Assembly: GCA_963971425.1 (NCBI GenBank)
Contig: OZ020525.1
Location: 11,972,187 to 12,036,186 of the forward strand
Length of the DNA stretch: 64,000 nucleotides
Reading direction: 5' to 3'
Origin: Bryoerythrophyllum caledonicum
Taxonomy: Eukaryota > Streptophyta > Bryopsida > Pottiales > Pottiaceae
Positions within the stretch are counted from its first letter, which is position 1. Each line of letters begins with the position of its first letter. This document shows positions 1 through 64,000 of the stretch, in pieces. The notes under the pieces are model-generated. The model worked only from the letters and a program-made list of their open reading frames with translations, made no database searches and was not told the origin of the DNA. The position numbers and the translations under genes were made by a program.

Positions 1-879
1 CAAGTTTTGGAGTTGGAAAAAATATTGAAATATGTAGTTTGCGGAGTTTGGGTCCTCGTAGTGTGAAAGTCCGAGGGATTGAGTTGAGAGGCCGAGAGCC
101 ATATCATTTGGAAAATATTAAGCCAATTTCTACTTCTTAAGGGTCTTACTTAAAACTTTTATGAATTTTCCTCTCTTACATTCTCTAGCCATGGAGTCTA
201 CAAGGGAACATATTTTTTGTTAAAAAAAATCAAGAAAGTGGTCAAAATGCTTATTATACAAAAAAAATCAGCATAAGCACTAGTACATAAAAATTCAAGT
301 AAAAACACTTAGGTGAAATTTCGAATTAAAAATTTCAGGTAAAGATTCCAGGTGAAAAAGCTGAGTAAAAAATTTGGATAAACAATCTTGGTAAAAAATT
401 TGGGTAACAATTTGGATAAAATATTTCAAGGCAAATAAGTTATTGTTTTAATCTGACGGTTGAGATCTTGTCAAATCTTAATATTTTAACCCACTTTATG
501 TATGTGTTGTAGAAAAAACATTGTAACTTTTGCACCGTAAGTCAGATTTCTGCAAAAATTATGTCACGGGAAGCTAATGAAAACTTGAAAAGTTGCCTTT
601 AGGGGTTAATGATAAAAAATGTTCAGCACCTCGGCAAGAGTTTGGTCCGAACGAGATTAGAAACCCAAATTTCTCTTGAGGGACCAAACTCTTGGCCCCA
701 AAACCTCCAAAAATTGTTGCCATGTAGGCATTTTAGACGCCCTCGGCCTCTCAACCCTTGGTCCGTGTGTGAAAGCTGAGAGGCCGACCAAGGCTGATTC
801 TGACTCCTAAGGCTTTAGACCAATCGAAATGCAAGTAGCACTCGGTCTCTTGACCCTTGGTCAGCGTGTGAAACCCCCC
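1..879. repeat. MITE, right part (left end outside window)
   Basis: The right end reads GTGTGAAACCCCCC followed by TAA, the same arrangement as the complete element at 1009-1516. Internal blocks also match that element, for example CCAAAA..GTTGCCATG near 695-725. A sub-terminal inverted pair (gagaggccgag near 87 and ctcggcctctc near 740) supports a foldback-type element. There is no coding capacity. The family assignment (TAA-duplicating, Harbinger/Tourist-like) is inferred. Confidence 0.5.
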
Positions 880-1008
880 TAACTTGAGTTTAGAGATTAC
901 CAAGCTCTTTCACATCTAATAGCTATTTAAAGTGAATAAATAGTAGTATCATGGATAAGAAGAGAGTAATCTCATTGAAACTTTGGGTGACTTTACAAAT
1001 GTATCTAA

Positions 1009-1516
1009 GGGCCGCTTCACACTATGCCCAAGTCGAGTGACCGTCGGTCAAAATGAGTGGCCAAACTATGGCGTGAGGCCAAATTTTTTTGCAAAAAAAT
1101 GCATTAAATAATATAAATTGAAGGTTTGGCTGGTCGTGGTGTGAAGCCCCAAAGGCCAAGTCCAAAGTCCAAACCCCATATCAGTATGCCAAAAAAACGA
1201 GCCAAAAAAAATCAGCTAAAAAATTCAGCCTCTTTCATCTAACGGTCTAGATCTTGTCAGTTTTTTTATTATTTTATTAAAAATTCGACGGACTCTCGAT
1301 TGTAGTTTAGGTCAACTTAAATTGGCGACCCAAGTTTTGCTCGAGAGGCTATAGCTTTGGCGCCAAAACAACCCAAAAGTGTTGCCATGGAGGACGACGG
1401 CCTTTGGAGTTTGGGCACAAGTGTGAAGGCCCAAAGTCCGGACTGTGGCCATTCTAGCAATCTCATTGGTGGAAATTGACGGCCACTCGACTTGGCCACC
1501 AAGTGTGAAGCGGCCC
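1009..1516. mobile_element. MITE with TAA target duplication (Tourist/Harbinger-like)
   Basis: This 508 bp element starts GGGCCGCTTCACACT and ends with the reverse complement AGTGTGAAGCGGCCC. The inverted repeat continues inward imperfectly for about 40 bp, including AAGTCGAGTG. It is flanked by TAA at 1006-1008 and 1517-1519. A 3-bp TAA duplication and absence of coding sequence fit non-autonomous PIF/Harbinger elements. The internal sequence resembles the partial copy at 1-879. Confidence 0.75.
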
Positions 1517-1519
1517 TAA

Positions 1520-2273
1520 TAGATCAAGAGAAATTGAAACTTGGCTTTTAAGTACAAACAAGCTCATGGCCTGACCCTGAGCCTGGGGTAACCAAAACCA
1601 GGCTTCGTTACAGTAGTGTATTATATTAAACTTTGTCAACCGTAACAGTACTGTTATTATAAACTGTTAACCAACTGTATTATATTCAACTTTGTCAATA
1701 TTATTTATAGTTTTTCACTTTGTCGGCAAACATGGTTGGGTTTGTTTAACATTTAAATCCATGAAATGATCCATGAATACTATATTTAACTTTGCATACC
1801 GCCATAAATATTATATTTAACTTTGTCTACCGCCATAAATATTATTTATAGTTTTTCTTTTTGTCGGCAAACTTGGTTTGGTTTGTTTAACATTTAAATC
1901 CATGAAATGATCCATGAATACGAGCCACTGATGTGCATGAAAGGTGGCACCAGCTCAAATGTTTCTTAATATATAAATGCATAAAAAAAGGTGCTGAAGT
2001 GCTTTCAGAGAGATTCTATGTACTATTTATTTCGGCTATTAACCCTGAAGCATATTTGATCAAGTTGGCTACAGTTTGCAGCGTAGGAAGAATTCCAGTA
2101 AAATTCTATTCTACCATTTTCTCTTAGGTTCTGTATGTGCCCAGTTTTCTATGATATAAAAAACTTGAAATGATTCTCGTTTTTTTTGGCCTGTCGACAA
2201 CTTCTTCTACTGACACACGTAATGTGTTCCGCTGTGAAGAAGCATAGCCCAATTGTTGCCAAGAGGAAGTGAT
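1520..2273. repeat. Non-coding DNA with a local tandem duplication of about 100 bp
   Basis: Two near-identical AT-rich blocks lie at about 1691-1780 and 1819-1921. Both contain TTATTTATAG, then TTGTCGGCAAAC, then CATTTAAATCCATGAAATG. No gene is supported; a 64-codon open stretch at 1933-2127 has no recognisable similarity or context. Confidence 0.6.
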
Positions 2274-3000
2274 GTACACTAAAGATCACATTTAGTGTAT
2301 GAGCGTGAATAGTGTAATTACCTTAGTACATTATTTGTGAACAAGTTCGCAATTAGTGTTAGATGCCAATGTCATTAATGACACCACCAAACAACCGCAT
2401 AGTGGCCGTAATACTTTCATTTTCACAAGTTCTTAAGAATCTTCAAAAGAATCTCCAAAATGCATCAAGATTCCTCAAATTAATCGAGAATATTCTCCAA
2501 CGTTCTCAACATTCCTCACAAGATTCTCCAAAAGATTCCTAAAAGATTCCTCAAAACTCTCCATGATTCTCTAGGATTCCTCCAAATTCCACAAAATTTC
2601 TCTACATTTGTCTATTCCTCAATATTCCATAATATTCCTTAATATTCCTTATAATCTCTTAATATTCCTCATTATTTCTCATTAATTTTTTTGCAAGCCT
2701 TTCTTTTCTTCCTTGTTTTTCTTGCAAGTTCTGTTTTATTTAATCAACGTTTTTCCTCCGAATGGTTGTTTTTTGTCTTAATGAACATATTATGTTTTTT
2801 TACTTTTCATACCCTAAATGCGCACGAGTAAAATAAAATCCGTTACAATCTAGTTACAATCTGTTACAATCTGAAATTCACATATTGTGTAGTCTTTCAC
2901 ATTTACTGTATGGTTATGTCACTACACCAATTGCAAATTTTACATTTAGTGTGTGGCTTCGCATTTAGTGCATGCTACACTAACTGTGATCTTTACTGTA
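2274..3000. mobile_element. MITE with TACACTAAAGATCAC termini
   Basis: The left end (TACACTAAAGATCACATTTA) and the reverse complement of the right end (TACAGTAAAGATCACAGTTA) match over about 25 bp with two differences. The interior is AT-rich and non-coding, with a run of TTCCTC/TTCTCC-like words at 2440-2660. A clear target duplication was not found. The hairpin elements at 33.4-33.9 kb share the ACACTAAA-ATC word. Confidence 0.6.
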
Positions 3001-3238
3001 GTTATCTGTCGGTGGTTTCCAAAGAGTATCTCTTGGAGGACTAAGCTTTAATACTATGTTCTATGCATAGATGTAGTGTCAAGTTTAATTGCAGTATATA
3101 CACCTGGTCCGGCCATCGAAGCCTGACACCACCAAAGCAAAAACTTTAAAAAAATCTGATGATCTTGGACAAGTTGATTGATATATTCTCATATGATTGA
3201 TATATTTCTTTTATCACATGGATTAGTCAAAAACTATT

Positions 3239-3610
3239 TAGCAGAAGATTCAAGCTAAGGTTTGGGTCGGGCTTGTGGACTACGGCAGGAATGCGTGGAA
3301 CAAAACGCTCAACCTCTGCAATCAAGCCCCCAAGAAGAGTGAGCTCTTTACTAACCGCTTCAAGAGTCAGTGGTGCTGTAATGAGGTCCTTGCCTTCTGG
3401 GTTGACAAAAGACCGAGTTGGAGACTCTCCTCTCGCCACTGCACTAACTATAGCAATAGTAGTAGTAGTGTTAGGCAACTGACCCTCTCTAACCTCTAAC
3501 CTGGCCCGGGCTCCGGCCCGGCCTCGCCGGCCCTGGCGGGGACCTGCCTTGTTCTCTTTCCTTCCTTTGCAGTAAAGATCTCTTTACTTGTGTCAAAAAA
3601 AAAAAAAAAA
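3239..3610 (+). mobile_element. 5'-truncated LINE, 3' end with poly(A)
   Basis: This is the terminal 0.37 kb of a LINE on the plus strand. Its reading frame (GLVDYGRNAWNKTLN, then WCCNEVL) matches the end of the longer minus-strand LINE (GLVDYGRATWSKSLL, then WCCNES). The 3' tail TTTGCAGTAAAG..CTTTACTTGTGTC ends in about 16 A. Direct repeats AAAACTATT flank it (about 3230-3238 and 3607-3615), as expected for target-primed reverse transcription. Severe 5' truncation is typical of L1-type copies. Confidence 0.8.
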
Positions 3611-3718
3611 CTATTAATCAACCAGGTCACAAATTATAGGTGAATGGATCATGTCACCTGTAACCTATCAGGTAACTATATAAGATCAGGTGAATCAAAT
3701 GAACCAGTTGTATCAGTA

Positions 3719-4000
3719 TGTTCGGCTACTTCGATTCGAATGTCTGACTTTCACTATTCGAGTAGAAAACAAGTGCCTCTGAGAGTCTGAAGCACTGTAG
3801 CCTTCATTTCGCATGGAATCTTATTATGGAGAGGTGCTTCAGCATTCAGTGAACTTTCTTACTGTTACCGTGGTGATACTTGGGTAGTACCCATGTGGTA
3901 CCATGAGCTGGAGGATAAGATCGTACTCTGCCACGTCGGCTGGGCTTGGCGGAGCTGAATTCAAGTCAACCTTACAAAAGTCAATAGAGTTCTTCTGAAA
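3719..4000 (+). repeat. Dispersed repeat, paralogue of the MULE insertion site
   Basis: The stretch from TTCGGCTACTTCGATTCGAA to AGGTGCTTCAGCATTC and on to about 4000 aligns with two separated pieces: 19247-19326 and 32696-33050, which are the immediate flanks of the large MULE. Here the two halves are contiguous. It is therefore a diverged uninterrupted copy of the repeat into which the MULE inserted. No coding function is seen. Confidence 0.65.
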
Positions 4001-4374
4001 GTTCTTCCGAAAGAGGAAAGAAAGGAGGAAGGGTAGGGTGAGATTATAAAACAAAAAGAAATAGAGTTTTCCTGAAAGTCCGAGTTTTAAAGGGTGGCTA
4101 CCTTGTGTCAGCCAAAAAGACCGGGTGCAGCATCCTTTAAGGACCTTGTGTCTTTTTCTATTCACCAAAGCAGGGTGAGATTTTATTTTATTTTTGACAC
4201 AAGTAAAGGGAACCTTTACTGCAAAGGAAAGGGGGAGAAAAAACAGGAGGCCCAAACGGACCCTGCCAAGTCCGGCGAGGCCGAGTTAAAGCCTAGACCG
4301 AAACACAATGTAAGTGGGGGTCATGCCTAAATTAAGAACTAACGTGTCTAGGAGACAAATGCCAATGCGGCTTT

Positions 4375-7306
4375 TTATCGACCCACGAGGCCAGGACTCG
4401 TTGCAACACCAAAGGTCTTTAAACCGCTTAGAGAACTTCGTGCTCTTCTCCGGGGCTTGAGAGAATCTAAGAAGCGATTTGGACCACGTAGCACGACCAT
4501 AATCCACCAGACCAAGCCACACTTTGGTTCTAAGTTTTTGCGTGTCCCACTTAATGCCATTGAAGGCAGAGTCGTTTCTTTCACTCCATAGCTGCCACAG
4601 GATGACCCCTCTAAGGAAAAGCCAGATCCTATAGGTGGGAGTGAACCGCCTCGGAATCCTGTGTCCGAAAATTCCCTGTTTCCACGTAAGTACGAACTCA
4701 CGAGTATGCTCCGGCTCTAATTGAGAATCTTCGTTACTGTTGGCCTGAAGATGGTCCTCAACCGTATTGTTGTCGATCTAGTGCAAGGGAGACCGGGGCG
4801 CTTCCTACACAACATTCAGTTGGATGGATCGATTCTGTCTCGGCACACCTTTCTTGCGACGCCACTGAAGAGTTCTCGTCACGTCCGACCCATCACTGCT
4901 CCTGCGGGTGGTTTGCTTGTCAGGTCGCCGAGGAAGCATAAGCGTCAACAGACCAACCCCCCACTTCCACGTATCTTGCGCTGACCTGCAATCCCAGAAC
5001 CTGTGTAGGATGGTCTCCGGGCTCCTATGATCGCAAATAGGACAGCTCTGATAAATAGAGGCCTGTGTTTTCCCTCTCCACACATTAACGGCAGTGGCCT
5101 TATGTCAAATTGCCCAAATCAGGCCAACCTCCTTCTACGCTCTTTTTGAATCCCAAATATTCAGCCACTTAAGTTTGTATGACGTTGGGAGGATCCCACT
5201 CTACTTGTGCACGACCATCGAGGGAACTTGATGTCTGTATTGTAGCAGTGAGCGACCAAGCAGCTTGGCAGAGAAGTCCATGAACTGAATCTCCCCATCC
5301 CATTTGAACCTCTCGGGGTCCCACGACAACATGTCACTTCCCCCGTAGAAAAGATGAATGATGGACTTCTTAACACCTCTAGTGACTTTCACCACTAGAA
5401 CCCAACGCAACTTGCCAAAGTGAGCAGTGGTCCAGTCCTCCGCTTGGAAGCATCACCTGGGGGGTCTCTGCGCCATCCTGGTGCGGTCTAATCAACTGAT
5501 ATTCCGAAGACAATGGGATGCCGCTCTGACCTCAAACACTTCTCTGCTGGAGGGGATCTCGAGCCTATGCCAGCCAAGTTCAGTTTGAAACCTCTCGCCA
5601 ACCTGGAGCACGATACTCGGCAACAATGCCTCTTCGCCCTCAAAAACCCTGATCCATTTGCCACGAATTGTCAGCAGCTTGTTAGTGGACAGCAGTCTAT
5701 TCCATATGCTTTCCAGTCTATGCTTGAGAGTTAACCAGGCCCCTCTTTCCAACTCCGTAAGGTTGTGTGTGACCTGCAGCTCTTCGAAATTAAGGAACTA
5801 GTCCCCTTTCAGATGTCCCTGATCTTGCGTAATCCTTGTCTATGGAGCTCCAGGGCATGGTTATGGGCAAATCTCGGCCCGATAGCCTGGAGTACCGAGC
5901 AGAACCAGAGACTGCAGCAAAGAAAATCATCCAAGTTGGTGGGCGGGCAAAATTTTAGCTTTGGGAGCACAGACTTCCACGCTGATGTCACGCGGTTCCA
6001 CACAATGGAGCCTTTCCTGGCTTGATGCTTGTGAAGCGTGAAATAATCTAGACTAGCCTTCCATCTACCATTGGGGAAGGGCTGAAACGCTGCTAGTCGG
6101 TACCTGAGCAAGGAGTGAAGGTTAGAATCCCCGGGTTCCAAGGCCTTCAACACCCACTTTGTCATGAGTGCCGTCGCGGCGTCTTCAATGTTGATCAAGT
6201 TTAGTCCACCAGGTGCTTTGAGTTGACAGCACTGAATCCAACTTACACGGGTATGGGATCGCCTCGCCGAGCCAGAGGCTAAGTAATTCATTATTAATCC
6301 CTTTTTTCATCCCTCCCCAAATAGATGGAAAGAACAAAGGGGCAGACAAGAGCACGTTGTTGGCGATCACACTTTTCTTCGTAGGATTAAGTTTTGTGAA
6401 GCTTTAGTAGACCAACTTTTTCGAAATTCTCTCGTACAAGAAATTATCCACCGAACTTGTGGACAACGTCATGCCAAACGGAGAGCCGAGTAATTTGTTG
6501 ATGTCGTCTAATTGAGCCCACGTAATGCCCAACTGCCCGGACCAAAATGGTCTTCCGGGGCCTCCCCAATCTTGCCCGTACCCACATGATTTAGACCAGT
6601 TGATGACGAGACCTGAGGCGAGGCAAAAGCTGTTCAGCAAGTCAATCGTGTACCTTACCGAATCTTCTCTCCTGAGCAAGGTAATAGATGTATCATCGGC
6701 ATACTGCGCAAGAATTTGTTGCCGACATGCATCTGGTTGCTAGATGCCTTCTACTCGGCCGTTGTATGCCTCCCGTTTCACCATGGTATTCAAAGCATGT
6801 GCAACAATGATGAATAGGTATGGTGCGAGAGGGCAGACTTGCCTCACTCCCCTTTCGATCCTGAAAGTTGGTCTTGGTCTACAGTTCACCTTGACGACGG
6901 AAGTGGCTTCCTAAAGGAGGATCTTGACCATTCTTATGAAAATGTCAGGAAAGCCGAAAGTTTCTAAGATCCTGTATAAGCATTTCCAGTCAATCATGTC
7001 ATAGGCCTTAGTGAAATCTAACTTTAGGAAAAGTAGCGGCTGACCTGATTGTTTGGCCCATGACATCGTTTCATGCGTGAGGAGAATGTTATCAAGGATG
7101 TACTGGAGAGGGAGAAACGCGGATTGTTCAGGGCTGATGATGTCCATCAAAATCGGCTGCAGACGTCTCTGCAGAGTTTTGGCGAATATCTTGTACGCTG
7201 TATTCAATAGAGATATCGGCCTCCAGTTGGATAATGAACGACGTTCTCCTCCCTTGTGCCGCAGTGCAAGAAGACCATGTGTCACACCTGCTGGCAGCTT
7301 GCCCAA
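4375..7306 (-). pseudogene. LINE ORF2: reverse transcriptase and zf-RVT
   Basis: Reverse transcriptase signatures run from NWRPISLLNTAYKIFAKTL (about 7235) through motif A FLKLDFTKAYDMIDW (about 7015) to motif C AQYADDTSIT (about 6690). Further on, GGLNLINIEDAATALMTKW (about 6200) and a CPICDHRSPETILHRFWDC finger (about 5020) are the usual C-terminal blocks of plant L1 elements. The ORF is split into several open pieces in more than one frame, so it is inactive. The last segment (4522-4286) matches the truncated plus-strand copy at 3239-3610. Confidence 0.85.
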
Positions 7307-7463
7307 GTTGATACTAGTGCAAATTCATTCTGGTGAATTCAGTGCCGATGAGCTCCCAGTATGTAACATTAAACTCTATACCTACTCCATCCGAGTCCGG
7401 TGACTTATCCGGACGCATCTCGCCAAGGGCCGTTCTTAATTCCTCTTCAGTAATGGTGGCGCT

Positions 7464-8863
7464 TCAGGCCATTTTCATACATCCGTCAACTCTCGAGCTG
7501 AGGTATGACAGGGACAAGTGGGCGGCTTCCTCTGTTTCAGGTGTTGTGGGTCGTGCCTCATAGAGGCGTTGATAAAAATCTTTGCACACCTTCTCCAGCC
7601 CTGAAAAGGACGACTCCAGTCGCCCCTCAGCAATAGCTAGCTCCGTTATGTTCGATGCCGTCGACCGAGCTTTATGTGATGAGAAAGATTCACGAGAGCA
7701 TTTGTCTCCCACCCCCAGTCACTTGAGGCGGCTTCTCAAGCGTGCCCCTTCAGCCTTCTTTTTTTCCATCACTTGAAGCCGAGTCGATAACTCATCAAGT
7801 TGAGCTTCGGCTAGCAGGTTATTAGGTTCTACCTGCAACTTCCCATGCGCGACCTCCAGCTCTTTTCGCGCCTGAATCTCCTCTTTTCTGCTCTCTCGAG
7901 CATTGTGAATATAGAAACTCTTATACAAGCGCACCACTCTTCGCAGTTTTTCAAAGAATGGTAGGTGGAGATGGTCGAGCCAAGTTTGGCGTATGCCGAA
8001 CTGTGCCTCCGAGTGCTTTAGTAGCGCGACGTTTATCACGTACGTAGATCTGCGTTGTTGTGAGGGCTCCAGTTGTATCTCTCGCCATACCAGGAGATGG
8101 TCTGACAATGCCGTGTCGCCGAGAATGTTGCTTGTCGCCGCGTCCCCAGGAACGTGTACGTACGGTCAAGTCTTGCCAAAATTCGTTGTCCGTCGCGTCT
8201 TCTACTGTCCCAGGAGAACCGGATTTTACTCTTCTCTACGAAGGCATCTTCAACGGCCAAGGCGTTCTTCAACTCTTGGAATAATTGTTTCTCTTTGACG
8301 GACTAGTAAAATTTGCACAAATTAGATTTGTCCTCCTTCGTCTCCACAAAATTCCAGTCCCCTGGTAGAATCCACCTGCACTCCCGGGGTAGCAACAGGA
8401 GTAACTCTTTCCAGAGAATGCAGCGATTGGCAGAGGAGTATGGGCAGTAGACATTGAGAAGTGCGATATCACCTCTTGGAAGTCCTGCGAGCTTTACCCA
8501 CTCTGCGTTCTCTCCCTGAGAGTGACCTTGGCCGCAAATCAAGTGTGAGAATTTCGGTGACATCCACATCCCCGTCCCACCGCTCCTAGCGCCTTCCTCT
8601 CTGCCTTCGTTATTATAGGCTACTTGTGCTTCTTGACCAATGAAACGAACACCCGGCCAAAATAGATTTGCTAACGCTTGGAACTTACTCCCCCTTAGTT
8701 TAATTTCTTGTAAACAAATTATGTCTAATTTCCCTAACATTCTTAAGTAGTACTCTCTAATCACATCTTTTTTATTCCCTTCGTTCATTTCTCGTACATT
8801 GTGAGTTAAGATGGACACTTTCATGAGTGGGGGGGGGAGGGAAAGAAAACGACGAGTACACAC
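7464..8863 (-). pseudogene. LINE ORF2: APE-type endonuclease and linker
   Basis: The N-terminal part of ORF2 reads MKVSILTHNVREMNEGNKK from about 8818. It shows endonuclease landmarks: the metal-binding Glu in CLQEIKL, SGGTGMWMSP, NVYCPYSSANR and PGDWNFV (GDxN). The frame is broken near 8303 but coding similarity continues through RFSWDSRRRDGQRILARLDR to about 8036, then a charged linker (8108-7464). In intact elements this domain nicks target DNA at the start of target-primed reverse transcription. Confidence 0.8.
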
Positions 8864-9025
8864 CTCTTGTGTTATTCACCGATGGGCTGAACCTAACTGA
8901 TTTGTTCTGTTGACTTTGTTGTTGTTCGGCCTGTTGTTCCCTAACTCATCGCAAAGAGGACTGTGTCTTACTCGGTGACCTTGGTTCCTCCTCATCTTCC
9001 CATCTTTGGTCTTGTAGCCACTGTC

Positions 9026-9356
9026 CACTATAAGAAAACAGGGGTTTTTGAGACGCCCCCGCGTATTTTTGGACGTCCCACAGGACGTTAAAAAATATTG
9101 AAGACCCGGCCCAGATTCCTTGTTTTTTTGGGACATCAAGCTGAACAGGTGAGGACGTATCCGGATCCGCGTAGACATCGACGAAAATGTCCTGACACTT
9201 GAGACGTCAAAAAAGACGTCAAAAAGGACAACAGGATTTTTTAAAGGACGTCTCGAAGAACACGGCCCTGCCACGTCAGTGCAGGGGACTGTTCCTGCTA
9301 GTCTTGACAAGCAGGGGGGCAATCCCTTCACTTTTTCAAGAGTGAATAAGGGCGTG

Positions 9357-9432
<76 letters not shown>

Positions 9433-10553
9433 TCGCTAGGGATTTGTGTCTCTCTCTCTTTCTGTGTGTACGCGTGTGAGAAGTGAGTGTGCCTGTGAGT
9501 TATATGTGCGTTGTGTGTCCGTGTGAGTGTGGAGTGTGTGCGCGTGAGGTGTTTGTGTAGTTTCAGGTGTGTGTAGGTGAGACTTAGATGTGTGTATGTG
9601 CGCGTGAGGTTGTGTGTGCGGTGTGTGAGTGTGTGTGTTGAGTGCATGCGGATGTCTACGGAGTCGTTACTTCCCCCCCTCGGCGACCAAGAAAGCGGCT
9701 CCAACAAAGGCGGTGGGACATTCTAAACCGCCAATCCCAAAGCTCAGTTCGACATGCTCGGGGCTTGCTTTCCCTCCTAATGCGTGGATGCCTTTGGTTT
9801 TGGCTTAGGAGGGGGTTGAATTGGTTGCAACTATATGCCAAAGTTTGATTCTGACCTTCGTATTCGTCGTCTGCAAATGTGTTGAATGGGGCAGCCTACT
9901 CGTGCGCATAAGGGTGATGGAAATCGGAAGAAGTGAAGGGAACGCCCGCTTTGACGTTCGTGAAGACGTCATCCGAGACGTTCACATGTGCACTAAAGAT
10001 GTCGAAATGGACGTGTCATTGAGGACGCCGTTTTTATCAAGTGGATGTCTATAATTACAACCCCACAAACAAACTTGTGCACAAGGATTGTCCCGGGAAA
10101 CACCCCATGAAATAAGGACAAAAACGTAGACGTCGAGGTAAACGTCTATTCATACATCTACGTAGATATTCAGTAGTTCTGTATGATGTCCAAGAGGACA
10201 TCATCAGCAACCAACAGCATCCGAGAATGGGCGCCACATCAGCCGGTGCCACGTCATTTTTCCAGGGGTCCAAGTTAGATGTGAACGGGTCCACGTCGGC
10301 GGACATGTCATGGATGAAAAACATTGTGACGTGTCCCTGCCCATTTTCAAAAATCCCACGTGGCGCTAAGTTGGACGCCAAATGGCATGCTTCAGGCCCT
10401 CAAAAAGACCTCATCGTTTTGGATGTTCCAAAAACTTTTACACGTTTTTTAGGACATCACTCGGATTTTCTTGGATGTCTAGGGTACGTCAACACCCTGG
10501 ATTTTAGTTAATGCCCCTTTTGACGTCCCAGAAACCCTTGTTTTCTTATAGTG
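9026..10553. mobile_element. Non-autonomous CACTA (En/Spm) element inside the LINE
   Basis: This 1528 bp element begins CACTATAAGAAAACA and ends in the reverse complement TGTTTTCTTATAGTG, the hallmark CACTA terminus. It is flanked by a 3-bp duplication, GTC at 9023-9025 and 10554-10556, the standard size for this superfamily. Many GACGTC/GGACGT words lie near both ends, as expected for sub-terminal transposase-binding repeats. No transposase is encoded. It splits the ORF1-ORF2 region of the LINE and is therefore younger than that LINE. Confidence 0.92.
9358..9640 (+). repeat. Microsatellites (CT)n and (GT)n-rich
   Basis: A pure CT run of about 70 bp (9359-9429) is followed by a GT-rich stretch to about 9640, both inside the CACTA element. 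Open reading frames across them are low-complexity artefacts. Confidence 0.95.
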
Positions 10554-11142
10554 GTCTGAGCACGGAGCCGATGATGGCGTGGGCCGGAGCTCGGCTTTTT
10601 TTGTTTGGACCTCTCGAGAATTCTTTAACACCTTGTAAGTCGCTGGGCCCTAGTTTGAGGTCATCAGACTCCATACCTGTCAACCGGGAGCACTCTCCTG
10701 CATGCCACTCTGGTTGCCGCTCTGCCCCCTTGAACTGTGCGGGGATTTGGTCTGGAGTGGTTGCCGACCCCCTCTCGTTTCTTTGAATCCCTGTGAGGTG
10801 TCCAATTTCTTCAGTCGGCGAGGAAAAACCGGCGATTGTGAGGGCTACAGCCTTTGCTTGCACGTGGCTCTATATCGACAGAGGAATCTTCGAGTCCGCC
10901 GATGAGGCAATTTCTTCTTCCTTCGTCCTTGACATACTCGCTCCTTCTCTTGTATTTGGTCTATTGTCCTGAGCTTGCGTCCCATTTGTCATTGCCCTGG
11001 CGCTTGGTCCTAGCTGCGGCCTCCTTGCTCTCCCATTCCTCTTCTTCCGGAGACCTACTGCCTACACGCGAGTATCCAAGCTCCTCCTCAATTCTCTTGC
11101 TTGGAGACTTTCAAGGTCCCTGGAAATCGTCACACCTCGAAA

Positions 11143-12397
11143 CTATCCCAAATTAGGTTGCATGGCGGCGTCTAAGTCAATAGTGTCCATTTGCTTCGAC
11201 GCCTCGCCCATACATTGCGCCTGTGGAATTCGTAGCTTTGGGGGAGGCGGCATCTGCTCTTGAGTTGGTAGTTGATCTTGACTCCCAACTTCGTCTTGGT
11301 CTTGTATCTCCACATCCTGTGTCTGTTCTTTGTCGCTCGGTGACATTCTCTATCCAGCGCTCGAAGACAGATTCTGCGGTACCCTAGCTGAGTTGCGCTC
11401 TTCGTTGGCCCCCAACACTCTTGACCTTTGTTGCCTCGTTGAATGCCGAGCTTGTGGATTCTGTAGCGCGCGGTAGTCCTTGATCAAGTGCCTCGTGATA
11501 GACAATGTCTGCACCTTATTGGGAATTGTTGTAATCTATTGCCAAAGACACCATCTCTCTTGAAACGGGATTCATGACACAGATATTCATGACGAACGGA
11601 TTGGCTGTGTCAATATTGACACAAAATTTCTGATCGATAGAGTATCGGTTACCTCTGTGCTTGCCAACTACCTTCCCGATGCATCTAGCAATGTCGTGGA
11701 TGCTGCTGCGGATCTCGTCTCGTACAACCTTAAGAGTAATCCACACAGGCATCTGAGCTTTGATGGGGACGTTTAGGTCAAATCCAGCCACCCATGGTTG
11801 CAGCATGCATGTCCCCCATCGCGATGTGTGTGGGGTAAGCATGAGTAGCTGTTGAGTGGCGCGTACATCCTTGGTGACGATTTGGAAGAAACCGTTACCG
11901 AGGTTGCGCCCATACTCACATTCCGCTTAGGCGTCCTTTGAAAGTGTTGCTAGCCAGGCTGAGACAGGCTCCCACCTTGCTTTGCCACCTATAAAATACG
12001 CAATTATTGTGTTTCGTTGGAAGTGTTCCATTTCCTTCTTCACCTTATTCTCATCAAGCGTAGATACAACAGCTTGTTTGCATAGTAAAAACCCTGACCC
12101 GCTACGGAAAAGAGAGTCTCGAAGGATCTCACCAGGGGTTGCTTTTTAGGGATTGAATTCGGCATAGCTCCCAAGGTGTGCCAGTGCCGCTACAACTTCT
12201 GGTTCCGGTAATTCGTGCTTCAGAAGTGCTTCCACTTTCCTTCTTTCCTCCAGAGCTGAAAGCTTGATAGGAGCATGAACAATATGCGCCTTCAATGCCT
12301 CTGCAAAACTGATCGAGGGGGTTACCTGCCCATCTCCCACGACCATACCTGGGGCAAGCTGGGGGAAAGAAGATGGCGGAGGAGGTGGATCCGCCAT
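11143..12397 (-). pseudogene. LINE ORF1 remnant (DUF4283-type RNA-binding protein)
   Basis: The protein begins MADPPPPPSSFPQLAPGM at 12397 and continues in pieces. The block at 11842-11516 (WVAGFDLNVPIKAQMPVWI, then RCIGKVVGKH) has the layout of the DUF4283 domain that opens the first ORF of plant L1 elements. The downstream piece (11346-11143) is rich in Gln, Asp and Pro. The family is thought to coat the element RNA. Frame breaks separate the pieces, so this is a relic. Confidence 0.65.
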
Positions 12398-12651
12398 GAC
12401 TGAGAAGTCGGCGCAGCTTGCTGCGCTCGCTTCTTCACCGTGTCTTGTGGTCTTGCTAACTTTGCCTGTTACTTTGGCTCCTATTTGGTAACAAAGTGTC
12501 GATCCTTTGTTGCCTGTTGTTTGTGGTGACGAAATGCCGATCCTTCTTGCCTGTTGCAGCTACTTGCTCGAATTGGAAAGAACCACTTCCACAGCTACCC
12601 CCCAAGATCGCTAGTGAGAAGGACTTAGCCGATCGTAACCGGTTTAATACT

Positions 12652-12712
12652 GAACCCTAATTCTGAACCCTAATTCCTATACCCTAATTCCTATACCCTA
12701 ATTCCTATAACC
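12652..12712 (+). repeat. Short telomere-like tandem repeat
   Basis: About four degenerate units of ACCCTAATTCCTAT lie in tandem at the presumed 5' edge of the LINE. They resemble the plant telomere word CCCTAA but are interrupted, so this is an interstitial simple repeat rather than a telomere. Confidence 0.7.
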
Positions 12713-15360
12713 TCTGTCTTGTATGCTTATCCCACTCCTACCCTAAATTGTTCCACTCTTCGTGCAATCAACCTATGCACTGCTTGGTGCGTGTGGATCT
12801 CAACAGACGTTGAATTGATCGACCAAGACACTTGACTGTTATCACATTGTTACACACAATTGTAAGCGTTGTGATATCGCAACCGCACTCGGACTCTCAT
12901 CGTAGGGGGAACATGAAACTTCACCAAGGTGCAATTATCAAGAAGTCATGGCCAACATGCACATTGCATGTTCAGATCCGAACCCAAGGAGGGTGAAATT
13001 TAAATACGGCAATATCTGTAGGGTGAAAATTCTCACCCTCCATATTTGATGGGCCACGCGCATGGAACAAGCTAATGTAACCAAATAAGTAATTTGGAGT
13101 CACCAATGCCACCTTGCATCTATGTTTGGATAGTGACTGTGCCTAGATGATTAACCCTGTAGCATGTTGGTTGGCTGACAAAAGACCATAATTTATGGAA
13201 TAAACCCCAAAGTTGACCAAACCACTATGTTTCTCAAAAACAAGTGGACTTTTAGGTGTACAACCCCTATTAGCATTTTGGGGTGACAGTCAAGGTTTAT
13301 ACCCCGAGTACTTTCAGGAAAACCCCAGTATACATGAGGAGTTTCATGCTCTCTTTTCTCTTCACCAATGAGATGCATGGCAATCAATGCTCTTGGATCC
13401 TACCCAATGCAAGCTAAAGTTCCCCCATAGTACCGTGACCAATGTACTGACCCATTGTCCCCAATGGAGCAACGTAGCAACTCTCTTTCTTTCTGTTTTT
13501 AAGTTTTACCCTGCCTTTTTCATTTCTTCCTTTTCAAGAACTCTCTGGAAAAATGTGAGGTAGGAAGTTTGCCTTCTTGGGGAGTATGCAAATGTACATT
13601 GTACGCTTTTTTTTTTTTTGTGTTTTGTGCGTTTTCTTTTTTCTTATTTTTCTTCCACACTACTAATCCTTGTCTGGTGGGCATCATGCTTTCACAGTAC
13701 TAATTCTTCATGGTGGAACAAACAGTCACGCTTAGACTATTTACAATGTCCTCCATTAGAGATCGGAGTTTGTGGGTGGGTTCAAATCTAGGGGTAAGAG
13801 ATGCACTTGACATTTTCATGTGGCTATACTGTGAAATGTGCCGATTTGATACGATATCCCCCACGCTTGGACTTACCACGCGGGGCCACAAGGTGGTGGG
13901 GCCAAACTTGGCCCCTATTTTGTTTTTAGATGGGGCCCTATTTATAGCTAGGGAAGGGTCGCACGTGTAAGCAAAGGCCGTAGGCGCCAAATTTGTCCAA
14001 AAGAATTCCAAAAAAAGCCTCTAGACCCCCCAAAATAAGAGGGCGAGAAAAATGACCCCATGCAATTAAGATGGGGGCCCACCTCGGGTATCCTGTCCGC
14101 GCCGAAATGTGCAAGGAGGGTTTCTTTTCTTTTCTTTTCTTATAAGGATCTGGATAAAGTTTACCTGCACATGATGATCTGCTAAATATCCTCACCCGGT
14201 GCCAGAACTCCCACGGGATCACCCTAGGGCCTAACTCCTGCTGGCTTTAACTCCTGAGTCCTAACCTACTTAACCCTTTGCCGCCCACGTGTCCCAAAAT
14301 GGGACTCTGGAGGTTCTAAAACTCAATTTGCATGAAATCCATAGGGAACTAGGCTTTGATTTATGAGGTTCAGATTTGCGCACACATTACATGAACACTC
14401 TTCAACAATCAGATCATGATTTGGATTTATAGAACTCTTGGAAAAGCTAGGAATACAACACAAAATCCACCAAATACACTAATATACAATGAATATAGTA
14501 TATACCATTCCATATACTATGTTGTATTTCACACACGTGCACATTGATTTTGGTCTTAAATTTTGATTAAAATTTGTCTTTAAGACATTCTTTATTGTAT
14601 TGATATTGTTGATCTCTCTCCTCACATACACACCATCCGTTTTGATTTGTATAAGGTTGGAACATTTTTGTATACAATCAAATAGCAAAAAGCAAAAAAA
14701 TTACAATAATTGTGTATAAATATTTTCTACACATATGATATGTCAATGCAAAGCTATCAACCTAGTGCACATGTGAACCGCTCTAATTCAAAGTAAAAAC
14801 ATTCTTGCAAGAATCTATTGATAGTTGAAGTAGTACACCCTCCAAAATCCACAATTTTCACTACCGGTATACATTAACTTTAAACACTATAATCTATTCC
14901 AACAACCATTGGATGTTGTGCAAAATTTCCCCAAAGTTCAAGTTATGGGCTAAGTTCAATTTTGTAAGGTTAGATATTAATATTAGGCATTGTATTTCAA
15001 AGAAAAAAAATCAGCAGAAATCTTGGTTTTTCCAGAAACATCCATGGGCGGTATTTGGTTAACTCCCACAGGCTCGTGCAATCTTGCTCTTTTGTATGGA
15101 ATCCCAAAAGGCCATGCTTTCCTCGAACTCCAACAACAGGAAATATTCCTCATACCACTGGAAAGATACCACTGGAAAGATTCCGGATACCATTGGCGTC
15201 TGGGAACAATTCTTTGCACCACTAGAAAGATACACAGTCTTGAGTGCTGATGACGTCTATATGTATTCCGTATAACATAGGCGCCCGTATCATACAGCTT
15301 CAGGCAGTCTTCCAGTGAAGCCTTGGGTAGTCTGTGATGGACAGCTTTGCTTCTGATGTG
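12713..15360. other. Gene-free stretch
   Basis: This is AT-rich sequence with short open stretches of no recognisable family. A small inverted repeat (GGAGGGTGA at about 12988, TCACCCTCC at about 13035) and a TTTTC run near 14125-14145 are the only structures noticed. Confidence 0.6.
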
Positions 15361-16068
15361 TTAACCCTTAAAGGACGGAGCTATGACTGTGGAATCAATC
15401 CCGATTTTCATTCTAATATGTGCTCTAATTCTTCATCAAATATTAGTGGAAATATTTTTATTTCATTTTTCAGAGATGACGCCACATGTTTTGTTCATGT
15501 CACAAAAAATACGAGATTTTTTTGTGAAAAATCAAATTATTGTGATTTTCTGAAGAAAAATTAGAGAATATTCATATCATATACAAATTTTGCGTAAAAA
15601 ATATGATAATTTCACCGAAGGTATACATTATTGTGCTAAAACTTGTGGTGTAGATGAAACTTCCGTGTTCAGCTAAAATTAGAAAATTGGTCATCCATGG
15701 TAAAAGGCCCAAAGTTCAAAGTGCAATAACTTACTCAATTTTATGTATTTTGGAAACTAGATTTGATAAATTTTATTTGATTAGTTTGACTCAATTTCAA
15801 AAAATATCATTTTCATGACTCAAATTCAGATTTAGAGCCGAAGCTAGAAGTTTCTAAAATACACTACGTTGAGTTCCATGTCACAAACATTTTCTTGTTT
15901 AGAGAAAACTCACACTCTATGAAGGGTATCTACAATGCATGGGGTACATGCACTCATTGACAACACCTTCACAAAAAATTGGATGAAAGTAATGTTTTAT
16001 CATCACGAGGGAGCATTTTACATTCTTCCATCAACCAGATTTTGGTTGCCCCGACATTTAAGGGTTAA
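15361..16068. mobile_element. Putative MITE with TTAACCCTTAAA ends
   Basis: The left end is TTAACCCTTAAAGG and the right end is ATTTAAGGGTTAA, an inverted repeat of about 12 bp. The same terminal word recurs at 39324 and, inverted, at 39631; isolated versions occur near 14270 and 33306. The interior is AT-rich and non-coding. No target duplication was identified, so the assignment is tentative. Confidence 0.4.
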
Positions 16069-18507
16069 AGTCTCAAGCCCCGCATCTTGAAGTTGTTAGG
16101 ATTGTTGAATCAATTTAGCAAGTTCATGCACTCAAGAATGTGTCTCTTTCTAGTGGTGCAAAGAATTGTTCCAATGAATGTTTTGGTATTGTTGATAATA
16201 GGGTTTGTATATATTTTTATGCCTATCCTTGATTTGTGAGTATAAAAAAGATGCATATTCTCAAGTAATATATTTGAAAAAATAAATTATTGGTACCATT
16301 GGATTAAACATGTCCAATATGGTATGATCCAAAAATAAAAGTGTAATTCATGTGTAGTTTATAATAATCCACTTCAATAAATGATTTGAAAATATAAATC
16401 TCCAAAAATTGGGGTCCTAGCATACAAATATTTAAGATAAAATTGAGTAAATGATTAGGAAGGCGGTACAAATTAAAACTCAAGCATGATGACATCAAAA
16501 AAGAAATAGCCAATATTATTGTTCAACCAATAGACATTTATGCATAAGATTGGACCTCGTGTCTAATCTCACTATTTTAGAAGATGCTTTATAAAATCAT
16601 TGATGCAAATATGACAAGCTGGAAATTAGTAATAAACAATATAAACCATATTTGATCATAATGAAGATTATACATGCATTTTGCTTCAAATTATGATATT
16701 TTTATTTTTTAGTTTTGTTGAATTCCGTAGTTTGAGTTTAAAATCATGGCACGGTTCCATTTAACAATGGTATTATTTGCAGTTATATCAACATCACTTA
16801 GATTCAATGTGGATATTGTTTTAATGGGTTTGATAATTGTGACACCTCAAGCTTAAGAATTCCATCAGGTGTATATAATGTATTTGTGAAAATCTTGAAG
16901 ACATTCTAACATATTGTGGTAATTAAATAAGAACTTAGATTCTTTTTTCAATTGTATAATTCATTTGTTTTAATTAACCTACCCTTACTAGTACAAAACA
17001 TATGCTTCTGCAGTGTAAATATATTTAAAAGTGAATATTCAGTACCAAAATGTTTGTATCATCTCCACGAAACAATGGCTCAATGATGAAACCACAAAGT
17101 TTGCATAGTTCCTATTGATCCATTGTATAAAATAATTTGTAAATAGGAATCATTCAATAATGGTGGAATGGTTTTCCTAGGTTCCTAGGAATCATTTGAT
17201 AATGAATGGATTTCTATATACTCCTATTGTGTTGGGATGGCTTTATGAAAATTGTGTAAATATGGATATTAGTATATGTGTTTATCAAGTTATAGGTATC
17301 CTACGGTTAATATGCATCTTGAAGGGCAACCAAAAACTTGAGGTAGAAAATTCTCTAATACCAATTTATAATTATACATTACTATACAAAATGTTGCAAA
17401 GATGAAATTGTAGAACATGCGCTGTTCCTTTTGATCGACTTAAACAATGCAAATAGATATATTAAGTGAAAATTGTAGTTTATGCACTTTTAAAAACGTA
17501 AGGTAGTAATCCTATACATTTAATTTCAAAGGGCCACCGGCCACATAGTTTACAAATGTGTCTTATTTTCATTGTCATAGTTATATATAATGTATCCAAT
17601 CTAAAAATATGCTCGAAAATCTTATTAATATGTTTGTTTACTAATTTTACTTCAATTGAAGAAATAACATCGTCATGCAAAATTTAATTTCCAATTTATT
17701 ACAACTAGGATTTGAACCAAAAATCCTATGGCATATTCAAAGTCTCAATCCTAAACCATGGTTTTCCTAAATCTTAACCCTAAACTCTAACCCTAACCTA
17801 TAAACCAAACCCTGGATATAAATATGGATATATGTCTGCTAATCCTCAATCCAATTTTTCCTGCCTAATTTCAAAGATGGCATTTGGCGCATATCCACTT
17901 TTTGGACTCTTTCCAAAATTCTTGTTTTAGCCACTACTTTGGACTAGGCTAATAGCCGTTCCTGCCCAAGCGGTCATAGGCACTACAATGGCTTCAATAG
18001 AGGTGATGGAGTTGATTCTTTCTTTCTCTCTTCACTGAGTTAGGTCTACGTGTGTTGCTTTGGCGATAACTACACAAAGTTGAAGAGGATTTGTGTACAA
18101 AGATGATGTAGGCGGCTGCACGGTATTGAAGAGGATGTGTGCGTAAAGTTCATGTGGGCGGCTACGCAACGTTTCATTGAACGCTTCCAGAAGGTTGAGT
18201 AGCTAAATTCAAGGGCACTCAAGGTTACCATCATTTCAAGTCAGCGAGGTATGGTTTAGGATTTAGAGAATCCTTACAATTACTCTCTATTTGAGGGCTT
18301 CAACATTTTGATTTAATCTCTACATTCATATATTCAGGTGAGGGTCTTCTTCCATTTCAATTATTTCTTGTTCTTGCCCTATGGTGTGTCAATGTGAATG
18401 TCTCATGTAGAGGAACTTGTTAGAGAGGAGTGATACCATTGCTTTTGAAGTGCTCGGTATATGACATGCCGATATTTGCGGAATGGTTAACAAGATCAGC
18501 AACAGAC
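16069..18507. other. Gene-free AT-rich stretch
   Basis: No coding region, RNA gene or clear repeat structure is supported. Short CCCTAA-like words occur near 17770-17810. Confidence 0.6.
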
Positions 18508-18720
18508 AGTTTAGGTCGAGTCGAACTAAACTGTTAGCCCTTATTCCGGCTACAATTTAAGTCGAGTCAACCTAAACTATCAGCCCCAATTCCAAGTACA
18601 ATTTAGCTCAAATCATCCTAAACTGTCACCCCCAATTCCAGGTACATTTTAGCTCAAATCGACCTAAACTGTCAGCCCTAATAATTCCAAGTACAGTTTA
18701 GCTCGAATCGATCTAAACCA
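18508..18720 (+). repeat. Tandem repeat, about 55 bp unit, 4 copies
   Basis: Four degenerate units each contain TTTAG-TCGA-TCGA-CTAAAC followed by TGTCAGCCCCAATTCCA. The core resembles the palindrome TTAGGTCGACTCGACCTAA of the foldback element at 54985-55388 and the motif in the element at 52041-52220. Confidence 0.75.
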
Positions 18721-18812
18721 TATACCTCAATTTCGGAGCTTCAAACAAGGTCTGTCTATACTAGTGTGTCTCCAAGTGTCTTCAAGGCAAGACTTATATA
18801 TATGAACTGTGC

Positions 18813-19246
18813 AGCGATAACTCAAAATTTGAAAACTCTAGTCATTATCGGCATTGGGTCATGAAGTGTGCAATTTTGGGTTGTTCCACCTCAATTGAAC
18901 TCTCACTGGTGGCCTTGCCTCGAAAGTTGAACAAGGCCGATTAGCATTGGGTACCTCCATGAGTTGATTATCCATGGCATGTCTTCTCTCTATTTACTCA
19001 CTCTCACTTATTAACATTGGGCAAAGGAGGGCACCAAATCTCACCTACTCTACAGTATGATAATGGGCTCCGGTAGTTTTTGGGCTTCTAAATTCTGTAT
19101 CAATTGCAAATCTTTGAGATTAAATTTGAAAAAATATTTGTTGAGTTTCATTCCAAATTCCGCATCTTCCTACATAAGTTTTTTTGACATACAATGTCAT
19201 TTAAGTCCCCAACTGGCTTGAGTGATCAGAATTGGGTGCCTCTACC
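18813..19246. mobile_element. MITE, left-truncated copy (family of 38128 and 58412)
   Basis: The sequence from CGATAACTCAAAATTTG to GGGTGCCTCTACC matches the complete copies at 38128-38637 (opposite orientation) and 58412-58953 (same orientation) over more than 400 bp. The right terminus GTGATCAGAATTGGGTGCC is present; the left terminus and about 100 bp are missing. Confidence 0.75.
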
Positions 19247-19326
19247 TTGAATTGTTTAGCTACATCAATTCGAATGTCGGACTTTCTGGATCCATTGATT
19301 AAAGAAGAAAAGTCAAGCCCTCACCA
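19247..19326 (+). repeat. Left half of the repeat interrupted by the MULE
   Basis: CATCAATTCGAATGTCGGAC and the following bases match 3719-3790. The matching right half resumes at 32696. See the element at 19336-32686. Confidence 0.6.
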
Positions 19327-19335
19327 CGCACAATA

Positions 19336-20108
19336 CCCGGTCACTACAGTCAATCCGGGTTCGCGGTGTTAGGGCCCGGTTTTAGGCCTCACACCGCGAA
19401 GAGCGGCCCTTCTCCCCAAGTGCCTTTTCGCCTCCAAGCGCCCTTCTTTGCACGATAACGTCCACTTTCGCCCACAATTTTTTCGCGCTGCCCGTATCCC
19501 TTATCGGCATTCTCGCCAATAGCCCCTTCTCCCCCCGCCTTCTTCGGATCACCGAAAGCCCCTTCTCGCCCAGCCACGTGTACTCCAGAATGACCCGTCC
19601 TTCTCAGCGGCTGCCGGCGCGAAGTGTCATCCACATCGTTTGTGTTTGGCGCGGTCTTTCGCACGATCTATTGTGCCGTATAGTACTCTGCCGGAAGGGG
19701 AGTGCTTGTCTCCGCGTGAATGGAGTTCCTCGATCTCAATCTCCCCATACAGGACATGCCGAATGGGAATTCTGGCGAGACGGCGCCACCAACCATTGCC
19801 AATAACGGGGAAGCAGGGAGGAATTGGAGGCGTCAAGGGAGAAAGAAATCGGCTGGCGTGCGTGAGAAGGGGGTGGAGGACCTTGATGCCGCATTCCGGG
19901 AAGGCCCGCATATAGACTACCTGAAGAAACACGGTGACAAGGTTCTTTGGATGCGCGATTCATTACAGAACCGTCCTCCTGGAATTTTGACATGGAAATG
20001 TTTTAGGTGGAACATGGAGGCCGAGAATGATACGAGGATCGTAGAGGATTCGCAACCAGCGAAGAGAAAGCAGTCCAAGCTTATCGCCTACATTCCCTGG
20101 GAAAGGAT
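19336..20108 (+). repeat. MULE left terminal inverted repeat
   Basis: It matches the reverse complement of 32024-32686 with few differences over most of its length. A stretch of about 100 bp (about 19952-20055) is absent from the right repeat. The arm covers the start of the plus-strand ORF at 19720. Confidence 0.9.
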
Positions 20109-20262
20109 CTTGGATTTCGTAGAGGGTGAGCAGTCTGGCCGAAAGGATGTAGAAACTACCTTCGTCCGCGACAAGAATGAACCCACAAACGTTGGCGAGA
20201 AGACGCACTATCGGTGGAACTGCCACATCGAGTACCAGTGGTACGTGAATCTCGACCTCTAA
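19720..20262 (+). CDS. MULE-encoded N-terminal ORF or first exon with LDLNLP motif
   Basis: This is an open frame of 180 codons beginning MEFLDLNLPIQDMPN, mostly inside the left inverted repeat. LDLNLP is an LxLxL (EAR-type) word that in plant transcription factors recruits co-repressors; that role is not demonstrated here. The rest is basic and polar (GRNWRRQGRKKSAGVREKG). The right inverted repeat encodes the same start on the minus strand. It may be a separate small protein or the first exon of the transposase gene whose main body starts near 21.1 kb. I know no family for it. Confidence 0.5.
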   Translation: MEFLDLNLPIQDMPNGNSGETAPPTIANNGEAGRNWRRQGRKKSAGVREKGVEDLDAAFREGPHIDYLKKHGDKVLWMRDSLQNRPPGILTWKCFRWNMEAENDTRIVEDSQPAKRKQSKLIAYIPWERILDFVEGEQSGRKDVETTFVRDKNEPTNVGEKTHYRWNCHIEYQWYVNLDL

Positions 20263-21123
20263 TATCACAATATGCACGGTAGATCTGCTTATCGGTTGTG
20301 CCGTAATATCTCTTCAGTACTACACGTATCTCTAATGGTCATAGCCGATAAGCAGATGGGTAGAAGCACACTAAGGTGGGTGCACTTTCGGACAACCTAT
20401 TGTACCAAAAAAGTGGTAAAAGTCAACCCTTCTTTGGGATCCAATTTGCCTTGTGTACATTGAGTATAAACAAGAATATTTTTAGCATTCCTAAAGCGTG
20501 GCAGGTGGTGTGACACGCGCGGCTTTAGGAGCCTCAAAAATTGCGCCAATTGTAGTTTTTGGAGGCGTTTAAGAGGTTTAATTTGTACTATATTTGTACC
20601 TTTGCAGGAGTGGAAGGTGTTTCAGTTTCCCACCTTTTACTCATATTACTTGAAAATCAGTTTGCTACCCACATGGGGATCCCCTTAAAAGGACTAGTTA
20701 CTGGAAAAAAAACGAAGTTTGGATCATTTTTGAGTATATTTTGCCCAAAAATAATTTTAGCACTTTGACCGTAAAAATCACAATGAGCGACTAAAAATTA
20801 TCACAACTTTTAATGTGCATTTGAAGGCTTTAAACATGTTCTTCCATTATCTAAGTGTGAATTTGTACTATCTTATGTCAAACAACATGATATTCGTACT
20901 TTTGTTTTTTTTATCCAGACTGTGACTTACTTTCTGAAAGTTAAAAAAGTACATATATTTATGTGTTCCCAATGTTTTTTGGAGTAAAGCACAATAGTTT
21001 TATAATATTCATTAGTATTTCCAACATCGTTGCCAAAAACATTAGTACTTTTGCATTGGGAGCACTACTAATCCGGCCATTGAAATTTGGGACCCCCTGA
21101 AAAAACTGCTCGTGACGTACTAA
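20263..21123 (+). other. Non-coding interior of the MULE
   Basis: AT-rich sequence between the N-terminal ORF and the transposase body, without convincing coding capacity. It may be an intron or an intergenic spacer of the element. TTATCG/CGATAA words lie at 20289 and 20346. Confidence 0.5.
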
Positions 21124-23534
21124 GTGCTCCACCCTAACTTGCTTCCACCCAGATGGCGTTGTCAATACGGTCCCGAAGACAAAATGGACAAGATCCAAGC
21201 AATCACGCCCGAAATGACACCAACGCCATCGAAATACAATCACAAAGGGAAACAACTTACTTCCGGCGCTGGCCAAAAAGGCCCTCGTGCCACCGATGCG
21301 AAGGAGGGGGGGTCTATGAAAGTGGGCTGCCAATGTCGATTCTACGTAAAGAGGTACTATTTTCTCCCATATATTGCCGAGATAGGGTACTTTTGCTCGT
21401 AACATGTCGACACACAGGGCCTCATCGTCGACGATAAGGACAATGTGCAGAGGAGAAAGCTCCGCTTTTGGAAGTACATGTCGGAGGAAGTAAGGCTTTG
21501 GGTTCTCAGGCAATTTGAGGAGCAAGTTTCGATGGCAGCTATAATACAGAAGCACGAGAAGCTGGTACTGAAGGCGCGCGATGAGGGCACTCTTATGCCT
21601 TCTCGGGATTGTTTCCTTAGTATGGAGGACATCCGCAACATATGCGGAGTCCGTGCGCAGGAACTATACAAGAAACACGACAATGACATTTAGACTGTGA
21701 GAATGTGGGTAAGAGAAAACCGAGGTACGGTTTTTTACTACCAAGACCCGGGCAACAAGGTTGACGGAGTACTGAATGCCGGTAACGTACCCTTCGTAAT
21801 TGGGATTCAAACCCCATTTCAGACGCACATGATGCTAAAATACAGTCACAAAAACATTATTGCTATAGACGGGACATTCGCAACGAACAACAAAAAGGTA
21901 CACATACCTATACCGTGGTCCATGTAGGGTCCATCTAGAAATTAGGAGCATTCACTCCCATACCGCTTAATTTCTTGCTTGCGTGTCCAGTTTCCGCTCT
22001 TCACAATGATGGTATTCGACAAGTGGAGAAACGGGGTTCCAGTGGCTTTCGTGATCACTACGAAATCCAAACAAACAAATCTTATGCCTTGGATGCACGC
22101 TCTGAAGTAGAAGTTGGTGCAGATAAGGCCGGACTGGAGACCCACTGCCTTTGTACTTGACGACGCCGATAATGAGATCAACTCTCTTCGGTAAGCGATT
22201 TAGCATTCTTACATAATCGGGTGACGGGCCTTCGGCGAGTTGTACTTATCGGCTTGTCGGGTTATCGCAGGGAGGTTTGGCCGCACTCGCATCTATTTCT
22301 ATGTCTCTGGCATGTTCGTCGAGCGTGGCAGAAGAATGCATGTGCTAAGTTGAAAGACATGGAGAAGAGGGCCGGAGCCTTGCAAATTGTGGGCTCACTT
22401 ATGTACGTATCAGAGACACCAAGTGACTTCCAAAACCCTTTGACGAGAGCTCCCGGCGATAAGGTGTGGAATTTGGTAGAGTGAGTGCAGCATGTCTACG
22501 GCGAAGCTAAGGCTCTCTTGCCAACCGCTGATGCATACTGGAAGTACTTCGACAAGGAATGGCTCCCGAAAATCAAAATGTGGGTTGTGGGAGACCGGAA
22601 AATCCCCCATGCTGGGCAGGACACCACTGCAGCAATCGAATCATACCATTCTAACATGAAAGCAGTGCTCCGGCAATCCAAAAGGAAGCTTATCGGCCAA
22701 AGGATGGACTGGCTTATTTATGAGCTCACTGGAAATGTCATCGAGAAGTATGATTACAGTCACTGGTGTAAGCTGAACCGTTTTATAAAGAACAAGAGGC
22801 AGCGGCAGATCATGGTCAATGCAATCAACCAAACAAATACAATTCCCGATAATGTGGTTACCTTGCCCGAGTGGTCGGGAGGTCCTGCATATGTTAAATC
22901 CTCGAATAGGAGACACCTTACATATGCGGTATACAATCCATGCACCGAATGGGCCGTCTGCCAATGTGTTAATTCCCAGAAAGGTAACATCTGTAAGCAC
23001 CAGGTTAAGGTCCTGAAAATGACAAGACCTGACCTGGCGGAGGGAAAAATTGCGAGATATCTAGGCTCTCTTCGTGGCACAATCCAAGGTGGAATGACGA
23101 ATCTGCTCCGCCAACACAATGGTCGACACCCGAATACCGAGGGCTTCCCCGATAATGATGTCCCCTCCGATACCGAAACCGGAGATGTGATCCTAGTGGC
23201 TACCAACCATCGAGAATTAGGCGAGACATGGGTATGCAACTTTGATCGTATGCATCAGTTTGTCCTGAAGCTACTCGACAAGGCTTATCGGCAACCGTTG
23301 TTGGCAAGGCACTTGGATGCAGCATTGCGCAACACCGACGCCACCCTCTCAAGGTTGGAGGCTGAAATCAAAGACGGAATGCTTCATCCACTCCAGAAGA
23401 TAGCTGCACCGCTCTCCACAAATGAAGACGGTCTTGGAATGAGGCTTCGAAGATTGCATGACTTCCTGGATTCGAGAGGTTTTCGGGTGAGGTCTATTCC
23501 AACTAGCGAAAGACTAACTCAAGAAACGACTTAG
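21124..23534 (+). pseudogene. MULE transposase with SWIM zinc finger
   Basis: A frame from about 21445 (LRFWKYMSEEVRLWVLRQF) leads to the first catalytic Asp in NIIAIDGTFATNNKK (about 21870). After a break come MVFDKWRNGVPVAFVI (about 22006), LDDADNEINSLR with the second Asp (about 22158), a probable intron ending at about 22270, CLWHVRRAW (about 22308), and a 349-codon block from 22485. That block contains the SWIM finger CQCVNSQKGNICKH (about 22966). These are the standard landmarks of MULE transposases, which cut and rejoin DNA by a DDE mechanism. In-frame stops at about 21403 (TAA), 21691 (TAG) and 22482 (TGA) and a frame break near 21927 make it inactive. It is otherwise nearly complete, so decay is recent or slow. 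Confidence 0.88.
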
Positions 23535-23976
23535 GTTATCGCTCCGATGTGGTTGAGTATAAAGGGCAGCGGAATTTAGCTGGTTATCTGCGCCGATAAC
23601 CATAAGTAATCTCCTGAAGGAATACTACCGATAAGATCCTCTTAGATTAAGTTCCATGCATCTCATGAAATTTCTAGTGAAGTGATATTTCTTTAGTTAT
23701 GAAGTTAAAACTCGACATTCAATATAATCGGCAAAGACAAGATTTTAAGTTCCGCTTACAGGCCTCAAGTGGGTCTCAAATTCCGTTTGTGTGCGCTATC
23801 GAAAAATTTGTCATTTACAATGAATGAAATGTACAACATCGGCATCCTATTAATATGTACAAATTCCTGGAGTCTATCGGTTGTGTACAACACCCCCCCC
23901 CCCTTATCGCCTACTTCTTCGTCTTGGTGGTGCCCTTCGATTTTTTCGATTTATTCGCCCCTTCTTGCAAAGTTGC

Positions 23977-25676
23977 CTACTTCAGCCTTCCTCGAGTCAC
24001 TGATGGGTTTGTGAGCACGTTGAAGCCCTGAAGTTCACGTTTCCCCACTATCTCCGAAATTCTGGGAACTGGGACTTCCTTCTTCTTCGCCGTCCCTGTA
24101 CCCGCTTCCACGAAAACAACGTCCGGACTTTCGCTTCCGACCTCCACCATATCCTGTCCACATAGATTGAGAGCATCGTGGAACGGAAGCGGTGCGACAA
24201 TCTCCGTGTATAGCGCTTGCATGAACCATCGGTACGCCTTCTTCCCGTCCCAGTCCAAATATTGTGTCCCCATTGTCACCGTCTTCTCCTCCGCCTCTAA
24301 ACGTGCGATAAGGTACTGCCAGAAGCCCAAGCATGCCATGAAACCACACTCCCACCTTTCTTTCTGATTAGGCAGTGGCAACCTTATCGGCTCTCGACTC
24401 TACCATTCTGGCCAACTTTTGGATCCGACCTTCACGCCCTTCGCGTTTGCCCATCCCATGTGCACAAGGAATAGAAAGTTGTTTACTTCCCGACCCTTGT
24501 GCATACCTTTCGCTGGGTCCAGGTGATATGTTTGCCTTTGCTCCAGGACGAAAACGCTCCAGTGACCCTTATCGTGGTAAGGGACGATAAGGATATTCGG
24601 CGACTCGGTGGTGGTACGAAACGAGCGGCTGAGAAAGCCCACAATGTCATCCCAGTCCTTTTCTTCATCCGCCAGATAGCATTGCAACGTCGCCGATAAC
24701 TAGTTGTGCGTGTGATGATACTGAATTCGAACATGCTCATTCGCACGGTAGTAGACATGCCTAAGGAGGAAATCCTGAAATGTGCCTTCCATTTCCCGCT
24801 TGTCCTTTAGCACGCAATGCCAATCTTGTAGTGCAAGCGAGACATCCACGGCTTGCCGAAGGTCTGGACCGAAAAACCTCATACCTCCAGTTAAGTCCTT
24901 TGGTGAATAAAACGAGGCCTGCAATTCAGAAGAAAGGGGATGTTAGACAACAGGTGCCGATAAACAACAGGTGTCGGAGAACACTATAACATAGACGACA
25001 GATTTCATCTGAGTTTTAGGACCTCCATAATAATACCGAGGTTCTTCTCTATCGTGGATGCGTCATGCTACTCAGCTTCGTAACAGAGCGAGGGCTCTTT
25101 CTCCCAAGACACACAGTCTGACATACATACTCCGCGATTCTCCGCCAACATGCACGTATACGCCGCCTTTTGTCCTTCCCTTCCGTTCTGAATACGCTCT
25201 TCGAGTCCAGGATAAACCCAAATACTGGTCAATTGCAATTCCTGTGCATTCTTGATAAAGCGCAATGCCAGTCTAATCTCCTCGGGGTCCATCTCCTTTG
25301 GTGCAGGGGTGTCGGGCTCTAGCGGAAGAGCAGGGTTATCGGCCTCTAGCGGATGAGCATGGTTATCGGGCTCTGGCGGAGGAGCATGGTTATCAGGCTC
25401 TGAAATCAGAGCAGGGCTATCAGGATCTGGCGGAGGAGCAGGCTTAACGGGTTCTGGCGGAGGAGCATGGTTATGGGGCTCTGGCGGGCTAGCAAGGTTA
25501 TCGGGCTCTAGCGGAGAAGCGTAATCAGACTCCGAAGAGGGAGGATTCTCGGGGATTGGATGAGTTTCCAAGGGTGCCACGCAAAGCTCCTCGGGAACAA
25601 CCGGGGAACTGTTAGTAGAGTCCAGGTTTTCAATACCTTGACTCGACAGAGGGAACGATAGACGTTGGGGTTTCAT
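23977..25676 (-). pseudogene. Ulp1-like C48 cysteine protease of the MULE
   Basis: On the minus strand the C-terminal part shows the Ulp1/SENP triad landmarks: His in DKGHWSVFVLEQRQTYHLDP (about 24560), Asp in HLDP, and Gln..Cys in PNQKERWECGFMACLGFW (about 24370). This order (H, D, Q, C) is that of SUMO-type proteases. An upstream exon (24924-24700) precedes it. The N-terminal ORF at 25676-25068 is a 202-codon acidic, Pro-rich segment with repeats of EPDNHAPPPEPD. Exon borders are not certain and the gene may continue upstream beyond the nested LTR into the ORF at 28357-31580. The exact role of such proteases in MULEs is unknown. Confidence 0.75.
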
Positions 25677-25778
25677 GCTACGTTCCGTCTCCCCCGTACC
25701 CCCAAGTACAATATGATGACGAGGGGTCTCGAATTGAGATGGCCCTACCGGCCACTATGAAGACTCCGCAATGCCGAG

Positions 25779-28438
25779 TGTGAGCCCCAAAACCGGCTCA
25801 CGATGTCATTTGGGCATTAAGATTAACTAGTTAGCATTAGGAAGTGGTAGATAGGGTGAGATGGTTAGACTAAACCACCCATTGTGGTTAAAGGGCTTGA
25901 AAAGGCCTTTTACTTGCCATTTCCTAATTTAGAGGGAGGTCATCATCCCCAATTGGGGATTTAATCTTGTTAAAAAATTAAAAAATTAAAAAAATTAAAT
26001 AAAAAAAAACTTAGAAGACGAAAGGAATTCTTGCAAAAAGGGAGACACCTCAACCTCCATGTGTTTTTAACACAATGGGAGGAAGCCTTGGGAAAAAACA
26101 ATACAAAAAACGAAAGAGGTAAGTTGACAAATAAGTAATTAAATAAACAAAAAAAACAAAAGTAAACAAAACTCGGAATGCAACCATGATGTGGCCACTC
26201 TTGTAGTTAATCTTTTAAAAACCATGCACGAAGTAGTGGCACATGGCCTTGGAAGAAATTAGAAAAGTTTAGATGGTGACGAGGGGAGAAATTAACACCA
26301 ATTATTGGCAATCATGGGCTGCCCTTAGTGGCATGCCTGAAGTTACTTTAAAAAACCTTTTTTATTTTTTGTTTTCTTCCTTCCCCGGAGCTGGAGAGGG
26401 GGAATTTTGGATTTTCTTGGGGAATATTCCCCGGAATCTGCTGAAGAAACGTTGGACTTCCAGCGTGAGTTACGTGTGCGGCTGCCGTTGGAGCTGGAGG
26501 GCGTTGGGTTGACTGCGGACAGGGAGTTGTTTTCGGTCTCTCGTTTTTTTGGGTCGAGGGGGTCTCGCGTCTGGAGAGGGGAATGGCGGAAGAGTCACAA
26601 CGTGAGTTCTAGGGAGACCAACAAAGGGGAAGAGCCCCACCTGTGAGAGTGTGTGCGAAGCAGGGTTTTGAGAGTGCAACAAGTTCGTAAGTGTGGGCTA
26701 GAGGCGGCGTCGACATTGGAGTGGCGGTCGAGTGAATGCAGATCGGCGGCAGTGACTGGAGAGTTCGGCGACGGACGGAGCGGCGAGCTACTTGCAGCAA
26801 GCAGGAGACGCTTGGGGAGTTCCGGTGTAGAGTGTGAAGGAAGCCGTGACTCTAAGCAGAAGAGCGGAGAGCAGGTCGGCATGAGATTTACGAGCAGCGT
26901 GTGTGCACAGGGAAGAATCGTTGGTGGAAGGTTGCTTGTTCTAGGATTCGGAGGGCTGGAGCAGGCGTTTGCGAGTCGGTAGGGTGCGACGAAGAAAGGA
27001 AGGGACTGGAGTTGAGGATCCGGAGCGGTGTGTTGGTGTTGGAAGGCTGTTGCGAGGAAGGGCGGTGAGTTTTTTCCGTTTTTTTTTTTGTCGACGGTGG
27101 CGGAGGTGACGTTGCTGGGAGCACGGTGGAGTGGTGTTGGTGCCTGGGCGAGGGGGTGCAGCAGTACCGGTGGTGAGAAGGGAGTTGCGGTGCCCAACAG
27201 GGAGCGGAAGTGCCATTGTTCTTGTTGTTATTTCAGGGTGCTCGAGTGGTTGCTTGGAGTCATGAGGGCGCAAGGTCTGTGTAGGAGAGAGATACAAGGA
27301 TCCTGTGTGTGTTGGAGAGCTGTGGAGGAAGTGAGGTCGGAGCTACGACGATAGCGGCTCGATCGGGCTCGTGTGAGGTGCGACGTCTGCGAGCGGGGTG
27401 GAAGAACGAGCGCACAATGCCGAGAGGGCCTGAGGAGATGCTGCGCCGTGATTCTGATCACGATTCCGGCCTGCACTTCTTCCCGATTTAGGTTTCTCGA
27501 TGAGGGTCCAGGGAAGAGCGTACGGAGGGAATCGGGGCATTCGTGGTTGTCCAACGGAAGAGGAAGCTCTAGGGCAGCCAGAGACGAGGAGCACTGGAGC
27601 AGCGAGGAGCAGGGAGTCTCCTTCTTCGTTTCTGTTTTCTACCCTGTGCTCTCGGTTATCTCAATCTTCTTCCCCTCTTCCTTGTATGAAAGCTGATTGT
27701 TCTTGTTTGTAGAAGACTCCTGGTTGCGTTAGTTGCCTAATTTCCCTCGTGTTAAAACTAGCGCGGAAGCACTGCTCAAATGACAGAAAATAGGTTATTA
27801 AACTAAGGCATGAATTGCCAATCAATTGTCAATCGTCCACACTAGAAGCTGGTTCTTGCATGGTGGAATGAATTGTGGTGGAATGTGGATGGAATTGTCA
27901 TAGTTGCGTAATTGTTGTGGAAATCACTGCTGGTCGCCTTGGTTGGGGTCAATACATATGTCCAATTGAAGTTTTGAATTGCTCATCAAGTTGGTCATAA
28001 GAACCTAGTAACAATAGGCTAAAAAAAATTGGAATTTGGACAATTACCCTAGAAATTTTTGAGCTTTGAGTTCAACAAAGTTGAGCAAATTTCTGTGAAG
28101 GAACTCAAAGTTAAATGTAAAAGTTAAAAGTTAACAGTAGAAGTAAAAGTACAGTTAAAAGTAAAAAGGGAAGAAAAGAAAAGAAAAGAATAAAATAAAA
28201 TAAAATAAAATAGAGGAAGATGCAAGTAGGAAGACGTGAAGGACATTAAGAGGTGTTAATTAAGTTAACTATTGGCTTAATCAAGGCAGAATACAATAAT
28301 TCGTTAGATTGAAGATACTTAAGCCACTATCACCTTGCAATTGTGTGTGCATGAGCTTATCTTGCAATGTTACATGAATGAAGTAGGGCTATGCTCACAA
28401 TAGACCCTCCCACTAGGGGGTTGTTTATTTGGTTCACA
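25779..28438. mobile_element. LTR-type insertion (probable solo LTR) inside the MULE
   Basis: This 2660 bp fossil has termini TGTGAGCCCC and GGTTCACA (TG...CA, short inverted TGTGA/TCACA). It is flanked by an exact 5-bp duplication, CCGAG, at 25774-25778 and 28439-28443. No gag, protease or polymerase similarity is seen inside and no second LTR is recognised, so a long solo LTR is the simplest reading. The interior has a GC-rich centre (26.4-27.7 kb) and AT-rich ends. It interrupts the minus-strand gene region of the MULE and lacks the TTATCG words that fill the MULE, so it is younger. The exact 5-bp duplication suggests moderate to recent age. Confidence 0.75.
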
Positions 28439-31400
28439 CCGAGGGTAGGGTCGTTCATTGCTTGTGTCCAAGAAAACTCCATGTCAGCTAGGTTATCGGC
28501 GGGATTCACCGGTGACTTCACCGCTGTAGTAGCGGGCTCTTCCTTGGGCAATTCGGGAACACCTCCCTGAGGTATTTCAACGTTCGCCGCCTCTTGTGCT
28601 AGGTCCGTAACTTCATCCAACGATTTATCGGAGAATCCTTCGTCGTCATTATTCCTCGGGTACTGATTCTGGACGCGGAATTCATTTGAAGTTCCCTCGT
28701 CCATGTGAAGAAGGGCATCTGCACCCTCCAGGTCCCTTGTTTGGATAGATGTCTCCCGCCGAATTTTGTCATGAGAAGTCACTAGATGCCCTTCTCGTCG
28801 ATCCCACTCTGTCGTCACCAGACGCGATACAACGTTCTTGCAATTTGCCTCTGCAAGTTCCCTTTCGCGTGCCCATGTAGGATCTACAGTGCCTGCAAAA
28901 GGCTTATCGTTTAGTCACACGGAAATAACGGAGATACCAAGAATGAGGAAGAAATCAGTTAGATGAATGACTGGGTTATCGGATAAATCTTACGCGGAAC
29001 AAAGCCGGCATACATGAAGTCCAGATCCTCCCTCGCCAAGTGGTTCTCGTCTAGGGTATCCCAGTGTTCGTAGGTACCCTTATCGACAGCACACCACTAT
29101 CGAACAAAATCCTCTTGGTGACTCCTTGCCGTGTCCACGACAGTGGGAGCATGGACCATTGCGTTGAAGCGTAACACCGAATCTCCCCCGCCGTGCTTAT
29201 TGTCGCGGAGCCGCAAGAACGCCTGCGATATCGGGAGGTACTGTTTCGATGCGTCCCTTCCGAAGAGGAAGGAACTCAGGACTTCGTACATTTGAGACGG
29301 CCCATTTCAATTTGTCTCTGGAGCGTCCACGTACATTGCAATGTTGGCAAGCCAGGGGATTACGCTAGGATTGCACATATTCCGCCTCCTGAAAAACAAC
29401 GGAGTCACGTCAGCCAATAAGGGACGATAAGAGACAATAAGGGACGATAAGAGACAATAAGGGACGAGAAGAGACGATAAGGGACGATAAGAGACGATAA
29501 GAGACGATAAGGGACGAGAAGAGACGATAAGGGACAAGTCTACACGGCAAGAAGCGAAAACTTCCACCGGAGAGAGCCCGTTGCAAACGAAGTAACACTT
29601 CAACAGCATAGTTGGAGCCGGCGACGGGACACTCTCGATTCTAATCCGCGCTAGATGGTGCACGACCTCTCGAGCCTTGCCAATGTTGTGCGTCCATGGC
29701 AGTGGGTGCAGCAATGGTCGAAGAATATCGTTCATGGCGCAATACCCGAAGAGGTTGTTGAAGTTCCATCGAATAGCCTCTCTCTCCACCGCCCTTTCGG
29801 CATCAAATTTACGAATCTCGACCTCGACTAGCTTCTCCCTTAACCGCTTTGTGCTCTCCACATCGGCTGTCATCCTAGCTACATACTCGACGCACTCCTT
29901 CTCGTGCGTAATGTATGCCGACGTTCCTGCAACTGCCTCTTTCCAAACCTCTTGCGCAGTACCGCCATCAGGATTCTTTGCCAGATTGCTAAGAATTGTC
30001 AGCAGTGGAAGCGAAACCTCGTTATCGGCGAAGCCAACCCCTTCGAAAATGCAGGCACCGAGAGCCTGGTCGAACTTGCCCTGGTGGCCTCCAGACTCCA
30101 CCATACACAAGACGTATTTCAACAGCTCATCTTCGGACTTTAAACTGTCCATCGTGATATTGTCGAGCAGACCATGCTTGAGGAGTAGGTACAACAGCGT
30201 TATCGGTACCTTCCTTTCGGGGGAGAGCACCCTCTGAAGCGGGAAAATGTGCTCAGCGTCCTCCTACGCCTTCCGTATCATTTCGGCCCTCTCCAACTCC
30301 AAACCTTCCCCCCTGCTACCTTTGACCTGCAGAATGAGCCGCTTATCGGGATTCGCACCTTCATCGGAGCCTGCCCGAAGTATCGTGGCCATTGTCAACG
30401 GCTGTCGAAATTCCATCTGGGCCGAGGTCGGGAGGCATTCGCCCGAGGTTATCGGCAGGCCAATGTCAGAGTCGGAGGGTCTCTCCGCAATACTGGTCTC
30501 TCCCAACCGGTGTAAAGCCGGCGGGGCTCGAGGCCTTCTCGCCATACCGGTCTCTTCCACAGACATTCCCGTAAGCCTTATCGCCACTGCTGGGGGATTG
30601 AGAGCTTTTGTCTTCTTCGTGGACTCTTTAAATCTTGCCTTCTTCGTGGCCTCTTCAGCTTTTGCCACCTTCTTCTTTGGTAAAGCCTCCTTCGCAAACT
30701 CGGTCTTCCTGAGCACGATGGAGGAATCGCTCTTGAGCGCCGGGGCGAGTGCGGGCTTCTGGACCCTGGATATCGGGTTCTCGGCACCGGAATTCCTGGA
30801 GGCATCATCTCTGGACCGAAGACCGTCCTTCTCGCCGAAAACAGCTAGAGTGCCTACGTTATTGGCCTCATAATCAGTGTTGTGATCTCCTCCCGACTCT
30901 GCCGACGAAGAAGTATCGTTACTGGACTTCGCTTTCGAGGGAGGAGGTCTTTTTCGTGAAGGCATAGCGGTACGCTTCTATGGACGGCCCTCCTCTGCCG
31001 CGTGTGCCACCCTCTTGCCGCGCTTAATTGGGACTGGACTGATCGAATCCTCCTCATTATCGGTAGCCTTCCGAGGCCTCCTCTTCGTGGCTATCGGCTC
31101 TATGGTGGCGAAAACCTCAATGGCTTCTTCCACCGACCCGCAATCCCGAAGTCGTGCCACAAAGTTTGCCACATCCCTGACTCCCAAACTGAGATACGAC
31201 GGCATCTTCACACCCACCTTCCCCTTCCCTTCGCATAATGCATGGTTGCGGTAGAGGTTGAACCTATGCTTCTGGTGCGTCGTGTTGCAATGCATGCACA
31301 AAATCTGCTTGGGGCCGGTTTGTCCAGCCGGTACGATGGGCGAGTCCGGAAGATGCAGTTCCTGGATAAGGGTCCTCGCCTCCATCACCTCTCAGCTATC

Positions 31401-31580
31401 GCGCCAAATGTGGTCCTTCTCAATGACAAATAGCTGCTCGATCCTCCCCGTTTCCTCGTTGTAGGTGGGCGGAATCCCTTTCTTATTCTCCACCGGGATC
31501 TCATCAAATAGTGCCTTGCAGAAACACCCCGGCCGCTGCGGCATTTTTACGGTCCTACGAGGGAGGACATTGCGGAACAT
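28357..31580 (-). pseudogene. Long minus-strand ORF of the MULE, function unknown
   Basis: Five open pieces between 31580 and 29097 lie in one frame, separated only by in-frame stops at about 31392 (TGA), 30978 (TAG), 30264 (TAG) and 29307 (TGA); a further TAG lies at 29097. In order they contain a possible zinc finger (ILCMHCNTTHQKHRF..NHALC, about 31290), a basic serine-rich segment with repeated KK/KKTK (30965-30500), and a helical region (KSEDELLKYVLCMVESGG, about 30130). A further exon-like piece at 28818-28357 is acidic. No family is recognised. It may be the N-terminal part of the C48 protease gene or a separate element gene. All five stops can arise by single transitions. Confidence 0.55.
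29405..29538 (-). repeat. Tandem array of a GGGACGATAA/GAGACGATAA unit
   Basis: About a dozen 10-bp units, alternating GGGACGATAA with GAGACGATAA, GAGACAATAA or GGGACGAGAA, are repeated head to tail. On the minus strand this reads as a repeated LIVSYRPLSS-like peptide that is probably not functional. Seven units carry the CGATAA word enriched across the element. Confidence 0.85.
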
Positions 31581-31996
31581 GAAACCTTATCGCTTGAAAC
31601 GATTATCCGGAACCTTAAAACCGTGAAACCCTAAACCTGGACGCTTTGCAAAATTTCCTACATCTTCACACAGCTTACTTTCCAACGCCCCACATTTGAA
31701 ATGGAATGAAAGAAGGACAGGGAATAAACCGAAAAGAAATGGAAAGAAAGAATGACAGAGAACTTACGGAAATGGAATGAAATAGAAAGAAAGAAGGGCA
31801 GGGAACTTATCGAAAAGTTCAGTCGGCAATTTCAAGGTTTTGAAGCAGCGATCGCTAAAACAGAGCTTGGACTTCCTGGATATGTCGCTAGACGGCAAAA
31901 AATACAGTTCAAATGTTTGGGAAATGGTGCCGCCACAGAAAAATTTTCCATGACTGTATTAGGATTTCACGTTGATGGTGATGATGAACACCTAAC

Positions 31997-32311
31997 CTAC
32001 CCTAAACCGAGTAGCCGCCTCATTCTATCCCTGAGAATGTAGGCGATAAGGTTGGATTGCTTCCTCTTCGAATCGGGCATCCGAAGAACCCTCCAAGCGT
32101 GTTTCTTCAGGTAGTCTACATGCGGGCCAACCCTAAACACGGCATCAAGGTCCTCCACCCCCTTCTCATGCGCGCCAGCCGGTTTCTTTCTCCCTTGACC
32201 CCTCCATTTCCTCCCTGCTTCCCCGTTATCAATAACGGTTGGTGGCGTCGTCTCGTTAGAATTCCCATCAGACCTGTCTTGTACGGGGAGATTAAGAGCG
32301 AGGAACTCCAT
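31997..32311 (-). CDS. Mirror copy of the MULE first ORF in the right inverted repeat
   Basis: This is an open frame of 104 codons beginning MEFLALNLPVQDRSDGN, the minus-strand counterpart of the ORF at 19720 because both lie in the inverted repeats. It shares KKPAGAHEKGVEDLDAVFR with the left copy's KKSAGVREKGVEDLDAAFR. The LxLxL word is kept (LALNL). It would supply a first exon and promoter to the convergent minus-strand gene(s) of the element. Whether it is spliced to the frames at 31580 and beyond is not visible with certainty. Confidence 0.5.
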   Translation of the reverse strand: MEFLALNLPVQDRSDGNSNETTPPTVIDNGEAGRKWRGQGRKKPAGAHEKGVEDLDAVFRVGPHVDYLKKHAWRVLRMPDSKRKQSNLIAYILRDRMRRLLGLG

Positions 32312-32686
32312 TCACGTGCAGACAAGCACTCCCCTTCCGTTTCGTACTACAGGGCACAATGATCGTGCCAAAGACGGCGCCATACGAAACGATGTGGATG
32401 GCACTTTGCAGCCGCCGAGAAGGACGGGTCATTCTGGAGTACACGTGGCGGGGCGAGAAGGGGCTTTCGGTGATCCGAAGAAGGCGGGGGGAGAAGGGGC
32501 TATCGGCGAGAATGTTGATAAGGGATACGGGCAGCGCGAAAAAAATGTGGGCGAAAGTGGACGTTATCGTGGTAAGAAGGGCGCATGGAGGCGAAAAGGT
32601 GCTTAGGGAGAAGGGCCGCTCTTCGCGGTGTCAGGCCTAAAATCGGGTCCTGACACCGCGAACCCGGATTGACTGTAGTGACCGGG
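32024..32686 (-). repeat. MULE right terminal inverted repeat
   Basis: Reverse complement of the left arm, starting CCCGGTCACTACAGTCAATC when read from the right end. It lacks about 100 bp present in the left arm. Confidence 0.9.
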
Positions 32687-32695
32687 CGCACAATA

Positions 32696-33055
32696 CCCTT
32701 CTTTTCGCAAGGAGTTTATTTTGGAAGGTGTGCTTCAGCATCCGCTGACTTTTGTGATTGACATTGTGATGATACTTGGGTGATACTTGGGTGATATTTG
32801 GGTGATACTTGGGTGATATTTGGGTGATACTTGGGTGATATTTGGGTGATATTTGGATGATAGTTGGGTGATATTTGGATGATAGTTGGGTGATATTTGG
32901 GTGATACTTGGGTGATACGTGATTTATACCAGGGCGGGTGTCGTGAGCTGCACGATAAGATCCTACTGTGCACTTGGCGGAGATTGGCCCAAGTCAACAG
33001 GGCTGACCTTCCAAAGGTTAATATTGAGATGATTCCGGGTTCACTGAGCACCATT
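32696..33055 (+). repeat. Right half of the MULE-interrupted repeat, with 11-bp minisatellite
   Basis: CCTTCTTTTCGCAAGG..GTGCTTCAGCATCCGC matches 3803-3860, and the match resumes after the minisatellite (GAGCTGCACGATAAGATCCT versus GAGCTGGAGGATAAGATCGT) to about 33050. Inside, 32769-32923 is an array of about 14 units of GGTGATAYTTG that is represented by only about one unit at 3.87 kb. Confidence 0.7.
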
Positions 33056-33396
33056 TTTTTGGGGGGGTTACTTTAAGTATTGTAAAGTATTAATCCTAAA
33101 GGACGAATGCACTTTAGAGGAATAATTACTCCATTGATTTATAATTGTGAAGATTAACTTCTTGAGAATGTAACCATAGGATCTTCCTCTCAACTATTAT
33201 GAAATGATGTAGTAAACATTTTAAAAATTTTGACCATACATATTGTTCAAAGATAAATGCCGATCAAGTGTAAAAGCTTGTCCTCCAAAGAAATACATGG
33301 TCCTTTAACCCTTCAAGGCCGGAGATCTTCACAAGGCTTGGGAAAATCTACCACACTAAAGATGGTATCTAATGTTAACCACGCTAATCTATTTAT

Positions 33397-33537
33397 AAAT
33401 GCTATAATTTTTTACTCTTGATAAACATTTTTACCAACTATGTTTACAATGATCCTCCTCTTTAAGTAGCGTAGATGGTCGTGCTCTCAGTAAAAAAATT
33501 CATTCACAGTAAAAAGTTATAGCATTTCCAAAAACAT
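33397..33537. repeat. Hairpin element, small
   Basis: An imperfect inverted repeat runs from AAATGCTATAATTTTTTACT to AGTAAAAAGTTATAGCATTT. Internal sequence (TTTTTACCAACTATGTTTA) is shared with the larger hairpin at 33674-33897, so the two are related copies. Confidence 0.65.
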
Positions 33538-33673
33538 TACTGTGGTTACACTAAATATCATCCTTAGTGTAGTGTGATAGATCATGCACAACAACTACAC
33601 CGTTCAGCTGAATATAGTGTGGATTCATACTTGATGTGGATCACCCACACTAATATCACATGTGATACATGAT

Positions 33674-33897
33674 ACTACACTAAACATCGCATTTAGTGTA
33701 GCGCCCAGTAAATGACTTGTAACTGCTATAAGTTTTTACTTTAAGTGAATATTTTTACCAACTATGTTTATGATGATCCTCTTATTTGAATACTATAGAG
33801 AGTTGTGTTCTTGGTAAAAATTGGCATCAAGAGTAAAAACTTATAGCATTTACAAGTCATTTACTGGGCGCTACACTAATGCGATGTTTAGTGTAGT
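33674..33897. mobile_element. Foldback MITE with arms of about 65 bp
   Basis: The left arm (ACTACACTAAACATCGCATT, then GCGCCCAGTAAATGACTTGT) matches the reverse complement of the right arm almost perfectly for about 65 bp around a short loop. It has no coding capacity. The ACACTAAA-ATC terminus links it to the element at 2274-3000. A transcript through it would form a long hairpin. Confidence 0.7.
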
Positions 33898-34538
33898 AGT
33901 TATATGATATTTTACATGTGATCTTTTACTGTAAAACCATATGATTATTCATCGACCAAAAAACGACCACCTCAACACTAAAGGATTATGGGTTAGCTAG
34001 AGAAGAACTCACTGCAATGCAACAATATCCTTGTTGCATCTTTGACTCTCTAATCTTGCAAAACCCCTAAAACAGTGCGCTAATTTGATGAGCGTGGATG
34101 AAATAGAAGGGATGAGAAGGGGATGAAGTAACTGCATGAAATATGAGAGGCATTACATGATATTATGCACTAAATAGATAATCAAACCTAGCAAATTGGA
34201 CAAGTATCACATATGGTTGGTTGCTGTAAAACAACGTTTTTTTTTTTTTGTTCACCAGATTCTCTTTTGCCCAGTGACATATCTTCCTTCCAAAATTTAA
34301 CCCTACCCACATCTCACAGCAAAGCGAATCTGTCAGAGTGTCGCCCAAAAAAAAAAAAAAAAAAAAAACCCTGTTGTAAGACCACATTGGTTTCACAATG
34401 TGATTGTTTAATATTATCATTATAAAAACCATGACTCCTTGGTCCTTTAGGAGTTAAGGTTCTCCTTGATGCAACAATAGAGAGGGATATTGTACAGTTC
34501 TAACACACTGCATTTCAACATACTGGTGAACCTGTGAT

Positions 34539-37253
34539 TTAATTCCCGGAATGGCGAGCCACGAACTGTTCCACCAAAGGATTGACCAGATGCGGAGCCT
34601 CATCCTACATCATCAATCATCATAAAATTTCCAGTAAGTTCATGGAACACACGTCAATGAAAACAACTTCAGCAGACAAGTTTGGGTTTATGTAAACTCA
34701 GCACAACGACTGATGCTCATGTTTGAGGTACCGGTACCCTAAACCTTGGAACTAGTGCAATAAGTTATCCCTCTTTTGATCTATAACACTACTCATTAGT
34801 GCAATAAGTTATCCCTCTTTTGATCTATAACACTACTCATTCCTGACTCTCATAGCTATTAGATGCATGGAAGAGCTTGGTGGTCTACCCTCATTCAGTA
34901 TGGAAGAGCCAAGTTAGAAGACTTATTTCTAGCCACCTTCGAGGATGAAGAAGGAGAAGCAGCCATGGGTGTCTTAACCGAGTATTTCCTCTAAAGCTGA
35001 TTATAGAGCTATTGAGGGCTCTGATTTAAAATGAGAAAACCGGTCAAGACCCATGGGTAAGGGGCGAAATTCACAATTTACCTGTGGACAGTGGCCAACG
35101 TTGGGAAGCACAACGAAATCCTCAACTGTGTCAAATTCACCATACGCCTTCCCCAAAGCAATGGGCTCCCAAGGGTCCTTCTCTCCCCACGCAACCACCA
35201 CTGGGACCTGCCCAACACAAGTACAAATTCAGCTAAACCTTCACAAAAACAACCGATCCCTGTTCCTACAACTGAAAAACAGAAAAGAGCCAGGTACCTT
35301 GACTCGAGGCAGCATTTCTTCAGGAAGAGGGCCACCAGAGTAGCATATAAAGTCTAGGAACACATCAACAGCGCCTGGTAGAAGTCCTGGCGTCAAGATC
35401 TTCTCCACCAACTCATCACTCACAGCGCTCTTGTCGTGGTAACACTGCATACCGCCGTTTTATGCATAAAAACTCAGGAAAACGAAGAGACAAGCTTCAA
35501 AAACAAGTCCCAACAGTACACCCTAAACCCTGAAACGTTAACCAACCTCGCAGAGGATTTTCTTTATGGCTTCAGGTTTGGCAACGGAAGCGAAAAATTG
35601 TTGTCCCAAGGTGGTAGTTCTGCATATTAAGCCCACATCAGTAACCAATCACACAAGGATATCTTCAGGACTACATTCAAAACAGGTGCTCATCATTCTA
35701 AACCCTGAACCCTGATCCCAAACTTCTACAGACCACGCAAAAACCTTGAGAACTCCAACCATACCATGTGTTCATAATCCTAACACAAAACCCTGAACTC
35801 AACCTTGGTACAGGTTACAAAAAGATCTTGAGGACCACAACTAAGCCATATGCTAAACACCCTCAAACCCTAAATCCTAACTCAGATTACTTACCTCAAA
35901 ACAGTCTGGAGTGCCTTCACAAACGGACGCGCATACCATTGCTGCTTCTTGATGTGCAGCATCCGCAACGACACATTGATCAGCATCAACCCCTGTACCT
36001 TCTCCGGATCCAGAAGGGCGGCTTCCAAGCCAACAATACCTAATAAAAATACCACAAAAAAACAACAGATCAATAAACTCACCAATCAATCAAGCATGAG
36101 TCCCGTATAAAACTGAACTAGCATGTGTAAACCTTCACACAAATTCAAATAACATGATTTTCGTAATGAAAGATTACGTAGTACCTCCGACAGAGTTGCA
36201 GATGAGGAAGGCGCGGTCCTTGACAACCTCAGATAAGAAGTCCAGGGTTTGGCTGCCCCAGGTCTCAAAGGTGTAGAGAGTGTTGGGTGGCATATCTCTT
36301 GGGCTGGGCTTATCTGAGAATCCATACCCTAACAAATCAATAGCAAAAACTCGGTGGGATTTGGCCAGAATTGGAGTGTTTTTCCGCCAATGATCACTGC
36401 AAACAGAGAAAAAAAATATTTCAATACAAACCACCTGGCAATCAGTTATCAAATTGGTAAGGTCTGAAGGTTTACCAGTTTGCTCCAAATCCGTGAATGA
36501 GAACCAGGGCTGGTCCTGAATTGCCTGCGCACTGGTACCGGATGTTGTAATCTCGCCACTTCCATGTTCTGCCAATGCAGGAAATTACAGGTTAGGGAGA
36601 ATTTTTCACATAATCAGGGGCTATTATGATGTAGCCCTGGATTCATGGGTCTAAGTTGTAATGTGCGAGCAGGGGATGATTATGGAAGAGAATTCGCCAC
36701 TTCCATGAGGAGACGAGGCCCATGATTACGGAAATAACCTGCCCTGATTATAAAATTACCACGGGATGCTTAAATAAAAAAGATGACAGTTACGGAAGTG
36801 TAAATGAAGAGAAGCAATTATGCAAAATCTCATCGGAACCCATAAAAGATCCAACCATTGACGTGATTCAGGAGCTACCTGTAAATATTCCATCCAACAC
36901 TTCAAGCATAAACCTAAACCCATGCAACATGAATCTCCAGGATCAGAATTCACAAAAACCCAAAACTCCAGGGAAATGCACCTAGTTTCAACGACGATAT
37001 CGCTGCTCGTCGCCGGATCAAGAGCAGACACCGAGTCGGCCAAATTATCCAAAGCCTGTCCTGCACTAGTCAACTCCGCCGCGACTCTCCATTGTCTCCT
37101 ACTTGTGACCCCAGATAGAAGTGCTCGAACTCCTCGTCGCAATCCAAGTTTCAATTCCAGGTGAGGGGACGACGAGCTCGATGTGGACGGGGCTGAGGTT
37201 GCGATGGGCGACTGCAGCAGCCGCGTCAATGTGCAATTGGCAACAATCGTCAT
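34539..37253 (-). CDS. Alpha/beta hydrolase, probable plastid protein
   Basis: Eight exons with GT-AG introns give a 377-residue protein: 37253-36982, 36568-36476, 36396-36185, 36039-35895, 35619-35547, 35444-35298, 35207-35082 and 34604-34539 (TAA). All phases agree. The first exon is Ser/Thr/Arg-rich and lacks acids early on, like a chloroplast transit peptide. The fold landmarks are LVLIHGFGAN (oxyanion loop), CNSVGG with the nucleophile Ser, GEKDPWEP with the acid, and GHCPQDEAPHLV with the His. The sequence closely resembles plant hydrolases of the Arabidopsis At4g36530 type; the substrate is unknown to me. The start is the first in-frame ATG. It looks intact. It is divergent from the CER3-like gene, with a MITE 325 bp upstream. 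Confidence 0.93.
34753..34840. repeat. Perfect 44-bp tandem duplication in the last intron
   Basis: Two identical 44-bp units (AGTGCAATAAGTTATCCCTC...) lie head to tail between exons 7 and 8 of the hydrolase gene. The lack of differences indicates a recent slippage or duplication. Confidence 0.9.
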
Positions 37254-37577
37254 GGCACCAAAATTCCGACTGCACAATCCTCGGTGTTCCTGGCACAATG
37301 ACAAACTTCATCGCAACGAACTGTTGGTTGAGGATCGTTTTTGAATGGCCACTGGTGCTTCCGACCTGTTACTCTGGCGATCATTTGGCGGTGCTCAAAT
37401 CTACGGTTTCGGATACGACGTGGCCTGTGCTCTGCTTCGCACATCGGCGTCGATCGTGGTTACATCGAGGTCTTCTCTCTTCGGTTGATACCCTGACTCG
37501 ATGTATCCGGATGGATATTTATCCCGGGTACCACTTGGGTATCGACTTCTCGTCTACTGAGTTGTACTTGGAGATGC

Positions 37578-37919
37578 GGTAACCCCTCTGGTAACCAACC
37601 AAAACCCATAACTGACTGCTATGATATTGGGATATATTCAACCCACTTCCATCCCATTGCCACCCAATCAGCTCCGAGTAGAGGTGTGTTATTAGTCAAG
37701 ACCCCTTACTTTTGGTTGGCGCTTGGTGGGGGTACTTATTTGGTGGCAATAAACATGGCAGTGTACTTTGAAGATTCATAACTGATTCACAGTTCATCAA
37801 AAAAAAAATGAAATCACTTGGGTTGATATTGTAATTCTATTAGCTATTCGTGAAAAATATTAAGTGTTCTCTTCACATATGCACATTGCTTAACTTGTTG
37901 GTTATTGGAGGGGGTTACC
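37578..37919. mobile_element. MITE with GGTAACCCC ends, upstream of the hydrolase gene
   Basis: This 342 bp element is homologous along its length to the copy at 43391-43745 (shared TATTAGTCAAGACCC, TTACTTTTGGT and GAAATCACTTGGGTTG). Its ends are GGTAACCCC and GGGGGTTACC. It lies 325 bp upstream of the hydrolase ATG. No target duplication was recognised. Confidence 0.75.
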
Positions 37920-38127
37920 TTTTTGTAAACCCACCCACCCTGTTATTTTGTAGATATTTGATGAAATCCTCTTTTAATTGATTATAATATTGCAATGATT
38001 ATAACTAGATGATTATTACATTGCTTCACTTGTTTGGTATAGGGGAGTTTACCTTTGTCCACTGGTTGAAAAAGAAATTGATTCTTGTTGAGTTTCAACA
38101 GTGATTTCAGGTTGAAACCCATTAATG

Positions 38128-38637
38128 TAGAAGCACCCAATTTCAATCACTTAAGCCAGTTGGAGACTCAAATGATATTGTATGTCAAAAAAATTTGTGT
38201 AGACACATGCGGAATCAAGAATGAAACCCAACAAACATTTTTTCAAATTCATTGTCAAAGATTTGCAATTGATATAGAATTTATAAACCGAGGAACCACT
38301 GGAATCCATAATCAAACTGAAGAGCAGGGTGAGATTTGGTGCCCTCCTTCACCCAATGCCAATAAGTGAGAGTGAGTAAAAAGAGAGAAATGCCATGAAT
38401 AACCAACTCATGGAGGTACCCAATGCCGATTGGCCTTGTTCGACTTTTAAGGCAAGGCCACCAATGAGAGCTCAATTGAGGTGGAGCAACCCAAAATTGC
38501 ACACTTCATGACCCAATGCAGATAATGACTGGGGTTTTCAGATTTAGAGTTATCGGTTTTGGGTTCCTTCATGCACCATGCCATGCATACTCTACTGATT
38601 GAAATAGGGTGGCTGATAGGAATTGGGTGCCTCTACC
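38128..38637. mobile_element. MITE with TAGAGGCACCC termini, complete copy
   Basis: Ends TAGAAGCACCCAATT and AATTGGGTGCCTCTA form an inverted repeat. The interior matches 58412-58953 and 18813-19246 in inverse orientation (TTGGTGCCCTCCTTCACCCA and GGTGGAGCAACCCAAAATTG are shared). It is non-coding. Confidence 0.8.
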
Positions 38638-39323
38638 TTAGTTTTGGAAAGTCATTCGATCAATTTCTACTGATACTTGACCAAGGCTAAATATATCTTT
38701 CTTGATGAATATCCAGCAACAAATTATTTCAAAAGCATGACAGTTTCCAGATCTCCAGAAGAAGTTGAGTCTAGTCCCCTTTGAGGAATCAAGCTTAATA
38801 CAGATAGCTTCTCAATTAGGCTATGACCAACCACTTCTTAGACTTGCATCATGTCATAATGTCATTCAACTGTTGCTGTGTGTTGCTACAAAGATTATTC
38901 ACTTGTAAAATTGATTACTAGGTCCCACTTTTGTTCCAGATCCACATGCTTTACCCGTTTTTTTTTTCCCACCAACTAGGATTGACTATAAGTATACACT
39001 CATGAAGAATGTCACATCATCAAACAAAAAAATTGGGTGCACAGGTCACTATGTGTATTGACCTCTGTCAAAGCTACAAGAGTGGGTGGGGTGGGTAGAT
39101 GGACCTCTTTATTTTTGTAGATGGATGTCACAAACGGTGGGTTAGGGTAGGCCTCTTTTTTTCTCGCTTTTAAAAATTTGGGAATCCAGAAAAAAAAAAT
39201 TCTATATTACGGTCTCAAATTGCCCTGTAAGCCCCACCTTGATCTAAATAGGCCCCCCTTCCAACATTAAAGTAGGGGCCATGTTTTGTTCACACTCCCC
39301 TTCCCGTACATCCGTCTACATGG

Positions 39324-39631
39324 TTTAACCCTTTTATGACAGTTGGGAACCGTAGTATAAGGACGTAATTTACTCAAAAATATAGGGATGTATATTACTC
39401 AAAAATATAGGGACGTATTTTACTCAAAAAGATAGGGATGTATTTTACTCAAAAATACTAGGACGTAGAATACCAAAAATGTACTAAAGTTTAGCAAGAC
39501 TTACATTCTTCGACTAACATCTTTCATTTGGAGGTCATTTCATTATCTCAACCTTATCATGTTCAGATACGACATTATACATGTAGAATACCGTGGGCAC
39601 TAGCGACACCTTCTAACGTTTAAGGGTTAAA
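39324..39631. mobile_element. Putative MITE with TTTAACCCTT ends
   Basis: Left end TTTAACCCTTTTATGACAG and right end GTTTAAGGGTTAA mirror the ends of the element at 15361-16068. It includes the 25-bp tandem repeat. No target duplication was identified, so the call rests on the shared terminal word. Confidence 0.4.
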
Positions 39632-39985
39632 GATTTTCTGGGTAGACTCTGTAACTGTGATTGCTAGGTGCGCTTGATGGAGAATGGTTTCAAGTGAAGG
39701 CTTGTTCACACTCACATGGCCTTAAGCATTGGCAAGCTACAATGATTTCTGTGAAGTAGGGTCAACAATGAAATGTATCCTTTGTGTAGATGATGTTGTG
39801 CATGATCTATTACACTTGTGGATTCTACCAAGCCTAGTGAAGCTCATCGGCGCTCAAGGGTGAAGTAGCACACTTTGATTCACAAATTAGATTCTACACA
39901 CATGCTCAACTTCACTTGTTTGTTCAACTAGCATATGAATTTTGAAATCCAATGGCTTGAAGTGGTTTGCAATGAGATTACGTTC

Positions 39986-40105
39986 GGTAATTCAAAAGAA
40001 GGCAACAAGGTTAAGAAATACCTAGTAACTTGCTACTATCATGGTTGGGTAGGTAGGTCCTAACCTATGGTTACATCCTGTAGCCTTGCCTTCTTTTGAA
40101 TTACC
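39986..40105. repeat. Short hairpin-forming inverted repeat
   Basis: Arms GGTAATTCAAAAGAAGGC and GCCTTCTTTTGAATTACC are perfect complements separated by about 80 bp. It may be a small foldback element or just a palindrome. Confidence 0.6.
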
Positions 40106-40781
40106 AAGTCCATAAATTGACACTTTAAATATTTGTATATGATTGACCAAGGTTGCTATATTATACTAGTCTTTTCATTTATGATAATATTATTTTTACA
40201 TTAGTCTTGAAAGCCACTAGATCAATGGAAGAGTTCCTTGATCCCTAAACTCTAGCCCTAATTGCCTTAGAAATAAAAAAGGACAAGTCATGTTGTACCA
40301 TTATTTCCCTCTACATGTTAATTCTAGATGCTTGGAAATATTTAGGGGTTGAATCCAATAATTTCAAACAACAAAAGAGGATCACAACACTTGATACCAT
40401 TGCCTCACTTTACAAATAACTCTAAAATAATAGCAGTGGGTTCCTTGAGTGTGACACTGAACCCACATTGAGCTGCTCCATATAATACCCGTCACATCCC
40501 ATGGCACCGAAAGCCCCGGAAAAGGCACACACAAACACACATCTCACAATAAGGTCAAAAATGTTGGCAACCTTCATAAATATTTGTCCGCTTACATGAT
40601 GCAACCTCCTCAGTCATACGTCATCTCATTTCTACCAGCCTAAATCACCAACACCATCTGAAGCTCTTTTTCCAACCATTAAGTTGATGTCTAGTTTCCA
40701 CTTGAACAGATCCCATAAATTCACTTCATACCCCTCACAAAGAATAACCTCTTTCCTGCAACCTCTTCTCCAGATACACAA

Positions 40782-43700
40782 ATGTCAAGGAAGTCCAGCT
40801 CTGATGCACAAATGGCAACTTGGCCAGGAGAGATATTCCGAACATACAAGGTACTGAAGTAGCAACTTCATTCATCTTTTGCTTGAATCAGGCATGATTT
40901 ATTTTTTATATGAGAATGATCTGAGACATGAGATTCTTTTTCAGTGAGAGGGGTTTTTATGGTGAGATAATCTGAGACATGACTGTATTTTAAGTGAGGC
41001 TTTAGAATTTGTTTTTTGGTGAGAGATGCACTGAGTCTATTGGTTGTTTGTGTGCAGCATGTAGTTGTGACCTTACCAATGATGCTGAAAGTGGCACACA
41101 GCAAATGGATCCTTGGCCACGACCTCGGAGGCTACATTTTGTCCCATCTCTTGATGGCCTCAGCACTGCGTTACTTGCAAATCCAGCTTTGGACAACCGT
41201 CGCAAGGTTCCATGGCCTGGTGAAGAAACACAAAATTCAGGAGGAGTGCCGCAGCTTTGAACAGAAGGACCGTGAAGTCCAATGGTACAAACTCCATCCC
41301 AAATTTCTCTAGTCTACTACAAATTGTTGTTTCTAATCATAGGCCTCTAGTGTACATGCAGGAGGGCATGTTAGCTTTCATTCAAGGTTTTTAAAATACT
41401 GTTAAAAATAGGCTATGTTGCGTAGATGCAACAGGACGTGTGAGATGCATCACGAGATACTCTTTTTGATAGAGACTTTTGAATTAACCTGTTTTGATGA
41501 TGGTCTTGTTTTGGAGCAGGGATAATCTGATTATACTTCAGCTTCTAGTGGCGGTGTGTATGGTGTCATCACACGCACCTGGGATGCATAATTTGCCGCT
41601 GTGGAATGGAAGAGGGATTGTGTGTCTGTTTCTGCTTCACGCCGGCCCAACGGAGTACATCTATTACTGGTGCCACCGTATGCTTCATGAGTCCGGGACT
41701 TGGTACAAATCTTCCCATGTGCTCCACCACACCACTTCTGTTCCGGAACCAACGTCAGGTACCTACTAACTCATGCTACAAATTTTCAAGGAAAGTCTAC
41801 ATGAGTTTGGCCATGAGTTTGCTTCACACGTTCCTCACCTGTAAGGATAGATCCTTTGTTATATTGCTAGAAAAAAATATACTTCCAATGGTATACACAC
41901 TTGCTGCTGTCAGAAAACCATGTAGGCAATTGGTGATTGCTATTATTTTCTGGTAGACTTTCTTACAGCAGAATTACTTCAACAACTTGGCAATTATGTA
42001 ATAAATTTTGTGCAGGTTTTATGCTGAGTTTAGTGGAGCACTTGGCGTTCACAGCTCTGGTTTCCATCCCATTGCTAGGGGCTGGTTTTCTTGGAGTAGC
42101 GTCAGTGGGAATGTTCTACTGCTACTGGCTTTTCCTGGATTTGGTCTCTGCTGTTGGCCATAGCAATTGGGAATTTGTACCCACATGGGTCTTTACATTG
42201 TTGCCTCCTCTCAAATACCTTCTTCTCACTCCAACGTAAGCTCCATAAAACCTGTGATTGAAAAGTGGTTGAGGCTCTCATTTGAGATAAAAATAAATTG
42301 TTGTTGTTAAATATAGATTTTAAAAATATAATCCATCATGGAATTTGACCAACTCTTCTGTATGTGTGGTATGAATTATCATAGATATCATTTGTTGCAT
42401 CACAAAGACCTGGAGCACAACTCCAACTATGCGCTCTCCATTCCACTATACGACTATCTTGGCGGCACATTTAATACCACCACTTATCGTGAGCACACAC
42501 GTGTGCGCCAAGGTATGCCAAACTTCTTGTGGCTATATTTGTTATATTGGCAGATTTATGCACCATCATCACTATTGAACAAAACTTTTTTAGATGCTTA
42601 GATTTCAAACATGTTGTGTTCTTAATAACCAAGTACGAAAAAGGTTACAAATTCCAAAGGAATGCCAATGTGAAATTATGCCTACATTAACAATGTAGAA
42701 TCTAATCTTATTTAGTTCAACCACACAATCACATGCCATACATTGATGTTTTGTGATTTTCATGATGTATGTGCAGGACGGAGAGAAATAGTGCCAGATC
42801 ATGCATTTCTAGTGCATGAAGTGGGGCTGGACTCTGTGCTGCACCTGAACATGGGCCTAATTGGGTTTCACACCATTCCATTCCAGCATCGGTGGTATGT
42901 GACACTCCTCATGCCCATCACCTTCCCCATCATGCTTGCAATGTGGGCCTTTGCAACACCATTCCTGGGCTGTGAGTTCCGCATTGACAACATGCGGTGC
43001 GAGACTTGGGTCATGCCCCGCTTTGGCTTCCAGGTAAACAAAACACCATTCACCCCTCATGGAGAAAACCTTAAAAATACTTCAAACCTAAACTGCATAC
43101 TTCAAGAAACTGCAGACTAACAATCCACCCTTAAGTGTAGCTGCAAAAAATGGTTGCAGAAGTCAGTTTCCTCTCAAGTTATATACAGAAGTTCCATCAT
43201 GCTTTACAGAAGTCACTTCAGTTCAGAACTGGGATCTTAATATACAATTCCAACAGTATGTTACACACCTCCTAGTTTTTAATATTGCATGTAAGAACCG
43301 TGACTTTCACCATAGTAGTAGCCACTGTTTTAGTAAAAGATTTGTGGCCTTAACCAAAATCCACTGAAGAGCATGACTCTCACCTATTCAGGTAAGCCCC
43401 CCAATAACCAACAAAAACCCATAGCCAACGCCTGTAAAATTGGGGTATATCCAACCCTCTTCCATCCCATTACCACCAACTCAGCTCCAAATGGAGGTTT
43501 GCTATTAGTCAAGACCCTTACTTTTGGTCGTTGGTTATGGGGGGTACCTACTGTTGGCCACCCACTAATTTACATGGCTACACCGTTTGAAAATTCATGA
43601 CTAATTCAATTTTCATTGAAAAAATATGAAATCACTTGGGTTGGAATTGTAATTCTATTGGCTATCATTGAAAAATAATAGTATAATTATCTCCTCTCTC

Positions 43701-45321
43701 CACATATACACATTCCTTAACTTGTCGGTTTTAGGGGGGCTTACCTTAGTGTGGTTTTTAGTATTTCATTGGAATTGGAAGGGACAACATCAACAAGCTG
43801 ATAGAGAACGCCATTGAGGAAGCTGACAAGAAGGGCACGCGCGTCCTCACCCTCGGTGCACTCAACAAAGTAAGGCTCTAAATCTCTAGTACTGTACACA
43901 TCGGTTAGTTTCGGCACCTCCAGCCAAATCATTTCAATTTAAAAATCGTAGTCACGGTTTGGACACATTGGGTATCACCTAGGTATTACTGGATATAACA
44001 TAGATATTGCATGTGTATCACCTAGGTATCACCTTGACACGGGTATCACCTTGGCATTACATTTCTATCTGACAAATCTATTCAATTTTCCAATAAGTTT
44101 GGACATTCTCCATTGTGAATTAATTATGTACAAAACTGACCAACGCGTTTGGAAATTCCTCTGACTTCCACATCTTTTTTCACTACCTGATCATTGGTAA
44201 ATTCTTGTCAGATGGAGGAGCTCAACGAAGGAGGCTTGCTGTTCCTGAAGCGCCAGCCCAACCTTCGGATGCGCCTGTGCCATGGCAACACGCTCACCGC
44301 TGGGGTCATCCTCAATGGCCTTCCCGTGGACGTGGACGAGATTTTCCTCACTGGCGCCACTTCCAAACTGGGCCGCGCTGTGTCTCTCTACCTTGCATCT
44401 CATGGAGTGCGAGTTCTCGTGAGTGAATCACCTATCCTTTCTATCAACCTAGTACTCATGATCTCACCTTGACCTTCACCTTAACGTCTGTATATAGATG
44501 CTGACGACGTCCGCAAGTCGAGTGGAGGTGATTGTGAGAGAGTGCCCTGCAGAGTTCCGACACAACCTCGTTCACGTCACCACGTACCGGGATGCCCAGC
44601 ATTGCAAGGTACCAATCGATTATTGCTAGAAATGCTACCAATTTTGTTAGAATTGATCTCAACTAAGCTGAAGCTATATCCAAGAAGGTTAGCTGCAGGT
44701 TAGCTGCAAGATTAGCTGCAAAACTGCAGTTCTTTTCAGACAGGTTGGCTATTGACCAACTGGCTAATCACATGGCCTTGAACTCAATGGGTAAACAACT
44801 ACTTTAAATTGGATGATGGACTGATTGTTTGCCGGCGTCTAGACATGGGTGCTGGGGAAGAGGGCATCACCCAAGGACCAGAAGTGGGCGGCGCCCGGAA
44901 CCAAGATGCACCAGTTCGTGGTTCCCGGGGTGGCGGAGGTGCGGCGCGACTGCACGTACGGGCGGTTGGCAGCAATGCAGCTTCCGCACCAGGTCAAGGG
45001 CATGGACAGTTGTGAGGTAAATGAAGTGAATTCCTCAAATCAAGACTTCCCTAGATCATTAAGTACAATGATATACTGATTATTCTCATATACTATCCTT
45101 GTCTACAGCATGCTTTGGATCGAGGAGTGGTGCATGCCTGTCACGCTGGAGGGTTGCTGCACACCATGGAAGGCTGGACGCACCACGAAATGGGGCCGAT
45201 TCCGGTCGCCCGCATTGAAACCGTGTGGAAAGCGGCCATGGAGCGCGGATTCCGACCCGTGGATGCCGAGGGTGGATTCCTGGACTGCAATGTCAAACAG
45301 CAGAAAAGTAATGTCAGATGA
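40782..45321 (+). CDS. CER3: CER3/WAX2-like cuticular wax (alkane) biosynthesis protein
   Basis: Eleven exons with consistent phases encode 650 residues: 40782-40850, 41058-41284, 41520-41758, 42016-42235, 42385-42512, 42777-43033, 43762-43869, 44212-44418, 44498-44608, 44843-45016 and 45109-45321. The N-terminal half is a membrane hydroxylase-like domain with His clusters in [16 protein letters not shown] and YHLLHHKD. The C-terminal half is the WAX2 domain ([47 protein letters not shown]). Wording such as RFGFQ, GATSKLG and VVHACHAGG fits CER3 better than CER1. CER3 is an endoplasmic reticulum protein thought to work with CER1 in turning very-long-chain acyl-CoAs into alkanes. Arabidopsis CER3 is about 632 residues, so the length fits. 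It looks intact. A MITE fills half of intron 6. Confidence 0.94.
43391..43745. mobile_element. MITE in intron 6 of the CER3-like gene
   Basis: This 355 bp element has ends GGTAAGCCCCCC and GGGGGGCTTACC, with the inverted repeat extending imperfectly to about 22 bp. It is homologous to the element at 37578-37919. It ends 16 bp before the first base of exon 7, so the end of the branch-point and pyrimidine-tract region is element-adjacent. Confidence 0.85.
43960..44065 (+). repeat. GGTATCACC-rich tract in intron 7
   Basis: Degenerate repeats of GGTATCACCTAGGTAT and GTATCACCTTG occur several times. Similar words occur at 49930-49985 and, inverted, in the minisatellite at 32769-32923. It may be a fragment of one dispersed repeat. 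Confidence 0.5.
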
Positions 45322-45692
45322 TATCCGTGTGAAATCTGGTAGCTAGCAAGGACTGAATTCCTGGTTGTTTTGGAAAATTCACTGGTTCGTTAGCCGGTAC
45401 TGTACCTGCACTATTGTACTTGAATAAGACTGACTCAACAATCATGTGAGTTGAGTGGAGGAGCTGAATAAAGTCATACAATTCGTAAATAGACAGCTTG
45501 AGCAATGTCACTGTGAGTACTACTGGGTCCCTAGTTTACTGGGTGCCATATGTGCAAGTGAGCGCTTTTTGTTATTAGCAGTGTGTGCTCTCTCACTGGA
45601 ACAGTACAATCGACTCCGAATCAATGTGTGGAATGAAAGAATCAGCCTCTTCCTTGTGGACTTCTGATGAGGAGCTTTGGACCATTACTTAC
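45322..45692. other. Convergent 3' region between two genes
   Basis: It holds the 3' flank of the CER3-like gene (plus) and of the small basic ORF (minus). No further feature is supported. Confidence 0.6.
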
Positions 45693-46157
45693 CTACATAA
45701 TCCTGGCCCCAGAAAGATGCCACATTCTTTGATCACACTTGCTCGCCATGCGCCTCATGACACGAACATAGGCATCTCTCAGGGTCTTCCAGCAAAGAAG
45801 AGGACTAACTGCCAGGGCCTTCATGCTGGATCTAAGACGGTTCCTGATCGCCCACGCAGTTTTAACTCTCCTCTTCTCCATCTTCCACCCCTTGGCAAGC
45901 TTCGGCTTCTGCACCGTGCGCCGAGGTAGCTTTCGCTTGGGCTTCCACTGCTCGTTGCTATGTAGGAGAGGCTGCTCTTCCTCCTCATGATCTAAGAAGC
46001 GCGGATGCCGCGTTGAGTAAGTGTTGCGTGTCCTCATGAGCTCGGGACTGAGTACTGTATTGATCTGGTAATCCTCTTCGCTACAGAATTCTGTGCGCTC
46101 ACAAATTCTAGGCAGGACAACAACGGATACTTGGTTCTTTCCACTTTGACGCCCCAT
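45693..46157 (-). CDS. Small basic protein, plant-type, function unknown
   Basis: An uninterrupted ORF of 154 residues begins MGRQSGKNQVSVVVLPRI at the first ATG and ends at TAG. The C-terminal half is strongly basic (KPKRKLPRRTVQKPKLAKGW) followed by a helical block ending LRDAYVRVMRRMAS. That last block resembles the ending of small uncharacterised plant proteins with a conserved RDAYVRMM-like word, but I cannot name a family. Acidic EEEE at about residue 60 precedes the basic part. No transmembrane segment or signal peptide is visible. It is convergent with the CER3-like gene. A 5' untranslated region with an intron is possible but not shown. Confidence 0.65.
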   Translation of the reverse strand: MGRQSGKNQVSVVVLPRICERTEFCSEEDYQINTVLSPELMRTRNTYSTRHPRFLDHEEEEQPLLHSNEQWKPKRKLPRRTVQKPKLAKGWKMEKRRVKTAWAIRNRLRSSMKALAVSPLLCWKTLRDAYVRVMRRMASKCDQRMWHLSGARIM

Positions 46158-46729
46158 GTTGTAGTAGTTACCGCTGCATGTGCAAGACAGATACCTTGTA
46201 AGTTTACCTAGTCCGAGATGCCAACTGATTCATCAGCACTATCCACTCTGGACATGGACAATTCACAAAAAAACACCCTTACAAAACTCGCAAAAAAGCA
46301 AACTGTAGACCTGCTCTAGAGATCATCTCTCGCGCATCTTCCAATGTCACACGAAAATTATACCATCGCTAGTGATTCCAACCTCGACCTAAGATTCAAC
46401 AGTAACGCGCCAGGGCGAACGATCCACAAAGATAAAGGTGCGAGCTTGATCATGTATACACAAGTTTTCACAACCTGAAGAACATTTTCCACACGTTAAA
46501 ATGACTCACCAGAAAACCACGCACATACGAGTTGACTCACGTCGAGAGGTCCATGGAAGCTCCGTCGCGCAGCAGCTTCCGCTCGCAATTTCGGGTCCTA
46601 GTCGTGCACGGAAAGCACATTCAGGTTAAGGTTCAGATAGGTTAATAGTAGCAGAAGCATCAACACAAAAACACACTGAAAACACGAGAAAAAGCTGAGG
46701 CAATAAGACTGAGTAGTACCAAGCTCCCG
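46158..46729. other. Upstream flank of the small basic ORF
   Basis: No coding exon is confidently recognised. The sequence likely holds the 5' untranslated region and promoter of the minus-strand ORF. Confidence 0.45.
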
Positions 46730-47260
46730 AGTTGGACTCTCACACAGAGACACAGAGAATTGCTTTTGCATTCTCCTAGGAGGACGACCACGAAGGAAGT
46801 CAGACATGTTCTCTTTTTAACAACGTGACAATGAACAAAACGCGAGTACAATGAGTTGAGACCTAGAAACTACACAGCTAAGAACCCTCTGTACCCTCCT
46901 GGGAAGAAGACAGCTCACACAGACACAAAAGAAATGTTTTTTCATTCCATTTATCCTCCTAGAAGGACGACCACCGAGACATAACAAGCTCGATGTCCAG
47001 AACCGACTAACCTCAACCAACTTGAATAGGCGAAAAGCTACATGATCAGTTATGTTCACGAAGAAAGTCAGACATATTCCCTCTTCTTATCAACGACAAT
47101 GAACACGTTGCAGCTACAATGAGCTGAGACCTAGAAACTACACAGCTATGCATCCTCCTGCAAATGAGTGTTATGCAAAGGGACGAAGACAGCTCCCGAG
47201 CCAGACTTATAATGAGCTGAGACCTAGAAACTAGGCAGCTAAGAGACCTATGTATCCTCC
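46730..47260. repeat. Degenerate direct repeats around GAGACCTAGAAACTA
   Basis: Three copies of GAGACCTAGAAACTAcacagct-like sequence start near 46857, 47126 and 47220. Associated blocks also repeat: ATCCTCCTAGAAGGACGACCAC-like and GAAGTCAGACAT-like words each occur twice. Spacing is irregular (about 270 and 95 bp), so this is a partial local duplication rather than a satellite. Confidence 0.7.
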
Positions 47261-47331
47261 TGGCAGCGAAAGAGTGTTTCGCAACAGCTTCCTACAAACC
47301 AGACGCTCTATTCCGTGATAGAGATTGGCAA

Positions 47332-49159
47332 CTAATAGTCCTGGGAGGCGGCGTTCAAGAACTCCAAGGCGGAAGCGGCATACGCCTCCATTTGGGCGCG
47401 AGAGAACACGGGCTGGGGGTAGATGAGCGAGACGGAGAGGTCGTTTCCGGGGAGCAGGGCCTCGCTGACGGCGAAGCAGGGGCCAACGCCATGCATGGAG
47501 GGGAACGGCCCGCTCACGGAAGCCAGGGAGAGCTTGCCCGTGTCCTTCCACTGGGCCAGGGGCGCGTCGTCCACGAACAATGAGAAGAGCGCCGTGCGCA
47601 TGGATGACTGCGGCGTCATGTTCGGGTGCTTCAGCACCTGGGAGAACAGCATGTTGAGCACGGGAATCTCCGCGAACTGCTTGCTCTTGGACAGATCCTT
47701 CTCCGTCTGGCTAGATACGCTCCGCGCCAGGTCCCAGAAGGAGGTCCCGTCCTTCGCTTGCTGCCCTTGCGGCACGCCCGCTACGAAGTTCCCGACTGTT
47801 TCCGCTGGCAGCGCCGGGTCGAAGTACTTCCGACAGTCCACCAAACTTCAAAGAAAACAACAAGATTGATGTGAAACACCATCGTTACACATCTAGACAC
47901 AGAGTTTCTCTCAGGAGCACCTCCGACAGTCCACCAAACTTCAGTGCAACAAGGTCGATGTGCATCTAACGGTCGAAACTGCAGAGAAACGCAATGACAT
48001 GTGCACAGAGGTGCAGACAGGAATCTAGAGACGAGTGCATACCTAGTGAAGCTAAACTCGTCTTTCTTCTTGTCCTTGAGCTCCTTCGTGTTGGCCGCGG
48101 CCTTCAGAAACGCAGCACCGAGCGACGCCGCCAGTGTCGTCTTCTCCTTCTTACATGCGGCAAGGAGACTCGCGGTTGCTGCAAGAAAAGATAGGTGAAT
48201 ATACTGCGCATAACGAAGTTCGTTGCGAGAGACAGAGATTGTATCTCTAATACCTGATTTCCCAAGGGTGTATGTGAGCACATCGGATTTGAACGGCTCC
48301 TTGCGCTGCTCGCCGTAACTCGGCTGGAACGGCAGCAGCGCGTACTTGTTCGCGCTTAAGGCATACCCGACCGTGTCGAAGCCTTTCTGGAAGAAGCCCT
48401 TGGAAGATTTTCCTTTCGGCACTAGCTCTTCAATCGTAGGCAGGATGGCGTCCTTCCCGGGATTCTCCGGCACGCGCGGCGGCGTTTGGCCGTCCACGAT
48501 GGCGTTCAGCGCTGTAAAGAACTGCTGCACGACCACGTAAGCTGACGGTCGGTCCAGGCCGCCGCTGTGGAACCGCAGCACGATGATCGTCTGAGAGCGC
48601 GACGCCTCGGTGTAGAAATGCACCTGCTCACCATGCCGGTGGACCACATATCAGCCATGGAGCAAGAGAACAGGACGCGCCATTGCGAGCAAGTGGAGAG
48701 GACGAAGTGAGGACGATCCATCCAAACCTGGAAGAGATCGAGAGGCGGGCTCGCGCTCTTCTCCGCGTTCACGAACGGCGTGTTGATCTCGTCGCGGATC
48801 ACTTTGTTGACAGCGGCGGCGAGGCCGTCGTCCGCGCCAGCTACTGAGATGTCACCCGTAGACCTCCCAGTCACGGTCTGCGGCCATGAACACATCTCGA
48901 CATTGGCCGCGACCGAGTCGCTCTTGACGAGAAACGCTAGCTTGCCTTTAGCATTCTCAATCGCCTGCGCCCGCAGCAGCGCGTGCTGGTCCATCACTTC
49001 CCGGCATGCCTGCGCAACCTCGTGCGACTCCACCGCGCGCCGCAGCGCGATCGCCACCACGGCTGTCCCCGTGCCGAGCGCCGTCGCCTTCGTCCAGTTC
49101 TCCTCGGACGACCCCATCGCCCTCGTCATCGCATCCCCGCTCGCATGCGTCGGCGCCAT
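47332..49159 (-). CDS. CoA-dependent acyltransferase / condensation-domain-like protein
   Basis: Four exons with consistent phases (49159-48728, 48623-48254, 48178-48043, 47845-47332) encode 483 residues from the first ATG (MAPTHASGDAMTRAMGSSEE). The layout is that of the chloramphenicol-acetyltransferase-like fold: an N-terminal block with HEVAQACREVMDQHALLRAQ, then IIVLRFHSGGLDRPSAYVVV at the active-site position, and a second lobe with LVDCRKYFDPALPAETVGNF and GVGPCFAVSEALLPGNDLSV. The active-site word is H-x4-D rather than the usual HHxxxD. The alcohol O-acetyltransferase-like plant family is the best guess; the substrate is unknown. No signal peptide is evident. The gene looks intact. 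Part of the exon 4 start is duplicated inside intron 3 near 47925-47945. Confidence 0.82.
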
Positions 49160-50061
49160 CACTCCTCAAAAACCTTCAAGCCACCACATAGAATACAATG
49201 TCGACCCAGATTCTCTCTCAACCAGGACTAGATACAAAACTTGAGCTAGCAGCTCGACGATGTTATATCACTAACCGAATGCTCAACGTACAACCACGCA
49301 ACATCCACCGTCACTAACTCCATCCACTAGATCCAAACAGTCCTCAACCCCAGCTACCAGAATACAAATCACAACAACCGAAAGTCAAGACACCGCCGCC
49401 CAATTACCACTCGATGAGAGTGCTAGCTCACCTGTTGATCCTTGCCTCTCTCTCTCACACTGAGCAAGTACCGATCACTGAGGTAGAAAGGCGACGAGTA
49501 AGAGGTGATCGATCAGGTGAGCTCCAGTACTAATCGATCGAACTGAGAATGTCGATGAGTAGATCAAACTGTGAGATATCGATCGAATAGTCTAGAGTGA
49601 GGCTGCTTCGTGTCGCGTTGATGTCGTTTAAGAAGGTGTGTGGAGGTTGACATGCAGTGACTTGGCAGGGGTGTTAGGTGCAGCGTCATAAGTTGTCATG
49701 AAGGTGCGCAGGAAGTAGTTAGCACTAGGCGTAGTTTGTTATGGACTCCATTAAATTCATATGCAAGCTGCACGCTGCTGCTCGTTAGGGTTTCATCATT
49801 AACGAGCGAGTGAGTGGAGAGAGAGAGAGAGAGAGCGAGAGAGATTTTGGCGACAGTTGAGCTTGGGAGAAGTGTCATTTTGGGAGAAATTGCACAATGC
49901 AGACGTTAGTCAATTGCGATGGGAGGACCTTGGTATCACCCAAGTATTTCAGGATATCGCCCTAGTATCACCTAGGTATTTGGATGGGTGGTGCTTGGCA
50001 TTGATGGTAGAGGTGGTGATGTCATTACGCTTCGGCGGTGCAGGTGGTCAAACACGTAATA
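49160..50061. promoter_or_regulatory. Upstream region of the acyltransferase-like gene
   Basis: This region lies directly 5' of the minus-strand gene. It holds a GA-rich simple repeat (about 49815-49845) that reads CT-rich on the transcribed strand, a composition common in plant 5' untranslated regions and promoters. GGTATCACC-type repeats lie at 49930-49985. No exact promoter elements can be assigned. Confidence 0.35.
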
Positions 50062-51595
50062 CAGTCTAACCTTGTTAATATCACACCCTCCGTTTCACCC
50101 AAAAGTGTGATATTATCAAGGTGTGACAATTTTGATAATATCATATTTGGCAATTTTAGGCAAAATGTGATATTATAAAAAAAAATCCCAAAAAAATCCA
50201 AAAAAACATTAGAAAATTAAATAAAACAACAAACTATCATACACTTGGTTTTTCAACTTGAATAAATCACCAATAGATGCCATAACTCACAAAAACCAAA
50301 GAAATGAATCACTTTTAGTTAGTGACATCCATATTAGGATATAACAAGCTAGTAAATTCATTGAGACCTAACATAAATTATTTATCTCACCTCATGTGAA
50401 ATAATCATTGAGACATAGCAGGTGACAATGTGTAATGTATATAAATTATGTTAGGTCTCATGTTTAGCACTCGCTCCTCCAACAAGTCTCAATTATAAAA
50501 ATATGGTATACTCTGGAAGGAGCGGCTTCTTCTTCATCTGAATTTTTGTTTGTTAAAACTCTGTAGGAAATTCCGGATCAGAGCCTAAGCCAACAACGCA
50601 TATAATTCTTCATGGTGACCCACCGCTCAGGCCCATTTCTACCTCAAAGGCCTTCATAGCAATCCACAATCACAACCCGAGCTAATCAATCCACCACTGC
50701 AGTACTGTACCACCCTAAAGATCACACATGATTCCTACACCTAGTAACAATTTGTTAGCAATTTACAAATTCAGATGCCGTTGTAGTACCAGGAAAAAAC
50801 GCTACTCCCACATGAGCTGAATTGTAACTCAAGTCCTTGGGGTGTGCAACAGGTCGCTGCAGCAAATGGGTCGCTGCTTTGTTTCGGAAAACTAACAATC
50901 GATTCGCAGTGATCCAGGGGCTTTACAACAGAGGCACCTCGGAAACCAGACGAAAGAAGGTTCTGGATTCTCTGAAAAAAGACATTTGCAGGTCCCAGAA
51001 CAACATTGAGATTTACTTTGATTGCTACGCGTTGCCAGAAGCCATGATTGAGATGATGATTCGACCCAACGACTTGCGACCTGCGATCCAACGACTTGAT
51101 CGCATCCTCCACACTCCAACGACCTGCGACCCAACCTACGGACTTATCACGACCCCACCTTTACAATCCGGCTCAGCTTGTAGATACCCTCGGGACAATG
51201 CCACCACACGGAAACTCTCAGGAAAACGGCCGCCGCAAGGAAACCCTCATATTCTCCAGAGTCATGCTGGTTCGAGCTCGAAACCCTCGCACTTCCCAGA
51301 ACTCTCGTCCTAACCAATATCTATGATTTGCCCACATTTTTCATCCACAAATCACCCTCACTTGTACATATAGTACAACATTCCGACGAAATAGGACATC
51401 ATCTATGCTTATTCATCCATCCATTTTTGATATTGTCACACTTACACTACAGATTTTGAAAAAAAAATGTGATATTATCAAGGGTGATAGTGATATTAAC
51501 AAGGGAGTTTTACACTACGAAAATCAGTTTCAAGGTTTTGGGTGACAATATCAAGGTGTTCTATTAACAAGTGTGATATTATCAAGGTTAGACTG
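50062..51595. mobile_element. Non-autonomous pogo/Tigger-like element
   Basis: This 1534 bp element has ends CAGTCTAACCTTGTTAATAT and the reverse complement CAGTCTAACCTTGATAATAT. A CAGT start followed by AACCTTG-TAAT is characteristic of pogo-type Tc1/mariner elements. The flanking dinucleotide is TA on the left and CA on the right, so the expected TA duplication is only half kept. GTGATATTATCAAGG-like words repeat inside both ends. No DDE transposase is recognised. Confidence 0.75.
50837..51313 (+). CDS. Unrecognised ORF inside the pogo-like element
   Basis: A 158-codon open frame contains a fairly ordinary amphipathic stretch (FRKTNNRFAVIQGLYNRGTS, KKVLDSLKKDICRSQNNIEI). The remainder is low-complexity and Pro-rich. 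It does not resemble a pogo transposase. It could be a captured host fragment or chance; coding is not established. Confidence 0.25.
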   Translation: MGCATGRCSKWVAALFRKTNNRFAVIQGLYNRGTSETRRKKVLDSLKKDICRSQNNIEIYFDCYALPEAMIEMMIRPNDLRPAIQRLDRILHTPTTCDPTYGLITTPPLQSGSACRYPRDNATTRKLSGKRPPQGNPHILQSHAGSSSKPSHFPELSS

Positions 51596-52040
51596 CACTT
51601 GGTATCTCCTTATTTAGTCTGGTTGAGCATTGGTCCAAACCCAAGGCATGGTGTGTCGTTTGGTTCGTCATCCGACCTGGCCCCCTCGCCCACAACCCAT
51701 TCCTGACCAGTCATGGTGTCCCCCGCCAAGACGCCCTCGCCACGTCGCCTGCCGGCCACATAACCTCCGGGCTACGCTGGCCACACGCGGCCGCCCGCCC
51801 GCTTGCCGGACACCCCTATCCTAACTTCATCCTCCATCCTCTTCCAGTTCTTATCCGCCTTCCAAACCGTCGGTTTGCCACTTGAATCTACCCCTTCTTG
51901 GAGATCGCTCAACTACCTCAGCAATGAATTTAGGTAGTTTCAAAATTATGGCCGCCACAAAATTAATTCATAGTTTGAGTGTCTTGGGGGGTATTTTTGG
52001 TGGTGCGTTTTGTTGTTCTTGTGGTCTTGGACCAATATAA
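51596..52040. other. Gene-free stretch
   Basis: No feature is supported; there is a local C-rich segment near 51660-51830. Confidence 0.5.
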
Positions 52041-52220
52041 CACCATATTTGTTATATTGGAAGATTATTAGTCTTCCAAATTAATACGTGTAGCAAATAA
52101 TTTAGGTTGGGTCAACCTAAAATGTACCCACAATTAACATGTAGGACACAATTTAGGTTGGGTCGACCTAAATGAACACCTTCAAAATCATGAAATTTTC
52201 CCAATATAACAAATATGGTG
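52041..52220. mobile_element. Small foldback MITE with CACCATATTTGTTATATTGG ends
   Basis: The terminal 20 bp (CACCATATTTGTTATATTGG) are perfectly repeated in inverse at the right end. The interior holds two copies of TTTAGGTTGGGTCRACCTAAA-type sequence. It is related to the larger foldback at 54985-55388 by its ends and this core. Confidence 0.75.
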
Positions 52221-52987
52221 CATGTTCTTGTTGTCCTCTAGATGTGTTATTGGCATGAATTTGGATCACTGTCCATTGTTTTGATTGGGTGACGCGCCAC
52301 ATTATTGATATGATTCATTTACTCTCTCTCCCAAGTATGCAGGTTCTGCCTTTGCTTATGTGGTTTGGAATTTTTGGTATATAGCGTGTCCACAGTTCTT
52401 AAATTGATTCCAACTTCTCCCTAGAAGTGTGAATTTCTTAAGCTCTTTTTTGCATTATGGACAAGATGTCGGAGTTTGGAGATTCATGGTGTGCACATTA
52501 CCTAGTGTAGCAGGATGTGCGTTCAGAAGTAACAGAAAATGGTTAACAATTTAAGGATTCATTTTTGGACAGGGTGTACGTTGTCAAGCATGTTTTGGAC
52601 ATGGTTAAAGTTTCTCAGTGTAGAGCCTATTATGGACAATATGGACAGTGGCTTAGACCTTGGCGGTGGTGATGAGGACCACCAATGGACATAGTACAAC
52701 GCTAACAGCTCCACCAATAGTCCAATACTCAGCAGGACCACGTACACAACCATAAAGCGGATGTCCCCTCCGGTGGTAGTAACGCTTCTTCTATCCAACA
52801 CTCGATGCTGCAAACACTTGCTCTTCATTTACAACCTAAACCCTTACAGTCTCTCCTGACCTCCACATCTTCCGTACTCCAAACATATCCCCATTACAAT
52901 CTTTCCTTGCCTTGGCAACATTCCGAACGAAGCAAATGTCCCCTATGGAAATATCGTTTGCATTGTGTGGGAATCCGTTCCCACAAG
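52221..52987. other. Gene-free stretch
   Basis: No supported gene. The short minus-strand open stretch at 52559-52828 is hydrophobic (VVYVVLLSIGLLVELLALYY) but has no partner features or recognisable family. Confidence 0.5.
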
Positions 52988-55900
52988 GTTCCGGAAGTTA
53001 GCCTAAAAATCCGGCAAAAAATAAATAAATTAGCACTAGGACGTTAAGAAGGAGGAATAAAGCAGTAGGAAAATAAAATCAATAAATAAAACATATAGGG
53101 GGTAGTCAACTTCCTTAAAAGCCCTAACGAAGTGCTAAAACCAGATGTTCGGACACGACCAGATCCGGTAAGTCCGTCACGACCAAAACTCTCCAGAAGA
53201 ATCCGGAACCTGGAGCAATCCGGAATCCAGAAACGCCATCATGACTGCAACGACACCGAGCTGTCATTCATACGCCATCAAAGGTATAAGAAGGGGCATC
53301 CCTTTTTGTCGCCTTCGACTTATTCGCTCTCACTCTCTCTCTTTCTCTTTCCTTCTCCTTCATGCCTTCCGTCTTCCTGTTGTGATAGTCCAGAAGTGTT
53401 TTCCGGTAGAAAGTATTTTGGTGAGGTTAGTGCGTGCAGGTGTGACCGGAGAGGTTGTAAGGGTTAGGAGTTCATATTTCTTAAGGCATGGCAGATGAGG
53501 AACCTTCCTAGTCAACCCGGGGTACCACAATGCTTCCGACAGTTCAGAGGGTTTTACGAGCAATATCCATTGATTTGGAGGAGCTCGGAGTCCTTGAACA
53601 CTTCCTCGACGTCATGAGATGTCGCGGACTACTAGATGTCGCCTGGGTGCGAACGACGGACAGTTAGTGGTGGAGCTCCTCGGAACTCCGGACAACTAGT
53701 ATGATGGCACGATCCGGGCCCACCCAAAAACCTGAGGTGTACCGGATTGGCGACGCACCTACGCGTTCGCAAGCGGAGCTATAAAGACGGCTGAGCGGAA
53801 GGATGAGTTCTAGGAGAACAAGTTCACGAAGGCAGCAGATCCGAAGGAAGGATTCAGCACCAACAATTTACGGCACCAAGACGCCCAGATCGTGGTAAGA
53901 TTCCTCAATCCCATCTTCCATCCGAAAAAGCTGAAGAGGGTGGTTTTCAAATGGGCAAAATAATCTTGGGGTCGATGGGGGGGAAGATTTCGGTTGATTG
54001 GGCGTCGCTTACGAGCGACATGGTGGACCGGATGGTAAAGACCTCCGGAAGGTAAAGAAATCTGGGACTCCCCTACCCTCCTACCTCACTCACCTCTATG
54101 CGTGTCATCATGTACTTACGCCGGAGGAGCAAGATGCGTATGAGGAACTCCTCAGCATCCAAACCTACGGCGGACCGGAGCTATCATTCGACAAAGAAAG
54201 CACGGAGGTGACAGAAGTTTCAGCGCCAAAACCAACCCTCCATCCCCAAAAGAGGAGCCGATCGACGTAGAGGAAGTCGGCACCCGAACTAGCTGCATCG
54301 AGCTAGCAAGCACGGACGCGAGAGGCACAAGAAACCACCAGGTCACCTCGTAGAGAAGGTCGTGTGCCAGCCACGGAACCACCGAAACTCATAGGGCACA
54401 TAGGACCGGATCTTCTAGAGCTCATCCGGCACGTGACATGGCGGGTTGCCCTCGTCTGCCAGCCGGACGTAGATCACATGAACATCATCCACAAAATCCG
54501 GCAAGAGCTGGAAGTTGATAGGCTAGCTGACATACCTACTCAGATCGAGGAGCTCAAGAGGAACACTCGCCGACTTTGGGCACTGGAGGATCAGCAGGCG
54601 GCCATTCTCCAGAGTCGCGACAAGTTTGTGTAGCAACTAGACAAGACGGAGGCGGCACTGGCAGAAGCCAAGGCTATGCAGAAAGAAGCCAAGGCTATGC
54701 GGAAGGAAGCCGAAGACCGGGCAAACGCCTCGGCCCGTGCCTTGGTAGAGGTCTGGGTAGCTCTGGACTTTCCGGTTGACACTTTCAACGGCAATCTTAT
54801 CTTCACCGATCGACTAGAGATGCACGACAAGCTGAACCGGGTACAAATCATTAGATTCCTCCACGATCATGGCAGGAAGATGGAGAAGACCTAGAGCCGG
54901 ATGCAGGAGCTGGTGGAGAACATGTCTCCGGAAGGGCGAGAGACTCGGAGTACCCAAGCATCTGAAGACTGGTCCTTTCCGATAAACACCATATTCGTTA
55001 TAATGGGAAAATTCCATGATTTTGGAAAAATACAGTTTAGGTCGACTCGACCTAAACTGTACCCACAGATGGAGTACTTCACTAAAACAGGACAAAACAA
55101 CCAATCGTCTAAATTTTCAAATGGCCGTGACTTACTCAAATTTTATCCAAATTGGGCATATGAGGTGTTTTTTGACATCTATGTTTTCTGTAGATGTCAA
55201 AAAACACCTCATATGTCCAATTTGGACAAAATTTGAGTAAGTTATGGCCATTTGAATATTTTGACGATTGGTTGTTTTGTCCAATTTCAGTGAAGTACCC
55301 AATCTGCAGATACGGTTTAGGTCGACTCGACCTAAACTATCATTAAATTGGAAGATTGGAAATCTCCCAAAATAACGAATATGATGTTGGTACGACTTGC
55401 GGCCACTCCGGATGAAGCAGAGCCCTCGAAGGTGCATCCGGAGCGCTCCGAAAAAGAGAAGGCGGTCTTGACCACTCCGGATTCCACCGCACCTATGAGC
55501 TGGAGTCTCCTTGGCCACCTTAGCACGGGCACAATCAAGCATTGGACGGAGCTATTGCCAAAATTGAGTCCTGAAGAAACGCCTACTCCCATCTGGCCGA
55601 CACCTACTGCTTCCTCATTGGGCCGCCAGAAGTCGACGCCTCCACTAGCCCGGCGTTTAGTGACAGACCCTTCAAGCCCAAGCATGAGCTTTTAGGGCTT
55701 CGTTGGAGGACCGGAGGCTCCTGCGGTGGACTCCGCCACCAAAACAGTCCCACCAGCGAAAACACCAACGCCACCTTCCGGATTCGGATCCCCGAGTCAA
55801 CCGGCAGCCTCGACACCCCAGAAGAAGAAGACCGGCAAAGCCAGAGCCGAGGGGTCTGCTAAGCGTACGAGCCCAAGATTCAAGAATGTTGGATCACCTC

Positions 55901-57000
55901 CCTAGTTAGATCTAGGATTAGAGTTAGGAAAATCTTAGTTACCTAGGTCCGGTAGCGATTAACGTTGGGGCTCAGAATTGCACCCAACTACTAAACCAAA
56001 AGACTAAGGAAGTTTGTAAATGACTTAGAATTAGAGGCGGTATGTCCGGATTTCAGAAAATTCCGGATTCCGGACCCGAGAATTTTGGATCTGAGACTGG
56101 ATTTCCGGATTTTTTGGGATAAGTCCTTTTATTGTTAGGATAAGATTTCCCGGATTTCTCGTGGATAGGGTAGAACTAAGATTACGAAACTTAGTTAGTA
56201 CTTAGTATATGAGTTTTAGGAAACTCATCATCTTGTTTTTCTCTTATTGAAAGCATTCAAAACCTCTCACTACATTTGCTTCCTAGACATTGTGGTGTTG
56301 AGAGTTTTTTTGTGACGAACGGGTCCATTGTGGTTTGTGTTGTTGTGGAGAATTCTTTTGTAGCGAGTCCTATTTTGTTTTGCACTTAAGGAAACCGATT
56401 GGGGCTTGCATTAGGAGAGTGCGTGGGAGAGCTGGAGACGTATTGCAGAGGTGATCCTTGGTAGTCTCCAGGGTCCGGAAGAAGCCAAGAGGGGAAGAGA
56501 TGTATTGCAAAGGTGTTCCTGGTAATCTCTAGGGCACGGAAGATCCGTGTGAACCCGGATTCGGGTTGAGGCCGGAGTTTACCTCCACGATAGGAAAAAG
56601 CCTGATGCGCATGTCTAGAAGGAGTCCTTTTATACAAATTATAAAACCTGTTCAGAAGAATCACAACCATACCTGCCGGAATGTCGTTGTAGTCCGGACT
56701 TATCTTTGTGTGACTGCTTCCGGATATTGTGAGAGCGTGGGTCTAACAGCAGCAATCAATCACTGGTTAGCGGAGTAGGGAGAGTGGGTGTCCAGCCACT
56801 ATAAGTTTCGGGGCAATGATTTTCTAGCCACTGTAAGTCACAAGACAGTGGGGAATCCGGCCACTTACACAAAATAGAATCAGTGGCCTTCCGGTCGCTC
56901 GTTTAAGCCTTGCGGAAGAATTCTTTGAGGAGGAACAGAGATAAAACAAACCTTCTTCCTATTGTCTAGAAATTAGTTCCGGAAGCCATTGTATGAAGTC
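52988..57000 (+). other. TCCGG-rich block with decayed coding sequence, element of unknown class
   Basis: About forty CCGGA/TCCGG words lie between 52988 and 56985, against about eight expected by chance, and they stop outside these limits. On the plus strand one frame is open in long pieces from 53998 to 55695. The pieces include KISVDWASLTSDMVDRM-like and VDRLADIPTQIEELKRNTRR sequence and a Lys/Glu/Ala coiled-coil (AEAKAMQKEAKAMRKEAEDR). No polymerase, integrase or transposase motif is seen. The frame is interrupted several times and by the foldback at 54985-55388. It may be an internal part of a transposable element or an old host gene family. Confidence 0.45.
54985..55388. mobile_element. 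Foldback MITE with arms of about 200 bp
   Basis: The left half is the near-exact reverse complement of the right half over about 200 bp, meeting near 55186-55190 (GACATCTA..TTTTCTGTAGATGTC). The ends are AACACCATATTCGTTAT and its inverse. Each arm contains the palindrome TTAGGTCGACTCGACCTAA. It has no coding capacity of its own and lies inside the open frame of the TCCGG-rich block. Confidence 0.85.
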
Positions 57001-58411
57001 CAAAAACTGGAAGGATTCGGATCTACAGCAAACGAATGAATAGAACATCTAACCTCTCGAATAGTGATTGGTAGATTAGTTTTTTATTAGATATTTTGAA
57101 AAGAACAGTACGTCTCTGAGGGAACGAAACTGGAGCGGTTTACTTTGGAAGCATTTAGTGACGATTGAGTGCATTCTAGAGGAATATTGACCCAACGATC
57201 TGTAACACATTGTAGCAAACCCCCTACATAGCAAAAGGGGCTTGTCCAGGAACTGCCCCATGTGTGCTAAATGGGCCTTGTTTGAAAACTGCCTCTTGTA
57301 CAACAAATGTGGGTTGTCTCATAAATAACCCTTTCAATGAAAACGTCATCTACCATGTAGATAGGGAATGCACAAGGCTATTATGTATAACACGTGCCAG
57401 ATGTACAAGCAATTGTCTTGGGGGAAAGTACTAGAAAAAGTGCGTCCAACTGTCCAGCTGCCAGCACTAGGTGCCTTCAACCAAACCGACCTTAAATCGG
57501 AGGAAAAGGCTGTTAATCAAAGAGGAGGATAAACAAAAATTGTCAAAATAGCCACCATTTCATGAAGCCGCCTAAACAACTTTTTTGGCGGGGAAAGTTC
57601 GACGAGACAATTTCCTTGCACATATGTTAAAGAAAACACCATTTGTTTTTGTTGCAAGTAAGACTAGACACAAGTTTGAGCTGAATCAGCCATATAAGAG
57701 ATCAAGTAAGTCACGGACATTGCCAACTTAGGTGAATTCCATATTTTTCATCATTTACACTGTCTTATTTGTGTTGAAATTGTTGTCCAAATTAGGTACT
57801 CCTATAAATATGGACTTGAAGACTACACTAATCAATACAAGGTAGAGGTTCAAACGGTGTTTGCGCACACGTTGAAGGACCGTCAAAAGTCTACCAACCA
57901 GAAGAAGGCTCTTCAAAGAGCAAATAAGGTGGTCCACTAAGCGAAAAAGGATGCAACCGTGTCTACATGGGCATCTTAGAAGGCCAAAACACATCCAACA
58001 ATTGACGTGAACATCAATCTAGAAGAGGGGGACCCCAACAAAACAGCTATGGTTTAGGCGGCTTAAGAGAGGCTTTGGCAGGGCCAACAAACAATTGAGG
58101 AAGCAAAGACCGTGAGGCACGATATCCGCGTTGGCAAAAAACAAGCTGGTATGTCTGTTAAGCACGGCTTGCAGGCTATCAATGTTACTTTGTTGCTAAG
58201 CAATTGCTAATTGATGAAACACTTTGTATGATTCACTTCTATTCCATTGACCATGGCAATAGAGAGGGCAAACCATGTCATGGTTTAGAATTTGGTGGTC
58301 AAAAGGTAGGGCCATCCGGAGGGCTATCACAGGCCACCAAGGATTGGATCAAGGTGTCCTTGAGGAGTGGAAAGTCACCAGCATAAATTATCGCTGACTA
58401 TAAACAAAAAA
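57001..58411 (+). pseudogene. Gene-poor stretch; right part is probably a MULE transposase relic
   Basis: The left part (57.0-57.7 kb) shows nothing recognisable. Pieces such as KYGLEDYTNQYKVEVQTVFA (about 57800) and GGLSQATKDWIKVSLRSGKS followed by IIAD (about 58330-58400) could be the segment upstream of the first catalytic Asp of a MULE transposase, given what follows at 59039. The similarity is weak. Confidence 0.35.
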
Positions 58412-58953
58412 GTTAGAGGCACTCAATTCTGATCAGCCACCCAATTTTGATCAGTAGAGTATGCATGGAATGATGCATGAAAATGAGAAATGCATAAAAT
58501 GGTGCATGAAGCAACCCAAAACCGATAACTCAAAATTTGAAAACTCCAGTCATTATCAACATTGGGTCATGAATTGTGCAATTTTGGGTTGCTCCACCTC
58601 AATTGAGCATTCATTGGTGGGCGTGACTCAAAAGTTGAACAAGGCCAATCGAAATTGGGTAACCTCCATGAGTTGGTTATCCAAGGCATGTCTTCTATCG
58701 TTTACTCATCTCACTTATTGGTATTGGGCAAAGAAGGGTACCAAATCTCACCTACTCTAGAGTTTGATTATGGGCTCCAGTGGTTTTTGGGCTTTTTAAA
58801 TTCTATATCAATTCCAAATCTTTGAGGATAAATTTGAAAAAATATTTGTTGAGTTTCATTCCTAATTGCGCATCTTTTGCGTAAATATTTTTGACATTAA
58901 ATGTCATTTGAGTCCCAAACTTGCTTAAGTGATCAGAATCGGGTGCCTCTACC
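58412..58953. mobile_element. MITE with TAGAGGCACYC termini, complete copy
   Basis: Ends TTAGAGGCACTCAATTCTG and CAGAATCGGGTGCCTCTACC form an inverted repeat of about 20 bp. The interior is shared with 18813-19246 and 38128-38637. It lies inside the second MULE transposase relic. Confidence 0.8.
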
Positions 58954-59165
58954 TTAGTCCTGACATGTGCTAAACCAAACTTACCACCCAGTCCAACTTC
59001 TGCAATGGCAAATTTTGATTACCAAAAATACTTCTCCTACAGTATTTGTTGTATACTGTGATGGTCTTTGATGAATGGGAGCAAGGCATCCACGTGGCAT
59101 TTTGCATCCAAGAAAAGTCTGGAGAAGAAAACATTGTTGCATGGCTAAAGAAGCTCAGAGACCGT

Positions 59166-61842
59166 TGTCGCGTTGTAAATTAATATATTGTGTGAAAATA
59201 TTAAAGATGTTGCCTTAGACATCGGATAGAATATGAGGAGAAGGATACAAAAGGTTGGGGTCGTGGAGAAATCCACGATTTGGTTCAATGGGGGATAACC
59301 GGAGCTTGTTAACATAACTTGGAAGCCTACATCTTGTCACTGTAGCTCAGAGAAGCGTAGGTGGCCGGTTGGCTGCTTATTTCCTGCTTTCACTAGTAAG
59401 TACCAAGTTGCAACTATCCAGGCCGTTCAACGAGTTTGATAAAGCTCGAACCCGGAACCGGCAGGCAACAATCAACGGACCTTGACAGCCAACCAAGTCC
59501 GCAACTTGGCGACCATTTGTGGACTCAAGGCGGCTTTATACAACTGTTGAGGGACTGTACAATGTCGCAACCTTGTCCTTTAGCTAGATCTTTTGATGCG
59601 GGCTACTTTTAGTTAAAATATAATTATTTATTGCTATTTGAATAATTCAATGAAGGCAAGCTTCTTAAAGAAGTTATTGAGAGATATAAAAAAGAAGATA
59701 GTTTCTTTGCCTCACATGATTTGCTTCAAGCCAATAGCTTGGATAGCTTTGAGTTGACAGTATGGATTCTCAAGACCCAGATGAGTGGGAGTTGTCGTTA
59801 TCGCAATTACCGGAGGATCCGTTTCAATCTTCTCAGCCATCAACTTCCAAACGGCGAGTGCGAGATGAAGCGGGGCCTTCCGAACGTCGTGTTCAACCAC
59901 GTCCAGATCCAAGTCTGCGGCAACTTGCATTTGTGAATCTACAACCGGACGCGAGAACTCTAGTGATTGTATTGGAGGCTGAAGCTTCATTGACGGTGGC
60001 CGTCAGATAGTGTTTGAAGAGTGTTTTGAAAATACCAATGAAGGCCAAACAGTGAGTCGTTTTCCTAATGAGATGGGCCACCGTCTTTGGCTTCGAAGGC
60101 CGCTGACCATTTTAAGCGATGAACGGAGAGCAAGTTACGTTTCTGCGGTGCTCCGTCAAATTCTAGAGTTTTTATACGGTTAGATGAAGGTAGAATCCAT
60201 TTAGTTGTTAATACAGGAGTTTGTTATGTGTTTATGTTTATATTAGATCAAGATCCAGGAAAGAAAAAGAAAAGAAACTAAGAGAAAATTTGACCGTCTT
60301 TGAATTCTTTTGGAACCACACCTTTTGAAGCCCTATGGTTGGGGTTCTTTTCCTATCTTATCTTGGTAAATTTTAGAGTGCTTTAAGAGGTTCACCAATA
60401 GGCTTTAGATGCCCATGTGGATTAGGCATGGGCTGATGTGGAAGGATTAGGGGGGGCAACTCTCCTTTCTTCTTGGTGTGTGTTTTTGGTGTATGGGGAG
60501 TGCTGTGAGAAAATTCCCGAGAAGGAGATCGGGCGGTGTATACTCGTTTTTCATGGGAATGTTATGAAAGTTTGTGGAGTTGTTTTTTGTGAAGTTGCAC
60601 TTCTTTGAGCGGTGTTTTTGTTCAATTTAGAGTTCTTATGCAAAAGTTACGAACGTTTGAGTGAAAAATAATTAGCTGCCACCCGAATAATGGAGCAGTC
60701 ACTTCGGGCTTCACCACGGCCTCGATACTTTGTGTTCGGACTTGAAATTTGAGACAAGCATATTTCATTGTACTAGCTTTCTAAGAAGCTATCATTTGAC
60801 TCATTTAAGTGCGCTATGAAAAAGTTATAGCCATCTAAATAGAGGAGAGTTCTGCCGTCTTGGAAGTGGAGAGGCGTAAGTTTTAAGCTTACACAACTTT
60901 TAGAGAATAGATTAATTTGAAGAGAAATTTAGAAAAATTGTAGCTTATTAAATTAGCTTTCTATAAAGCTTTTATACAGCTCATTTAGAATCGTAGTATA
61001 GAAGTTATAGCCGCCGAAGTTGGAGAGGGTTTGCTGCCATCGACATAAGAAGGCACAAACTTTGAACCTCCATAACTTTAAGAAGGTAGTTTAAAATAAC
61101 CTGAGATTTTAGAGGGTATTAGTTTATTGCACCAGTTTTCCAAAAAATTATAGCACTTGGCATTTGGCGGCTCGAACCATCTGTGGCATCAATCGGAAGC
61201 TCGCAGCTAGTGTGGTAAAGAACTTTGGGAGGTCTTTTGTGTTTTTGAACACTTCAAGACTTGAAGATAAGAAGACATGAAGACTTGAAGATAAGTAGAC
61301 AAGAAGACTCGCGTATTGTGGCTTGTGGCTTTGTTATTCCTAGCCGGCTTTGGAGGCTCGTTGTCTTTATTTGTTATTCCCTGCTGGTTTGAGAGGCTAG
61401 TTGTTTTTCAATTCTACTTCGTAATCTTTGTTGCGGCGAAGTGGGGTTAATGGCCCACACGGTCGTGTTTATGTTGTTCCCACCGGTGAGGCGCGATTGC
61501 TGGTCACCGTGGGTTTGAAGTTTAGGAGCCAATCTTTCGGACGGTCAGCTCGTGGTTTGGCCGTCCCGTTTTACCCGTCCGAGGCCGTGGTTTCTTATCA
61601 CCTACCCTTATTCTTAACCCTTTAGAACCACCACATAATAGGCCAACGGGGAGGAGTTTGAAGATTGAAGACTAACGAATGAAGAATGAAGACTGAAGAA
61701 TGAAGACTAAAGGCTTGAACACAAGAGGAATTGGTGGTGAAGACTAGAGATTTATTTGGAGACAACCTTTGTTCTGAAACCATTTCTAGCAGCAGCTAGG
61801 ATCTCCGCGATTTCCCAAAGAAAAAACTCTCGCTACTTGACA
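59166..61842. mobile_element. LTR-type insertion inside the second MULE relic
   Basis: This 2677 bp fossil has termini TGTCGCG and TTGACA (TGTC...GACA). It is flanked by CCGT at 59162-59165 and 61843-61846 (ACCGT if the last A is counted as shared). The transposase coding sequence continues directly on both sides, which fixes the borders. No second LTR or polymerase domain was recognised, so a solo LTR or an internally deleted copy is likely. It is younger than the MULE relic. Age cannot be judged further. Confidence 0.6.
59762..60186 (+). other. Open stretch inside the LTR-type insertion, unrecognised
   Basis: An open frame begins MDSQDPDEWELSLSQLPEDP and is rich in Asp, Glu, Ser and Pro. 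Coding-like sequence in the same region continues to about 60186 (FPNEMGHRLWLRRPLTILSD). I do not recognise the family. As part of an old LTR-type element it is noted only as a fossil. Confidence 0.3.
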
Positions 61843-62499
61843 CCGTTGTGTTCAAATTCAACCGGATTAGAAGCCCAATATTGTTGTAACAGATAACAAC
61901 AACGTTGAGATCAATGCAATAAGGTGATTCATTGTCTTGATTGTGTCTCACTACAAAAACTACTTGGATTTTATGACTTGTCCAATTGTGAGAGTTCAGG
62001 TACTTTTGAGGTTTCTTTACGATTAAGTTTCTTGTCATGCAGGAAGGTGTGGCCTCACAAGGACAATGTCAAAGTCCTACTCTGCCTATGGCATGTTTGT
62101 AAAGCTTGGTTGGAGAATGTAACTCAAAAAATCAAGGCCAATTACATAATAACCCTTCTTTTGCAAGAGTGCACCGATTTAATGTATGGAAGTGGTATCC
62201 TACAAGGTACGGGTGTCCTTGGACAAATTTGGTCACTTGCAGGCAAAGTATCCTGCAGCTAAAACTCTCTTTAAATACCAGGGTTGTCTACATAGATGGA
62301 CAGGGGCCAAAAGAGAGTGGTCGGACGGAAAGGACGGACAGCACTTTTTGGCAGACAATTGCGTGTAAAAAAAAATTACAAACCCTAAATCAAATTTTCA
62401 ACTTACCCCCTGGTTAAACACATGTGCACGACACATCAGACTGCTTTCCACCTCACATCAAGGGGTGGGCGCATGCTTTCGGACCGCGCGCGCGCAGGA

Positions 62500-62890
62500 T
62501 TTTGGGCCCGGCGCGCACCAATCTGGACCAGGCGCGTTCATATAGGGCCGGGCGCGTTCCCATTAGGGCCAGGCGCGTACGATTTAGGTCGGGCGCGTAC
62601 ATACAAGGCCGGGCGTGTACCCCTAAGGGCCGGGCGCGTGCATATCAGGGCCAGGCGCGTAGCACTCACGGCCGAGCACGTACCGTCAAGGTCGGGCACG
62701 TACCGTTAGGGGCTAGGGGCGCAGCGTCACGAGCCTGGCGCGTACCACTGTGGGTCGCGCGCGCACCTGCCTATCGTGCGCGCGCGGTTTAGGGCCGGGC
62801 GCGCAACGTTACGAGCCTGGCGCGTACCATTGTGGGTCGCACGCGCACCTGCCTATCGGGCGCGCGCGGTAAGGGGCCGGGCGCCGCGGT
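62500..62890 (+). repeat. GC-rich minisatellite, 20-22 bp unit
   Basis: About 19 degenerate tandem units of GGGCCGGGCGCGTACC plus 4-6 variable bases. The last part shows a higher-order duplication of about 87 bp (62717-62803 and 62804-62888, both with GAGCCTGGCGCGTACCA and CACCTGCCTATCG). It contrasts sharply with the AT-rich surroundings and begins about 140 bp after the MULE transposase relic ends. Confidence 0.85.
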
Positions 62891-63118
62891 CGAATACTGC
62901 GTTTGCTCCTCAAAAGGGTTGAGGTTTAGAGAATTTGAAAGAATACAATTGTACTAGGGTGCTCTAACATTAAAATTATTTATTTCAATGTAGTGCTTTC
63001 ATGAATGGGCACTCTCAACACCAAGTACATTTTTTAAAATCGCGGTACTATTGTACCATGGTAACACCACACCACAAAAGACACTTTTAACTTGTAGTAC
63101 CCTCGTGTCCGTCATCTT

Positions 63119-63997
63119 TTAATCATCTGAACTTGAAGATTCTTCATTGTGTTTCCGCTTCCATTTTGATCGGCGAACATTTTGGGGAAGAGAAAGCCCG
63201 CAAAGCACCACCGTATTGTCGCCAGGTACCTCATCGCAATCCTCATCGTCTGCATCATCGCTTGATGATGAGAAGTTCTTCGCTGAATTTTCCAGGACTG
63301 GTGCCACGTACTCCTCAATCTCCGAGGCCAAGTTTCGTAGTTGTAGCTCGGCTCCAGTAGTTGATGCGGCGCTCACAAGTCGTTTTACTCGGATATACTT
63401 CCTTTTGTCTGTTACTCCATCCATGTTTTCGGAGCGGTTGCCTTTGGCCCCAATGACTCTCTATGAGGTTCCGCTTTGCCAAGGTCCCGTGAAGAAAGGG
63501 AGAGTATCATTGTTCTCGCCCCTCCGTGTCCCTAAATGACTGCTCATAGTAGAGGACCCAACCCTCGCGGACGGAAGTTGTGGGGTTAGTATCGCGCGCT
63601 CCACACCACCATTTGGGCCGAGTGCGCTACGATGGACGGGTGGCGGAACTATTGTTGAAGAGGTCTTTTTCTTTACACATAAAAGAGTTCTTCCGATCGA
63701 TGCGGTACTATGAGCACGTGGCCGCCGAAACAAATCTTGTAGTGGCATGTCTTCCTCTGAGTCCGGTTCTATTGCTTGAAGCAAAACCGCAGTGCTTCTC
63801 ACAACTTCAATGGACCCCGTCCTGGCCATTGGCTCATGGGATTCATTATTGTTTCCACCATTGCTCACTTCGTTTCCATCGTGAGGAAATGTATTATGGG
63901 TTGCAATCCCAATGCCACGACCGTCGATATCAGGGCCATCGCCACTAGAAGGGCCCAAGACGCTAGAGCCGTTTAAGTTCAGAGACTGATTCTCCAA
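63119..63997 (-). other. Unrecognised ORF region, Ser/Asp-rich end
   Basis: Two open stretches in one frame, 63997-63461 (MENQSLNLNGSSVLGPSSGD) and 63424-63119 (MDGVTDKRKYIRVKRLVSAA), follow each other closely. The C-terminal part is acidic with Ser runs (NFSSSSDDADDEDCDEVPGD) and ends KHNEESSSSDD, as in many nuclear proteins. No domain is recognised. The upstream end may extend beyond the window. It could be a host gene or an accessory ORF of a transposable element. Confidence 0.4.
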
Positions 63998-64000
63998 GAT

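What the first reader, a model, noticed from the sequence alone, without database searches (positions are those of the whole stretch)
19336..32686. TTATCG/CGATAA word saturates the large MULE
By eye I counted 48 TTATCG or CGATAA occurrences in the element outside its nested LTR (about 10.7 kb); random expectation for a 6-mer on both strands is about five. Twenty-six extend to TTATCGG/CCGATAA. They lie in both orientations, in coding and non-coding parts and in both inverted repeats, with none in the nested LTR and about ten found in the other 50 kb. Even without the tandem cluster at 29.4 kb, 41 remain. This is not codon bias, since frames and strands differ. It could be a transposase or host-factor binding word spread through the element, or a chromatin signal.
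Basis: seen in the sequence. Interest (0 to 1): 0.8.

Follow-up and report, generated by a model that had tools for sequence, protein, structure and literature searches.

The report
Self-address word filling a jumping gene
A family of jumping genes carries one short DNA word dozens of times through its genes and gaps, more than chance or protein coding explains, and a sister family carries a shifted form of it, which suggests that a protein recognises its own element by that word.

Summary
The element (19336-32686; 9-bp target duplication, 279-bp inverted ends) holds 49 TTATCG/CGATAA, about 21 times the genome density; it is the most enriched 6-mer. In strict coding of a related copy the excess survives a codon-preserving shuffle (19 against 5.5, 0 of 1000). 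Three other copies hold 47-51; outer flanks 0.12 per kb.

Tools add: (1) Binding-site anatomy, SS-TTATCG-KC, with tolerance mainly at the third base. (2) A sister family in the same genome (transposase 68-72% identical) is filled with a relaxed form, NTATCG. (3) In alignable DNA 5 words are shared, 23 and 11 private: density is kept while sites turn over. (4) Words stay intact more often than other CG-ended 6-mers, 74% against 58%, though only 8th of 36 frequent 6-mers. (5) The tandem cluster is a 10-bp array in a probable intron.

Best reading: recognition sites of an element-encoded protein, working like VANC anti-silencing in VANDAL elements. No VANC domain was found; candidates are a fast-evolving zinc-finger-like protein or the transposase. 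Binding and demethylation are untested.

The parts
19336..32686 (.). Mutator-like element holding the words; 9-bp target duplication CGCACAATA at 19327-19335 and 32687-32695
   Evidence: Inverted arms 94% over 279 nt; duplication read directly
19336..19614 (+). Left terminal inverted repeat, 2 words (19453, 19501)
32408..32686 (-). Right terminal inverted repeat, 1 word (32564)
19720..20262 (+). First transposase-gene ORF piece (MEFLDLN...)
   Evidence: similar ORFs in L068 and L067
20360..21149 (.). 790-bp insertion absent from L065, L066 and L067; no words
21150..23534 (+). Transposase gene body (catalytic region and SWIM-type finger)
   Evidence: ORFs; weak MULE/ZSWIM hits on sister copy L068; SWIM motif read by eye from a recalled pattern
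23977..24699 (-). Ulp1-like protease, interrupted here (triad residues by eye)
   Evidence: Peptidase_C48 E 0.15; related copies: alignment, (SENP2 1tgz E 0.063; C48 E 0.077)
25303..25520 (+). 27-bp minisatellite in an open frame, carrying 3 words
25779..28438 (.). Nested solo-LTR-like insert TG...CA with CCGAG duplication; no words
29417..29535 (-). 10-bp tandem array, 7 words in one orientation; the corresponding array of L067 lies in a GT-AG-looking intron
30981..31391 (-). Zinc-finger-like segment CxxC...HR.NL..NHA.C of the minus-strand protein (137-aa frame here; 725-aa open frame in L069)
19453..32569 (.). 49 words TTATCG/CGATAA, first at 19453, last at 32564, spread over the element

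Best explanation
The word is the recognition site of a DNA-binding protein encoded by the element itself. The element has accumulated the site along its length, in introns, gaps and (by synonymous codon choice) genes, so that the protein finds and coats copies of its own family and little else. By analogy with VANC of Arabidopsis VANDAL elements, the likely job is to keep or make those copies free of silencing. Shown here: enrichment, site anatomy, family-specific word, turnover at kept density, conservation above matched 6-mers. Inferred: that a protein binds, that it is element-encoded, and that the result is anti-silencing. The best candidate binder is the minus-strand zinc-finger-like protein; the transposase is second.
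For: Enrichment z 20.5; the window copy and three others (two full ones, and L067, which lacks its right end) hold 47-51 words each. Strict coding: L067 19 against 5.51 and L069 12 against 4.01, both 0 of 1000 codon-preserving shuffles; VTATCG is in excess only in the sister, 31 against 12.40 (0 of 1000), not in L067, 8 against 6.57 (325 of 1000). TATCG ranks first of 510 and first of 508 5-mers against the codon shuffle. Flanks: S at -1 in 43 of 49, S at -2 in 40 of 49, K after in 38 of 49, then C in 29 of 49. One-mismatch scan, window copy: TTCTCG 20 against 7.1 and TTTTCG 18 against 7.6. Turnover: 5 shared, 23 only L067, 11 only L068 in alignable DNA. Conservation 74.0% against 57.6% (73 word sites, 1459 control sites; 0 of 10,000 permutations). 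Of the first 100 listed SSTTATCGKC places, 57 lie in 7 clusters covering 58 kb of 9.56 Mb. The zinc-finger ORF is 31% identical between families against 68-72% for the transposase; VANC likewise diverges faster than VANA (PMC5735166).
Against: No DUF1985, DUF287 or named DNA-binding domain above cut-off in the ORFs scanned; no solved relative of the zinc-finger segment. Words also lie in coding and in both orientations, unlike VANC21 sites. The word is only 8th of 36 frequent 6-mers in conservation. In 30 close copies its TTAT columns are no better kept than other A/T columns, 98.3% against 98.4%. By codon shuffle TTATCG itself is second of 1,753 6-mers in L067 but seventh of 1,803 in L069. 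One of three control words, TATTCG, was also in excess in L067 (7 against 2.5, 5 of 500 shuffles), not in L068. CTATCG (9 against 4.0) and TTATTG (8 against 4.2) are mildly raised in the window copy, so the third-base tolerance is not exclusive. Parts of the L067-L068 alignment have only 53-59% identity, so some 'private' sites may be misaligned. The structure prediction did not finish. No binding, methylation or expression data.
Confidence: 0.5

Rival explanations
1. A host DNA-binding factor (for example a GATA, I-box MYB or BED-finger type protein; names recalled) binds the word, and the element has collected sites to gain open or insulated chromatin.
For: Short words with GATAA or CGATA are bound by known host factors (recalled; BEAF-32 with CGATA seen only in a search listing). 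Both families share the TATCG core.
Against: Two families in one genome have different word limits, TTATCG only against NTATCG. The word is rarer than its reversal in the genome at large. GATA-type sites want A or T before GATA, here it is C (recalled).
Confidence: 0.2
2. Transposase-binding word used for transposition itself, as the short subterminal repeats of Ac or En/Spm (recalled).
For: The transposase has a SWIM-type finger (by eye) and is the better conserved protein. Words occur in both terminal repeats. In sister L068 the left-end 500-b bin holds 7 TATCG, among the highest.
Against: In the window copy words are not concentrated at the ends: 2 and 1 in the terminal 500-b bins against up to 7 inside; L067 left end 2. 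The right ends of L067 and L068 were not in hand. Sites in the middle of a 10-kb element would not obviously help end synapsis.
Confidence: 0.17
3. Inheritance and mutation only: an ancestor happened to be rich in the word, or slippage and gene conversion spread it.
For: Part of the excess sits in two minisatellites; all copies share descent.
Against: Most of the 49 words are outside the two repeats: 7 in the array and 3 in the 27-bp repeat. Word positions differ between the sister families while density stays high. Words resist change better than matched 6-mers. Coding excess beyond codon choice. Position-dependent tolerance.
Confidence: 0.08
4. CpG context effect: methylation-driven decay removed other CG sites and spared those after TTAT.
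For: Loss of the word runs mainly through TTATCA and TTATTG, 27 and 22 of 143 altered comparisons.
Against: The count is about ten times the expectation, and the non-CG part of the word is also better kept, 84.5% against 71.6%.
Confidence: 0.03

Closest known systems
VANC / VANDAL21 and VANDAL6 sequence-specific anti-silencing (Arabidopsis)
   Same: MULE; a short word concentrated in the element and sparse elsewhere; related families carry different words; word arrays in introns and other noncoding parts; a fast-evolving extra protein beside a slower transposase (PMC5735166 parts 1-3 of 6; PMC10398659 part 1 of 6 and passages).
   Different: VANC words lie mainly in noncoding DNA, arrayed in one orientation; here they are also in coding, in both orientations. 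No DUF1985 or DUF287 hit. The element has long terminal inverted repeats.
KIU (VANC with Ulp1) and other Ulp1-bearing MULEs of melon, rice, grapevine
   Same: Ulp1-like protease carried by a MULE (passages of PMC13317346).
   Different: In KIU the Ulp1 domain is in a VANC gene of non-TIR MULEs; here no VANC domain is found and the Ulp1 match is weak by sequence. The primary paper PMC9016345 was not held.
Subterminal transposase-binding repeats of Ac and En/Spm (recalled)
   Same: Short word, many copies.
   Different: Those cluster near the ends; here the word fills the element.

Membership tests
Mutator-like elements (MULE) | 9-bp target duplication and terminal inverted repeats | tested here: met
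   CGCACAATA on both sides; 279-nt arms 94%
Mutator-like elements (MULE) | MULE transposase domain | tested here: inconclusive
   Sister copy L068:2152-2490: PF10551 E 0.0063, PF21056 E 0.0027, both under the curated cut-off; no such hit in the 10 window ORFs scanned
VANC/VANDAL anti-silencing | VANC protein with DUF1985/DUF287 | tested here: not met
   No such hit in the ORFs scanned (10, 10, 8, 3 and 7, some overlapping)
VANC/VANDAL anti-silencing | Short word dense in the family and sparse elsewhere | tested here: met
   49 in 9,904 b of the copy without inserts against 0.22 per kb genome-wide and 5 in 42 kb of flanks
VANC/VANDAL anti-silencing | Word mainly noncoding, in same-orientation arrays | tested here: not met
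   A same-orientation array exists and density is higher outside listed ORFs, but 19 of 50 words of L067 lie in strict coding and orientation over the element is mixed
VANC/VANDAL anti-silencing | Related families carry different words | tested here: met
   TTATCG against NTATCG
VANC/VANDAL anti-silencing | Protein binds the word and removes methylation | not testable with these tools
   Needs EMSA, ChIP or bisulfite data
Ulp1-bearing MULE | Ulp1 (C48) protease domain | tested here: inconclusive
   C48 E 0.15 and 0.077, SENP2 E 0.77 and 0.063; D, Q and C columns aligned, H in L069 and L066 but Q in L067
Subterminal transposase-binding repeats (Ac, En/Spm type, recalled) | Words concentrated within a few hundred bases of the ends | tested here: not met
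   Window copy: terminal 500-b bins 2 and 1, interior up to 7; L068 left end 7 TATCG, about equal to its interior peaks

The most novel reading that the evidence does not exclude
A self-address system outside VANC: a TIR-bearing MULE lineage with an Ulp1-like gene has written a recognition word into its genes as well as its gaps, a new zinc-finger-like protein reads it, and protein and word are changing together between sister families in one genome.
Probability: 0.38. Interest if true: 0.85.

Novelty: new variant of a known kind. Interest (0 to 1): 0.68.

Why it matters
Sequence-specific anti-silencing is described for VANDAL elements. A second lineage whose word also shapes codon choice would show that transposons can carry a whole-length self-address, and two sister families with different words in one genome allow word and reader to be swapped and tested directly. 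It might also yield a sequence-specific tool for epigenome editing.

Tried and rejected
Codon bias: rejected by codon-preserving shuffles on L067, L068, L069. CpG decay context: rejected by the absolute excess. End-binding repeats: opposed by the profile of the window copy. Even spacing: no significant regularity in 9 of 10 simulations; TTATCG in L067 gave 0.018. Control MULE locus L070: 0 TTATCG and 3 TATCG in 4 kb, where the genome density would give about one, so it says little alone; it is 1 of 138 PF10551 matches and only 4 kb of it. A word of its own there (CATCGC, 10): 6 of the 10 lie in a 149-bp tandem repeat. Pfam, NCBIfam and PDB searches gave no name for the zinc-finger-like protein. 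Structure prediction of its N-terminal part (A2) was taken and still unfinished at the last collection. Literature: no paper with at least 3 of the terms TTATCG, CGATAA, transposable element, motif; other searches listed no such case outside VANDAL, from titles and abstract starts only.

Rows dropped: one search left out L005 and L009 (the window's own ends), so 28 of 30 terminal loci were counted. Searches kept only colinear alignments (offset under 1200). One search used the window and 29 copies, columns with at least 70% occupancy; these were the best of 116 scored matches, hence close to the window. Searches left out controls that overlap words and comparisons with gaps. The ORF sets include some probable intron; one search is the strict set and leaves out a probable coding stretch (L067:5932-7290). 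L067 and L068 end at the limit of the fetched stretch.

Full report
Check of the observation. A direct count gives 49 TTATCG/CGATAA in 19336-32686 and 12 in the rest of the window. Without the nested insert (10,471 b) the order-1 Markov expectation is 4.67, z 20.5, and the next 6-mers (TATCGG, CTTATC) overlap the word. In the whole genome (437.36 Mb, unnamed) the word occurs 96,361 times on both strands, 0.22 per kb, less than its reversed form at 167,248. The nested insert is a 2.66-kb TG...CA solo-LTR-like piece with a CCGAG duplication and holds none. A second insertion, 20360-21149, holds none either.

What the element is. It has a perfect 9-bp duplication CGCACAATA and long inverted ends, as a MULE. 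It has a plus-strand transposase gene and minus-strand frames for an Ulp1-like protease and a zinc-finger-like protein. Domain matches are weak; SWIM and Ulp1 residues were read by eye from recalled patterns. The family is large: the inverted end gave 414 candidates, 40 scored; the transposase gave 823 candidates, 116 scored, 87-93% identical apart from the window itself. In 28 outer flanks of 1.5 kb there are 5 words in 42 kb.

Copies and a sister family. Copies L065, L066 (full) and L067 (without its right end) hold 51, 47 and 50 words. A palindrome search (70 places) led to a sister family, L068 and L069, 99% identical to each other, whose transposase is 68-72% identical to listed window-family copies. 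Its top 5-mer is TATCG, 90 against 31.1 in 9,642 b, with the first base of TTATCG relaxed.

Not forced by the protein. With protein and codon usage kept, strict coding of L067 (5,196 b) has 19 TTATCG against 5.51 (0 of 1000) and 8 VTATCG against 6.57 (325 of 1000). L069 (5,904 b) has 12 TTATCG against 4.01 and 31 VTATCG against 12.40 (both 0 of 1000). TATCG ranks first among 510 and 508 5-mers by this test, and TCTCG second in both (tied at z 3.5 in L067). At length six, TTATCG is second of 1,753 in L067 and seventh of 1,803 in L069. A control word, TATTCG, was also in excess in L067, 7 against 2.5 (5 of 500), but not in L068; two other control words were not. Outside all listed ORFs the density is higher: 19 words in 1,543 b of L067 (array included) against 31 in the ORFs (7,399 b), and 11 in 2,017 b of L068 against 20 in 7,623 b.

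Site anatomy. Around the 49 words of the window copy, C or G stands at -1 in 43 and at -2 in 40, G or T follows in 38, and then C in 29. Among one-base variants in the window copy, the third base is most tolerant (TTCTCG 20 against 7.1, TTTTCG 18 against 7.6); CTATCG (9 against 4.0) and TTATTG (8 against 4.2) are mildly raised. In L068 the first base is freer (CTATCG 24 against 6.3, ATATCG 23 against 6.8, GTATCG 12 against 5.6), TTCTCG is raised (23 against 7.4), and TTTTCG is not (5 against 4.7). This looks like the tolerance profile of a binding protein. SSTTATCGKC occurs 5,015 times in the genome against 2,729 for its reversal. Of the first 100 listed places, all on contig C1, 57 fall in 7 clusters covering 58 kb of 9.56 Mb (random: mean 0.3, at most 8); 4 of the 7 contain transposase matches listed.

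Array. The 29.4-kb cluster is a 10-bp array, also in L066 and L067, with different word numbers; in L067 it lies in a GT-AG-looking intron. In the corresponding place of L068 there is no such array but dispersed TATCG words. The 10-bp-spaced pair occurs 675 times in the genome against 38 for its reversal.

Turnover and conservation. Between L067 and L068, in 5,382 aligned 6-mers of which 11% are conserved, 5 words are shared, 23 are only in L067 and 11 only in L068; parts of this alignment are only 53-59% identical, so some private sites may be misaligned. For TATCG, 12 sites are shared of 40 and 44 (0.286), against 0.135 for 16 matched 5-mers pooled; that pool contains TATCG itself, and without it the value is 0.099 (my subtraction). 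Among four copies near 90% identity, words are intact in 406 of 549 comparisons. At site level 73 word sites give 74.0% against 57.6% for 1,459 CG-ended control sites (0 of 10,000 permutations), and 49 isolated sites give 75.5% against 57.1% for 983 local controls (1 of 10,000). Against this, the word is 8th of 36 frequent 6-mers in conservation. In 30 close copies the CG of 22 words is kept in 94.6% against 90.9% of 216 other CG (p 0.0098), but the TTAT columns are not better kept than other A/T columns.

How it most likely works. A protein recognises the word; the family-specific form within one genome points to an element-encoded reader. The minus-strand zinc-finger-like protein has a conserved CxxC...HR.NL..NHA.C segment, a 725-aa open frame in L069, and 31% identity between the families, so it changes fast, as VANC does relative to VANA. 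VANC proteins bind short words in VANDAL elements and cause loss of methylation over the element, and related families use different words (PMC5735166, parts 1-3 of 6 read; PMC10398659, part 1 of 6 and passages). A review describes VANC genes carrying an Ulp1 domain (passages of PMC13317346). By this analogy the system is probably self-directed anti-silencing. Binding, reader and effect are inferred, not shown.

Membership. It works like VANC/VANDAL, but it is not filed as a member: no VANC domain was found, and the word is not confined to noncoding, same-orientation arrays. It is filed as a MULE with a new variant of word-based self-recognition.

Noticed in passing
32726-32956: An 11-bp minisatellite (TGATACTTGGG type, 15 register copies) begins close outside the right target duplication of the element.
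   Followed up: no
18496-18732: Five copies of a 50-nt repeat at 46-49-b spacing, with an inverted AGTTTAG...CTAAACT motif, left of the element.
   Followed up: no
20360-21149: 790-bp insertion in the first part of the transposase gene, with imperfect inverted ends seen by eye (CACTAAGGTGGG / CCACCCTAACTTG), absent from L065-L067.
   Followed up: partly
L068 3947-3968 and 70 genome places: The sister family carries a word palindrome, mostly CCGATAACGCGGTGGCGTTATCGG, just behind the transposase frame.
   Followed up: partly
L068, L069: Sister family with dozens of transposase matches at 96-99% identity, most without stops, which suggests recent activity.
   Followed up: partly
window copy, L067, L068: TCTCG/TTCTCG is a second enriched word in both families, probably a permitted variant of the same site.
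   Followed up: yes
L070 3454-4000: A 149-bp tandem repeat with CCATCGC near another MULE of the same genome.
   Followed up: no
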